NCBI RefSeq assembly: GCF_001625215.2
Contig: NC_030387.2
Span: forward strand, 37,843,606-37,907,605
Direction of reading: 5' to 3'
Length of the DNA: 64,000 bases
Origin: Daucus carota subsp. sativus
Taxonomy: Eukaryota > Streptophyta > Magnoliopsida > Apiales > Apiaceae
Shown: in pieces, positions 1-64,000 of the stretch
Numbering within the stretch: position 1 is the first letter of the stretch
Layout: each line of letters begins with the position of its first letter
Translations under genes and position numbers: made by a program
The notes under the pieces: generated by a model
Told to the model about the DNA's origin: nothing
The model's input: the letters and a program-made list of their open reading frames with translations, nothing else
Databases searched by the model: none

Positions 1-1610
1 TAACCGTTAGTTACTACATCATAGTATAGTATGCATAAGTAGTAGCTAGATTCACCGACGCAATGAGGAAGATAATAATGGATGTTCTTAAAAGAGAAAC
101 GGTGATGATGAAGTCAAGTATAAAACAGAACTACCAACTGGAATTAATGAACGTTGATACGAACGGTCACCATGTTCGCGGGTAATTAAGCATCTCCACA
201 TGCAACGCGCTTTCTCCTCCTCACTGGACCCCTTGTCAATTTATAGTGGGGGCGTTTGGATGAACTTGAAATAACAGCTTTTTACTTTAATAACGGAGTG
301 AATTAGATGTTAAAAATAAAAATAAGTTAAAATTTATAAGTGATTAAAATGTTTAAAAAAGAAATAGAATTCATGAAACAAAAACTAGTATTCTTAACTT
401 TTTACAAGTACTTCTTGATTTTATATACAAACAATACAAATAAGTGCTTCTAACTTATAAAATCAGAAATTGGACCCGCCCAAAAAAACCCCGGTATCTA
501 TCAACAATCCCCACATTTTTATATTTATTTATTTGTGGGGATGTTTGGCCAACATTATGATAAAAATAAAATCTTATTTCAAGCAAAATTTCATTTTTAT
601 ATAATACTTATTATTGTAATATATTTTATAGGTATTTGATGTTTTTTATTTGCAAAAACAAGTCACTAATTTTCTAGAAACAAGTACAGTACATATTTAG
701 GGTTGTATTAAATTGCGATTTTATAGTATTTTTTCATCCATGAAATACTTGTGTATTTAATTCGGATTTTAAAAAAATAATGTCAAATTTTGAGATATTC
801 GGTTAGAATATTCAATTCTGGTATTCACTTAGACCCATGATTTTATTTTTTCCGAAGAATAATGTGACATGTAAAAACACATCAAATTGTCATTGTATGA
901 CTACTTTTAGAAAGAAAAGAACAAGATGCATAGAAGATCACATAATCAAGATATCTAAAACAAAGCATCTGTGTCAATCACTCTCTTATCTACAATGCCA
1001 TACCATAGACAATAATTCTATCTCCATCTTTATCTACATGTGTGCTTCTCCAGTTATATGCAGATGCTGTGGACTCGGCAGCTAGTTTACAAGATTGATG
1101 GGTTCGTCACATCTCTCTTTTCGGACCTCCAATAAGAATTGAAGCAAGTCCTTTTAAGTGTTTAACCAATCAAGCGCAGACAAACAGGAGTCAAAGAATG
1201 ATTGTAGGCTTGTAGCTAGGAACCATCACTAAATTAGCTATCGCATTAAGTAGCAAATCTGAGCACATGCCTACGGGAGTCGTTGAATAATTCTTTGTGA
1301 ATCTCGAAAAAATGGAAGGCTTGAAATTTGAATTTGAAATAATTTAAAATATATAATTATATGAATAAATTACTATGTTCATAAGTGTTTTGAATTGAAA
1401 TCTCCATGTTCTCTACCCTCAAAATTCAAGTCATTATCAAGTCGAACGAATAATCAATAGGCCCATGGGTTCAATTTTCATTCGTTATAGGATTAAAGTT
1501 GTGCCCTCAACTCCGAACCTCTCTGTTATTATGAAAAAAATATCAATAATCATCGTAGTCTTATATTTTGAACCTTTCGATAACCGAATAGTGAAGTCTA
1601 GAATTACATA

Positions 1611-1854
1611 CTCCCCCGTTTTGAAATATAGGTCGCTTGACTTTTTCGCACGCACTTCTAAGTCCTTTGACCGTATAGCTATAATCATTATTTTTAAAAT
1701 TTTCTTTTTCTGAATTATAATATTAGTCATATATTTTTATTCAAAAAAAAAATTCAAAAATAATAATTTTAACTATGCAGTCAAAAAACTTAAAAGTATG
1801 TGTCAAAAAGTCAAACAACTTATATTTCAAAATAGAGGAGTAAGAAGGAGGGAG
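1611..1854. mobile_element. Stowaway-type MITE (copy A)
   Basis: The element begins CTCCCCCGTTTTGAAATATA and ends in GGAGGGAG, with TA on both sides (1609-1610 and 1855-1856). TA target duplication plus CTCCCTCCG-type termini is the Stowaway (Tc1/mariner) signature. The outer 30 bases or so match the element at 17816-18028, including the motif ATAGGTCGCTT, so the two are one family. No coding capacity is visible. Confidence 0.8.
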
Positions 1855-2324
1855 TATATATTTAGTTTATAAATTAATTCAAAAGATCACAATAAAAATT
1901 GCGTGGAATCGGACCATCAAAGTATTGGCGGTGAAGCACTTCTAGGTTATTACCTAAACCTAACACCTACCCACCTACCGCGCCAAAATAAATAAAACTA
2001 ACCCATAAATGTGAAAACATGAAGTACTATGATACTTAATATATAAAAGAACAAATAATTTAGAACATGTAGAAAGACAAAAAAGGCGATAGATATTATT
2101 ATGAGTGAATTATTATTGTTGCATGTGAACCTAACGCATGGAGTTGGAGAGAAATGAGCATCCAGAAATTGGGCAATGTAAAATGGAAGTGGCTCACACA
2201 AAACCAAAAGAAAGAGGTCATGGAGACAGCCCCCAAACTTTTTAGAGTTGCGCTTTCAATAAAGCCGCAACTTCCGTCATCCCCGCAGTTTTACACACAA
2301 CTAAAAGAAATTCTAGTCGAGGCG

Positions 2325-2400
2325 ATAGGGTAGCCTAACGGGTGGGTTTATCTTCTGTTGTTCCGTGACACTCGAGTTTGATTTTGGCTCACCCCAGAAA
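2325..2400 (+). repeat. Possible tRNA-derived SINE fragment
   Basis: TAGCCTAACGG at 2331-2341 fits the Pol III A-box consensus. A B-box-like GAGTTTGATTTTGG follows about 30 bases later, around 2373-2386. The spacing suits a tRNA-like promoter, but no tRNA fold or clear SINE tail can be made out, so this is a weak call. Confidence 0.3.
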
Positions 2401-3602
2401 TTATTACAACGGATACTAATTTGTGGATTATGAAATTCTAGTCAATTTTATAATTATATAACTTTAATTTAATTTTTTAAAATAAATTATCTTTATTATA
2501 TCATTCTGCGATTTATGGTGAATAAATTATTCGAGTGATTTGAAAATTTATTTTAGTTTGAGATATGTAGGGAACACATTCTGTTAGTTCCGAGACAGAG
2601 ATATCATAGAGAGAAAATCAGTAGTGATCTGAATTTTAGGGATCATCTTCCAAAGAAGTAAAAGCCAGATTTGAGATTTGAGGTTGGGCAGCTAGCAACT
2701 CACCGATTCTGATGAGACAATTCTATCCTCTTCTGCTTGGTTCAAGATGAAAGAGATGACAGAACATACATGTGACACTATTTCAAGGCCATACCACACC
2801 GACACCTACTAAACGATACACAATATCTCTTCCCATTCCGTAATTTTTTTTGACTGTGAATGGAAATTTACATTAAAATACTGAAATTCAGCCGACAAGA
2901 CCACGAACCGTAAACTACAACTTGATTATGAAACAAAAAACGAGCTAAACAAATAGTCGTTTTGTTTTTAGATTGTTTTACACATAGAATATCCAAATTC
3001 TTTGATCAATGATTTTTATGTCATACAAGTCATGATAAAAAGAAATTGTATTGAAAGCCTGCCATGTATACATAATTTCTTACACAAATTTGTAATTTTT
3101 TAGTATTTAATTTGATGCGGTTTCTTATATTAATTTTTTATTCAATTTGATGTGATAGAAATCTAAAAACAGTTGATAGTAATTTTCTCCTACTAACTTT
3201 TTTATATTATATTTAGGATTTGAATTATTACAATGTTGAACTTGCTCTTACTCAACTTGATTTGATGTTCAAAACCTGAAAATTAATCGCAGATAGTAGA
3301 CTGATAATAGTCGTATATACTCTCTTAATCCGATGAGTTTAATTTCTCATGCATAAATAAATTACATCTTTGAGATATTTTGGCCCCAAAGCTTCTAAAA
3401 TCAGAACTAACAGGGGAATTTTATAATCCCGCAAATACGGTCGCATCTCTGTTATTGTGATAAAAGAGAATGATTCACATGAAAAAATTCAAAAAAAAAC
3501 TTAAAATATTATTTTAGGAAACAAAGTACTGTACTGTAATTGGCAGGCTGGCACTGGCAGGGGTAATTAATTGATTATAGAGATTGCGCCGTGATTCATG
3601 TT

Positions 3603-3984
3603 GAGCATCTCCAAGAGCCTCCTTGTTAGCTCCTAAATATAATATAAAAAATGTGGCTCTTAGTAATTTAGGACAAAGTTAAGAGTGTAAACTCCAACAA
3701 TACTCTCTACATCTCTTCTCTATTTCATATTTTATTCATATATTGGGCTCCACTATAACAAAAGAGAGGGAAAGATGGAGGTTGATTGGAGGAAAGGATT
3801 TTTTTATTGTAAGAAAATAAGTTAGGAGCCATGTGGTGGCTCTTAACTTTGAGGAGAGAGGAGAGAGAAACAAAAGGCTCTTAAGATTTAAGAGCCACTT
3901 AAGAGTCTCTTGGAGCAACATTTTGCTTCTCCCTCCTCAAATCTCAAGTTAGGAGCCTAAACGAAGAGCCTCTTGGAGATGCTC
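3603..3984. mobile_element. MITE with GAGCATCTCCAAGAG termini
   Basis: The left end reads GAGCATCTCCAAGAG and the right end is its inverse, CTCTTGGAGATGCTC. The similarity continues inward through TAGGAGC/GCTCCTAA blocks for about 40 bases. The length is 382 bp with no coding frame. The terminal motif is widespread in plant Harbinger/Tourist-like MITEs. The flanking triplets (GTT and TTA) do not form a clean duplication, so the superfamily is tentative. Confidence 0.7.
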
Positions 3985-4029
3985 TTACATCTGGAAACAT
4001 AATTAACCCATTTTTCATAAATTAACTTA

Positions 4030-4394
4030 GGTACTGTTTGGGGTTGCTGTTGCAGACAGCAACAACAACTTTTTGCTGAAAAGCAGATGAAAAACTGTTT
4101 GGTAAATCTAAAAGCAGCTTTCCCGAACAGCAGATTTTAGCTGAAAAGCTGCTGTTAGAAAAAGCAGGTCCTCCCATGCTTTTGGAAAAAGCTGCTTTTC
4201 AGCTTTTGCAGAATGCTGTTATAGATTTCATTATAAAACCTCACCAAAATCATTATTATTTTTTATATTATAACTCAAAATAAGTAAATATCAAAAAATT
4301 ACCAAACAGTTATCTGATTTCTACAACAGCACTTATTTTACCAGCACTTTTTCTGACAGCACAGCAATTTTTAACAGCACCCCCAAACAGACCC
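4030..4394. mobile_element. Tourist-like (PIF/Harbinger) MITE
   Basis: The left end GGTACTGTTTGGGG and the right end CCCCAAACAGACCC are imperfect inverted repeats, flanked on both sides by TTA (4027-4029 and 4395-4397). A TTA duplication with GGnnCTGTTTGG termini is typical of Tourist elements. The interior is rich in AGCAG/CTGCT motifs that could fold, and has no coding capacity. It lies only 45 bases from the MITE at 3603-3984. Confidence 0.8.
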
Positions 4395-5064
4395 TTAGAT
4401 TGCCAAACACTTCCTAAATTTCGTTCTATGCTCTTTTCCTTTTCTGTTTCACACTGCCTGTGTACCTTTGACTCCTCTTTGTCCTCACTTCAGTACCTGC
4501 TCTCTTTCGCATTGTATCGCAGCCCTGTATATCTCTGAAAATTTGCCGTACCGTTACGTTCTTGATGGACTTTCAAAGATTACTAGATACTCCTAATTTA
4601 TCATTCACAGATATGCTTCGATAAATCAGAAATCAGAATTAATTAGTTAAATTATTAATTCAAGATTCATCGAAAATTTATCAGAGATTTTTTAATAAAT
4701 CGATAATTATTAGTCAAATTAAAGTGTTAAATTATATGTGATAAATTAATAATATTTTTTTAGAATTAATCGGAGATTATCTCCTGATAATCAATAATCT
4801 TTAAAATACGGCTCGGATAAGATTTTTGCTAAAAACTGTTTCCCATTTTACACATTCCGAATATAGTGTGAGTGCTTAAAATTTTCCGCTGCAAATTTAT
4901 TAACCCACGAAGTAGAAAGGACGAATTTAAGAAATTTTAATGCATGTAAAAAACAGTTAAATAGAAAAGCCACTCGAGATATAAGTATTTCCACAGGACA
5001 ACCTTTGGTCCCAGATCTTTATTAAAAAAACATAAACCCCATAACTAACTTTATATGTACGGTG

Positions 5065-5074
5065 TATATATAAA
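5065..5074 (+). promoter_or_regulatory. Candidate TATA box of the beta-galactosidase gene
   Basis: TATATATAAA lies about 215 bases upstream of the start codon at 5288. That would place transcription start near 5100 and give a leader of roughly 190 bases. It is the best TATA match in the preceding 300 bases, but there is no transcript evidence. Confidence 0.45.
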
Positions 5075-5287
5075 CAACTAATTTTGCTGCTCTTAGTTGC
5101 AAAACCTCAGCCTGGAGAGCGAGGTGGTCTAAATCTAAAGAACACACTTACTTTGTCTCTCTTTCACTTGCCAACTAAACACTGCAATTAATACTGCTTA
5201 TCTCTTTGTGTAGCTTCTTGTTTCATCTTTTTTGTTCCACCGACAAAAATATATGCAAGCAAGAATTGATAGTTGGTTGTGAGGGTT

Positions 5288-8200
5288 ATGGATTCTAATT
5301 GGGTTTTCAAGTTGGTGGTCTTGTTCAGTTGGGTTCTGTGTATGAGCTCAGGGTTGGTACAATGTAGTGTTACGTATGATAGCAAGGCCATTGTGATCAA
5401 TGGTCAGAGGAGGATTCTTATTTCTGGTTCTATACATTATCCTAGAAGCACTCCTGAGGTACCACTTTATTAGAATCTTTGAAATTAGTGTTTCTTGATT
5501 TTACAAACAGACAGAGAGAGAGAGAGGGAGAGGGGGAGGGGGAGGGAGAGAGGGAGAGAGGGAGAGAGAGGGAGAGGGGGAGGGGGAGAGAGAGAGAGGG
5601 GGAGGGGGAGGGGGAGGGGGAGGGAGGGAGGGAGAGAGGGGGAGGGAGAGAGGGAGGGAGGGAGAGAGGGGGAGGGAGAGAGGGAGAGAGGGAGGGAGGG
5701 AGAGAGGGGGAGAGAGAGAGAGGGAGAGAGAGGGAGGGAGGGGAGAGAGAGAGAGAGATACTTGTTACCAAGACATAAGATTCAGTAACTTAGCACATAG
5801 TAGGCCACAATGCTAGAAATTGATGAATGTATATTCATAATTATATTTATTGTTTTGTGATGGACTGGAATTATTTGTGTAGATGTGGGAAGATCTAATC
5901 CTCAAAGCTAAACAAGGAGGTCTTGATGTTATTGAAACCTATGTCTTCTGGAATGTTCATGAGCCCACCCCTGGCAATGTACACTACCTTTTTATGTACA
6001 TAAAATTGAATATGTATGTAAATTTAGTCTTGTCACTGATTAGCATTTTTTAAATCACCTGCAGTATAATTTTGAGGGGAGGTATGATATAGTGAGGTTC
6101 TTAAAGATAGTGCAGAAAGCAGGGCTCTATGCTCATCTTCGCATTGGGCCTTATGTGTGCGCTGAGTGGAATTTCGGGTACCCTTTGTTTTAGTTTTCTG
6201 AATTTAGATGAGTTTGGTTGAGTAACATTAGTAATGTGTTACCGTTTTTGTGAATTCTGCAGCGGCTTTCCAGTTTGGCTCAAGTATGTTCCAGGTATCA
6301 GCTTCAGAACGGACAATGAGCCATTTAAGGTCATAAAGATTTAACTTTTTGCTATTTCTTGTTCATTCTGTCCCAAGTATACGATGCACAGTTGCAGAGA
6401 AGCGAACTAAATTAGTGAATTGTGGTGTTTCTGCAGAGGGCTATGAAAAGTTTCACCGAAAAGATTGTGAATTTGATGAAAAGTGAAAATATGTTTGAGT
6501 CCCAGGGTGGCCCTATTATACTCTCCCAGGTTTGTTTCCAGAGTTTTTGTTACTTCTATTAATTAATTACACGATCATCTCTGAAAAATTATTTTTTTAA
6601 ATGTTACTGATAAAATGTCTTGTGTACAGATTGAGAATGAGTATGGACCACAAGGTAAAAATCTTGGAGCCGCGGGACATAACTACATGACTTGGGCAGC
6701 GAAGCTGGCCGTCGGCTTGGATACAGGGGTTCCCTGGGTTATGTGCAAAGAAGAAGATGCTCCTGATCCAGTGGTTAGTACTTCTCTTAATTTTACTACC
6801 AGGAGCTGCTCTTGTCAAGTTGCTATCTGTTCATTTGGCCAGGTTCTTACTTAAATCATTTGATTATTTCCTAATGTAGTGTGTTATCTTATGTCGCTAT
6901 TGATGCAGATAAATACATGTAATGGTTTTTACTGTCATAATTTCTCCCCTAACAGACCTTACAAACCCACTATCTGGACTGAGGCTTGGAGTGGATGGTA
7001 TGTTTCTAAGCTTTGTTACTTTAATCAATGATTCGACGAAGAGAGGTCACTTACCATTTCTATGTCTGATATTAAAGGTTTACGGAGTTTGGAGGACCGA
7101 TACATAAGAGGCCAGTTCAGGATCTGGCATTTGCAGTTGCTCGATTCATCCAGAAGGGAGGATCGTTTTTCAATTACTATATGGTAGATTTCCGAAGTGA
7201 CTATCTCCACCAATCTCTTAGACTTTAACTTCTCACTGTCGAATCTGAGTTTTATGTGCACTGTGTATGTAAAATAGTATCACGGAGGCACAAATTTCGG
7301 ACGCTCTGCTGGGGGGCCATTCATCACTACAAGCTACGACTATGATGCTCCACTTGATGAATACGGTAAGCACGCATTGTCATAGTTTCTTTCACCTCCG
7401 TTATTGATTGATCTGATAATCTAGTAGAGATAGCGGTTTGATAAATAATAAGATTCTAAAGATATACTTTTGATGAACAGATATTATCTTGTACTTGGCT
7501 TAGATCTAATTGCTTCATCGTCGTGATCATGATAGGTTTAATCAGGCAACCGAAATATGGTCATTTAAAGGAGCTTCACAGGGCTATTAAGCTATGTGAG
7601 CATGCCTTAGTTTCTGCAGATCCTGTAGTTACTTCTTTAGGAAGTTCTCAACAGGTTTTCACTCTCTTGTCCCACCATTGTTTCTCAATTATTTCTAAGT
7701 TTATGTCTGTTACCGCTACTAAAAGCTGGCAGTTTTCAGGCCCATGTTTTTTCTTCAGAGAATGGAAATTGTGCAGCTTTTCTCGCGAATTATGATACAA
7801 AATCTGCTGCTAGAGTAATGTTCAACAATATGCACTATAAGTTGCCGCCTTGGTCGATTAGCATCCTTTCCGATTGCAAGAATGCAGTCTTCAATACTGC
7901 CAATGTATGTGCATATCATAAGTTACCGATCCATAACAGTTTTAATTGCCGATCCATGTTTCCTGAGAGCAAGATCTGAATTTTGTTCCCCCCATAACAG
8001 GTCGGAGTTCAGGAATCGCAGATGCAAATGTTACCAGTCAGTGCTGATATGATTTCCTGGGGGAGTTACAATGAAGATTTGACTACTCTTGATGACAGCT
8101 CTACGTTCACTACTTTTGGTCTTCTGGAGCAGATTAATGTCACTAGGGATGCTAGTGACTATCTGTGGTACATAACTAGGTAAGAGCAATGTACATCAAC

Positions 8201-9882
8201 AAACTTCTTTTGCAACTGCAAAAGCGCCATTGCATAACATGCCTTGTTCACAATTTGCTCACAGTGTTAACATTGGCTCATCCGAGTCCTTTTTACGCGG
8301 TGGCGAACTCCCTACTCTCATGGCGCAGTCGACGGGGCATGCTCTTCATGTCTTTGTAAACGGACAACTTTCAGGTAATTCAGATACATCTTAATCGCCA
8401 ACAAACCTGTTTGATAAAACTCCTAGTACTTATTTAGTGATTTAACAAGGACCTCTCATGTAGGTTCTGGTTTCGGGACAAGGGAAAACAGGAGATTTTT
8501 GTATACCGGAAAGGTTAAACTTCATGCTGGAAGAAATAAAATTGCACTGCTCAGTGTTGCAGTAGGACTGCCGGTCAGTTCTCCAGAATTTAACGTTTAA
8601 CATGCTTGAAGTGGTCCATAACTTTGCGAGTTTTATTTTAAAGATACTGATGAAGGACTCTTGTGTTTGTATAGAATATTGGGGGACATTTTGAAACTTG
8701 GAAGACTGGAGTGTCAGGACCAGTTGTTCTTCATGGTCTTGATCAGGGCAAATGGGACTTATCGTGGCAAAAGTGGACATACCAGGTCGGGCTTAAGGGA
8801 GAGGCCATGAATCTCGGCTCTCCAGATAGCACTTCTTCTGTCAATTGGATGGGTGCTTCTTTGATTGAACTAAAGCCTCAACCTCTAACATGGCACAAGG
8901 TATGAAAATGTGTTCGCCTGAAAGAAAAATGCGAACTTGGTTATTCAGACAAAACCTACTGTTGGATAGTTTGGTATTAACATAGTTGAATTTTGCAGGC
9001 TGAGTTCGATGCTCCAGAAGGAGATGAACCATTGGCACTGGACCTGCAATCTATGGGAAAAGGTCAAGTATGGATTAATGGTCAAAGTATTGGAAGATAT
9101 TGGACTGCATACGCAGCTGGTAATTGCAATGAATGCAATTATGCTGGCGCTTTTCGTCCTCCTAAGTGTCAGCAAGGTTGCGGTCAACCAACACAACGAT
9201 GGTAACCCCCTCATATTCTGCTCTTTGTTTTACTCTTCTGAGAGGATTCTTAAAGAACAAAATGGAAGAGTACAGGTTTCATTCCGGGGATCTAAAATGT
9301 TAAATTTCAGGTATCATGTACCTAGATCCTGGTTAAAGCCAAGACAGAATTCATTGGTACTTTTTGAAGAACTGGGGGGTAATCCCGCTGGAATTGCAAT
9401 AGTGAAAAGATCAGTGTCCAGCATCTGTGCTGATGTCACTGAGTTTCATCCCTACATTAAAAATTGGCAAATCGAGAGCTATGGCAAAGCAGAGGATTTT
9501 CACAAACCAAAAGTTCACCTTCGTTGTGGTGCTGGTCAGTCAATTACTTCCATCAAATTTGCAAGCTTCGGAACACCAACAGGAACTTGTGGAAACTTCC
9601 ATCAAGGAACTTGCCATGCTTATACCTCCTACGCCATTTTAGAGAAGGTATAAAAAAATTTCATATTAATCAACCAAACAGTCCTTCGTGTGTTCTCATT
9701 ATATCGTGATAAATTTTTATTGGCATCTCATTACCTTTATAATCCTCTCTCAGATGTGCCTAGGAAAGGAGAGATGTGCAGTGCCAATATCAGATACCGT
9801 CTTTGGACTAGATCCATGTCCAAATGTGTTAAAGAGGTTATCCGTCGAGGCCATTTGTGCTCCTATGACTACAAGGGGTTAA
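5288..9882 (+). CDS. BGAL3: Beta-galactosidase, GH35 family with SUEL lectin tail (BGAL3 clade)
   Basis: Predicted secreted exo-beta-galactosidase that removes terminal galactose from cell-wall pectic galactans and arabinogalactans. Eighteen exons: 5288-5458, 5883-5978, 6065-6177, 6263-6329, 6437-6529, 6630-6773, 6909-6997, 7078-7183, 7278-7365, 7536-7654, 7740-7904, 8001-8179, 8265-8374, 8464-8573, 8675-8899, 8999-9201, 9311-9647, 9754-9882. They close to 847 residues, the usual length. A signal peptide covers about residues 1-31. The GH35 signature [14 protein letters not shown] holds the acid/base Glu184, and IWTEAWSGW holds the nucleophile Glu253. A SUEL-type lectin domain spans about 759-845. 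The wording around [26 protein letters not shown] and NWQIESYGK matches the BGAL3 branch better than BGAL1. An upstream TTG in the same frame is ignored; the first ATG starts the signal peptide. Intron 1 carries a long GA tract. No damage is visible. Confidence 0.95.
5509..5759 (+). repeat. GA/GGA purine tract in BGAL intron 1
   Basis: About 250 bases of nearly pure purine built from GAGA and GGGGAG variants. It starts roughly 50 bases after the exon 1 donor, and the GA strand is the sense strand. It produces long spurious open frames on both strands (Arg/Glu/Gly-rich or Ser/Pro/Leu-rich). It could be a GAGA-factor (BPC) binding region or only an unstable repeat. Confidence 0.9.
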
Positions 9883-9931
9883 TGTGCATGTAGTGACTAG
9901 CTAACTGTATCGATACCAGCTGGAAAACACA

Positions 9932-9937
9932 AATAAA
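9932..9937 (+). terminator. Candidate polyadenylation signal of the beta-galactosidase gene
   Basis: AATAAA lies 50 bases downstream of the stop codon. It is the first canonical signal after the gene. Confidence 0.5.
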
Positions 9938-10389
9938 GAGCAACAAGAAGGTACAGAAAAGATTAGCGTAATGTTCTTAGAGGTAAAGTTTGTTTAAAAG
10001 CCTGTGTAAATCATTTCTTTGGGTAGGTAATTTATATAGATCAAGGGGGTTCTTGTTGTGAGCTTCCTGATCGACCCCGGTCTCTGGCCTTTTAATTGGA
10101 AATCAGAACCGGGAATAGTTTAGCAATTTGAGTGATCTGTTAGTTGGTTTGAATTTATGGGGCAAAAGCAAACCCCAATGAGCTCATGTTAGGTGTGGAT
10201 CCTAGTATGACAATCTGATTTATTTGTACTCCATGGTAGTTAATATGAACTTTCCGCGTTGTTCTTGTTAAAATTCCTTGATTCTGCATATCAGTTGATT
10301 TTGTTTTGGATAATTGATATAATTTTAAGTGACATGAGAAGGAGATGTCTTGATTTTATAATTCTTAGTGTAAATTACGCCTGGGCTGC

Positions 10390-10678
10390 GGGACACATCT
10401 CGGTTCTTGATTTTACGATTCTTGACACATCTCGATTCTTATGATTCTGGACACATCTCGATCTTTGATTTTATGATTGTGGGCACATCTCGATTCTTGA
10501 TTCTTGATTTTATGATTGTGGACACATCTCGATTTTATGATTGTGGACACATCTTGATTCTTAATTTTATGATTCTAAACACATTTCGATTCTTGATTTT
10601 ATGATTCTGGGCACATCAATCGATTATATGATTCTTAGCGTACACTACATTTCGATTCTTGATTTTATGATTCTGAGA
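10390..10678. repeat. Minisatellite, about nine copies of a 24-39 bp unit
   Basis: Direct repeats of a unit close to ACACATCTCGATTCTTGATT followed by TTATGATTCTGG. Unit starts lie near 10393, 10424, 10451, 10483, 10522, 10546, 10579 and 10611, with a degenerate copy after 10640. Unit length varies by partial deletions and internal doubling. It lies about 500 bases downstream of the beta-galactosidase stop codon. The open frames through it are repeat artefacts. Confidence 0.9.
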
Positions 10679-11008
10679 TAGGGTACACTATCCTCGGGTT
10701 TATACTGCCATCTTCTTTCTTTCCTGATAAAGCTTTAATCGAATTATAATTTCCATCTTGACACAGATTTGGCTTCCCAAATCACTGCAGTTCACTATCG
10801 AACTGGTATGATCTGTTAAATACTGTAAGTGATAGAGGTATCAGACTTTTGCTAAATGCAACAAAAAAGAACTGAAAATTAAGGTTCAAATATATCAGTC
10901 GTTTAGCTTAAGGAATTTAAAAGTCATATCAGGCAGATTATGAAGAAAACATAATACAAAGAGTAGCAACACAAGATGAGACTGCATATCTCAAGGACGA
11001 CAGATGAG

Positions 11009-12175
11009 TTAGATTGCAGATGTAGAGGTGTTCATGTGTTTGGCGATCGTCTGTTGCACCATCTCTTTCTGCGCTCCCACAACCTTGTCCACAATCTTCC
11101 CTTCTTTCAGGAACATGAAAGTTGGCATGGCTTCCACAGCCCAATCTGCAGCAACTGACTGCATCAAATAATCAAATGCAAGTTAATACGAGGGTTACTG
11201 GATGAGTTTGTGTGGCTTTTGATAGAATGAATCTGGACTGGAAGTTCTATATTAAAAATGCTCAATGCAATAGAATCAACTTAGCTTTTGGAACTAAAAA
11301 TGTTCAGGGGCATCACGATTCTATGGTTCGAGTGAAAAAAAAAAACTAGTCCCAGTCATGGTAAAAAGTTATTGTATTTAACAATTTTCGTTAGTTTTTC
11401 ACCTTTAATTCATCCACATCCACCTTAAGGAAGGTAACGGAAGGTAGTTTCTTAGCCAGCTCCGCCAAGAATGGCGCCATAATACGGCATGGACCGCACC
11501 AGGAAGCAGTAAAATCAACAACTATCTGCACAGAAAGAAGTGAAATTGAAGAATTAACACAAGCCTTCCCAGCCCGTAAATACATCTCAAGGCTTTGGAA
11601 TAACAGAAATCACAAACACGAAAAACCGCAAATTTTTACTGTCAACAGACCCAAATCACATGAAAATTCTGTGGGTGCAACTACCAAAATCATACTAATA
11701 AACTGCACCATATGATTTATCAATACCGCAAGTCCGAATAATATTTTCGCCAATTAAACTTACACAGCACAACCGAACAAAAGAATTATCAACGGCTTCT
11801 TGGTCCAATGGTATCTCGCATCCAGAGATTAACACTTTTCTTGATAAATATGAAAACTTTAAACCAGTTGATTATAAGATCCGAATCACAAGTACATCAA
11901 ACAATAATTAACAAATAAACACACAACTAATTTGCAACAAAACTTTTAGAGATCATGCATATATACAGGCCATCTTAAATACTGATGATACACAGAAATC
12001 AAGAATTCTTAAAAGGGCAAGAACTAAAAACAATCTTGAAATAGAAAAAAAATGAAAATTGTGAAAAAAAGAAAAGGGGTACCAGTTTTTTGGAGTCATT
12101 TCCTTTCTGCATCTGCTCTTCCCATGCTTCAATGGTGTGGCAACTTATTAGCTGTCCCTCTTCTACTCCTGCCAT
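11009..12175 (-). CDS. TRXh: Thioredoxin h-type, cytosolic
   Basis: Small protein disulfide reductase that reduces target proteins with electrons from NADPH-thioredoxin reductase. Three exons on the minus strand: 12175-12083, 11525-11403 and 11158-11009. They give 121 residues, the usual size for subgroup I h-type thioredoxins, with both introns in the positions common to this group. The redox site WCGPC occupies residues 40-44, preceded by VVDFTASW. The conserved cis-proline motif EAMPTF and the C-terminal KIVDKVVGA block are present. There is no transit peptide, which supports cytosolic placement. The 5' leader carries a short GA run (12184-12204 read on the plus strand as CT), and a MITE begins about 117 bases upstream of the start codon. 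Confidence 0.95.
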
Positions 12176-12291
12176 CTCTCTCAAATCTCTCTCTCTCTCT
12201 CTCTCAATGTGTATCTGTAGTACGTAACGCACCGGATGAGCACGAAACTTTTATATGCGAAATAACGCTCCTAATATTTTGGTATGTGTTA

Positions 12292-12692
12292 AATTCTATG
12301 GAGTAAATAAAAACATTGGAGTATTGGAGTACAAATCATAATTTTTTAGTTTGATCCTATATAATATCTTTGATTATCCAAATTTTGATATAATCTATCA
12401 TTTATAAGTTGTCTTGCACATAATTGTCAATTAAACATTAATATCTTTCAACTATAACAAGTATTAAGATTATTGTACTGCTAGTTATATTGCAGAACAT
12501 AGAGTCCTATGATTTATAAAAGTAATTATTCTACCATTTGATTACAATGTTTATGTTGCAGAACATAATGTGCAGGTTGTCAAATATTTACAAATATTAT
12601 TGGACAAAAAAAATTGAAATTTAGATGACTAGATTACATTTTATCAAACTTTGTACTCCAATACTCCAATTTTTTTTTGTACTCCATAGAAC
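12292..12692. mobile_element. MITE in the thioredoxin promoter
   Basis: About 42-base inverted repeats bound the element. The left end includes TTCTATGGAGTA and TTGGAGTATTGGAGTACAAA, and the right end has the inverse TTTGTACTCCAATACTCCAA and TACTCCATAGAA. TTA flanks both sides (12289-12291 and 12693-12695), which may be the target duplication. The interior is AT-rich and non-coding. Superfamily is uncertain; PIF/Harbinger is possible from the triplet. Confidence 0.65.
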
Positions 12693-13332
12693 TTATATAT
12701 ATTGATATATTCTGAAATTAAGCATTTGGTTAAAATTATTTATTTTCTTACATCTATTAAGTATTACAATACAATGATGATAATATTTCATTATAAAAAA
12801 TTAAATCCTCTCAAATATCATTCGTTTTGAATTATGAACTTTGTAAAAAAAAAAATTAAAATTTTACAATATAGTAAAAAATAATTTCTCTAGAAGTAAA
12901 AGATATTTTTAATAAATATAACAAACAATCTCATAACATTTATAATTTTATAAATACAAAAAATTCAAACGACTTTTAAATAGAGTATCAAATTGATGAA
13001 TTTCAAATAATTTTAATTGAACATCACTAAATTTTTTAGTATAATTTAAAATCTTGATAAAGTAATATCAAACTTTTTCAGAAAATTCAAAATCGTAATT
13101 GAATATCTCAAAATTTTAATATATTTTTAAAAATCTAATTGAATCCACATGATTTCAAGAATGAAAAAAAATCCTTAAAATTTTCAAATGAATACCCCCC
13201 AATAAAGGTCATTCTAGAAAGTATCTGAATACTGACCGGCTTAAATTTATCTCAACAACAGTATTGTGCATTTGTATTTTTAAATGAAATTAGAATAATG
13301 CAAACAGAACTTCACACAAGTTTTTGGGTGAT
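12693..13332. other. AT-rich spacer between thioredoxin and TMEM222-like genes
   Basis: Low-complexity AT-rich sequence with no gene, tRNA or recognisable repeat. It separates the thioredoxin promoter from the 3' end of the next minus-strand gene. Confidence 0.6.
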
Positions 13333-14643
13333 TCACAGGTGAATTAAATTACTGAAACAGTAGGTGCCAAGGAGAAACCATCCTACAAGAAGGAAGGTGA
13401 AAAGAGCCCAAAATGTAAGGAAGGTAGCTCCTCCAAAATATAGTCCTATACCAAACACAACAATGGATGGCACCAATGATCGTACCATAGCCGCTTTATT
13501 TACCCATTGCCCTTTGAGGAAGATCATGGCAGCCAAATTCACCACATTCCATCCACCATTCCGAAACTTCAACCTGTTAAGATTGTTGGCCACAAAGGAG
13601 TGGCAATTACAAGTTAGTATGTTGTAGGATAGGTGTTGATATTCTTGCGTTCCCTTTTTCAAGGCACCGTCCCATGTCATTGTCAATGCATCTGTTCCGC
13701 TTTCATCCTGTTTGTAATCTTTATCACTTCTGTAAACACAGCACTGTTGTTGAGGAAATAAACAGAAAAAAAATTAGGTTGGAGCATAGCCATGAACAGA
13801 ACATAGTAACAAAAGCCATTAATGCTTTTTAGAAGTCGATACATAAACAGGAAAAACAATTTAATACATAGTAAATCATTACTGCTTTCTGGTACTTATT
13901 GAGTCAGGGGAAGAACAATACAAGTTTACAACAAAGGAAGAACAATGCCAGTTCTGTAAAAAGAGAGTTCGAATCATATAACAAATATATACAGCAAAAC
14001 AAGAACCAGTGCTTTCTAGAAAAACTACGTGCAACATTATACTGATTCTTGAACAAATCAACTCAACAACTCAGATGCCTATCAAAATTTACAGCATTCA
14101 AGACAAACCATGAAATCAGCATGTTCCTATCCCCCTCGGGGACCCAATTTTAAAAAAATCACCACTGGTCATGTGCATAGTCACCAAAACTACTGACATG
14201 TCTAGAACTGGCCGACTACTGTATCAATATCATTGAGGCAAGATATAGGAAAAGGAGGTAGCAATTGAAACTGAGGTAAAAAAAAATAAAAAGAAGATGT
14301 GATTCTCTTGTGAGCTCTATCATACAACATGAGAACAGTGCAAATCAATTTTTGGAGATGAACTATTTTGTACCTTTCCTTCATCTATGCGGATGTAGCG
14401 GGCTACAGCTCCAAAAGTAAAGTTGTCCACACAAACAAAATTCGGGCCAGCAAAATCCAAGATCACACCATCCTCTCTGCATAACCCCATGTGGCCGATA
14501 AAAGGAATGAACCATGATAAGACAGGAATAGGTGTCCACACAATACAGAACGGAAACCGGGATCTTTCTGGATCAATTTGCAAAGATTGTAGGGAAGTGT
14601 GTTCCATCATCACACCATGCTCAGGGTCTTCATTCTGTTCCAT
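13333..14643 (-). CDS. TMEM222/DUF778 family membrane protein (RTE1-like)
   Basis: The family includes Arabidopsis RTE1, a Golgi/ER membrane protein that promotes ETR1 ethylene-receptor signalling, and animal TMEM222. Two coding exons, 14643-14374 and 13743-13333, give 226 residues. The conserved core starts [11 protein letters not shown], continues [17 protein letters not shown] and [20 protein letters not shown], and has the C-terminal half with [13 protein letters not shown]. One or two hydrophobic segments follow near the C-terminus ([14 protein letters not shown] onward). The CRED and GAVARYI wording differs from RTE1 itself, so this may be the TMEM222 branch rather than the ethylene regulator. 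A 5' UTR intron is likely: acceptor near 14647, donor near 15363-15367. The ethylene role is inference from family only. Confidence 0.85.
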
Positions 14644-14646
14644 TAG

Positions 14647-15363
14647 CTATACCAATCATAACCACAAATGCTAATTTAATAATCTTAGTTTCAAGTCAAA
14701 TTCAGCTTTGATTTCTCTTTCATCGTTAATAATATACAATCCAATTAGCCCATCTAGACATCTAATATCATCTTCAATTGTTGGTAGCACAGGTCATCTC
14801 AATTGGTACCAAATCTCTTCTACTGTAACCGTCTCGCAATTAGCTTATAAACATTCTACTATATTAATAAACTTCAACCTTATCAATAATGTTTCCTCTT
14901 ATTAATTAAAACATGTTTAACTTATATGCACTGCCAATCATATTGACCTATTGAACTACTTCGAGTCCCACAAACATGTTCTAAACATCGCAAAACATAT
15001 CATCCTGCAACACAGAACATATTCGATGCCCCGAATACTCTACAATTGTGTCTCCAAACATAAAATTTATATCTGCTTTAATTCGAAAAAATTCCCAATT
15101 TTCATAGTCATCCAAACACGTTATACAATCCTACTGAGTAAAAGTCTTAAACCATTTAACAAAAAAGTCCCAAACAAGACACGGATGTTTTCAATTAATA
15201 ACAGGACATTTGTTTACAACAGGATCTGTAGTTGTTTAGTTACCTGTTCCAAAGGTGTAATAATAATTACAATATAAACGTGCATATGCGAAGAAATTAG
15301 AAAGTAAAAATAGGTGGAAAGACTTACAATGAAATTATGGAGCCAAGAGGAGAAGAAAGATAC
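14647..15363 (-). other. Likely 5' UTR intron of the TMEM222-like gene
   Basis: Immediately upstream of the start codon the minus strand reads TATAG then CTAATGG, a usable acceptor. About 720 bases further upstream, CCGTAGGTATC gives a donor (GTATC, or GTAGG four bases earlier). No other coding exon is seen between them. Transcript data would be needed to choose the donor. Confidence 0.45.
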
Positions 15364-15726
15364 CTACGGTGATCACAAGTTGTCCGGAATCTGAAGAATT
15401 ATTACAGGCTCTCCTCGCTATCTATGAAATATGAATCTGTCTGTCTACGCGACTTGTTTTGCAAATTTCAACTCACGCCTTCGAAGAATGAAGAAGGTAA
15501 TTTGGAGTTTGACAATAAAAATAATTGTTTTTCAAAAGGATTTTAGATGTATATGGAACATGATTTTTTTTATTATTTTTTTTGCCACAAAATAAAAACA
15601 CTTTCATTAATCAGAACAATACAGTCGAGACAAATCTCCAGCTGCCGATACAATGGAACGTAATTTTAAGAAATTATGTATTTATGAATATAATAGTTAT
15701 ATTTGATTTTGATTTTATATAATTTT

Positions 15727-15940
15727 GGGAAATTCTCAATGATACCCTCTTAGAATTGGCGTCTTAGAATTGGCGTTTTCAGATGGTATACAAAATTGTT
15801 TTGACTTTCGGATGGTACCATTCTACTATTATATTATTCTATGCAATACCCCTGCCATTAAGCTCCGTTAGTCAAACGTTAAATTCCGGGTATCATTCGG
15901 AAAAATCAATTTTAGAAGGGTACCATTTATAATTTTTCTT
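15727..15940 (+). mobile_element. MITE, GGGAAATTCTCAATG family, copy 1
   Basis: Starts GGGAAATTCTCAATGATACC and ends with an inverted, more diverged version (GGGTACCATTTATAATTTTTC). The interior contains TTGTTTTGACTTTCGGATGG and CGTTAGTCAAACGTTAAA. The same interior occurs reverse-complemented in the element at 16403-16599. Target duplication could not be resolved. No coding frame. Confidence 0.75.
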
Positions 15941-16402
15941 AAATATTATTATTCACATTTTTTTTGAATCCTGTTATTCTGAAAATATTATCTCCAATAT
16001 GTTGTTATTACTATATCATATATACATAGGCATGTGCTCAAATGAGAACCAACCAAACTAAAACTCAATCTCGGTCTTTTATTTCCTTAAAAATTAAACC
16101 GTTCAATTAGATAATACACACATAAATAATTGTTTGTATGCCTAATATAGAGAAATGAGAAGATGTATTCGAATTGAAATAATTGAGATTTTTTTTAAAT
16201 AACAATTGAGATTTTATGGTACTTCGTAAAAAATGATACTCGATTTTGATTCCTAATCTAATTCTAATTATTCTGAACTTTTTTCGATCAGTTATCCTTA
16301 ATTTTAACCTAACCCCGACTTTAACAAATGATATTTAGTTTAATCCATATATGTTTAAATTTTCAGAATAATAGGATTAAAAAAATCATAATAATACATT
16401 AA

Positions 16403-16599
16403 GGGAAATTCTCAATGATACCCTCCTATAATTGACTTTTTCAAATGATACTCAAAATATAACGTTTGACTGACGGATGTTAACGGTAGGGATACTGCAT
16501 AGAATAAGATAATAGTACAATGGTACCATCCGGAAGCCAAAACAATTTTGTGTACCAACTGAAAAAGTCAATCTAAGAGGGTACCGTTGAAAATTTCCC
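16403..16599 (-). mobile_element. MITE, GGGAAATTCTCAATG family, copy 2 (inverted)
   Basis: Both ends are well preserved: GGGAAATTCTCAATGATACC at the left, and GAGGGTACCGTTGAAAATTT then CCC at the right. Its interior (CGTTTGACTGACGG, TGGTACCATCCGGAAGCC) is the reverse complement of copy 1 at 15727-15940, so it lies in the opposite orientation. The two copies are 462 bases apart. Confidence 0.75.
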
Positions 16600-17069
16600 T
16601 ATAATTTTTAAATAAACAACATAAAATTAATATAGACTTCTTGGGTTCAAGTAAAATATTTCCAATCTCATAAATTTTGTTAGATTTTTCAAATTTTTTA
16701 ATATGAATAATAAACGGAATTATATCAGAAAAATCTTATTTTATGAAATTCAAAAAATTTCATCCGTATATGAATATCAGCATTTTTTTATGGATTTTAA
16801 ATAATTTTCATTTAATGTCATGATATTTTAAACGATAATTAAAAATCTTGATCAAAATCATTTATAATATAATTAAAAATCTTATTATACTTTTGAGGAG
16901 GTCCGACTATAAAGAGGTGCAAACAGCCCAACTAAACAGGATTTCAAAATTTTTAGGATTCAAATATTTGTTGCTGATTATGTATCGGCGAGAATTAAAA
17001 CGAGAACTCATCAAAACTCTATTTTCAAAATTTACGTCTTCTTTGAAAATATACATCATTTGCGAATTC

Positions 17070-17233
17070 TATATTTTTATTAATTGAATCAATCTTTCAA
17101 CATCGCTTATCCATGACTATTAATTTCATTTTCAACGATAAAATGTTGTTTTATATTTTTATTATTTGAATCAATCTTTCGACATCGCTTATCCATGACT
17201 ATTAATTTCATTTTCAACGATAAAAAGTTGTTC
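17070..17233. repeat. Tandem duplication, about 82 bp unit
   Basis: Two adjacent copies, each containing GAATCAATCTTTC, ACATCGCTTATCCATGAC and TTCATTTTCAACGATAAAA. They differ at only a few positions, so the duplication is fairly recent. Non-coding. Confidence 0.85.
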
Positions 17234-17815
17234 TATATTTTTTCTTTTGATCTCAATTTTTACTTATAAATGTACTTTCTATTATTAAAAAAAGAAAGTA
17301 AGTTTTCATACTATATTATGGGTCAAATTTTTTATATAATATAAGACCATAAAATGTTTATAAAAAGACAAAAACATGCTTATAAAACACAAACACACAA
17401 GACCATGGAATGTTTAAGGGGTGCCTTCTCTTCAGAAGCACAGCGTTACCAGCTTTCGATAAAAATTTCACATTCCACCCATGTATTCTTTCCAGATTTT
17501 GTCTTTCAAAAATTTGAAAACTAAATTTTTCCATCTACCCGCTAAGAAGGTAATCCCAGATAATAATATCTGGTCGAAAGGTCATTTGACACTCCAAGAA
17601 TATCTGTTATTTCTTGCTGCTTATCCCTTCGAACATTGGAACTAAAGAAAATCCCTGATTTCTCTTGTAATTTTTAAAAGCTAAAAGTTACTCATATTTT
17701 AAAACTGGTACAGGCAAATAGCTGGGGATTTAACAAAATTGGAGAATCAGACACTCAGATACCCCTGCACTGCTAATCCCACTGACCACACTTATCTGTT
17801 TGAGTTGCTGATATA

Positions 17816-18028
17816 CTCCCTCCGTTTTGAAATATAGGTCGCTTAACTTTTTTGCACGCACCGCATGCTAAAAATCATTATTTTTCAAAATTTTTTTTGA
17901 ATAAAAATATGTGATATATATTTTTATTCAGAAAAAAAAATTCAAAACAAATGATTTTTAACATGCGGTCAAAGGATTTAGAAATACGTGAAAAAAGTCA
18001 AGCGACCTATATTTCAAAACAGAGGAAG
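17816..18028. mobile_element. Stowaway-type MITE (copy B)
   Basis: Starts CTCCCTCCGTTTTGAAATAT and ends with the inverse (ATATTTCAAAACAGAGGAAG). TA flanks both sides (17814-17815 and 18029-18030). Inverted repeats extend about 35 bases and include ATAGGTCGCTT. Same family as the element at 1611-1854. Confidence 0.85.
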
Positions 18029-18636
18029 TATATTACATGCCCACATGGCCACATTATATGCAGGTTAACATCACACAAGCAGATAAAGAGGGGAGGAGCA
18101 TTCAACACTAGGTACTTTTATGAACTTGGAAATCATGAAAGTAAAGGAAAAAAAGAGAATAAATAATTGGACCTAATTTTCCCTACACTGTTGGCATAAT
18201 AGTTCAGTTGCTAGCTTATTAAAAACTCTGGTTGATCTTTCCGGCTCCATGTAGCATTTCAGTTGAATTGTATGATAATACAAGTTTTAACATTGGAAGA
18301 GAAACCACTCATATATGCTTGGCCACCAAGTAGGTTTAACATTGTTCTCTCCTATTGAATGTTATAGTAACGATTACCAAATGTGAAGTACAACATAGTA
18401 AATGGACTCAGCACTCTAGTCAGGTATGCTTCTGCTCAAGTTGACATTGGTTATGGTGGGAATGTTGAAGGGATTGCTATCAAGTAAACCATACCTCTTC
18501 GGATGTAAACACTTCTTACTCTATGCTATCAGCAGACCGTTTTTTGGCTATCAAGTAAACCATACCTCAAGATCAGCAGTCTGGATCTTAAATCTACAGA
18601 CATAAAGTATGTATCGACCATATCCGTAGTTTTAGA

Positions 18637-19097
18637 GGAGTGTATTGGATTGGGATTTTAAAGCATTTTTTTGCATTCATGAAATCCGAGGGTATTCGAT
18701 TGGGATTGTTTGAAATCCATTAAAATCTTGAGGTATTTAATTGGGATTTTAAACTATGCTACAAAATATGGTGGTATTCAATTGGGATTTTAAATTATGC
18801 TTTAAAATCCAATGGTATTCAATTGGGATTGTTTAAAATCCATTAAAATCTGATGGTATTCAAATGCTGATGGATTTTTTTTCATTTCATAAAATGATGG
18901 ATTTTGTGGCATTCTTCAGTGTATTTTAAGTTTTTTGAAATCCCACCAAATTCAATGGGATTTCGAAGCATTGTACCTAAATCCTATCAACTCTGCGACA
19001 TTTCATCAAGAATCCGCAAAAAATCAAAATCCCATACAATCCATTAAAATCCATAGACTAAAAACAATGTATTAAAATCCCAATCGAATACACCCCC
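18637..19097. mobile_element. MITE with internal direct repeats
   Basis: The left end GGAGTGTATTGGATTGGGAT and the right end (inverse of GGGGGTGTATTCGATTGGG) are inverted repeats. The left half holds several direct repeats of a unit like GGTATTCAATTGGGATTTTA, often with AATCCATTAAAATC between them. Target duplication was not resolved. No coding capacity. Confidence 0.7.
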
Positions 19098-19371
19098 GTT
19101 AGTTAAAACTTAATTGTCTAAAAGATTAAGTTCTTTTTGTAGTATATGTATATTTGCACAAGAACTGATTTCAACAAAATACGGGTTATAATGATCAGAA
19201 AATCTATTTCTCTGTCTCTGTGTATTAATATTGCAATTTCTTATTAGTTTCCATGCTTACAAGTTTCAACTCAGAACTTAAATAAGTGTACTGAGGCCAT
19301 GACCTAACAAAATTTGTCAACAGACACAGCTCTAGCCTCTGGGAAATTGTATATATGTATCACTTTACATG

Positions 19372-21074
19372 CTAGAAGTTGTTAGAACTGACCATAAGTG
19401 GTTCAACGAGGAGAGATTTCTCATGACCTGGTAAACAATTCTTCTCCAACATTGATCTTAATGGCTCTATTTCTGACTTTATCTTGTTCTCCTCGTTCTT
19501 GCCCCATACAACCAGATAGAGACCTAGTATGATTAATACGGCTCCAATGATGCTGCAGAAATGTTCAAAAACAGAATAAGGCTTCTAATGTTCTTAACTC
19601 AAACAGTAACACCGAAGATAATAAACTGAAGACTAGGTAGATGACCCAATTAAAGGTTCTTGGTTAAAAAGTAATTAATTTACATGAAGAGAATAATACA
19701 TTATATAAAGAGTTATTTTAAACTATTGTATTGCTGAAACTTACCTTCCCAGAGAGAATGCCTCGCTTAGGAAGACAGAAGCCATGACTGCCGCAACCAG
19801 AGTCTGAAGAGGCAGATATGCTGCAACAAGCATAGGACCTCCCCTTTCAACAACCCATATTTGTATTGCAAAGGCAAGCCCTGAAGCAACTACTCCCTGA
19901 AAGGCCAATCGATTATAATCAATACTTATCAGTAGGGCATATAAGAATTTTGAAACAAATTTGATAAAAACATATGTAGTTGAAAGTTTCATACTGCATA
20001 AATAACACACAAGAGCTCGCTTTGGGAGTGAATTTTCCAGGCCTCGATGTTTCTTTCAGTAAATGCTGCAATCGCTAAAAACTGCATAATAGCAAACAAG
20101 AAAGTATAGCAAGCAATGGACAGCCGAGCTGGATAATTCTTCACCACAGGAGCTTGTAAGACAATCCAACTAGCCCAACATACGCAATGAATTACAAGAG
20201 ATACACAACCTAATGCCCAATTCTTTCCCTCAGTATCTTCCTGAAAACTCATCGACTCTAATTGGTGAGAACCCGAATCTGGGCTATATATGATTGGTCC
20301 CCGGTAAAGGGTTATGATCAAAGCCCCAGCAACACAAGCGAAAGTTCCAAACACCATAGCAAAACCATCTTTTCTTCTCAAATTCACTTCTTCGATCCTG
20401 CAACAATCCTAAAAATGCTCAAGTAATATTAACTTAGAGCCCTGCTTCAAAATATGATTGATTACCTGAAAATTGCAGCCAAAGCAAAAGTAATAGCAGG
20501 GACAGAATTTTCAATAGTAGATGCAAACACTGGGGATGTGTTCTCTAAACCAATAAAGTAGGATCCATTGTTTAATACAACTCTGTTATCATAACATACA
20601 ATCAATAATTGGTCTGTACAATAAATTGCTGCACAAGTACAAGTCAATACCCTTTTCAAAATAAAAACATACCCAACAAGCCCAAGAACGAAAAATTGCA
20701 GAACATATGATGCATTTAGCGCTGGCCTATCTTTCCTGTTCAATAAAAAAGATCACTTTAGTGTGTTTGAGAGCGACAGAAAGAGAGGGAGGGGGAGAGA
20801 GGGAAGGGGGGAGGGAGAGAGGGAGAGAGGGAGAGGGGGGAGAGAGAGAGGGAGAGGGAGAGAGAGAGAGAGAGAGAGATGCTTACTTTTCAAGAAAATA
20901 AGCAAATGGGGAGAGAAGAAGCAATCCAATAGTGATTCTATAAATAAGAAAAACAAGTTTGCTAATGCCAACATTGAGTGCAATTCGGAGAATGATGTGA
21001 TTCCCAGCATAACCAATTTGAAAAATGATCATGGCTATGTGCAGCTGCACACGTTCTGGTACTGATGAAAACAT
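19372..21074 (-). CDS. WAT1-like: WAT1-related EamA transporter (MtN21 family)
   Basis: Multi-pass membrane transporter of the plant DMT/EamA family. Arabidopsis WAT1 exports auxin from the vacuole and is needed for secondary wall formation; the substrate here is not known. Six exons on the minus strand: 21074-20887, 20735-20673, 20582-20466, 20397-19995, 19896-19745, 19552-19372, giving 367 residues, typical for the family. The N-terminus has VQLHIAMIIFQIGYAG and the exon 1 end YFLEKK. Other family blocks are GLENTSPVFASTIENSVPAI, RRKDGFAMVFGTFACVAGA, YRGP, and in the second EamA repeat VVASGLAFAIQIWVVERGGP and SIIGAVLIILGLY. The closest remembered relative is WAT1 itself (FQIGYAG, ISKLVF, YRGPxIY). 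Ten transmembrane segments are expected. Intron 1 begins with a CT tract directly after the donor. Confidence 0.93.
20774..20879 (-). repeat. CT tract at the start of WAT1-like intron 1
   Basis: About 105 bases of GA/GGGA on the plus strand, which is CT on the sense strand. It begins about eight bases after the exon 1 splice donor (GTAAGC). It gives rise to spurious open frames on both strands. Confidence 0.9.
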
Positions 21075-21418
21075 TGCTTACAGCAACTGGGGAAGACACA
21101 GATTCTTGATATCTAAGTTGAACAAGTCAATTTGATCAGAAAACTCAGATCTAAGTTATGTGGAGTGAGTGAGAAACTGAGAATGCTTGCTTGCTTATAC
21201 AATTTGCATTCAATCTCTATTATTATTGTCCATACATCAGCTCAGCTGCCACAAGTCCACTTCAAAACACAAACTTTAAAATAGTGATATTCTTGGAGTA
21301 TTTCATCAATAAATCACCTACAAATCTGGATGCAGAAGATACTTGTCAGATATTTTTTAAACAAATTTTAGATGTCAGAAAAATAAAAACTTGGATAAAA
21401 ACAAAGCAAAAAAAAAAA

Positions 21419-21564
21419 AAAAAAAACAGCCTGCGCTGAATTAGAGTGAGCAGAGACTTTGAAGTGCGATTAAGCAGTCGATGGGTAGGTCAAAAAAAAC
21501 AGCCTGCGCTGAATTAGAGTGAGCAGAGACTTTGAAGTGCGATTAAGCAGTCGATGGGTAGGTC
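21419..21564. repeat. Exact 73-bp tandem duplication
   Basis: Two back-to-back copies (21419-21491 and 21492-21564), each an A run followed by ACAGCCTGCGCTGAATTAG and ending in GTCGATGGGTAGGTC. I see no difference between the copies outside the A run, which points to a very recent duplication or an assembly artefact. Non-coding. Confidence 0.85.
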
Positions 21565-22110
21565 TGTAATGCGAGTCAGGGCTGCCAGCGAGTAGCTCGA
21601 ACTCGTTTAATAAGGTCTGACCTGACTCGAGCTTGTGTACGAGCTGAACTTAAACAAGAATTCATACAATTAATTAAATGAGCCGGATCAACTCGATTTG
21701 GAAAGTTAAACAAGTTAAATTCGTGTAGAGATTTAGACTCGATTAAGTGTGAAATTGAATGAGCTAGTTCGACCGATTCATTAAAATCGGCTCTTTTGCA
21801 ACAAAAATGAGATGAAGAGGAAAGCAAACGGAATTATTTGAGATAAATACTTGATATTATTCTTACTAATTAGTTTCCAAGTTTTTATATATGAAGACAA
21901 GATTGCAACTTTTATACTAGTAAATAATATGTTTTCTTTTCAATTCGCGAGCAATCGAAAAAACCTTGTAACATTTCACTTCATGCATGTTCACTTGCTT
22001 TCCCATCCTTAAACAATTCGGGAGTGAAATGTAAAAAAAATCAAAATTTCATGTCTCGTATAATAGTCTAGAAAGTGAAGCACATGTTGGATATTTCTTC
22101 TCTTCTCATA

Positions 22111-22358
22111 CCCCGTCTGTCCCTTTCATTTTTTACAGTTTTTTCACACTGCTCGACACGAATTTTAAGATGCATATAAAACATATTTCTATAACTTATT
22201 TTTAAAAGATTTCTTTTTTATTAAAAATGTAAACATCAAATTTTTATTCAAAAGAAAAAAAGTACAAAATAATTTATCGAACTACATTTTATGAGAGCAT
22301 TAAAATGTGTGCCGAGCCTCCGTCCCCCAATGTAAACAAATGAGGGGGACGGAGGGAG
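22111..22358. mobile_element. Stowaway-type MITE (copy C)
   Basis: The right end reads GGGGGACGGAGGGAG and the left end is a diverged inverse (CCCCGTCTGTCCCTTTCATT). TA flanks both sides (22109-22110 and 22359-22360). It shares the motif TTAAAATGTGTGCCGAG with copy E at 45602-45849, so these two belong together. No coding capacity. Confidence 0.75.
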
Positions 22359-24412
22359 TACGAATCTATGGATGGATATTCTTCTTTTTCTATCATCAAA
22401 ATCGTAAATTGAAATTAGAAGAGTTCCTAGCATTTTATCTTCAACTAGCTTGCACAATTTACTACCACAAAGTGAGCTATTATTTCAGTTCAAAATTTTA
22501 CTATTCTCGTATGCTGCAAAGTGAACTATAGCCTAAAACATTCCTGGGACAGCTTGTTTTATAAAATAAAGAGTTGCTGTAACTATATGGCAATGTCAGA
22601 TTTTGATGGGCACACCATGGTCTAACCTCCCGTCTGCAATATCTGGCTTGATGCAATCTGGAAAACGGGTTCGCGTCGAGTCTAGTATGGCATTTACATC
22701 ATATATGCATGATAATCGAGAACTGATCCTTGCTGCAGAGTTTTAGAAAGTTGTAGTAATATCTCCAGGAAGACGTATATTGGCATCCGCTGAGGACTCG
22801 ACCCGGGGATAGGTTTAGTAAAATGCACGGGGAAACGTGTCCTCCCTAAAAAATATTGACATTATTTTACCATTCTAAATTATATAAAATTATGAAAGTG
22901 GCTCCAGAAAAATTTGGAATTATAACGGTGTTATTTAAAAATTTGCTTTCGCAATTACTTTTTTTTTACTGTTGCCTTATTCAGAGACACTGTTTATGAT
23001 CAGTCTACGGTAGATTCCTTATTCTTCGTATCTGCCAATCTAACTTCTTTGTCGTCTTTTTTGCGTCTGAGAGGCTTAATAATTTTATGAAGCCTATTAG
23101 GCAAATGACGAGCTCTGTAACCGTAAGTGGCAGGAGCACATACAATAATACCATCTCAATCCGACTTGTGATCCCAAATTTGTACCAGTCCGTGAACCCA
23201 ACTCCTCCTAAGATTTCACGATGACTCAAAATTTGTATCGAAAAATATGAATGGGAGAAATTTGTATCAAGAACAAGTAATTCCAGAATTTGATATGTCA
23301 AATAGACCCTTCTATAAAATTCTATCTTATCATTATGAGCAGGTTCTTATCACCGAAGTACATAAAAAAAAAAATTAACCAAACAATTTCTACAACCATT
23401 CTAAGAATTCTCACATGGTTTTCATGATTAATTACAAATCTCCATTTTGCAAAAAAGATATACTACTTGTGAAAACCAATCAAGTTATGTGACATATAAA
23501 ACCGAATTCTCACATGTCCGGAAAGTGAGTAACAACTGTACAGCTTGTAGACTTGCGACAACAGGCCATGGGCTCATATTTGCACAAACAAGCATGGGAA
23601 TATACATACGTAAACTTGATATACCATCCCTTTGTTGATGACAACGAGAAAAACCCTAGTATCTAGATAACGAAATCCTAAGGGACCACTGCCAGTTAAT
23701 TATGTACCATCGCTCAGTAAACTTTTTTCGCTAGGGTTCATGCAGATCACTGCAATATCAGTACTGAATGCCTAGCTCCTTAACTCTTTGGACTCATCCT
23801 ATTATTGCTAGCTATCTTAATGTTAATCACATTATAACTTAGTCCCCCTCATGATACTCATGTCATGCTAAACTTGTGAAAAATAATTAACCTTTCATTT
23901 CACTTACAATTTGGGAGAGCTGTCCAAAAACGACAGCTGGTCCCGGACAAATGATTGATAGCGATCTAAGAAATTATTTCACTGGGGCAAAATTTTAGAA
24001 TTGGATGATTAAAGTGTTTATATATCCCATTACTCATGTATTTACCTAAAAAATTCAAAATGAATACTTCCTAAAAAAATCACCCAAAATATGGTTATAT
24101 CAATCGCGTTTCTAAGAAAGCGGACCCAAAAAAATTGCAGCAATTATATACCAGGTACATTTTGCATGGAAAGACAAGATAAATCATCTTTTTGTTGCTC
24201 GAGGAAAGTAAAAAACTTGTTTTCAAGGCATGGGGAAGTGAGTTTCCTCAAGCTAGATTATTATAAATAAAATAATAAAGAAAGATGCTGCCAGTTCGAT
24301 CTTTTTGCATAGGAAAACCAAATTATTTTTCTTGCCATCATATATCCACACATTCTTCTTTATGGGAGAGAATTGGGGGATTGAAGGTGTTAAAAAATTT
24401 CACTTCAACACT

Positions 24413-25483
24413 CACTACAAGAGAAAGCGTTTTTACCAACGGAAATTGCTAACGAAAATTAGTCTGTTGGTAGTTCCCAACGGATCTGTAACGATTTGAC
24501 TAATCAATGCTCTGCCAACCAATTCGCAATGAAATACCTACGCTTATTTACCAACGAGACGTTCCGTTAGGATATATAGCCACACAATGGAATAGTAACA
24601 AAAGACCAAGGAATTAGCAACAGACTAGCGACCAAAGCATCTGTTGTTAGGTTCATTGATATTCCGTCGATAAATACTAACAGTTCCGTTAGTAATTGGT
24701 TATTAGTTTTAGATGACAATTAATATACGCTGCACGCGGATATTATGCTAGTCTCCTAGTTGACATGTGTGTAATGCTGAAGCCCAATGGGCTTTAGTTG
24801 ATTAAATTGATATGGGTAGTAGAAAAAGTCCAATAATATAATGGAGTTTGATATGTATTTTAATATTAAGTAATTTTCGTGAATTTATATATGTAACACA
24901 ATTGTTAATAGGCTCATTCTTAATTAGAAATTTTATATTACGTTCTTAACTAGAAATATTACATGTAAATTTTTTTTAAAAAAATTCGCTTTTTATTTAG
25001 TATGTGGATTTTGTAGTCAAATACGAGGTCAATTTACTTAGCCTTTGATCAAATACCTACCAGAAACACAAAACTATTTTTTAAACATGTCTATTAGCAT
25101 TTCTTTTACTAAATGTACCAATAGAATTTCTTTAGCACCTCTGTTATTAAATTGTTATCAAATGTACCAACAGAATTTTTGTTACTAGATGTACCAACAG
25201 AATTTTGTTGGGAAAATGTCGTTAACTATACCAACCAAAAATATTCCGTTGGCATGCTCGTTATAACATTGCTGTTGTAAGAAATCAGAAATCTGTTATT
25301 AGTGTGTTGGTATTCCGTTAGTAAATTTAGTAACGAATTTGTTCTGTTAGCATGAACTTCCCGACGGGCTATATGCCAACAGATTATTTTCATTATCATT
25401 CCGTTGGCAGGGTGATTTGCCAACGGAAATCCCTGTCGTGCCAACAGAAATTTCTGTTATTAAAAATGAATTTTCTTGTAGTG
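24413..25483. mobile_element. Non-autonomous CACTA element
   Basis: Starts CACTACAAGAGAAAGCG and ends TTTTCTTGTAGTG. ACT flanks both sides (24410-24412 and 25484-25486), the 3-bp duplication expected of CACTA/EnSpm transposons. Subterminal regions are full of short repeats in both orientations built on CCAACGGAA/TTCCGTTGG and CCAACAGAA, as in transposase-binding arrays. At 1,071 bp with no transposase reading frame it must depend on another copy. Confidence 0.92.
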
Positions 25484-25639
25484 ACTCTCGATGGATCTAA
25501 ATTTTCACTTCCGCAATTATAAACTGTTAATTTAGGGTTTGCCTCAACCGTACAATAAGCAGCTAATCTATATATTTGCAGACATTTCTCTTCCAAGTTT
25601 CATGCAAGAAGAATTTAAGATGAGAGTCGCACATGAACT

Positions 25640-25844
25640 GGGGCCGTTTGGACAAGTTTAAAAAAAGTGATTTTGTGGCTAAAATAAAAAAGTGGATTAG
25701 AAGTGAGAAGTAAATAAGTTAATAAAGTGTTTGGAAAAGAAGCAGAAGCTCTGAGTGATAAGCTAGCATTCTCAGCTTCTTAAAAGTGCTTATACTTATT
25801 GGTCATATTGGTCAAGAAAAGCACTTCTTGAATACAAACAGCCC
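25640..25844. mobile_element. Short MITE with GGGGCCGTTTGG termini
   Basis: The left end GGGGCCGTTTGGAC and the right end ACAAACAGCCC form imperfect inverted repeats. The interior has paired AAGTGCTT-type motifs (AAAAGTGCTTATAC, AAAAGCACTTCTT). The termini fit hAT- or Harbinger-type plant MITEs. No clear target duplication was seen. Confidence 0.55.
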
Positions 25845-27822
25845 TGTATTATCAGTTTTCCCTGTATATACAATTGCTAGGTCGATGGTAATATACAGCT
25901 TGCTCTTTCTTATTTGCCTAAGCTGCAGTTGGGACAAGGGCAGGGGTAGAAATATAAAATTACATACCACAATGCTCTTTAATTGCTTGGTGTACGACAA
26001 ACCCATCAATCACCAGAAAAGAAAAAAGAGAATAAATTATTGATATGAAATCAAATTAAAGAAGAAAAAAAGAAAGTGATACAAGAAGCATATCTTGTCA
26101 CATAATGATGGTCGATGTCATCTATGTTGTATACTGTATTATACATTTACCTGCAGCCTTACAAGCTAGAACTCGATCTTACAAGATTATAAAAAATGTA
26201 ATATATTCTAGAATAGTAGAATAATTTATCTGTAATGTCAGTAATTATGGTTAATTAGGACAAGATTGTGGAATGTTTCATAAGTTAAAACCAGACAAAG
26301 CTAACCAGGCCGATCTCTGTACTTTATAATTTAGCAAGAAAATCTGCAAAGGTGTAGCCATAGAAATAAAGGAAGAGACCTTCCTTCACTTTTAGTCACC
26401 TCTGAATAATCAGATTATTCACCTGCCTATCTAATTAAACTTTCATGCAATGATTCTCTTCCTCTCATCATTTGCATTATAATCTTATACATATGCACAA
26501 TGAGTTAGAACTCGAACACACATGTTATTAGAGCTCGGTTTAGGTAAAGGCTTCGGGTTCAAGTGCTCCCACCCTATATATTTAACTTAATTGTCTGTGT
26601 GGTCCTGTTTGCTGCATGTGTATTCCATCGTACCATTGAAGGTCAGTCATGAAAAATGTAAGATTGTTTTGGTGCCTTCTGACGTCTTAAGATTTTAGAG
26701 TACTTAACAAACATGGGCTAATTTCAAATCTAACTAGTGTTATAAAAATTGTCACTGCCAGAAGTAAAGAGTACGATCAGTTACCAGATCCAAATCAAAA
26801 TTGTTAGCTCATCTCCTGGTACACTGTAAAGATGCAGCTGGAACTCTACTACAAGTAGCAACAGTACTAATAGTTGGAAAAATGGATACAGGCCTATCAA
26901 CAGAATAATTAAAGAATGAATGATTGCATCCGCTAAATTTAAAGCTACAGAGATCATATATAGATCAATCCAATAAATCGAGCCAGATAGTACCACAGAG
27001 TAACATGACAAGGTCAGTATATTTATTAATTCTGCAGGAACCAAACTTCTTCATTGGTCTGTTTAACTCCCTTCCTTTCTTAATTGATTGGAATAGGAAA
27101 TCATTTTTATTTTATTTTATTGCTTCTTAGAAGCTAAATAAGTTGACTACTAACCCCAGGCAGGAGGTATGCTTGTTTTATGCCTCCTGGTGTCCCGGAT
27201 GAGTAGTCTCTTTAAAAAAAATTACCGATATAAAGAATCATTAAAATGTTTTGTTAATTTTTCATTAATATCCTAATTTAATTTACACCATATAACTGAG
27301 AAAATAATCACAGATTTAATTGAACAGAATAAACAGATAGATAACTAATGTGGTAGGACAAAAAAATAAGAAATTAAAAACCAGCTAGAGTTCATAATAA
27401 AGGCTAGTTTCCAGCCAAACGGCAAGACTCAAGAGAATATTTCTCTGGTGAAAAGACAAAATACAATCGACATTAAGATTTTAATGACTTGTTTAAGTAT
27501 TTACATAAAATTATTGTATATTCATTTATATCATATCTAAAACTAATATAATATTATAAAATTGACTCCAAACCAGATATTGGGTCCAGGACTCCAGGTA
27601 CTCAATACATTCATAATGCTTCTGCAGTCATGAACACAGTACCCACACGCCAGATTTCTGATGTGTCACATACCACATCTTTAATATTGCACTTGCATAT
27701 TTCAAGAACACCTGCCTCTAAAAAGTAAATGTAATAATTTATATTAATTTCAAAAATTTGGAGGGGAAAGTTTAAGATACTGATACAAAGATAACGGCAC
27801 TGGAGGTTTATTATTGTAATAG

Positions 27823-27921
27823 GGTTTGTGTAGTGTGAGCCATGGCTACATTGCTAAGCGTTAAATTTTATATTTTTAGCTTATTTTGATTACCATGTGC
27901 TATGGACACCATAGAAAAACC
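27823..27921. mobile_element. Very short MITE, GGTTTGTGTAG family, copy 1
   Basis: GGTTTGTGTAGTGTGAGCCA at the left pairs with the inverse of ACACCATAGAAAAACC at the right. Only 99 bases long. It is related to the longer element at 28017-28197 by the same termini. Confidence 0.55.
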
Positions 27922-28016
27922 GATTGTAATATAATATATGATTCTGGGAATTGCCTTCTTCCTAGGAGATTTGAGAGCTGGTAACTTAACATATATTTAC
28001 ATTATGGGTTTGTCTA

Positions 28017-28197
28017 GTCTGTGTCCATGGGCACACATTATACACTAAATTTGATAAGTTTGGTGGATTTTGATTGGTGGACTTGGTGTAAATGCAGGGG
28101 GGTCATCCCTATTTATGATTAGGTAATCAATAAAAATGCACCAAACTCATAGGAATTAGTGCTTATTTTGTGCACATGTGCACACCATAGAAAAACC
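28017..28197. mobile_element. Short MITE, GGTTTGTCTAG family, copy 2
   Basis: GGTTTGTCTAGTCTGTGTCC at the left and GCACACCATAGAAAAACC at the right are inverted relatives, with nested ATGGGCACACA and TGTGCACATGTGCACA motifs. It shares its termini with the element at 27823-27921, about 95 bases away. Target duplication was not resolved. Confidence 0.55.
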
Positions 28198-29237
28198 GTA
28201 ACATTTATATAAATCTTAGTTTTTTTTACCTAGGGTTTTGAAAAGTTTATAGTCAGCAAGAACATATAGTACACGTTTGAGTATATGGATGGGAAAGAGA
28301 GATGGCTAGAGAGAGAAATGTAAAATTGAACATTGAAAGCATTGCCTGGAGGGCCGTGTATCAGACAAAAGCAGCAGAGAACACTAATCCAACAGATTCA
28401 TTCTTTACTTGAGAATTCAGATAAGATATTGTCCACTCAAAGAAGCTATCTACTTTGAGTCTCTCAGCTTCAGAAATTTCCGTAAAGGACGGGAATTTTT
28501 TTAAAAGCCAAACTTATTAGGAGTAGTATCAAGTATGACAGTCAGGAAAGAATCTGTAAATTTATAATTTATTTTGTCTTAGTCAAAATCAGTTTACGGG
28601 ATCCATATTTGTATATATTTACTGTGTTTTACGAATTTATGTATTGACAAAGATGATTCTTAGATGTCTTTTGTTCAATAGATAGAGCAGTATATATGTC
28701 CAGAGGTGATCCTGAATATAAGCGAACAAGCTTTGCGCCTAGAATTCTGCTATATAATCTACAGGTATAAAAAACATATATAAATAAACTAGCATGCACT
28801 CTCAAGAAAGTGGATAATAGTTTAATAATAATAAAATTGCATGCAAGGTAAATACAATTGCAAGAACTCATCAGAATTCAGAACCATATCCTCAGTGGAC
28901 GTACTCATTGGTGAATTGAATGTCAGACTTCACAAAACATTTATAAAAATGTGTACCGAATGCTGACGTGGCAATGAGCCCTGTATATATAATTCAATAT
29001 AAACATCTGCTATAAATACCTCATCATCATTCACTACACTATATGGTAAATGGTTTGTGAACTCTTCATGATCAATTCCTCCTTATCATAAAACTCTTAG
29101 CGAGTACCTCAGAGCTTATGTCGAATCGTATTATCGTATATCATATTCAAAGATCAAACATATGCTGCAGTGGAACTAATTAGATAATAATGAGAGGAAT
29201 TAAACAAAATTAATGTAGACAATTTTTCTTCTTTCTT

Positions 29238-30720
29238 TTAAGTTCTCGGGGGAGGGAAGAACTGCGTACCAGCCATGAAAGAGTTGAGTGATGCTGAGTG
29301 GTACAAAGAAGGGTCTAAAAACGTTGTGGCTTGCGAAGGGGCGGGAGCACCTCCCCCGCCCCCTCGAGAAGTACCAGCTCCCGACCCATCAGGCTCAGCC
29401 CCAGGGGAGCTGGAGGCATTTCTAATCAAATTATTAACTTGTTGATCTCTCCCTGGCAATTGATGACGATGACTAATTTCGAGGCCCTGATCATACAGAA
29501 TTCCCCTGAACAAATGCCCTCCTATGTTCACCGACGTCTGGTAAGCGTACTGATTATCAGAATTCCCCACGGAGCTCACTCTAACGCATCTGAAAACAGC
29601 TGATGATTCCACCTCCGCCGGAAAATTCGCCAACTCCAACCCTAGAAATCATGTAAAAAGTTGAAATAAATCCACGCGTGCTTATTAAACTAAACATTTT
29701 TCTCAATATTCTTGCACTAACAGATTTTATTTTATTTTATAGCCAGTACTAGCAACTAGCAACTAGCTAGCGCTTGTAGCCATGTACTTACACATAAATC
29801 GAACAAACGAGAAGATAAAAGTTGAAAATAATGTAGAAATGCTTGGAAATACACACATTTCGACAGAAACACATGGAGCTATAGCTAGCTATAGCACAAA
29901 AAATAAAAAAATAAAAATAACAAATAGTGTTCCCTTCGTTCACTTGTCAGGTTTACTTGAAAACAGTGATCATACGAGATGCACTACAAGAAACAGGAGT
30001 TTTACCGACCGACATAGTTACATACTACTTTATGATTCCATCCGCTACTATTATCAAGTCGAGTCGAGTCGAGTTCTATAAAGAATGTACTAGGGCTAAG
30101 TTACTTAACAAAAAAAAAAGGTGCTAGGGTTATAAATATGTACCTGAAGAAGCAATAGGAATGGCAGTAGCATAAGTGTCTTTGAGCCTTTTGGGGGGAA
30201 TTTGTAGGGTTTGATAGTGGAAAACATTATCATCCTCTTGATCTTGTTGTTCGCGGCGACGATGTAAAGCCGCGAGCTGTTGAAGCCTTTCGCGGCGCTT
30301 AGCAGCGGGTACCCAAGTGCTCTTGACATGAGTCTGGCAGTGGAAGCCTCGGCTCTTGCAGCAAGTCCTGCATCTCATGTGCGTGCAGTCTTTCTTGGCT
30401 TGGTTCCCGCAGTCCTGACAGCTTATCGATCCTCCACCGCCGCTGGTGCTGCTGCTTGCGCCGCTTCGCAGCATGAAAAAATCATTGGATCTTGAGTGAT
30501 CCGAGACCAGGTTGAGGCCTGAGGGATAATCCTGTGGCTGCCAGAGCTCGAAGCCCTTGTTGTGTAAGTCTACTTGATCAGGATGATTGTGAGTATTGTT
30601 TCGGCTGAGTAAAAACCAGCTTTCGGGGTTTATTTCATTATTGTTGTTGTTGTTGCCTTGTCTTGTTTGGTGGTTTCCTCCTCCGTCTCCGCCGCCGCCT
30701 AGAGAGAAGAAATTAGCCAT
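29238..30720 (-). CDS. SRS: SHI/STY (SRS) zinc-finger transcription factor
   Basis: Plant-specific transcription factor of the SHORT INTERNODES/STYLISH/LRP1 family, which activates auxin biosynthesis genes in young organs, gynoecium tips and lateral-root primordia. Two exons on the minus strand, 30720-30144 and 29641-29238, give 326 residues. The RING-like zinc finger at residues 101-131 is complete, with Cys and His arranged as [16 protein letters not shown] and FHCQTHV, followed by the basic [12 protein letters not shown] block. The family's second hallmark, the IGGH domain, is at 230-242 ([16 protein letters not shown]). The N-terminus is Gly/Asn-rich and the C-terminus is Ser/Gly/Pro-rich, as usual. 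The single intron sits between the two domains, where the family normally has it. A long CT/GA tract lies upstream at 31083-31285. Confidence 0.95.
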
Positions 30721-31082
30721 GTTCCTGACTTTGACCTTTTTTGCAAAAATTCAATCAACAGGTAAAAATCCATAGCAACATTAAACCTAGCTAAAACCTA
30801 GCTTCTTTCACAGAGATTCTCCACAACATGTAGATGGGTTATCAACAGAGCTATTTATTTTTGTTGTAGGGAGGGGAGGATATTTATACAGGGGAGAGAG
30901 ATTATGGTTGTTGTTCAAATAAGTGGTAGGGTGTGATTGTGTTTAGTAAGGTCTTTATCTCTTTATTCACTTTTGGTTTGGGAAGAGGAGACTTTTGCAA
31001 ACGGACAGGGAATGTATGAGTATAAATTGTTCAGCCTTCTGCTGCTGCGCTTGAATTATTGAACTAGTAGCATTATGTGTGT

Positions 31083-31285
31083 GGGGGTTGAGAGAGAGAG
31101 ATGTGGGGGAGAGAGAGAGGGAGAGAGAGATTCAGAGGGAGAGGGAGGGAGAGAGAAATTTAGAGAGAGGGAGAGAAAGAGGGAGATATTAAGAGAGAGA
31201 GATGTGTGAGAGAGGGAGAGAGAGAGATAGAAATTCAGAGAGAGATTCAGAGATAGAGAGATATTCAGAGAGAGGGAGAGAGAGG
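31083..31285 (-). repeat. CT/GA tract upstream of the SHI/STY gene
   Basis: About 200 bases of GAGAGAG broken by short GATTCAGA, GAAATTTA and GATATT units on the plus strand; on the gene's sense strand it is CT-rich. It lies 360-565 bases upstream of the start codon, within the likely promoter or leader. GAGA-type tracts can bind plant BPC proteins; binding here is inference. Confidence 0.85.
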
Positions 31286-31299
31286 TGTAATTCCCTGCC

Positions 31300-34200
31300 A
31301 CTACGCCGCCATACTTAAATAAAGCTGCAACTCCAGCTCTGTTGGCAGACTAGCAGCTGCAGACTGAAAACAACAACCACAAACTGAAGCCTTTAACTCT
31401 CTGAATCCTGATACTTGTCTCCTCCTCTATTTGCAATAATTTGACTTAGATTCTAATACACACTTGTTAGCAGTTGGTATATGCATGTATGGCATGTAAT
31501 CTAGCTCTACATGTATGTATTATTACAGCAGACTCCTCATGCTAATCATAATCATATTCCAACTGTTCACCTCCACTTGTTTTACTGTTTGCGTAAAGCC
31601 CAAAGGCCGGTGAAATTTCTCTAGACTTAGCTGTCACTCTCTTCCATCTCATCCTGCTGCTCATTCTCCATGCATCTTCAACGGCCGATCTTCTGCACAC
31701 GTGTCACGCACCCCATCCCCTCAACCTTTTTCTTTACTCCTTTTCTAACCTTGCCTGCTTTTTTTATTATTATTATTTTACCTTTCGAGTAATTTACGTT
31801 TTTTTATTATTATTTTCCTCAGATAATAACCTGATTTGGGTAGGTTTAGATTGATCCCTCCTACTTAAGGCAGGTTAATTAGCTTAATCATGCTTTGCTT
31901 CTCCTGTTCCTTTCGCATTATTCTCATTCTATCTATTTACTTTTACCGTAAAAATAATACAGTTTTTTTTGTGTGTGTGCACATGAGTGCATTAAAATTT
32001 AAAACTAATTTATTTTGATTGACTACTATTTCTTAATAAATTTATGTCTGTAAAATTTTACCAATTAAAATAAAGTAAATATATAAAATTTAGTGATTAT
32101 CACATGCCGATAAACCGAAAATAATAACCTATCCAAGTAGACAGTACTGTAATTGGTCATATATTCATTAAATTATTTTTATATAAATTGATATAATTGA
32201 CATTTATTTTATGATTTTAGTTAAATGTGAATAATACTTTTGAAAAAACACAAACTAGAACATGTGGTCACAATGAATATGACGGGAAAATAAAATTTAT
32301 TTACTGTTATTTCTAATCATTTTTTCATATTTCATTTTTTTTAAAAGCAATCTTTGTACAATCATGCCAAAAACTTCTATCACATGTAAATTAGCTGAGT
32401 ACGTAAAAGTTGAGGAACATCAAACCCTAGTTTTAGATCTTAATTTCTCCTTTAACGACTCTTACTTTCTTTTGTTCGGTAAAATTGCATTCATTTTTAA
32501 TGAACACGATTAAAGCATTGACGTAGCTAATCAGGACTGAAAAATGTGAGAGTGAAGCATCGAAGGGAAGATATCTTGTGAAGCGGTCCAAATATCTTGA
32601 AATAGGTTATATTAGCGTATTAATTAAAACTTAGAGAAAGCTAGCTTATAATAAACGGCAATATTCGAATTGTCCAAGTTCATGTGAATTGATTCTCTCT
32701 AAAACCAGCTGCTTTACCTTTTCATAAAGAATCGCATTTTGCAAAATGTACATGGCTGTTAATATTTAAATTACTTAGGGAAGGATATTAGAGAAGGGAG
32801 TTCAAGAGAAGGTTCGTATAAAAACGTTAGGTTTGCTCTAACAAACCTAAACCTAAGAAATTATGGTTCAATGGGTGCAACCCTCCTTTTAGTTTAACGT
32901 ACTGTCGGATCATATCCACATATTAAACATGACATTGGTACGACCTAGATATATTCGGTTTGGATTTTTAAGTTTCTTTTATTAATAAATTTGAATTAAA
33001 AAGAATACACTAAACATTTGAGATATTAAAATATAATTTTAAATTATTATATTTAAAAACCTGATAATATTAAATTATAATATAAATAATATTAAGAAAG
33101 TTGACAAATTACTTAAAATTTACTAAATTATATATGATAAAATTCAGTGAGTGACATGTTGATTTTTGGACTGTGAGTGATTTAGTGATGCATTCCATGT
33201 TTCTTAAAATCCATTTTATCATTTGTAGGATTTAAAAGAATGGTATTTAAATTCTGGGGCTCTGCGTCAATTTTATTAGATTTTATTCCGAGTGAAACTA
33301 AAAGCAACTACAATTTCTTAACTTTATTACGATGGATTGAGGGGAGTCGAGCACATATGTGAGTGGATGATGTAGTAGAAAATGGGTGATGTTCTGGAAA
33401 ATTAATGTTTCTGATTTGTATTTTGTAATTTATATATAATTTATATATATGGTTATTAGCGTCTATATATATTATTAAATTATTTTAGTCATACCGCTAC
33501 AAGTTCCCTCTGTTTACAGCCGAGATAAAAATATATTACACACGCAAGATTCTATTGTTACTCTTCTTTTCGACCATGGTTGCAAAACTAAGAAACAGCA
33601 ACTATTGAGTCATGAAATAAAATAAGCTATTTTGTGTCATTCTCGAGCCTTGTGTGTGTAATTCTTGCCTGGTTGACTTATCCTAGTTCTCTCCTCCTTT
33701 TTCCCTGCTGCAGCAAGTACTACTATTTAGTCTGACCCTCTAATTTTGATTTTTGTGCATGCATCTATACAAAATTAAACCATTAAACTATACTCTTATA
33801 CACCTGATAATAATTTATTAAACAAACCGCATTTTCTGCACGGAAAAAACCCACACAAAATAATATATGATTGTGTTTGAAAATATATATTTCATTTTAA
33901 ATTTTAAATGAGATGATTTGAGATGTTACTTTAAATTCTCAATTTAATACTCGTGTTTTAAATATTATAAATTTCAAATAAAATTTGAATCCAAATTTTT
34001 TTTGTGTATCCAAATATGTCATTTCATGAAATTTATAATTTTAAATGAAATACAGATGTTAGGTGTTCTTCATTTGCTAGATTGAACAATGACCTATAAA
34101 CGGCGATATTTTAGGAACTCACAGAGAAAAGAGGAAGTGAGTAGGACGAAAAAAACTTAGAAAAAAAAAAGCGACTTAAAAAAATGAAATGGCTTAGGCA

Positions 34201-37063
34201 AACAATTAACATTTTTTGTTGTCACTGTGTACTGAACCATGTCTTAAACCTAGAGTACATTATTTCAAATTTAAAACTTTTTTTATTTTAATTTACTCAT
34301 ATATTGTGTGCTAGGTGAGCTGAATATGTAATAATACTGTCTCTTTTTGACAGACCTGGTCATAAAAAGAACTTGTCCATAAAGCTCACTTTCCAACCAG
34401 TGTACTCCAAGAATGCAGACATCAAGAAAATGCCAAGATCGCAGAAAATTCGAAACAGAATGTGCGGAGAGCTCGAAATAATTTTATATTCTGGCTGACA
34501 GAATCTGCATACATGTGATATAAATAGTTAAACTCTGATAAACATATACTCCTATAATCTCAGATTGTGATTAAAAATCAATTTTACCAGAAAGAGCTTT
34601 AATTTTTGTTTTGGTATCAGTAGATTAGCTGTGGTTTTCTAGGTTAAGCAATCATCTTTGCATGTCAATCTCCCAGGCTCCTGATTTAGCAGCTAGTAGA
34701 GATAGTATGTTCCTTGTTCTTCTCTATAAATGTACATTTGCATTTGATCCAGACTGCTTTTTGGTGTGTTGTTAAATCAAGGGTATCACATGAGATGATC
34801 AGTCACTTTTGTGACATATAAATCTACCTAGTGCCTGCCCAATAGAGACCAACACAGTTTCATTTGCTCCCTTTTCTCTGCCTATGAAATCATCTCCACC
34901 ACCTTCATGTCAACTAGCCAACACATATATCTAGTTGCAATTTTTATTTTAGAGTACACATAAATTTCTAGGCTATACACTATACTCCACAGAACAAGAA
35001 CCATGAGATGCTAATAATTAGGGCCGGAATCACGAAACCTCGACCTAGACTAGAGTGCTGACTGACCTTTAACAATATATCACAAATTGGAAGCCACAAG
35101 TATAAACTACAATCTCGACTGAACCTTTATTTTTAAAATTTAACTTATTATAATTTCAACTTCGGTTGTTTCAAAATTCTGTTTCCGTCAATACTAATAA
35201 TACAATGAGAATAGTGATCCTGTTTGAACTGAATAGTGCTGGGATATATTTGGTTTAGTTAGAGGTCACGCCTGTGTATATAGAAGTAGGAGTTCCTAGG
35301 TAGGTTGGGGGCAACTAACTTTTAATTAAATTCATCAACGGCATATAGTATATTCATGCAAGGACTGCAACTGGGTTAATTAAAGTATAATTATATACAT
35401 GACCCTCTACTCTCTTCTTCTCTCCGTCTGATTAATACGAACAAATTATTCCCAACAATAAAAGGACCCTCCTTCAATTTCTCCTGTATATTATGCTGAT
35501 CAATTTCTTTGTCTTTTCTTTCTTGTCACTGTACTCACTGCCACTTGAACCAAACGGACCCAAATAATGTCCCGTCTCCGGTTCGACTTGCCTGGTTTTT
35601 AGTAAAAGGTTATTGTTGCTGTTTAGTTCCAACAGCAATGTCAAATGATGTCTAAAAAATTCGGTTTAAGCTCATTTTACGGGAGTGTAGTCAGTATTGT
35701 AAAAATCGAGAATCAGAATTAGTCGATGAAGACGCACGAATTAATGATATAATCGGGAATTAATCGAAATGAAATCTGTTCAGATGGTGATTCATCGATG
35801 ATTAACCTAATTAATCGTCGACTTTTAGAAGATCGGTCACATTTTAAGCAACTCTTTGACGGGTGTCTACTGTGTTGAAGCTCAAAGCTAAATTAACTCA
35901 ATCCTCTCTGAGATTTATTTAAATACAAGTACTAATGGTATGATGAGATAAGCAAATATTGTAGATTCCTGAATATTTGGAATTTAGAAAGTTAATAATT
36001 TTTAAGAGGGTTTGTAGAAATTTTCTTTTACTTTAGTTCGCTATAATTTCATAAAATTACATTAAAAACATGCTAAAACATATTGAAAACAGCCCCATTA
36101 GGAATTTATGTATTTATTTTACATCGGACAGAGAACAAGCCCATTAGGCCAATAAAAAGGTATAGTCTATCGGTCTGTCCCGCCAATCTAATGGGCTTCA
36201 GCTGGATATATCCTCCTGAGGGTAAGTGGGTAACCCAAAGTTGAAGGTTATTTCACCCAGGCAAAAAAAAGGGGTCACGGAAAATTATTGGGAGAGTTAA
36301 AAAGGTTTGTTTTTAACTTTCTTTCAAAATTTAATAGATTTACCAAAAAAAATAAATTATTAGAAAAAAAGACTTCTTTGTACTTCCATTGTATTACTAT
36401 TACCGTTTTATTTCATAATGTTAATAATTTATTATTCGTCGCGTTGGAATCTGGTAAATTAATTTTGTCTAAAGCAATAATACTCCAATATATAATATAG
36501 TGTGTGTGTAGTGTGTGTATAAAATAGGTGTTAAATTTAGGAATTTTATCAATTTTATTATCACTTAAAGATATTTACAACAATTAAAAGTAACTACATG
36601 CAACTTTTTTTTGTACAATCTAAAACAATATTTTTTCCGGAAAAAAATTGGAGTTATTTTTTATTGCATTATATGCTGATTTTAGTTGCACTTGGTTGCA
36701 ACATAGTAAATTTGTAAAAAAAAAATAATAATAATCAAAAAGTAGTCTTTTGCAAAAAAAAATTAAAACCTAAAAGTATTGTGGCAAAAAAATATATAAA
36801 TGAGTACATTTTTTTAAAAAAATCCTGAAATTTATTACATAATATTTCTAGTACACCATTCCTGTATACAGTGCGATTCATCAGGATCTTGAACTAAGAC
36901 AAATTCTCAAGTTAGAATAATTCTCTCTTACCAACCTCAGTGTCTGTCCTTCACTGTCTCCACACAACCAAAAGCTGGAAAACCTCCATTGTAACCAACT
37001 TGATTCATTACTGTGATCCATGATTAGCTGACTCTGTAACTCCTCCATCTTCACCACCACAAT
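31300..37063. other. Long gene-free spacer
   Basis: Nearly 6 kb of AT-rich sequence with no recognisable gene, tRNA or complete transposon. I looked for conserved plant miRNA sequences and saw none. The first part is likely SHI/STY promoter, and the last few hundred bases the PMT-like promoter and leader. Weakly similar AT-rich segments around 35690-35850 and 4610-4800 (repeats of the AATTAATCG type) may be old transposon relics. Confidence 0.55.
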
Positions 37064-40000
37064 ATGCCACTCGTCAAGGCCCGTGTTAAGCGATCATCGG
37101 GAACTTCTTGTGCTTCAACCACCACCAAGGTTGTGTTCATAGCTTTATGTGTTTGCGCGGTATACGTGATAGTACCAAGGCACCTGTCCTCGGACACCAA
37201 AACTACTCAAAATGTTGTCACCAAAAATAGCTTGCGGATTAATCCAAATCAAGAAGCTACTAGTTTACGTGACAAACCTGGTGATCCTAAGGAGGTCGTG
37301 AGAAACAATGAGGATGATATTGGTAAAGAAGCAGCAGATGTTAGCAATGATGACCGGAAGGAAGATGTATTGGATCAGAGTTCTGACAAACAGGATCGTT
37401 TGTCTGATCAAGAAGAAAATCTTATGACCACTGCTGCTGACGATACTGAGCGATTAGATACTAAAGATCAGCTGACTGAAGAGAATTTGAACCAGTTGTC
37501 TGCTCAAGGAGCGGAGGTAGATAACTCTGATCAAAAGGAGGACACTTCAAATGAAAATTCTGACAAGAAGGAACAGATGACCGAGCACTTAAAAAACCAG
37601 GTGACTACTGCAGCTGCAGAGATAGATAAGAAAGATCAGCTGACTGAAGAAAATGTAAAACAAGCAGATTCAGCTGTGGAAGATAATGTGGAGCGACTGC
37701 CAGGGAAGGTTTTCGAAGAAGAGCCGCAGAAAATTAATGAACAGGAGGCTTCCATGACTCTTAACCAGGGAACTAATCAGGAAATTGCAACAAACACGGA
37801 TAACAAGAGTAAATTCATCCAGAAATCTTTTGAAACTACGTCAGATCGTAATGAACAAACTAAAGATGAACCAAGCAATTCCAAGAATGATGAAAGCAAG
37901 GATAGTGGAAATAATCAAAACACTTTGGAAGATGATGATCGCCAAGTAAAGCAAGATGGTGAGGTTAAGGAAACAGTATCTGAGAACCGTGAAAATCCAG
38001 AAGGCACCAATATTGAGATATCAGAAGAAGAAAATGAACAGCGAATGGAACAACATCAGCGGCAGGAAGAACAACAAAAAGATAGAAATCAAAAGGAGGA
38101 TAAAGACTCGCAAAATGATGGGAACACCGCTGTTACTGAAGGGGTAACAATCAAGGATAAATTGAAAAATGACGAGGCAAATACTGATCCGACAGACTCA
38201 AGTGATCGACATAGCAGCAGTAAGGAAGCAGCTGAAAAAGACAATCAACTCCGTCTAACCAATGAGAATAATATGGACGATAAACAGCAAAAGTCGTCAA
38301 ATTTTCCACACGGGGAGAGCTCAGGTATACCAGAGGAATCAAAAGAGTCGATGAAAACATGGTCTACTCAAGCGGATCACTCTGATAACCACAAAGAAAG
38401 AAAAAAGGGCCCGTCAGAAGATCAAGATGCCAGCATTAACGGGTTGTCATGGACGCTTTGCAATGTGACAGCAGGTGCAGACTACATACCTTGTCTAGAC
38501 AATGAGAAAGCAATAAGCAAATTACATCGAAAGCACTTTGAGCATCGGGAAAGGCATTGTCCAGAGGAAGCTCCAACCTGCTTGGTACCTCTCCCGCAGG
38601 GATACAGAACACCTATCGAGTGGCCTATCAGCAGAGAAAAGGTATGTGTACAATCTATGTAATAATTGTGTAAGTTTCTAGAATCATTAAATTTTGCTTC
38701 AAGCATAGATATTGTTATGACTAGCAGATATGGTACCATAATGTGCCTCACACTAAGCTCGCAGAAGTGAAGGGACATCAGAATTGGGTGAAGGTATCCG
38801 GAGAAGTGCTCACCTTTCCGGGAGGTGGGACACAGTTTATACATGGGGCCCTCCACTACATTGATTTTATACAACAGGTAAATAACTACTTATTCCATGA
38901 TCACTCTCAATTGTATTTACAAACATAGTATCATCTATGGCTGCCTGCAAACAGGCTGTACCACAAATCGCATGGGGAAAACACACCAGAACAGTGTTGG
39001 ATGTTGGATGCGGGGTTGCCAGTTTCGGGGGTTACCTTTTCGACAGAGATGTTCTTGCTATCTCTTTTGCACCAAAAGATGAACACGAAGCTCAAGTTCA
39101 ATTTGCACTGGAAAGAGGCATTCCTGCAATCTCAGCCGTGATGGGCTCTCAGAGGCTGCCATTTCCAAGCAATGTCTTCGACGTTATTCACTGTGCACGT
39201 TGTAGAGTTCCCTGGCATGTAGAAGGTTAATCTCTATGTATATTTACACACTTCTGAATTTCAAAATCACACTCTCTCTTAAGTTTTAGTTAATTTCTGT
39301 GTGTAGGGGGCACTCTTCTTTTGGAACTAAACCGAATGCTAAGACCCGGGGGTTATTTTGTGTGGTCAGCAACTCCTGTGTACCAAAATCTAGAAGAAGA
39401 TGTCCAGATATGGAAAGGTATATGAAATATGTTGTTTGGCTGTGCAGATTAAAGTCTAGAATTCTCACCAATACACTATGAAAAGTGCAAAAACACATAA
39501 CCTAGCGTATCGATTTTAGCATCTCACTCTGTTAATATGGTTTATTTAGTAATTTTCGACTAATATAAGCTTTTTTGACATTATAGAAATGTCTGCCTTA
39601 ACAATATCTATGTGTTGGAAGCTTGTCACCATTAAGAAGGACAAATTAAATATGGTTGGTGCTGCCATTTATCGCAAACCAGAAACAAATGAATGCTATG
39701 AAGAAAGAAAACAAAAGCAACCTCCAATGTGCGGAGATGATGATGATCCAAATGCTGCTTGGTAGGGTTATTGTGTTGACCTATACTAAACCAATCCATC
39801 TACAAGATAATATATTCTAACTACTGAATGTTGCCAGATGTTCATTCTTTAATCTATCCATCTTCTAGGTATGTGCCATTGCAGTCGTGCATGCACCGTG
39901 TGCCAACAGATGAGGCTAAAAGAGGTTCCCAGTGGCCTCAGGAGTGGCCTCAACGTCTACAGGTATCTCCATACTGGTTAAACCGATCCCAGATGGGGAT

Positions 40001-40725
40001 CTATGGTAAACCCGCTGCAGAAGATTTTGTAGCAGATTATGAACACTGGCAAAGTATGGTGAGCAAGACGTACCTAAGTGGATTGGGTATCAGCTGGTCT
40101 AATGTGAGAAACATCATGGACATGAGAGCAGTTTATGGAGGGTAGATATAAATTCCATCCAATATACTATCACAAGTCTTTTTCTTAAACTAACTGGTTG
40201 AATGACACAGTAAACCAACTACATGTAGGTTTGCAGCGGCACTGAGGGACCTGAAAGTATGGGTTCTAAACGTAGTCAACACAGATTCCCCAGATACACT
40301 TCCCATAATATACGAGAGGGGTCTCTTCGGGATATATCATGACTGGTGTGAATCCTTCAGCACATATCCTAGAAGCTATGATCTTCTACATGCCGATCAT
40401 CTCTTTTCCAGATTAAAAAAGAGGTAGTAATATTGGATATATATAACTTTTACTTTACTGATTCTTGATGACAAGGCACGCATGCTTATACTACTTTGGC
40501 ATTTTCAGGTGCGGGCTTGCACCCGTGATGGCAGAAGTCGATAGAATAGCTAGGCCTGGAGGTAAATTGATTGTTCGTGACAAGTCCAGTGTTGTTAGGG
40601 AAGTAGAAAACTTGCTAAAATCTTTACACTGGGAGATTCACCTAACATTTTCTAAAAACAAACAAGGCATACTCAGCGCTCAGAAGTCTGATTGGCGGCC
40701 AGATATATATGCAGCAGCTTCCTGA
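37064..40725 (+). CDS. PMT26-like: PMT24/25/26-like methyltransferase (DUF248, Golgi type II membrane protein)
   Basis: Putative S-adenosylmethionine-dependent methyltransferase of the plant QUA2/PMT family, type II Golgi proteins tied to pectin methyl-esterification. Eight exons: 37064-38641, 38728-38877, 38955-39225, 39307-39417, 39587-39761, 39869-40141, 40229-40423, 40509-40725, giving 989 residues. The N-terminal anchor is at about 22-40. A charged, Glu/Asp/Gln/Asn/Lys-rich stem fills about 43-457, all in exon 1. The catalytic part begins [20 protein letters not shown] motif I is [13 protein letters not shown] (590-602). Further family blocks are [40 protein letters not shown] and [17 protein letters not shown]. 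The stem is clearly longer than I recall for Arabidopsis PMT24-26 (about 770-820 residues in total). Donor substrate and acceptor are inferred from family only. Confidence 0.93.
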
Positions 40726-42426
40726 TGAAATCTTAAAAGACTTTGTAAAGTAAATTTGGATACTCTTATTTACTAAACAGGAATTCTTTCTCATGCATGT
40801 TAATACAATCAAGCAAATCAATGTTGATTGAGTTAAGTCATAAGTGTCTAATTGTTATCCACCAGGACACAGGATCGAACCCTCTCTTTAGTAGGTCAAC
40901 TGTCTACCTTTCTATCCACTAGGCTATGTGTTCGAACATTGGAATCACTCTCTCTATAAAAAAAATTAAGGGTAGGGCTGGGCCGGCTGGCTACATCAGG
41001 ACCTCTTCCCAAATCCAAACCCTGCCAATGCAGAAGCCTTGTTGGCATAACCTATTACAAAATTTGAGGCAAGTAGCAACAGGATGGCAGGTCCTTTGAT
41101 CTAATTTAAAACCTTTGCAACTATTTATCATTATTACACAAGGTTCTCAGGTGTGTTGCATGTTAACTACCAGATACTTTAGAAACAAACTCTTAATGTA
41201 AAAGACAGGCCTCTGGAAGAGGAGGATCAGTTTAATGACTTTAATCCCTGTCTAAAAAACTTAAAGAGAACCATAAGGTAAAAAGAAAACTTTACGAGCT
41301 TAACCAGGCAAAAAATTTTAAAGTAACAAAAGAATTTCAAGCACTAAGGGGATAAAATTGCATTATTGTGACAAACTATAATATATGTACTACTAAGTAC
41401 TAAACCCTTACGCTTTATAGGATAGACATATATTGTTCAAGATTTCTACCTCCAAACAGGCATATAGCCAAGGATAGTAGATAAACTTACTATCTGCCTA
41501 TTTCTTTCCTAAACAAAATCAACCCAAGAAAGGCATGCAAAACTGTGAATTCGTAAGTAGTTTGTTGATGAGGGGTTCACAGTACCTTTGATGAATTTTG
41601 AAAATTATGTAAATAAACAAAAATTGTGATCCCACCTTCCCACCCAATTGTTATGATTTCAGTTGGTCACGGAGATGAAAAGAAGTGAAAAATATGTGAT
41701 AAAGTGAGACATACTAAAATTAGTAAAAGAAAAAGTTACTTAAGGAAATGTTACGGATGGGCATCTTCGAAAGAAAACTGTTAAGAAATGGCTGAGACTG
41801 AGGACGTAACAAACGTCTAAATAGATAACATGACAATTACGCCCAAAACTGATACATCCATTTCTAGTAAACCACGTGCCGTGGTGCTGCCTGACATAAT
41901 GATAAAACTATTATTTACAAAGCCACTTATAATAGTATTAAGCCTCACCATTCATATTGACAAACAACCAAAGTTGACTCCAGTTTAGAGATTTTTGTCG
42001 TATTAAATCATTAAAGGCGGGTAAAGTCAGTCTCGGAGATGCTATATAACTACAGCCAATCGGGCACGAGATTCTTGCAAAAGCCTAAGGGGTTAGGTCG
42101 TTTGGTAATGTGGGAACACTTTGCCATGACATGGTCAGATTCCTTTTTATGCATGAAATGGTGAGATATATTATCATTACTTAAGTGTCATATTAACATG
42201 TTCTGGATCTGATGTAATTCATATCCATTAAAGGGAACTGAATCATTAATGGCAGAGATCATATTATATCAACATGTCCTTACAGATATATATAGCTTCA
42301 TGAAGCTTCAACTGTTAATACTATCATTTAAATACCAGTCATCACGGCAAAACCAAGGAAAAAATTGTAAAATCACCTTCAAGCTGTTATGTAATTGTCA
42401 ATGCATTTAACTTTTACTTCTTCCCT
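40726..42426. other. Spacer between convergent PMT-like and glutaredoxin genes
   Basis: Both 3' ends face this stretch. It holds a SINE-like sequence (40830-40945) and otherwise AT-rich spacer with nothing recognisable. Confidence 0.6.
40830..40945 (-). repeat. tRNA-derived SINE-like sequence
   Basis: On the minus strand TAGCCTAGTGG (40926-40916) matches the Pol III A box. GGTTCGATCCT (40881-40871) matches the B box, with about 34 bases between them. The arrangement is that of a tRNA-related SINE head; the sequence does not fold as an intact tRNA. The outer limits are approximate. Confidence 0.55.
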
Positions 42427-44158
42427 TTAAACTTTGCTAAGATGCTTCTGCAACTCACCATTTTCAACGGCATTCTGAAGATCTGAATAACACAAGCAAC
42501 ATTCAGAATTTCATTAAAATAATGTAATGTAATGGTAGGATACCTTACAAAAAAAATATGTATGCATATGCAATATAAGTATAGTGTCGAGAGCTAACCA
42601 TCAGAACCGCCAATATGCTTCCCATTTACAAATATTTGAGGGACAGTGCGGCGACCGACCAGATCTAGAAGGACATCTTGAATTTGATTTCCATCTTCTC
42701 GATGATCAAGCTCCACAACAAAAGGCTGCTCATTTAGTTCACTGAATATACGCTTTGTACGAAGACAATACCTGATTCAGGATAGATAAAGTAGGCACTT
42801 ATTTACAAATAACACATGCACATTAAGAGAGAGGGAGGGAGGGAGGGAGGGAGGGACAGGGATAAAATTAAATACTCCCTCCATCCCTTTTCAGTTGTCA
42901 CATTTGCAAAGAAAAATTGTCCCTAAATAGTTGTCTCATTCTTGTTCCAATGCATAATTATACATATTTTTCCATATTTACCCCCTGATTGTTAGTTCCA
43001 ATGTTTGACTTTATCACCAATATATACACTTATGACTTAGTATTTAATACAATAAATAAGGGCATACATGGAAACAACTTACAACGTTTAATTTTTCTTA
43101 ATATATGTGTTTTTTGTAAATGTGACAACTAAAAAGGGACGGAGGGAGTAATATGTAAGTTCTTATATTTCTTAGCTCATTTTTGTTGCTGGAAAAAATA
43201 TAAGTTAACAGACATTGCAATAACCAATAGTTTTGTGGCGTATATACTCTAAAATTTATTAAAGTTAAAACCAGTGTGAGCACTTAGCAGTATATTTGTA
43301 TGCTCTTACTAAAAAGAGGTCGAGGGGAGTCATTTTTGGCAAGTGACTCTATTTTAACCTGAGAGACGTAAATTGTAAGGTAGCGGGTCAAGATGCGGAA
43401 GTTAAGGATGCAAAGTTCATTTTCAAAAATAAATGCAGAAGATAAGAGGCGAGCTTTTTCAAAGCTATACTTGAGCTGTTCCTGCTCACAAGCCTTAATA
43501 AAGCTCTGTTATGTATTAGATATTTAAATTAGCACTTGTGCTCAGCTCATACGCTTTGCAATAGACAAGTATATTCGTAACCCCATTTGCACTATGTGAT
43601 TGGTTGTACTAAGCTATGATATGTCCAGGACAGAGGTATGGTAAATTTATTAATTGTATTGAACCTGTTCCGATGGAAGTGTTTTAGTTTATACATAATT
43701 ACAATAGCGCATGGAAAAGCACAAAACAATAAGATAATTCAGCATTGTGTATTTCATGGAGACGTACAATACAAATTGGAGTGTAAAAAGCTTAAGGATC
43801 GAGTGCAACAACTTGCTCAGAAAGACACATTAGTAATGAATAATTAGCAGCACGATCCTATTACAATTTTTAAAATCAACTTGGAGAGAGAGAGAGAGAG
43901 AGATTAGTAAATAATTAGCAGAACAATTATATTAAATAATCGACTGAGAGAAAGAGCGAGAGAGAGAGAGAGAGAGACTAACGGGCAATACGATTTAGAG
44001 AAGACGGTAATCTTGTTGGAGTAGATAGAGTTTTGAACAAAAGCCGAAACAGAATTAGCAGCCAGGGCCACTTTTGGGGCGTTTCCCAGCACCAAAACCA
44101 TCGCCAAGCCTATACTAGCTAAATTCAGCTTCATCAACGCATTTTTTCTCGACATCAT
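42427..44158 (-). CDS. GRXC3-like: Glutaredoxin, CPYC class (GRXC3/C4-like)
   Basis: Small glutathione-dependent thiol oxidoreductase. Three exons on the minus strand, 44158-43983, 42771-42599 and 42482-42427, give 134 residues, the usual size of GRXC3/C4. A hydrophobic N-terminal segment ([13 protein letters not shown], then a cleavage-like ALAANS) suggests entry to the secretory pathway. The active site CPYC is at residues 58-61 in SKSYCPYC, and the intron falls inside the proline codon of this motif. Glutathione-binding [14 protein letters not shown] and the C-terminal [15 protein letters not shown] are intact. The frame stays open upstream to an ATG at 44377, which would add 73 residues; I chose the inner double Met because it gives family length and a signal-like N-terminus. 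Intron 1 begins with CT repeats and contains a Stowaway MITE. Confidence 0.92.
42826..42857. repeat. Short GGGA microsatellite in glutaredoxin intron 1
   Basis: A run of GAGAGAGGGAGGGAGGGAGG type beside the Stowaway MITE that starts at 42875. It lies just inside the 3' side of intron 1. Confidence 0.75.
42875..43148. mobile_element. Stowaway-type MITE (copy D)
   Basis: The left end CTCCCTCCATCCCTTTTCAG continues into TTGTCACATTT. The right end is its inverse (AAATGTGACAACT, then AAAAAGGGACGGAGGGAG). TA flanks both sides (42873-42874 and 43149-43150). Inverted repeats of about 30 bases. It sits inside intron 1 of the glutaredoxin gene and is not closely related to copies A and B. Confidence 0.85.
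43883..43978 (-). repeat. CT repeats at the start of glutaredoxin intron 1
   Basis: Two GA blocks on the plus strand (43883-43902 and about 43944-43978) with an AT-rich gap between them. On the sense strand the CT run starts four bases or so after the donor GTTAGT of exon 1. Confidence 0.85.
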
Positions 44159-44557
44159 AGCCACCGCCGGTGGTTCTCCACTTGCCGTAAATTCCGATTT
44201 ACCGGCGACCGTGAAAGTCTCGCCGAGATAAGAGGTCACAACAAAAGAGGGCTGGTTGAATGTGAATGGGGTTGGTTGGCGTTTCGGTTTGGGTAATCGA
44301 TGAGGACTAGTATATTGGGCCGGGCGGTCCCTGATTTTATATATCGCTGGACAAGAAAACCCGGTCAAAACAAACATTTTCTAAGGGCAAGTAAAGTTCG
44401 ATTGGAGGGATGAATACGTTGCTGATTTTACCCCAGCCTCCCCAAAGTCCTGCACCTCTACTGTTGTCCTCACTACCCGGGTCCCAAGTCCCAACAATAT
44501 TGTTTCGCAACATTTATTACTGAAATTTTTCCCAACCATCTCCAAACTGGTTGTGAC

Positions 44558-44759
44558 GGGCAATGCTAGAGACCCCAAATTTTTTCCCCAAAATTTGTTA
44601 CCAAATGATGTGGCTAACAAGTAGTGAAATTTGATTGGGTGATTGATGAATTTGCAGGGGATGCCTCATTATTATGGGAATGAATGCAATCAATGAGATT
44701 TTGCCACGTCATTTGGGAAAAAATTTTGGGATAAATATTTGGGGTCCCTAGCATTTTCC
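44558..44759. mobile_element. Mutator-type MITE near the glutaredoxin promoter
   Basis: The left end GGGCAATGCTAGAGACCCCA and the inverse of the right end (GGAAAATGCTAGGGACCCCA) are matching inverted repeats that extend about 60 bases, through CCAAATGAnGTGGC. GGTTGTGAC on the left (44549-44557) and GGTTCGTGAC on the right (44760-44769) look like a 9-bp target duplication with one later change, which fits Mutator-type elements. Confidence 0.75.
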
Positions 44760-45601
44760 GGTTCGTGACTACAGTTATTTACTAAATTTTAAAAATATTA
44801 TGTTATTATTTTTTAAATTACTGTAAATAGAATAAATTATTTTATTATGATTTTTTTAAAATGATTATTTTATTATGATAATATATGATATAGAATTTTA
44901 TTTGTAGAGATTAGTCAAATACAATCAAAAGAGATTGATTATAGTTCGTAACATTAGAGACTTGGAATGATGAGAATTATACATATATTATTTGTAAAAA
45001 ATAATTTTAACAAACTTAAAAATATAACTGACTAATGTAATTAATATTATCGAAGTACAATATTTTACAGTTACGAGTTCAACTAATTTTACACAATATT
45101 TAACCGGTCTAATATAGCCAATCTAGTACCGGAAGGTCAAGGGAGTTGGTGACCTGATAATCGAAACTCGAACGACGATGTAACTATAATGGTTTTAAGG
45201 TAACTAAATTTCTTGTCGAGTGAGTTCCGACTCGCATGAGATGCGTAACATTTTTTTAGAAAAGACTGAAGAGACTCAACGAAATAGACACGTATGTGAA
45301 GATGTGTACTACCTGCACTTAGAACTCAGACTTCCTGCGCAATTTAGGTGGAAGGCGGAGAAGACCTCCTTCTGAGCCCCGGCATCAGTGAGATACCCGT
45401 TCTAGAGAAATTAGAACTCTAACCTCGTGTTAGAATTTACAGATCAAGAGACCGTCTCTCATAGACAATTTTTATAGGACATAGGCCTCCAGAAAGGTCA
45501 CGGAGACATGCAAAAAGTTTTTCATGTTTACTGAGATTGCCTCTCAAGTGCAAAGACATAAGATATTTAACAAGATTCGACACTATCAGATTAAAACAAT
45601 A

Positions 45602-45849
45602 TTCCCTCCGTTCCACCAGGTTCTTTACATTAGGGGATGAAGGACTAGACACACATTTTAAAGTTGCCGTTAGGTGTAGTTGCATAATTTATTTTTAAAA
45701 TTTTCTTTTTTCGAATAAAAATTTAATGTTAAATTTTAATTTAAAAAAATATTTTAGATATAAATTATGCAAATATACCTAATGAGAGCCTTAAAATGTG
45801 TGTCGAGATTACGTTCTACGATTTAAAGAATCTGATGGGACGGAAGGAG
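45602..45849. mobile_element. Stowaway-type MITE (copy E)
   Basis: The left end TTCCCTCCGTTCCACCAGGT and the right end ATCTGATGGGACGGAAGGAG are inverted relatives. TA flanks both sides (45600-45601 and 45850-45851). A motif like TTAAAATGTGTGTCGAG is shared with copy C at 22111-22358. Confidence 0.8.
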
Positions 45850-46371
45850 TATATTTTATTAACAATAAATTAAAATTTTTAAAAAAACTCAAAATTAGTT
45901 CCTTCGCCAACAAACAAATTATATACGATACACTCATACTGTCATACACCATTTTCCCTCACCTCTCGGCAATAGCGTGCAATTTGCATTGTTGACCTAC
46001 GGTGGTCCTCCTCGTCACTCACGGCCTTGAATCGTACTTATTCGATAGATAGGGTAAATTTTTTAAATGTCCCCACTTTATTACCTTCCTATTTCTAGGC
46101 GGGAAAACACAATATCCTCTGCAACACGAAACTTCTCGCCTCGCTAAATAAATCCATTGTTTCAACTCAAACGCAAAACTCACCGTTTTTTAAATATATC
46201 TATCGTTTACCTTTACCATTTTACCCATTCTCCGAGAAAACAAACCAACAAATAAAGAAATAAATTAAATTAAATTTATTTAAACCCACACTACTCATTC
46301 ATTTCTCATTTTATCTACTCTCCTCTGCTCTACTATTCTATCCGCTCCTCTTTCGTTATCTTCTAAAACAG

Positions 46372-46478
46372 GTAAATAATTTCAATTTTTTTCAAATTCG
46401 TTGTTTTATATACTTACATACTCTCTGTACGTATAGTTTTTGATGTTTTCTTATGGTGTGTTTTGCTGGATGTTACAG
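46372..46478 (+). other. Likely 5' UTR intron of the GATA gene
   Basis: AAACAG then GTAAATAA gives a donor and TGTTACAG gives an acceptor two bases before the start codon at 46481. The 107-base intron is T-rich, as plant introns are. No ATG in a better context lies upstream. Confidence 0.6.
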
Positions 46479-46480
46479 GA

Positions 46481-47388
46481 ATGGAGTCGGTCAACGCGGC
46501 TTTGAAGAACAGTTTGACTTCGCCGGAGATAGGGTTTTGGGATGACGTGTGTTTGTCGCCGGTTGTTAAGAACGGTGTCGTTTCGGAAGATGATTACGTC
46601 TTCGTCGACGACCTTCTGGACTTCTCCAAAGCGGAGCAGATTGAAAATGAGCATGTGAATGACGATAAAGTTCAGAACGACGGCGTTTTGGTTTCGGATG
46701 TTAAGCGCGAAATTTTCGAGGCTCCTCCGGTGCCGGTGCAGGAGAACGAGCTCTCTGTTCCGGTAAACTTTCGGCTTTATCGTTCATTTCTGCTTCGAAT
46801 TGCGTGCTTTTCGTAATTAGGGTTTTGTGTTGTGAAATTGTTGATGTGTATATATGTGTGTATGTATAGGTGGATGAATTGGCGGAGTTGGAATGGCTTT
46901 CAAATTTCGTTGACGATTCTACCCCTGGATACTCTCTGACTCTCCCGCCGCCTCAAAAGCCGCCGGTCAAACTCGCCGGTCCACGAAAAACCGGCGTCCG
47001 AGTAAGGCCACTCAGTTACTCGACCACGTCATCATCATCTTCCTCTCGTACTTTCGTTATGTGCGGTGATGTCACGCACTCAGCGGAGTCGTTGATGAAG
47101 CCGCCGCTGAAGAAGCCGAAGACGCAGCACGGAGAGCGGCGGTGCAGTCATTGTCTAGTGCAGAAGACGCCGCAGTGGAGAACCGGACCGCTCGGTGCGA
47201 AGACGCTGTGTAATGCGTGTGGAGTGCGGTTCAAGTCGGGCCGGCTTTTGCCGGAGTATAGACCGGCTGTTAGCCCGACGTTTTCGAGCGAAAAACACTC
47301 GAATAGTCACCGGAAAGTGATGGAGATGAGGCGGAAGAAAGAGGGGGACGGTGTCGGTGGGTTTGGAAAGGCGGTTGAAACATTTTGA
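46481..47388 (+). CDS. GATA: GATA zinc-finger transcription factor, class A
   Basis: DNA-binding regulator of plant GATA subfamily I/A, which binds GATA-core motifs in light-responsive and developmental promoters. Two exons, 46481-46762 and 46870-47388, give 266 residues, a typical length. The single C-X2-C-X18-C-X2-C finger has Cys186, Cys189, Cys208 and Cys211 (CSHC ... CNAC), with the class-typical [17 protein letters not shown] and the basic tail [14 protein letters not shown]. The N-terminal half is acidic ([14 protein letters not shown]), and the motif [12 protein letters not shown] is characteristic of the subfamily. A basic KPPLKKPK run before the finger could be a nuclear signal. The coding region is more GC-rich than its surroundings. 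A 5' UTR intron ends just before the start codon. Confidence 0.95.
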
Positions 47389-47399
47389 ATTAGTTGGAT

Positions 47400-48276
47400 T
47401 AGGGTTTTAATTTTTAATTAGTCATGTTAGTTTAGGGATTAGAATGTTGAGGGGATTTGGTTAGGGTGAAGTTGACTGATTAAGTTGAATTAGTTTGAAA
47501 TGCGGTGCTTAATTAGGAATATCTTTAGTTTGATTTAAGTTCGTTTGTAAGCATGGATTTGATTAGTGATAGAGTTCAGTGATTAAGGTTCTTAACTAGA
47601 GATAATCTGTACTCCTACTTTGCCCCTTTGCCCCTGGTTGTGTCTTGTGATGCTGATGACTGGTGATCGTAGCACCAGGGTTGAGTAATCATCATGTTAG
47701 CATTTTCTACTTCTTATAAATGTTTTCGACTTTTTACATAAATGTATAACATGAACTCAGAGTTTTAAACTATAGTAGCTAATGTTTAAGTGAAGGCCGG
47801 ACATCGAAAATTATTATTTTGATGTGTCCCTTTTCACTCTTTGCATATATTTGAATAGAAGAGAGTTTTAAAGAAAAAATAAATTTAAAGACAGGTAAGA
47901 AAGCAACTTTAGTAATAATAACAAGTTAGTTTGACCAAATGGGTTTTGGCCTCTGCATTGCTTAACCCTTGTTATGCGCGGCTTTGTGATGCTCCTTAAC
48001 GTGAAGTTTGAATCTGAAATATTCTCGTGTTGAAAGTAAAACTTAACTCAATGCGACATACTAGTAGTGGCTTTTAACGAATGGTTAACATAATAATGTA
48101 TTAATTCTTGAATATTAAATTTTGCTATTTATACGTTGAATGTAATGTCACGGGATTATTGATGCAAGTCTGCCGGAAGAGAGATCAGAACTTAAAATAT
48201 CTGAAGAAATATACCAAAAATGCAAAAATCATCGTTTCAGTCGAGGTCCCTTATTCAAATTTAAGACTAAATGATG
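47400..48276. other. GATA 3' region and spacer
   Basis: T-rich sequence directly after the stop codon is likely the GATA 3' UTR. The remainder up to the Mutator-like element at 48277 has no recognisable feature; an open frame at 48108-48380 runs into the transposon end and is not credible. Confidence 0.55.
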
Positions 48277-49356
48277 GGGTTAAATGGCGTTTTGATCACT
48301 CAACTGATTACGAATTTTCACTTGGGTCATCAAATTCAAAAAGTTTTCAGCCAAATAATTATACTAATAAAAATTTTTAATCAAATCACTGGCCGTTAGT
48401 AACGTTAGCTTTTGGATGGAAAAATGAGCTGGCTGCTTACGTGACCAACGAAAATCTCGCACTAATTACTTGAAAATCTGAAGCACAAAACTCACAGATC
48501 AAAATCTCTAATTCACCCGACCCACAAAATATCACCGATATTACACATAATCCCATCTTCAAATCCCCGTACAGATCAAACAACACCCATTCATATATTC
48601 AAAACAAACCCTAAACCCCAATTTAATTACATAACCAGAATTCTCATCAACATACCCAAATCCAATTTCACTACAATCTCGATCAAATCACAACAAAACA
48701 AACTATCCAAAACCTCAACAAATTACATAAATTTCACGTATTTAGAGTCCCATGTATATGAAAAGGCTTACAAACAAGAGACAAGACGAGTAGGACGAGC
48801 AAAAACCCAAAGTTCCTACGAAGCACTTCATTCCACGGAGGCCGGAGCATAAAGAACGGTGAAGAAGGAAATGATCATAGTTAAGATCATTTGAGTGGCG
48901 AGAATTTCGTAGATCTTGCAAATGAAGTCCTAAGGGAGTTGATTCTCGTCATGGCTCAAACCTGGGTACAGAGTTGATAGTATGATTCGATGTCAACATC
49001 TTCCTTTCAAGTTGTGTGTATAATTTATGGGTGGAGTTTCTGAATTAGGTTTAATTTGGAAGTTGAATTGATGGTTCTAAATTAGGATAAATATGTGGGT
49101 TTGTGTTGGATCGGGTTAGTATTGGATCGGGTTTAAAGATTAGCGGGTTAAGAAGCTGATTTGTCACGTGATGTGGCACTATCAAACGGCAGGCCGTTTA
49201 AAGTCAAACATATTTAACGGCCGTGAAAATTTTTGTGTGTTTAGTGATTCATTTGAAATATTTACGCTATTAGGTGATTTGAATGAAAGCTTTTCGAGTT
49301 TGATGATCCAAATGAAAATTCGTAGTCAGTTGAGTGACCAAAACGCCATTTAACCC
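48277..49356. mobile_element. Mutator-like element with a captured gene fragment (Pack-MULE-like)
   Basis: The element starts GGGTTAAATGGCGTTTTG and ends with the inverse, CAAAACGCCATTTAACCC. Inverted repeats are long: the outer 110 bases align well (TCACTCAACTGA, TACGAATTTTCA, ATCATCAAA blocks) and weaker similarity continues inward to GGCCGTTA motifs. A perfect 10-base duplication, CTAAATGATG, flanks it (48267-48276 and 49357-49366). Long inverted repeats with a 9-11 bp duplication define MULEs. No transposase frame is present. The interior instead carries a fragment resembling exon 1 of a LIFEGUARD (BI-1-like) gene on the minus strand, listed separately. Confidence 0.85.
48826..48968 (-). 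pseudogene. LFG-like: LIFEGUARD/BI-1-like exon fragment inside the MULE
   Basis: The minus strand translates as YPGLSHDENQLP, a stop, then DFICKIYEILATQMILTM, IISFFTVLYAP, and a second stop. This lines up without gaps against the start of plant LIFEGUARD proteins, whose remembered wording is YPGxSxGENQLRWGFIRKVYGIL then AAQLLLTTLISAVxVL. The conserved RWGF tryptophan position is a TAG codon. Weaker similarity continues upstream to about 49010 (DVDIES-like residues). The rest of the gene, including all later transmembrane segments, is absent from the window. Read as a captured, decayed exon rather than a working gene. Confidence 0.75.
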
Positions 49357-49679
49357 CTAAATGATGTAACTACCTAAAAGCATCTAAAATAAGTTTCGAT
49401 GTTAGCTCTTAACTAAAAAAAATCCAAAAGTTTTGAGCAGTGAGCGGTGAAGTATTGTTCCAGGAGTTTAATGATACAAATGTGCTATAAAAGATTAATA
49501 TAGCAAGTTAAAGACAAGTTTGTTAGATTTGTGTTGTTCTGATTTAAATATCCCAAAAGTTGGTATACCAGATAAGTTCTGCAGAATATCAGAGTTGTGG
49601 ATTCATAGAAATGCAGTAGGAATATATACTAATTATCGCGATTTTTGATTCATTTACAGACTTCTATAGTTCTATTCCC

Positions 49680-51382
49680 ATGGCCCTCGTTCCCATTCTG
49701 CTCACAATTATCTCGGTGATATTACTCGTATCTCGATTTTATAGTAGGCCTTATCCACCAGGGCCGAGAGGCTGGCCGGTGATTGGCAATATGCTGATGA
49801 TGGATCAGTTAACTCACCGTGGGCTCGCAAAGCTTGCGAGCCAGTACGGTGGTATTTTCCACCTCCGCATGGGAATTCGACACATTGTAGTCGTGTCGAG
49901 TCCTGACATGGCACGCCAAGTCCTGGAAGCTCGAGACAAAGTTTCCAATCGGCCTACTAGTATTGCTCTGGATTACCTTTCGTATGGCACGGCCAATATG
50001 GCCTTTGCTGACTACAGCCCTTTCTGGCGTCAGATGCGCAAAATATGTGTCATCAAGCTCTTTAGCCGCGCACGGGCGGAGTCATGGGACTCTGTCCGTG
50101 ACGAGCTGAATGAAATGCTCAGAGTGGTTGCATCAAACGCTGGTCAGGCGGTTAATATAGGTGAGTTGGTGTTTGGGTTTGCGGAGAGGATCATCTATCG
50201 GGCTGCATTTGGATCAAGATTGAGCGACGGGCACGATGATTTTCTTAAAATAATGCAAGAATTTTCAAAATTATTTGGTGCTTTCAATATATGTGATTTT
50301 ATTCCAGGGTTGAGTTGGGCTGATCCTCAAGGGTTCAAAGCTAGACTTAGCAAGGCTCGGGGATCACTAGATGCGTTCATCGACTCCATTATAGAACAAC
50401 ACATATCAAAAAGAAAGGGGAAAAATATCACAGGGCGCGATGAAGGGAACAATGACATGGTGGACGAGTTATTGGCCTTTTACGCTGATGTTGGAGAAGC
50501 AAAAGCTGATTCTGACGATTTATCGAGTTCTATCAAACTCACAAGAGATAACATTAAGGGCATTATTATGGTAAGATTGTGGTACTATTAAGAAACTGTC
50601 ATAATATAGTTGAATTTCTTTATTTTATCGAGTTCATTACTTTATTGAGAGTAAAAATACACTATCTATATTATGTTGGGGCCAGATAAAATATTATTTT
50701 AATGAAGATATTACTTTATCGATTATTACTTAACCAGGGTTTGTTCTGATATTTTCAGGACATAATGTTTGGAGGGACGGAGACTGTAGCGGCCGCTATA
50801 GAGTGGGCAATGTCGGAGCTCCTGAGAAATCCAGAGGAGCTGAAAAAGACTCAGGAAGAGCTTGCCAACACAGTGGGACTCCACCGCTGTGTCGAAGAGG
50901 GAGACTTTGAGAAACTCACTTACCTCAAGTGCGTTCTCAAAGAGACGCTACGGCTCCATCCTCCCCTCCCTTTTCTTTCTCGTGCCACAGCCGAGGACTT
51001 AAATGTCGCTGGCTACTATATCCCAGCCAGGTCTCGCCTCGTGATCAACCTTTGGGCAATGGGGCGTGACAGGAAGTGTTGGAATGACCCTGAAGCATTC
51101 AAGCCCTCCAGGTTTCTCAATGTGGGTGCACCGGACTACAAAATGAACAATTTCGAGTTCTTACCATTTGGGACGGGGCGCAGATCATGTCCAGGCATGC
51201 AGCTTGGCCTTTACACGTTTGAAATGGGCGTCGCTCACCTGCTTCATTGCTTCAACTGGGAACTGCCTGATGGTATGAAGCCGACCCAAGTCGATATGAG
51301 TGATGTTTTTGGACTGTCAGCTCCGAAGGCCACTCGACTCACAGCTGTTCCGAGTCCACGCCTCAAGTGTCCGATTTATTAA
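49680..51382 (+). CDS. CYP84A: Cytochrome P450, CYP84 family (ferulate/coniferaldehyde 5-hydroxylase-like)
   Basis: ER-anchored monooxygenase. CYP84A1 (F5H/CAld5H) hydroxylates coniferaldehyde or coniferyl alcohol at C5 on the way to syringyl lignin and sinapate esters. Two exons, 49680-50570 and 50759-51382, give 504 residues. Features in order: a short hydrophobic anchor (4-18), YPPGPRGWPVIGN hinge, NMLMMDQLTHRGLAKLASQY, I-helix FGGTET (301-306), ExxR at KETLR (358-362), and the heme loop FLPFGTGRRSCPG with Cys441. The C-terminus keeps LPDGMKPTQVDMSDVFGLSAP and ends VPSPRLKCP. The single intron is in the position common to F5H genes. The sequence departs from typical F5H around ARQVLEARDKVSNRPTS and PFLSRATAEDLNVAG, both in or near substrate-contact regions, so it may be a diverged CYP84 with another substrate. 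Confidence 0.92.
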
Positions 51383-51532
51383 CGTAAAATGCTCGGTATC
51401 CTGAAAATTGTACCCGAATTTCGGTGTGTACGATTTAACGAGAATTCTGTATGATTTTATTTTATATCAGTGTCTCTGTTACAGTCTCGGCTGTTATTTT
51501 ATGTTTATGAAAATTCTACAGAATTTTTGTTG

Positions 51533-51538
51533 AATAAA
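51533..51538 (+). terminator. Candidate polyadenylation signal of the CYP84 gene
   Basis: AATAAA about 150 bases after the stop codon, within T-rich 3' sequence. Confidence 0.45.
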
Positions 51539-51618
51539 TTCGTCATGCCAGTATCGTCAATCATCGTGTGCAGCTGTGAACTCAGTCTTTAAGAGCAAAA
51601 GCTAGTACAAAAAGAGTT

Positions 51619-51691
51619 CGCCCACCGTGGGGCTCGAACCCACGACCACAAGGTTAAGAGCCTTGCGCTCTACCAACTGAGCTAGACGGGC
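51619..51691 (-). tRNA. trnK-CUU: tRNA-Lys (anticodon CUU)
   Basis: A 73-base cloverleaf on the minus strand. The acceptor halves GCCCGTC and GGTGGGC pair with two G-U pairs. The D arm is GCTCAGTTGGTAGAGC. The anticodon stem CAAGG/CCTTG encloses the loop CTCTTAA with CUU at positions 34-36. The T arm reads GTGGGTTCGAGCCCCAC. There is no intron and no encoded CCA, as expected for a nuclear tRNA. Upstream it has the plant-typical CAA just before the gene, and a five-T Pol III terminator (51609-51613) lies five bases downstream. Confidence 0.98.
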
Positions 51692-52044
51692 TTGTGGCAA
51701 GTACCTCTCAAACATATATCATAGAGATAACTTCTTTTAGAACACTATTTATAAAAGAACACCTTCAATTATGCTTTTAAAATTATCTGAAAACAGAATT
51801 ATTGTAATACAGAGAAAGCATGAGGTGATTTTGGAATTCAAACAATGAAAATTCATACTCTTTTGCTCTTTTAAGCTGAAACTTATTTTGGTACAAAGTG
51901 AGCAAATGCCAAATATGGATAAATATGACTGTTGGAAAGTAAATTACAAATAAATACAACGAAAAACAAAGTTGCACTCAGCAAAGATCATTTCTACATT
52001 ATCCACCTCCTTATTCTGTTACATCTTGTCGCAGATTATAGTCA

Positions 52045-55000
52045 TTACTTTGGTGGTCGACGGTAAGGGTAGAGGATGTCATCAATACTTGCTTTGACCT
52101 GATTGCCTACTTTCCGTACATTTTTTGCAACCCCTGCTGCTACCAGCCCTGCATTTCTTGTGAACCTGGAGTTTTTTCCAAAAAATATTAAATTAAGCGG
52201 AATTGATTTACTATTGGGTTAGAACTAGAATAGCCACGGAATTTAAGACCAGCACTCAGCAGTGATCAGGTTATTACCTTTTTAAGAACTCATCCCCTAC
52301 AGACACTGCTGGTTTTTGTGTATGAGGCTGTGGCGATCTATGATTATCTATAAGAAGCAACAGTTAGACAACTGCTAAGTGGAAATAAATACATACAAGA
52401 TGCTGAAATTGTACACCAACAAGGAACAAAATTACGTGGGATGATTCAATCCACCAGGAACAATAACAAATATTGAGAATATAACAATGTCAATGTTCTA
52501 TAATAAATCTCCACCTTTTAGGCCTCAACGGCTCAAACACCTAATCTATGCAAATCTATTTTTTTTAAGATTAATATTTCTTCATGTAATAATTAAATTT
52601 GTGAAACCGCCATCAAGAAACGTAACACCCGTCTGATCATATAGTTCCTTATTGAAACCACAATAATACAGTTACGCTAATAGTGAATTGTTGTGCTAAT
52701 AGCTTTATCAATTAGCCATTAGTAGTTAGTTGGGGTCCCCATGACTTTTTCTATGTCTACCACAGAAAATCACTTCGGTTGCAGACAATTTATACAGCCT
52801 TGGTAGTTGCATTACCTTTGCAATGTGAAGAAAAGATGGCACTATCAGAACTTACACGAAAAAAATTAAGATTATTATAAACTTGTGTGTCATATATCTT
52901 TGCTTTTACTTTATGATCACATATTGCAACATAGATATATACATATTTGATCTGAAGTTGTGAAACTGAACATGATTCAATTATTGTAGATTCTAAACAG
53001 TAATAAAAGATTACCCTTGTTATGAGCATGAGCATGAGCAGGAACAGAGTCAGCAGCTGTTATTTTTCTGTCCACCAGAACCTGGTGCCAGATAGGATAG
53101 CATATAAGGATTAAAATGGTACGATATCCATATGTAGAATTAGAAAGTGTAAGAGAGTACTTGCTTCAAGACGAAAGAACACATATCAATGTTAACATGT
53201 TTCAACATACAAATCACACGCACAACATAAATTTTAGCTAATATGTAAATTTGCAAATTAAGTAAATAAGAATTCTTGATGAAGCCGACAAGCCAATATG
53301 AACAATCAATATAACCAGCAGGTTTTCCTTCAGGCTTTAACTAACCACATAATGAAGCAAGTTTGAAACTTGTGAATAGAAGATCCTATTTATTTTTAAA
53401 AAAGAAGGTCTAAGAGGAGGTAGATGATGACCTCAATTCCAATGCAGGCAGGAAGTTCTGAGTTTCCATCTTGCACATCTTTTTGACCTTTCCTATCTGA
53501 GTAAACTGAGTATCCAACACAACCATATCTGAAATCTGCAAAGTCCCTCCCCTTTTCATGAGCTTCCACCTCAGATTTTCCCACAATGTTTTGAGGTACT
53601 AAAATTCAGAATCACACATCAGTATGTAAACCGGTTTGTCATAGAGAATATCAACATCCAAACATTCCTATGCAAATTAATATAAAATTACAAAAATCTA
53701 CGATACTGCAGTACATACATATGTTCAAAATTATATGGAGCTAAAACATAGAATCTCTGTAATTTATGAAATTCTTGGCAAATCTGCAAAGCAAAAGACC
53801 ATGTCTAACACCAAGCCTTGGCATTAACTTGATAGAAATTCTTTGAATAGTGCAGTTTTGTCATACTCTGAGTAGTGCAATAAGTAGTTGATGTTAGGAT
53901 ATACTAATTGGTTATTAGGATATACTAATTGGTTATTGGTAACTTGAGCTAGACCTATGAAATTCCAACTATATACCAATAGTCCATCCCAGACAGAATA
54001 AGGATCATGTACCAAAAGATGAGTTATTTAAAACTGGTTTGTATATCTGCTAGTACTACAGAAGGAAAAGTTAAATTCTACTTTAGGTTCAGAGATTGAG
54101 CCTCAACACAGGCCTATAATTGAAATGCACGCCACTCCAACCAACCAAACACCACACACACACTTGAAATCTTTGTAAACAAGACAAAAACCAGGACAAA
54201 TCTAGGATTTTCAACTCATGGGGCACAAAAAAAATTCAAGTGAAAAATAAGTATTAAGTAGAAATCAAAGATCTAGATGAAAACAAGATAGAAATGCAGC
54301 AAGCTACCTATTGATTTGTGTAGATAGTTGAAGCTATAGATACTAAGAAGAAAAAATTCAATCAAAAACTCTAAGTAAAACAAACTGTGGATTCAAAACT
54401 GGGTCCCTGGATTGACAAAACAATGTTTCAACCATGGGGGTAAGCTATAAGATTTGAACAGAGTATAGCACAAAACTGGTAATATTTTGTAAGCTATGGG
54501 GCAATTACCCCCAATCCCCAATGCTAGCTCAGTCCCAGGACACCAATATGAGATACCATCCGGAAAAAAACACTAAAAAATGGGGTAAATAACAACAACA
54601 AAATTTACACGATGCAGGCAATTACCCCCGATGCCTCCATGCTAGTTCCGTCCCTGGATACAAGTATGAGAAACTATCCAGAAAAACACACCAGAAAGTG
54701 GGGGTAAATAACAACAAACAGTATTACAGGATGCTGACAACCTAATTCCTGAGAACAAAGAGTTGTCCTAGACCCTAAATATAGCTTAAACAAATTGAAT
54801 CAAGAACCGTAAGTAACTATTCCAATTCAATAAAGCATCGATCTTAGATATCCTAAACGTAATTCCAGAGAACAATGATGATCTATACACAAGAAAGCAT
54901 AACAAATTAAACCAAGAACCATAAGTAACTCCAATTGAATAAAAACATAAATGTTTTATATCCTAACCCAAATTCCAGAGAAATGATTATCCCTATATAT

Positions 55001-55490
55001 TGAAGAAAGCACAAACAAATTAAATCAAGAACCATAAGTAACTAGTCCTTTGAAACCCAAGAACAATAGAAAACAAATCCTAAAAACAAAAACAATAGAA
55101 CTCGAGCAGCCCCTATTAAAATCAGTCATATTTGAGATAAAGAGAAGATCTTAATTCAATAGTCAATACAAGGGGGGGGGGGAGAGAGAGAGAGAGGGAG
55201 AGAGAGGGAGGGAGGGAGGGAGAGAGACAGAGAGAGAGGGGGGGAGGGAGGGGGAGAGAGAGAGACCGACCTTGGGGGAGAGAACGAGATATGCCAACAC
55301 AGAGAGGGTTACGAGACTGAGATTTAAAGGAGGATGAATAATAAAGACACCCTTTACAAGATTTCCCTTTAGTATTATTCAGATTTGGATTGTTTGTTGC
55401 TGCTCCTCCTCTGTTATTTAAATTCTTGTTGGCTTGATTCTGGGTTTCATCATCTCTTACTGAAGCAATTGCACTTTCTTCCTTCTCCAT
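52045..55490 (-). CDS. Small plant protein with conserved Cys motif, unknown function (DUF8204-like)
   Basis: Five exons on the minus strand, 55490-55271, 53598-53432, 53081-53015, 52347-52278 and 52165-52045, close to 214 residues. The conserved core is GKSCKGCLYYSS (Cys45, Cys48), then RNPLCVG (Cys64), VGKSEVEAHEKGRDFADFRY, GCVGYSVY (Cys100) and ELPACIGIEVLVDRK (Cys125). A metal-binding or disulfide-stabilised fold is plausible, but no function is known to me. The N-terminus is Asn-rich and disordered. The tail VSVGDEFLKRFTRNAGLVAAG and DDILYPYRRPPK looks conserved and is encoded by the last two exons. No signal peptide or membrane segment. I recall this pattern as the plant DUF8204 family. 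Intron 1 starts with CT repeats next to the non-standard-looking donor GTCGGT. Confidence 0.85.
55171..55265 (-). repeat. CT tract at the start of intron 1 of the Cys-motif gene
   Basis: About 95 bases of GA/GGGA on the plus strand, led by a run of G at 55171-55181. On the sense strand the CT run begins about five bases after the exon 1 donor GTCGGT. Confidence 0.9.
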
Positions 55491-55499
55491 CTCTTTCTC

Positions 55500-56801
55500 T
55501 CTCAGCCCTTATTTTGTTTTCATCTTGCTCTCGTTTGCTTTCTCCGATCACATATATCAGGTTATAGGTTAGGACTAGGGGCCTCATGCGCTTTCGTTCC
55601 CTTTTTTCCCACTATAATATTTCATTTTATTTTTACTAATTTATAGAAACTCAGTTGATATTTTATTTTAGTTTAATTTTAACAAATTAGAACCAAAATA
55701 TATTATAATTATTAGTTTAACTAGTTTAAACAAATTTTCACATATAGGTATATTTTGAGATAGAATATTAAAAATTAATTATTTTTGCAAGGTTTGAAAA
55801 TAAATCTTATAAGAACTTATCACGACTTTTTGAAAAAAGCAGCTTTCCTACTAAAAATTCTCTAGATATTTTTTTAAAATTTATAAATCAATTTTTTAAC
55901 CTAATTTTACGCAAAAAAAACAAATATGAATGTGTTCAGCATCAATAAATAAATCATAAAAAAATGGTGTGAGATCAAGAGAGCAGTGAGATTATATACA
56001 TATAATTATGATAAACAATGTTATATTAGTTATGACAAAAAAAAACAATATTATATGAGCTTTACTTTGTAAACTCGTTAAAGTTAATACAGTAATTATG
56101 AAGAAAATGAGTCAAGTTTTCTCAAAAAAAATAAAGGAACCGGATGTGTTTTGATATTCTTCGCAGATTTGGGGATATGAAACACAATACCAAAAAAAAA
56201 ATTAAGTATCCAAACTGATGATGCAAATTCTTTATATATATTGTGAATTGTAAAATGTTACTACCATCCATCGAGTGGTTGAGTACTTGAAATGATCATA
56301 ATAACATAACCTCAGTTCCATGGAAGAGTAGTTCATATCTGTAATAAAATTTCATCATTACTTAAATTCAATCAAACTTCTAAAAACTAAACTATACTCT
56401 ACAACATAGTTATATTATGTACCTATATTTTGAGATTTCTAATATTTATAATAATTTATTTAAACTAACGCCGTTAGCAACACTTGATAGAAATACACGA
56501 ATTAAGAAAAATCTTGAAATGCAATATTGCAGGTGATTTTTAAGTGTTGTAAAGCCCAAACTACATGTACATAGAGTGTACTTTTACCTAATTATACTGC
56601 ATAGACTATACCATCCCTGAAAAAAGCTATACCAGAATTTGAAATGATCAAATCCAATACAAAAAAGTTTGTATTTGAAAGGACACTATACACAACCAGC
56701 TACTTTGGAAGAAAATAAAAAAAATCAGCACAACCAGCTACTTTGTGCAAAAGAAAATATAAAATCAGTTTAACTGAAATAGCCACTAGCCGGCTTTTGC
56801 T
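55500..56801. other. Spacer between the Cys-motif and DUF726 genes
   Basis: The first part is the promoter and leader of the Cys-motif gene; the last part is 3' flank of the DUF726 gene. Between them is AT-rich sequence with no recognisable feature. Confidence 0.6.
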
Positions 56802-59800
56802 TTAGATGCCTTCTCCTTTTCCTGCAGGCTGTATGTAACCCCCCAAAAAAGAATTTCCAGAGTATGTATCTTCGCCAGGCTTCATAGGAGTGGCATTGAA
56901 AACAGGAAAGTAGGCATTGAGCTCAAGCTGCTCTATAATTTGTTGGGTAGCCCAGAGATACGATGAGTGGCCCTCAATTACTTCAGTTACATCGACCTGT
57001 GGACCAAGCAAACTCGTTCCTCATGAACTGAAAAAAAACACCCATGTATCTCTCATGCTTTTTTCATTAGATACTTACATTCTCGATTCCTGGGACATCA
57101 ACTGGTTGAACTCCAGCTACTCCTCGAGACAGGATGCTGTTGACCGCAAGATATTATGGTATTAGTTCACAACATAAATCGTACCTCAAACAGTCAGCAG
57201 TGTACCATCATGTTATAAAGACGGCGACATGATTTTTTTATATTATAACTCAAAGTGGCAAGCTGAGAATGCAGGTAAGTTCATATAGACTGTGTTATAG
57301 GTGAAATCAGCAACGCCTTGGTCAGGGGGCCTCGCTACCTGGTAGTTATAAATTATAACATGATCGGCTCATGAGACGTCTGTATGGTTACATGGCCTCG
57401 CCCGCTAATAAAAGGGGCCTCACCCATATTTAATCTAGACGTGGCTAGCACCAAAGCCTCACCCTTAATGAAGGCCAGGAAGGGGATGATCCTGGTCAAG
57501 TCTTGGGAGTCTGCTACGGGAACACTAATCCTCGCCTTCCATACACTGAGGAAGACCAGGTTTGTTCCTCCAAAAGCAGTTTGGAGTCTTTTGGGTCGTG
57601 GCACATGCTTGTATCGTGAGCCTGGGCCTGAGTGATGACAGAGGGTGCGCCCACACAGCCAACTTTGGGGAGGCCCACATGGGCCAGGCCAGGTCGGGTA
57701 TTGAAACTGGGATGTCAGATCAGCCCACTTGGTGTCATGCTCCTCAAATGAGGTTGGGACTCAATGACCCATATCGGTATGATCTGAAGGCGGTGGCCCA
57801 TTACATAGGAAACTCGGAATGAGAAACCTATTATGAATAACCCAGTTGGTGTCATGCTCTTCAAACGCGGTTGGGCCTAAACGACCCTGACCGGTGCCCA
57901 TTATGCTAAAATCTTGGAATGGAAAATCTATTTGAATATGTCACTTTTGCAAAAAAACTATGCCCGCTTGTTGACCTATAAAATGCAAGCTAATGTATTT
58001 AGAATATATATATAGGAGAACATAAATAAAAATATTCTTCTTGGCATAACATTATCTCAATTTCTCTCAATAAAAACCAACCAATTGTATCGAAGCTGAG
58101 TTTGACTGAGAAAACTAGGCGTTACTAATAAACTGCTCATGAGTGAACAAACAAAAAAGCGAAAGACGCATCTGGTGGTGTTGCCATCGAAGATTCTAAC
58201 GGTGATGATAAAGCTTCACAGGGGGGAGAACACATAGTTCCAAAAATAAAAGGAAATACAGACACGGGAAAAACACAGGCACGCAGCAGATGTGTGTGAA
58301 GAAAATCATTGCACATGTGGCCACGGAAACAGTAGAATTGTCGGTGAGAAGTGCACCATATGGAGAGAAGTGCTCCTGATAAACTAAAAAGATTCTAAAA
58401 AAGTGTAAGTTGATGAGAAGTGAATCAAGTAATCAACATTTGAATTTGGTGAGAAGTGTACCTAGAAGATGTTTGTGGAGAGAAGCGCTCCAAACATATG
58501 ATGATAGGAAGTACATCATCGGTAAAAATATTTAGTACTTTAAATTAAGGAGTCAAAGTCATTTGAATTGTTTTTAAATTATTTAAATTGTTAGCTATTG
58601 GATAAGTAAAATTAGTTAAAGATTAGAATGAATAAGTTAATCGTGATAAGTATTTAGAAATCCTATCATTTAGGGATGTTTAACCTGATGTGTTAGCCTA
58701 TAATACGCAAGTATGTATTTAGAATATATATGAGATCAGAAAAATCATTCTTCTTGGCATAACATTCTCTCATTTTCTCTCAATAAAAAACCAACAATAG
58801 ATACATTATTTGGGGATGGGTCACAACCCTTGCAAAAAGTATACTTCTTCAATCTTGTGAGTTGTGAGCAAACCCTAAATCCCCAAGCAATTCAACCAAA
58901 CCCTAAAATCCTGTTATCTAACATACAGCAAAGTTTGATTTTGGTCTTCATGCAAACCCAACCCAAAACAGCACCAAAAATCAATTATATATTCTATTGT
59001 TTATGAGTTTTATGTTTTATATTATTGAAAAGATTAAATGCCGAATCCATTCATTTTTTTGGTATTCAGGCAAATTGAAATATGTAATTGATTGAATATC
59101 ATTATAATGGTAGAATTTGATTATTTTCTTTTGTGATATTCTATACAAGATTTCATAACTTCATAAGCCTAAGTGGCAGGATTATGTTTCCATTTGTATC
59201 TGTTTCTCAAATTCCAAATTCCAACTCAAGTAGAAAATTTTATTTATTCCCTCGTTTGTAGTTATACATATTTCATACATTCTATTCCAAATATGGAGTT
59301 GGGTTTAATTTCATGGGATTCAGTAAAATGAATAAAAATTCCATCATTGCTTGATCATCTATATGATTCCATGAGTATTGAGTAAATAGTGGGATTTTTA
59401 TTTAATTATATTTTATAAATGGGAGATGCAAAATGCTCCGAGATGGAATCTATTATAAATGAGGAAATGTCCTTAATCAGATACAATTATGAATGGCTGA
59501 ACTCAACACCATTGAAATAACCCCAGCAACACCAAACAAGTCAGCCATTGACAAGGCTTGGGACCACCTTGCAATCATTAACTAAATGTCGAAGAGGATG
59601 GACCAATATGTATTAACTACTTCATAATGTTTTCTGTAACATAATGTTTGCTGTAAGATATCTTATTTGAGTATAGTCATTCTCATTTTGTCCCTCGCCA
59701 GAGCTAAAGTGGAAAATGTTGATTAAAACATAATTTTGAAGTAGGGTCGCCAAGTTCTAGGATAATATGAGAAGGTTAAGAAAATTTAATTTGAAATAAA

Positions 59801-62800
59801 TACCTAGCACGGAAGGCGACTCCAAGTGTCCAGTCATTTGTAGAATAAGCGTTTACGAACCTACCAGACACCATCTACAAAACAGCTAAAAGTAGCTATT
59901 GAGTAGAATGCAGAAAGGGCAGCTAATCCAGAGAAAAGCATTGTTATACTTCAAATACATTAAGGAACATATTGTATGGTCATACCTTTCTTGCAGTTTC
60001 CCAATTTTCATCTTGGATGGCAATAGGTGATCCAAGGAGGACAACTCTCTCTATTAGCCCAGCTGAAAGTACAGTTTATTTTCACCAGAAAGTTCCATAG
60101 AAGTAAAAAGAAAACCTGCTTGTTGCTTAGAGAAAATACCATTATTATCAGACTCAGATAGACACTGAAGACATCTAAAAATAACTCGCGCTCCAAGTGA
60201 AAAACCCAGTAACGTCACAGGCCTAAAACACATATGCACGTCCAAGCTAATATCAGAAACATACAATCAAATGTCGTAAAAGAATCAATAACAATGTTCT
60301 TTTTGCTGCTTCCATCATTCTTTTGGCTAATCAAAAAAATGTTCTTAATATCGAAATGACTTGTTTACCTTTGTCCGTGCAACCCCTTCTCTAAAACTTC
60401 TTCAGCAAGCAATTTTCCTGCCTTGTCAGATCTGCCAATTTTAGGAAGTTAACAATAGAAAAGGAAACAAAGAGTAACAAACAATAACAAACAATTGCTG
60501 CAAAGAAAAATGAAAACTTCCTTTTCATTCCCCGTGAGATGAGCAGGTTGCAAAAATATATAAGCATAGGTCACCTAAGCTCAATTATAAGAAACTGAAG
60601 TTTGAGGCGGAGGTATAAAGTAAATCATGAAACAGACATCAAATTGTCATTTGAAAATTACAACTTAACCCAAGGACTTGCAAATGTCGTCAGAAATTGA
60701 TGTTAAATTAGCTTCTACTTGGCAACAAATAATTTCACTTTCTGTGACCTACAGAGTCGAGACACAATAATACCTTCTTAATATTATCAAAGAGATTCAC
60801 CCAGTAAGGATATAGACAACTACAATAATTACTCTCTAGCCATCTAATATCAGTTCATTATCACAACAAAAGAAACCTGTCTACAGCAATTGACCAGCTG
60901 CTATCAATGAAACCAATAAGAGAAAGTAATGCTGCTGGCCATGCTAATGCTGACACAAGAGCGCCTAATACAGTCAACATTGCACCTTGCTGCATCAACG
61001 TATATGCAAGGCCTACATAAGTATAGGAATTGTCAAAATCAGAAAAACATATCCATTATCGCAGTAACTAACTAAGAAGGTGATATGATATACTTGACGC
61101 TAGCAGGTCCCGAATTGCGGTGCTTACAGCAATCAGATGCTTAGACTCCCACTGCAGTGCATACCTAAAAAGCTGATTTTGTTAGAATCACGTAAATAGC
61201 AATTATTCCCTCCCATCCTGCATACACCTTATCCCTTGGATGTATTTGTAGTACAAAAGATTCATTCCAAAATATTTAAGTTAAGGATACATATAGGCTA
61301 AAATTAAAACTTCAATGCATTGAGGTGATCATATGTCTAATATTGTTCGATATCATATCTAGCCACGTTAACAAAAAAACATAAGAAAGAGCTCAGATAG
61401 ATGTACCATATAAGTTACCAAACTACTCAGTACATGTAATGTAACAAGTATAGGCTGACATGCTACAACAACACTCTAGAACCATAATCTTTTCCAATTT
61501 ATAGGTCATTAATATTCATCCTTTAAGTAAGTTCTTTCATGTTTGTTAAAGATAATCAATCTCACTACTATCCTCAGAGCGCAATGCATCACTATCCTGT
61601 GCATCAAGCTATTGGTGATTCATGAAAAGGAAAGATGGTACAGATTCACAGACAGACAGAAGCGAACATATCCTAACAAAATCTGGCACTATTTTTCTTT
61701 TTCTATTTTTAAAAATTGTTTTCTAGCAAACAAAGTACTACTGCAAAAAAATATAATCAAATTCAAGTTTTACCAGTACCGAAAACACAATTTTTGACCT
61801 GATACTTGACTACCTAAACCAATTTACTCTATTAAACGGGTACATGGTAATTTTGTCAATAGAATGGTACATCCTATGCTATTCAGCATATTTATCATTT
61901 CAATATTAGGTTTATAAATTTCAAGAATACAGTATGGGAATATGAGACTTGGAGGACAGGGTCAGGTACATAAAACATTAGAATGTGGATTCTTAGAAAT
62001 CTACATAATTAATAGAAGAATTTGAATACAAACGAAAGGTTTAAAATTATGGGAAGGTGGGAAAAATGCAGTATACCGTTCTGAGTTATCCGCTTGTCCT
62101 TCCCAAGGTTTAACGAAATCATCTTCCTCAAACACAAAGCCTGAGATTACCACTTCAACTGCCAGCCTCTGACAGAAGAAGGATTGGCAACAACAAATTC
62201 AAATATATATTTCCAAAGATATGTAGTAGATAATGATGTATGGGAATTGGGAAAGATATATAAAACAACCATGCAAGAATGTTAAAACACTTGCAATATC
62301 AATCTCCCCCAAACAATCACAAGACACTCTTATTCACACCCTACCCAAAAAAATTGTTTACATCATAAACTTGGGAGGACTCTATATATAGTGGAAGCCC
62401 AAAAATTATGGTAATATAGTTATACTCACGCCTTTTTTACGATTTTCTCCTACAACTTTGAACTCAAACTCATCGATGCTTCCCGTTCTCCTTGCCATTT
62501 TTGCCCCGGATAGTCCCGCTCCAGCAGCTAGGTTGATCAAGTTAAGTGTTAGCACAGATTTTATAAGCAACAGTTAGGGGTGTAAAACATAATAATTTCA
62601 TTTCACTAATGTTAGCATCTACAAACAATTAATTCCTCATATGTTGTGCTGATATGAAAATAAATCAAGGACTTGCTTCAAAGCATCATAGGACCAACTG
62701 TTATCTCTACTTTAAAGTGAGTGAAACGTCTATCTAGTACATCCTACACCAACTAGAATATGGTTAACATGTAGTCCTGTACCAATCACCTAAGAGTGCA

Positions 62801-63404
62801 TGAAACATCACTAAAAATAAAGGGCAGAACCACAGAGTATAATATCCGCTACCGGTTTCACTCTCCTACTAGGATCCAAACTGGGCTATCAGAATAAAAA
62901 CATCTAGGAGAACGTTTTAAAGAAAAACAGTTCCTATACTCACAGTGGAATTTGATCTGCAATGAACAGGTTATAATTCTCACCTCCAAATGATGCAGCA
63001 ACTGCAACAGAACCTGCAACACTTCCTGCAGCAGTAGCGGCAGCAGCAAAGCCGCTTGCTCCAATTACGGGGATCATAGTACCCAGCGTAGGTGCTAGAG
63101 CACCAAATCCAGCAGCAATTGCTGGAGCTGCTAAACCTGTTAAAGAACGTGTAAGCTGATAATGAAAATCAATCATTTCATTGTAGGCATCATGCTGAAA
63201 ATATACCAGATAATCCTCAGAAATAGAGACTATACCACCAGTTATCGCCATTAAGGTTCCTCCTGTTAACGCGGCTGCACCAATGATACCTCCACGCCTC
63301 CACTTAGCCCATCTACTTTGTGAAGAATCTGCTTCTTGTTGCTTACTGTTTCTCTCTTTTAATATGGCCATTGCTGAGCTAGCAACTATGGTCTCAATAG
63401 CTTC
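56802..63404 (-). CDS. DUF726/TMCO4-type membrane protein with alpha/beta-hydrolase motif (5' partial)
   Basis: Twelve exons seen on the minus strand: 63404-63236, 63136-62984, 62527-62430, 62168-62077, 61164-61094, 61012-60877, 60431-60369, 60222-60140, 60062-59986, 59874-59804, 57136-57079, 56996-56802. They encode the last 421 residues; the N-terminal part lies beyond the right edge. The order of conserved blocks matches plant and animal TMCO4 (DUF726): WAKWRRGGIIGAAALTGGTL, a Gly/Ala-rich hydrophobic stretch, GSIDEFEFKVVGENR, YALQWESKHLIAVSTAI, a hydrophobic segment around LGALVSALAWPAALL, the nucleophile elbow GFSLGA, RVVLLGSPIAI, GRFVNAYSTNDW and GIENVDVTEVIEGHSSYLW. GxSxG suggests a lipase-like fold, but the reaction is unknown. 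Intron 57137-59803 holds a retroelement relic, and the 5'-most intron seen holds a hAT MITE. The internal ATG at 63371 is not the start. Confidence 0.9.
57290..58800. mobile_element. Probable LTR-type (TRIM-like) retroelement fossil
   Basis: This stretch lies inside an intron of the DUF726 gene. A segment of about 110 bases occurs twice in the same direction, near 57975-58085 and 58690-58795. Each copy has a TATA-like CTATAA, the block TTCTTCTTGGCATAACATT, and a poly(A)-type CTCTCAATAAAAA. A TATA box plus AATAAA within a direct repeat is an LTR hallmark. The upstream part is more GC-rich than its surroundings. No gag or pol coding region is visible, so it is a non-autonomous or heavily degraded remnant. 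Divergence between the repeats suggests an old insertion. Limits and family are uncertain. Confidence 0.4.
63137..63235 (-). other. 99-base intron without in-frame stop (DUF726 gene)
   Basis: The donor GGTATAGTC and acceptor TTTAACAGG flank 99 bases that keep the frame open and would add 33 residues if retained. Splicing restores the family sequence ITGGLAAPAIAAGFG, so removal is the normal form. Retention would place a polar, Tyr/His-rich insert inside a hydrophobic Gly/Ala-rich stretch. Confidence 0.7.
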
Positions 63405-63471
63405 CTAAAAAGGAGAAAGCATCATAAAAAAATATTACTATTAGATCTTGTATAACCAGCTCAAGTCCAAG

Positions 63472-63964
63472 TAGGGGTGTAAACAAACCAAACTATTCGT
63501 GAGCTACTCGAGTTCGGCTCGGAAAATATTCGAATTTGATTCGGTAATAATCGAGCCGAGCTCGAGCTCGAGCTATTTGGATGTTTTACCGAGCCGAGCT
63601 CAAGCTTCAAATTACTCGGCTCGTAAGGTTCGCGAGCCTTATCGAGCCTCTATTATTTTTTTAATTTTTAATATAAATATATTTTTACAAATATATATAT
63701 ATAATAATTTATTTATAATTTATATATTTAATCGAATCGAACTCGAGTCGAACCGATCATATTTCGAGTTTTTGTCAATATTTGGTGACTCGATTCGAGC
63801 TTTCGAGCCGAACTCGAGCCTATCGAACTATTTACGAGCCGAGCTTCGAACTTGAAATTAAAGGCTCGGTCGAACTCGAGCTCGAGCTCGAGCCCCGAAC
63901 ATTTCAGTCGAGCTCGAGCCGAGCCTGACAATGTTCGACTCGGCTCGGCTCGTTTACACCCCTG
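63472..63964. mobile_element. hAT-type MITE rich in GAGCTCGAG palindromes
   Basis: Starts TAGGGGTGTAAAC and ends GTTTACACCCCTG. The flanks AGTCCAAG (63464-63471) and AGTCCAAC (63965-63972) form an 8-bp target duplication with one mismatch, the hAT signature. Both arms are rich in GAGCCGAGCTCGAG-type sequence around an AT-rich centre at about 63650-63730, so a single strand could fold into a long hairpin. It lies in the 5'-most visible intron of the DUF726 gene. The open frames across it are artefacts of the palindrome. Confidence 0.85.
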
Positions 63965-64000
63965 AGTCCAACTATCAAGATAGTGATGGGGATACAGGGA

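What the first reader, a model, noticed from the sequence alone, without database searches (positions are those of the whole stretch)
48277..49356. Pack-MULE-like element carrying a LIFEGUARD (BI-1-like) exon
A complete MULE boundary is visible: inverted repeats of at least 110 bases and a perfect 10-base target duplication (CTAAATGATG). It holds no transposase but does hold a host-gene fragment. The minus-strand peptide YPGLSHDENQLP, stop, DFICKIYEILATQMILT, IISFFTVLYAP aligns gap-free with the N-terminus of plant LIFEGUARD anti-cell-death proteins. Capture of a LIFEGUARD exon would be a concrete case of gene-fragment shuffling, and an antisense transcript from such a copy could affect the parent gene.
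Basis: partly seen in the sequence, partly recalled or inferred. Interest (0 to 1): 0.75.

Follow-up and report, generated by a model that had tools for sequence, protein, structure and literature searches.

The report
Transposon carrying an anti-cell-death gene fragment

Summary
Confirmed. 48277-49356 is a complete non-autonomous Mutator-like element: imperfect inverted repeats (about 114 nt per arm, 89% over the outer 81) and a perfect 10-nt target duplication. It holds a LIFEGUARD (BI-1-like) fragment whose parent gene lies in the same genome (C1:34.93 Mb). The captured piece (48445-49006, minus strand) is longer than reported: exon 1 from codon 10, the splice donor and about 310 nt of intron 1, so genomic DNA was captured. 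Seven element copies share the 5' junction and six the 3' junction: one capture, then amplification. TIR relatives carry MULE transposase domains. LFG-less relatives indicate that the fragment replaced the transposase from about its start codon, same sense. Later exon changes fit neutral decay. This copy has a stop, two frameshifts, no ATG in the 150 nt upstream and no exact 21-mer shared with the parent exon, so the proposed antisense effect is weak here. It ends 129 nt upstream of a TATA-like box of a P450 gene. Ordinary in kind: a new, well-traced Pack-MULE.

The parts
48267..48276 (.). left target site duplication CTAAATGATG (10 nt; 9-nt register also possible)
48277..48390 (+). left terminal inverted repeat (GRF-gene side of the MULE family)
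   Evidence: side assigned from L022
48277..48444 (+). left MULE terminal and subterminal sequence, shared with LFG-less family members (query 1-167)
48445..48771 (-). captured 5' part of LFG intron 1, including the retained splice donor (GTAAGC reading down from 48771)
48772..49006 (-). captured LFG exon 1 from codon 10 to its 3' end; in this copy one stop (TAG 48930-48932), a 1-nt deletion near 48978 and a 7-nt insertion near 48835-48841
49007..49356 (-). right MULE end including the region upstream of the (lost) mudrA-like start codon; the LFG junction lies about where that start codon would be
49243..49356 (-). right terminal inverted repeat
49357..49366 (.). right target site duplication CTAAATGATG

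Best explanation
The feature is a non-autonomous Mutator-like transposon (Pack-MULE) in a 441-Mb plant genome, probably carrot. Shown by alignment: an ancestral family member carries, in place of its interior from about the start codon of the transposase gene, about 0.55 kb of genomic DNA matching the LIFEGUARD gene now at C1:34.93 Mb, from codon 10 of exon 1 through the splice donor into intron 1. Shown: that chimera is present at seven loci with the same 5' junction (six keep the 3' junction too), four of them with clear and different target duplications, so one capture was followed by amplification. One copy lies 129 nt upstream of a TATA-like box of a P450 gene in this window. Shown: each copy has stops or indels in the exon, and substitutions that differ among copies fit no coding constraint. 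Inferred: capture took place by ectopic DNA filling (gap repair or template switching) during transposition. Inferred: transposition used a transposase supplied by an autonomous relative. Inferred: the fragment has no protein function, since this copy has no usable start and the piece would hold only the first part of the protein. Any effect would be regulatory, through transcription from the TIRs or through spacing in the P450 promoter.
For: Complete boundary with TSD. Intact LFG gene aligned across exon 1, donor and intron 1; ungapped identity of the window copy 187 of 228 in the exon and 243 of 295 in the intron. Searching the captured DNA alone in its genome gave 8 first-look candidates, all scored: 7 element copies and this one gene. 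PF01027 searched in the genome gives 16 matches: 15 in six LFG/BI-1 gene loci and 1, unaided, in a sibling element copy at C3:41446404-41446628, E = 0.0027. The fetched stretches of the other five LFG loci show only short chance-level DNA matches to the captured piece. 5' junction kept in 7 of 7 copies, 3' junction in 6 of 7. TIR relatives L022 and L058 carry a GRF zinc finger gene and a mudrA-like N-terminal ORF, and further relatives carry PF10551, PF03108 and PF04434. mudrA-like ATG 348 to 379 nt from the right end in L019-L022, LFG junction at 351. Non-fixed exon changes 25 synonymous of 74 against an expected fraction of 0.322, p = 0.80.
Against: Identity to the parent is only 74% with gaps (82% ungapped), so the donor could have been a now-lost close duplicate of the C1 gene. 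Exon 1 was recognised in the fetched stretches of only 3 of the 5 other LFG loci; for the other two the exclusion rests on the genome-wide search. The window copy itself is not among the PF01027 matches in the genome. Pairwise dN/dS against the gene is low (0.15-0.30); I read this as synonymous change on the gene's own branch (fixed differences 10 S: 2 N), but constraint before amplification is not excluded. TSDs are unclear for C1:27.48 and absent for C2:46.04, and C2:33.34 lacks one end and was not tested. TIRs of the relatives with transposase domains (L059, L062, L063) are only 65-76% similar over 72-191 nt, their transposase ORFs were not shown to be intact, and the mudrA-like N-terminal ORFs of L022, L058 and L061 hit no Pfam family. 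No expression data are held.
Confidence: 0.97

Rival explanations
1. The captured LFG fragment has a regulatory role: the ends of the element transcribe inward from both sides, giving double-stranded RNA and small RNAs that act on the parental LFG gene.
For: In L022 the two family genes face each other, so sense RNA from the right end and antisense RNA from the left end are plausible. The C3 and C2:33.34 copies share 16 and 11 exact exonic 21-mers with the parent. [quoted passage not shown]
Against: The window copy shares 1 exact 21-mer with the parent and none in the exon. Substitutions among copies look neutral. No transcripts or small RNAs could be examined.
Confidence: 0.07
2. The fragment arrived by retroposition of an LFG mRNA (processed pseudogene) that was later bracketed by MULE ends.
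For: Exon sequence lies inside a mobile element.
Against: Intron 1 sequence and the unspliced donor are present and aligned; in the alignment the 3' junction runs from intron sequence straight into MULE sequence, with no poly-A tract.
Confidence: 0.01
3. A sub-question of the best explanation: capture occurred by two neighbouring family elements bracketing the LFG segment and moving together, as proposed for Pack-TYPE elements, rather than by gap filling.
For: A published model for Pack-TYPE elements (PMC8903248, section 9 read).
Against: The 9.5 kb held around the parent gives only one weak 27-nt TIR-like match, E = 0.007. The junctions fall inside one element's interior with no internal TIR visible in the alignment. 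Wider flanks could not be fetched.
Confidence: 0.15
4. The inverted repeats and LFG resemblance are chance or recalled pattern matching.
For: The peptide alone gives no Pfam match and only chance-level solved-structure matches.
Against: Nucleotide alignment with an intact gene, E about 1e-109 against the fetched loci and 3e-105 in the genome; multicopy family with TSDs.
Confidence: 0

Closest known systems
Pack-MULEs of rice (Jiang et al. 2004, seen only as a reference in PMC13317346; figures from passages of PMC8277862)
   Same: Mutator-type TIRs, TSD, internal host-gene fragment, parent elsewhere in the genome, several copies (36% of rice Pack-MULEs are multicopy, 481 of 1337, passage of PMC8277862)
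   Different: Different species and gene. Here the fragment stands in place of the transposase from about its start codon, and LFG-less relatives as well as relatives with transposase domains are identified in the same genome
Pack-TYPE transposons (PMC8903248, outline and section 9 read)
   Same: Non-autonomous TIR element with captured coding DNA
   Different: The neighbouring-insertion capture model finds no support in the 9.5 kb of parental flanks examined here
Plant LIFEGUARD / Bax inhibitor-1 family (PF01027; PMC11395134, passages)
   Same: Captured exon 1 and its intact parent are LFG sequences
   Different: The element keeps only part of exon 1 and of intron 1, broken, so it is not an LFG gene

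Membership tests
Mutator-like element (MULE) | long terminal inverted repeats | tested here: met
   about 114 nt per arm, 81-89%
Mutator-like element (MULE) | target site duplication of about 9-11 nt | tested here: met
   10 nt here. Perfect 9-11-nt duplications in 14 of the 18 loci scored, this one included; L013, L018 and L023 imperfect, L014 none; L016 was left out before scoring because one end is missing. In 5 of 5 larger relatives perfect runs of 9-12 nt (some runs include terminal bases of the TIR)
Mutator-like element (MULE) | mobilised by a MULE-type transposase | tested here: inconclusive
   Relatives with PF10551, PF03108 and PF04434 inside related TIRs exist, but that they move this element was not tested
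Pack-MULE | carries non-transposon host gene DNA between the TIRs | tested here: met
   LFG exon 1 and intron 1
Pack-MULE | no transposase of its own | tested here: met
   longest stop-to-stop frame within the element is 128 aa; 8 of its frames scanned against Pfam gave no transposase family, only two weak unrelated matches at E above 0.07
Pack-MULE | parental copy elsewhere, not linked to the element family | tested here: met
   C1:34.93 Mb; only one 27-nt weak TIR-like match in the 9.5 kb around it; wider flanks not fetched
Functional LIFEGUARD gene | open reading frame with the full Bax1-I domain | tested here: not met
   stop, two frameshifts, only profile positions 2-53 of 207 covered, no ATG in the 150 nt upstream in this copy

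The most novel reading that the evidence does not exclude
A MULE family swapped the coding part of its transposase for the first exon of an anti-cell-death gene in the same sense, and copies of it now supply convergent transcripts and small RNAs that tune the parental LIFEGUARD gene, while this copy also changes the promoter of the neighbouring P450 gene.
Probability: 0.05. Interest if true: 0.6.

Novelty: new member of a known kind. Interest (0 to 1): 0.3.

Why it matters
It is a cleanly traced case of gene-fragment shuffling in a genome, probably carrot, for which I found no Pack-MULE description (searches, held open-access library only). The donor gene, LFG-less relatives, relatives with transposase domains, both junctions and the later decay can all be seen. 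It suggests that capture can fall at the start of the transposase gene, which would put host exon DNA behind the transposon's own promoter.

Tried and rejected
The first-reader peptide alone against Pfam and solved structures gave nothing useful, and the frame-joined reading gave nothing in NCBIfam. A processed-pseudogene origin was rejected because of the intron. Selection on the captured exon was considered because pairwise dN/dS is 0.15-0.30. It was not adopted: the excess of synonymous changes lies in fixed differences between the gene and the copies (10 S of 12, p = 4e-4), while changes that differ among copies match the intron mutation spectrum (25 S of 74, expected 0.322, p = 0.80; private 14 of 47, p = 0.88; shared 11 of 27, p = 0.41). 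The C2:33.34 copy (L016) has a different far end and 520 extra bases, so its intron part and its whole-element distances are misaligned; it was left out of the intron counts and spectrum but kept in the exon counts. In one search the locus L042 was left out because it is an element copy. Literature: no paper in the held library has both Pack-MULE and LIFEGUARD, none has all five carrot/MULE terms, and the six that hold both carrot and Pack-MULE do not look to be about carrot Pack-MULEs from their titles and abstract starts (listing only).

Full report
OBSERVATION. The element runs from 48277 to 49356. Its ends are inverted repeats, 48277-48390 and 49243-49356; the outer 81 nt are 89% complementary and the gapped alignment of 117 columns is 81% identical. 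A perfect 10-nt direct repeat CTAAATGATG flanks it. One C is shared, so a 9-nt register cannot be excluded, but other family members also favour 10 nt. In the window the terminal 18-mer, allowing 3 mismatches, occurs only at these two ends.

HOST. The window is G000:C7:37843606-37907605 of a 441,086,747-base assembly in 11 contigs. Size suggests carrot: a passage of PMC11593857 gives a 440.7-Mb carrot assembly and 2n = 18. This is inference; no tool named the organism.

LFG IDENTITY. Joined with X at the breaks they hit PF01027 Bax1-I at E = 8e-4, positions 2-53 of 207, below the curated cut-off; 0 of 10 shuffles did. The clear evidence is from the genome itself. Locus L009 (C1:34926500-34936000) holds an LFG gene with an open exon 1 that begins MYGFTSISSKEDVDIESGSSTLYPGLSHGENQLRWGFIRKVYGILAAQ (ATG at L009:4108), with later exons downstream (PF01027 matches in those exons). 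A 91-residue reading of its exon 1 and the first intron codons hits Bax1-I at 1.7e-5. The element's minus strand from 49006 down to 48445 aligns with L009:4135-4673, which is codon 10 of exon 1 to its end, the donor GTAAGC, and 310 nt of intron 1. Ungapped identity is 187 of 228 in the exon and 243 of 295 in the intron. A PF01027 search of the genome gave 16 matches, 15 in six LFG/BI-1 gene loci and 1 in a sibling element copy; the window copy itself, with its broken frame, is not among them. In the stretches fetched for the LFG loci, only the C1:34.93 Mb gene aligns with the captured DNA; the other five give only short chance-level matches, though exon 1 was recognised in only three of those five. 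The genome-wide search of the captured DNA agrees.

ONE CAPTURE, SEVERAL COPIES. Searching the captured 563 bases alone gave 8 first-look candidates, all scored: the window copy, six other element copies and the parent gene. The copies are C7 (window), C4:30.26, C3:41.45, C1:27.48, C2:46.04, C9:3.15 and C2:33.34 Mb; the last has a different far end and 520 extra bases. An eighth locus, C4:48.105 Mb (L017), has lost the interior except a short intron tail. All seven keep the 5' junction and six keep the 3' junction. Perfect duplications of different sequence flank C7, C4, C3, C9 and L017; C1:27.48 is ambiguous, none was found for C2:46.04, and C2:33.34 was not tested. The window copy and the C4 copy are closest (94.4% over 1,045 aligned sites) and share the 7-nt insertion; a 1-nt deletion is shared by C7, C4, C1:27.48 and C9. 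At a recalled neutral rate of 7e-9 per site per year the C7/C4 split would be roughly 4 million years old; this is only an order of magnitude.

THE TRANSPOSON FAMILY. Many other loci share the ends (about query 1-167 and the right 200-350 nt) but not the LFG part. L022 (C6:21313430-21316074, 2,645 nt, TSD CATTTGCATT) carries, facing each other, a GRF zinc-finger ORF (PF06839, 5.6e-8) and a mudrA-like N-terminal ORF that hits no Pfam family; I call it mudrA-like because relatives of it carry the domains named next. Relatives of that ORF (39-46% identical) lie in larger elements with related GGG-type ends. L062 (3,908 nt, TSD TTCATATAAA) and L063 (4,685 nt) carry PF10551 MULE, PF03108 and PF04434 SWIM domains, each spread over two frames; L059 carries PF03108 and SWIM. 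Their ends are 65-76% like those of the window element. This places the family in the Mutator superfamily; an intact autonomous partner was not shown.

WHERE THE CAPTURE FELL. Six relatives start a mudrA-like ORF with MVRTRSG or MMRTRSG (L019-L022, L058, L061). Its ATG lies 348 to 379 nt from the right end in L019-L022. In the window copy the LFG junction is at 351 in the same orientation. The flanking MULE sequence aligns up to about that point and stops aligning there. So the LFG fragment stands in place of the transposase coding region, in the same sense. In the window copy no ATG occurs in the 150 nt before the junction; the ATG at the junction is out of frame and opens a 16-residue peptide. 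Two sibling copies (C1:27.48 and C9) have an ATG 147 nt upstream that is in phase by distance; whether it stays open was not examined.

DOES IT DO ANYTHING? Coding function is unlikely for the reasons above. Substitutions that differ among copies fit the mutation spectrum of the captured intron (25 synonymous of 74, expected fraction 0.322, p = 0.80), whereas fixed differences between gene and copies are mostly synonymous (10 of 12), as expected for change on the constrained gene's branch. The low pairwise dN/dS of 0.15-0.30 is a result that could be read against neutrality, and constraint before amplification is not excluded. For the antisense idea: of 636 21-mers in the compared parental stretch the window copy shares 1, none of them exonic, while the C3 and C2:33.34 copies share 23 and 22, of which 16 and 11 exonic. 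Any small-RNA effect would come from those copies rather than from this one. The element ends 129 nt upstream of a TATA-like box (49485) and 324 nt upstream of the ATG (49680) of a P450 gene, so an effect on that promoter is the more direct local hypothesis, untested.

VERDICT. It is a new, well-traced member of a known kind.

Noticed in passing
window 49485-51379 (+): Cytochrome P450 gene (PF00067) with a TATA-like box at 49485 and ATG at 49680; from recall it resembles ferulate 5-hydroxylase (CYP84). The element lies 129 nt upstream of the TATA-like box, in the proximal promoter.
   Followed up: partly
window 46870-47385 (+): GATA zinc-finger gene upstream of the element (PF00320).
   Followed up: partly
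L018/L019 (C2:41.61 and 41.63 Mb) and L020/L021 (C9:29.02 and 28.94 Mb): Pairs of LFG-less family members share flanks and near-identical target duplications (88.7% over 1,475 and 99.3% over 1,368 columns), so these look like segmental duplications rather than separate insertions.
   Followed up: partly
L022:201-2845, L058:6303-9341: Family members carry a GRF zinc-finger gene (PF06839) facing a mudrA-like N-terminal ORF; the GRF gene seems to be a second gene of this MULE family.
   Followed up: partly
L023-L026, L027/L028: Other subfamilies with the same ends carry different interiors whose origin was not traced; they may be further captures.
   Followed up: no
window 5445-5789, 20625-21062, 55125-55508: Long low-complexity frames rich in S/L/P or R/G/E, as simple GA/CT-rich repeats would give.
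   Followed up: no
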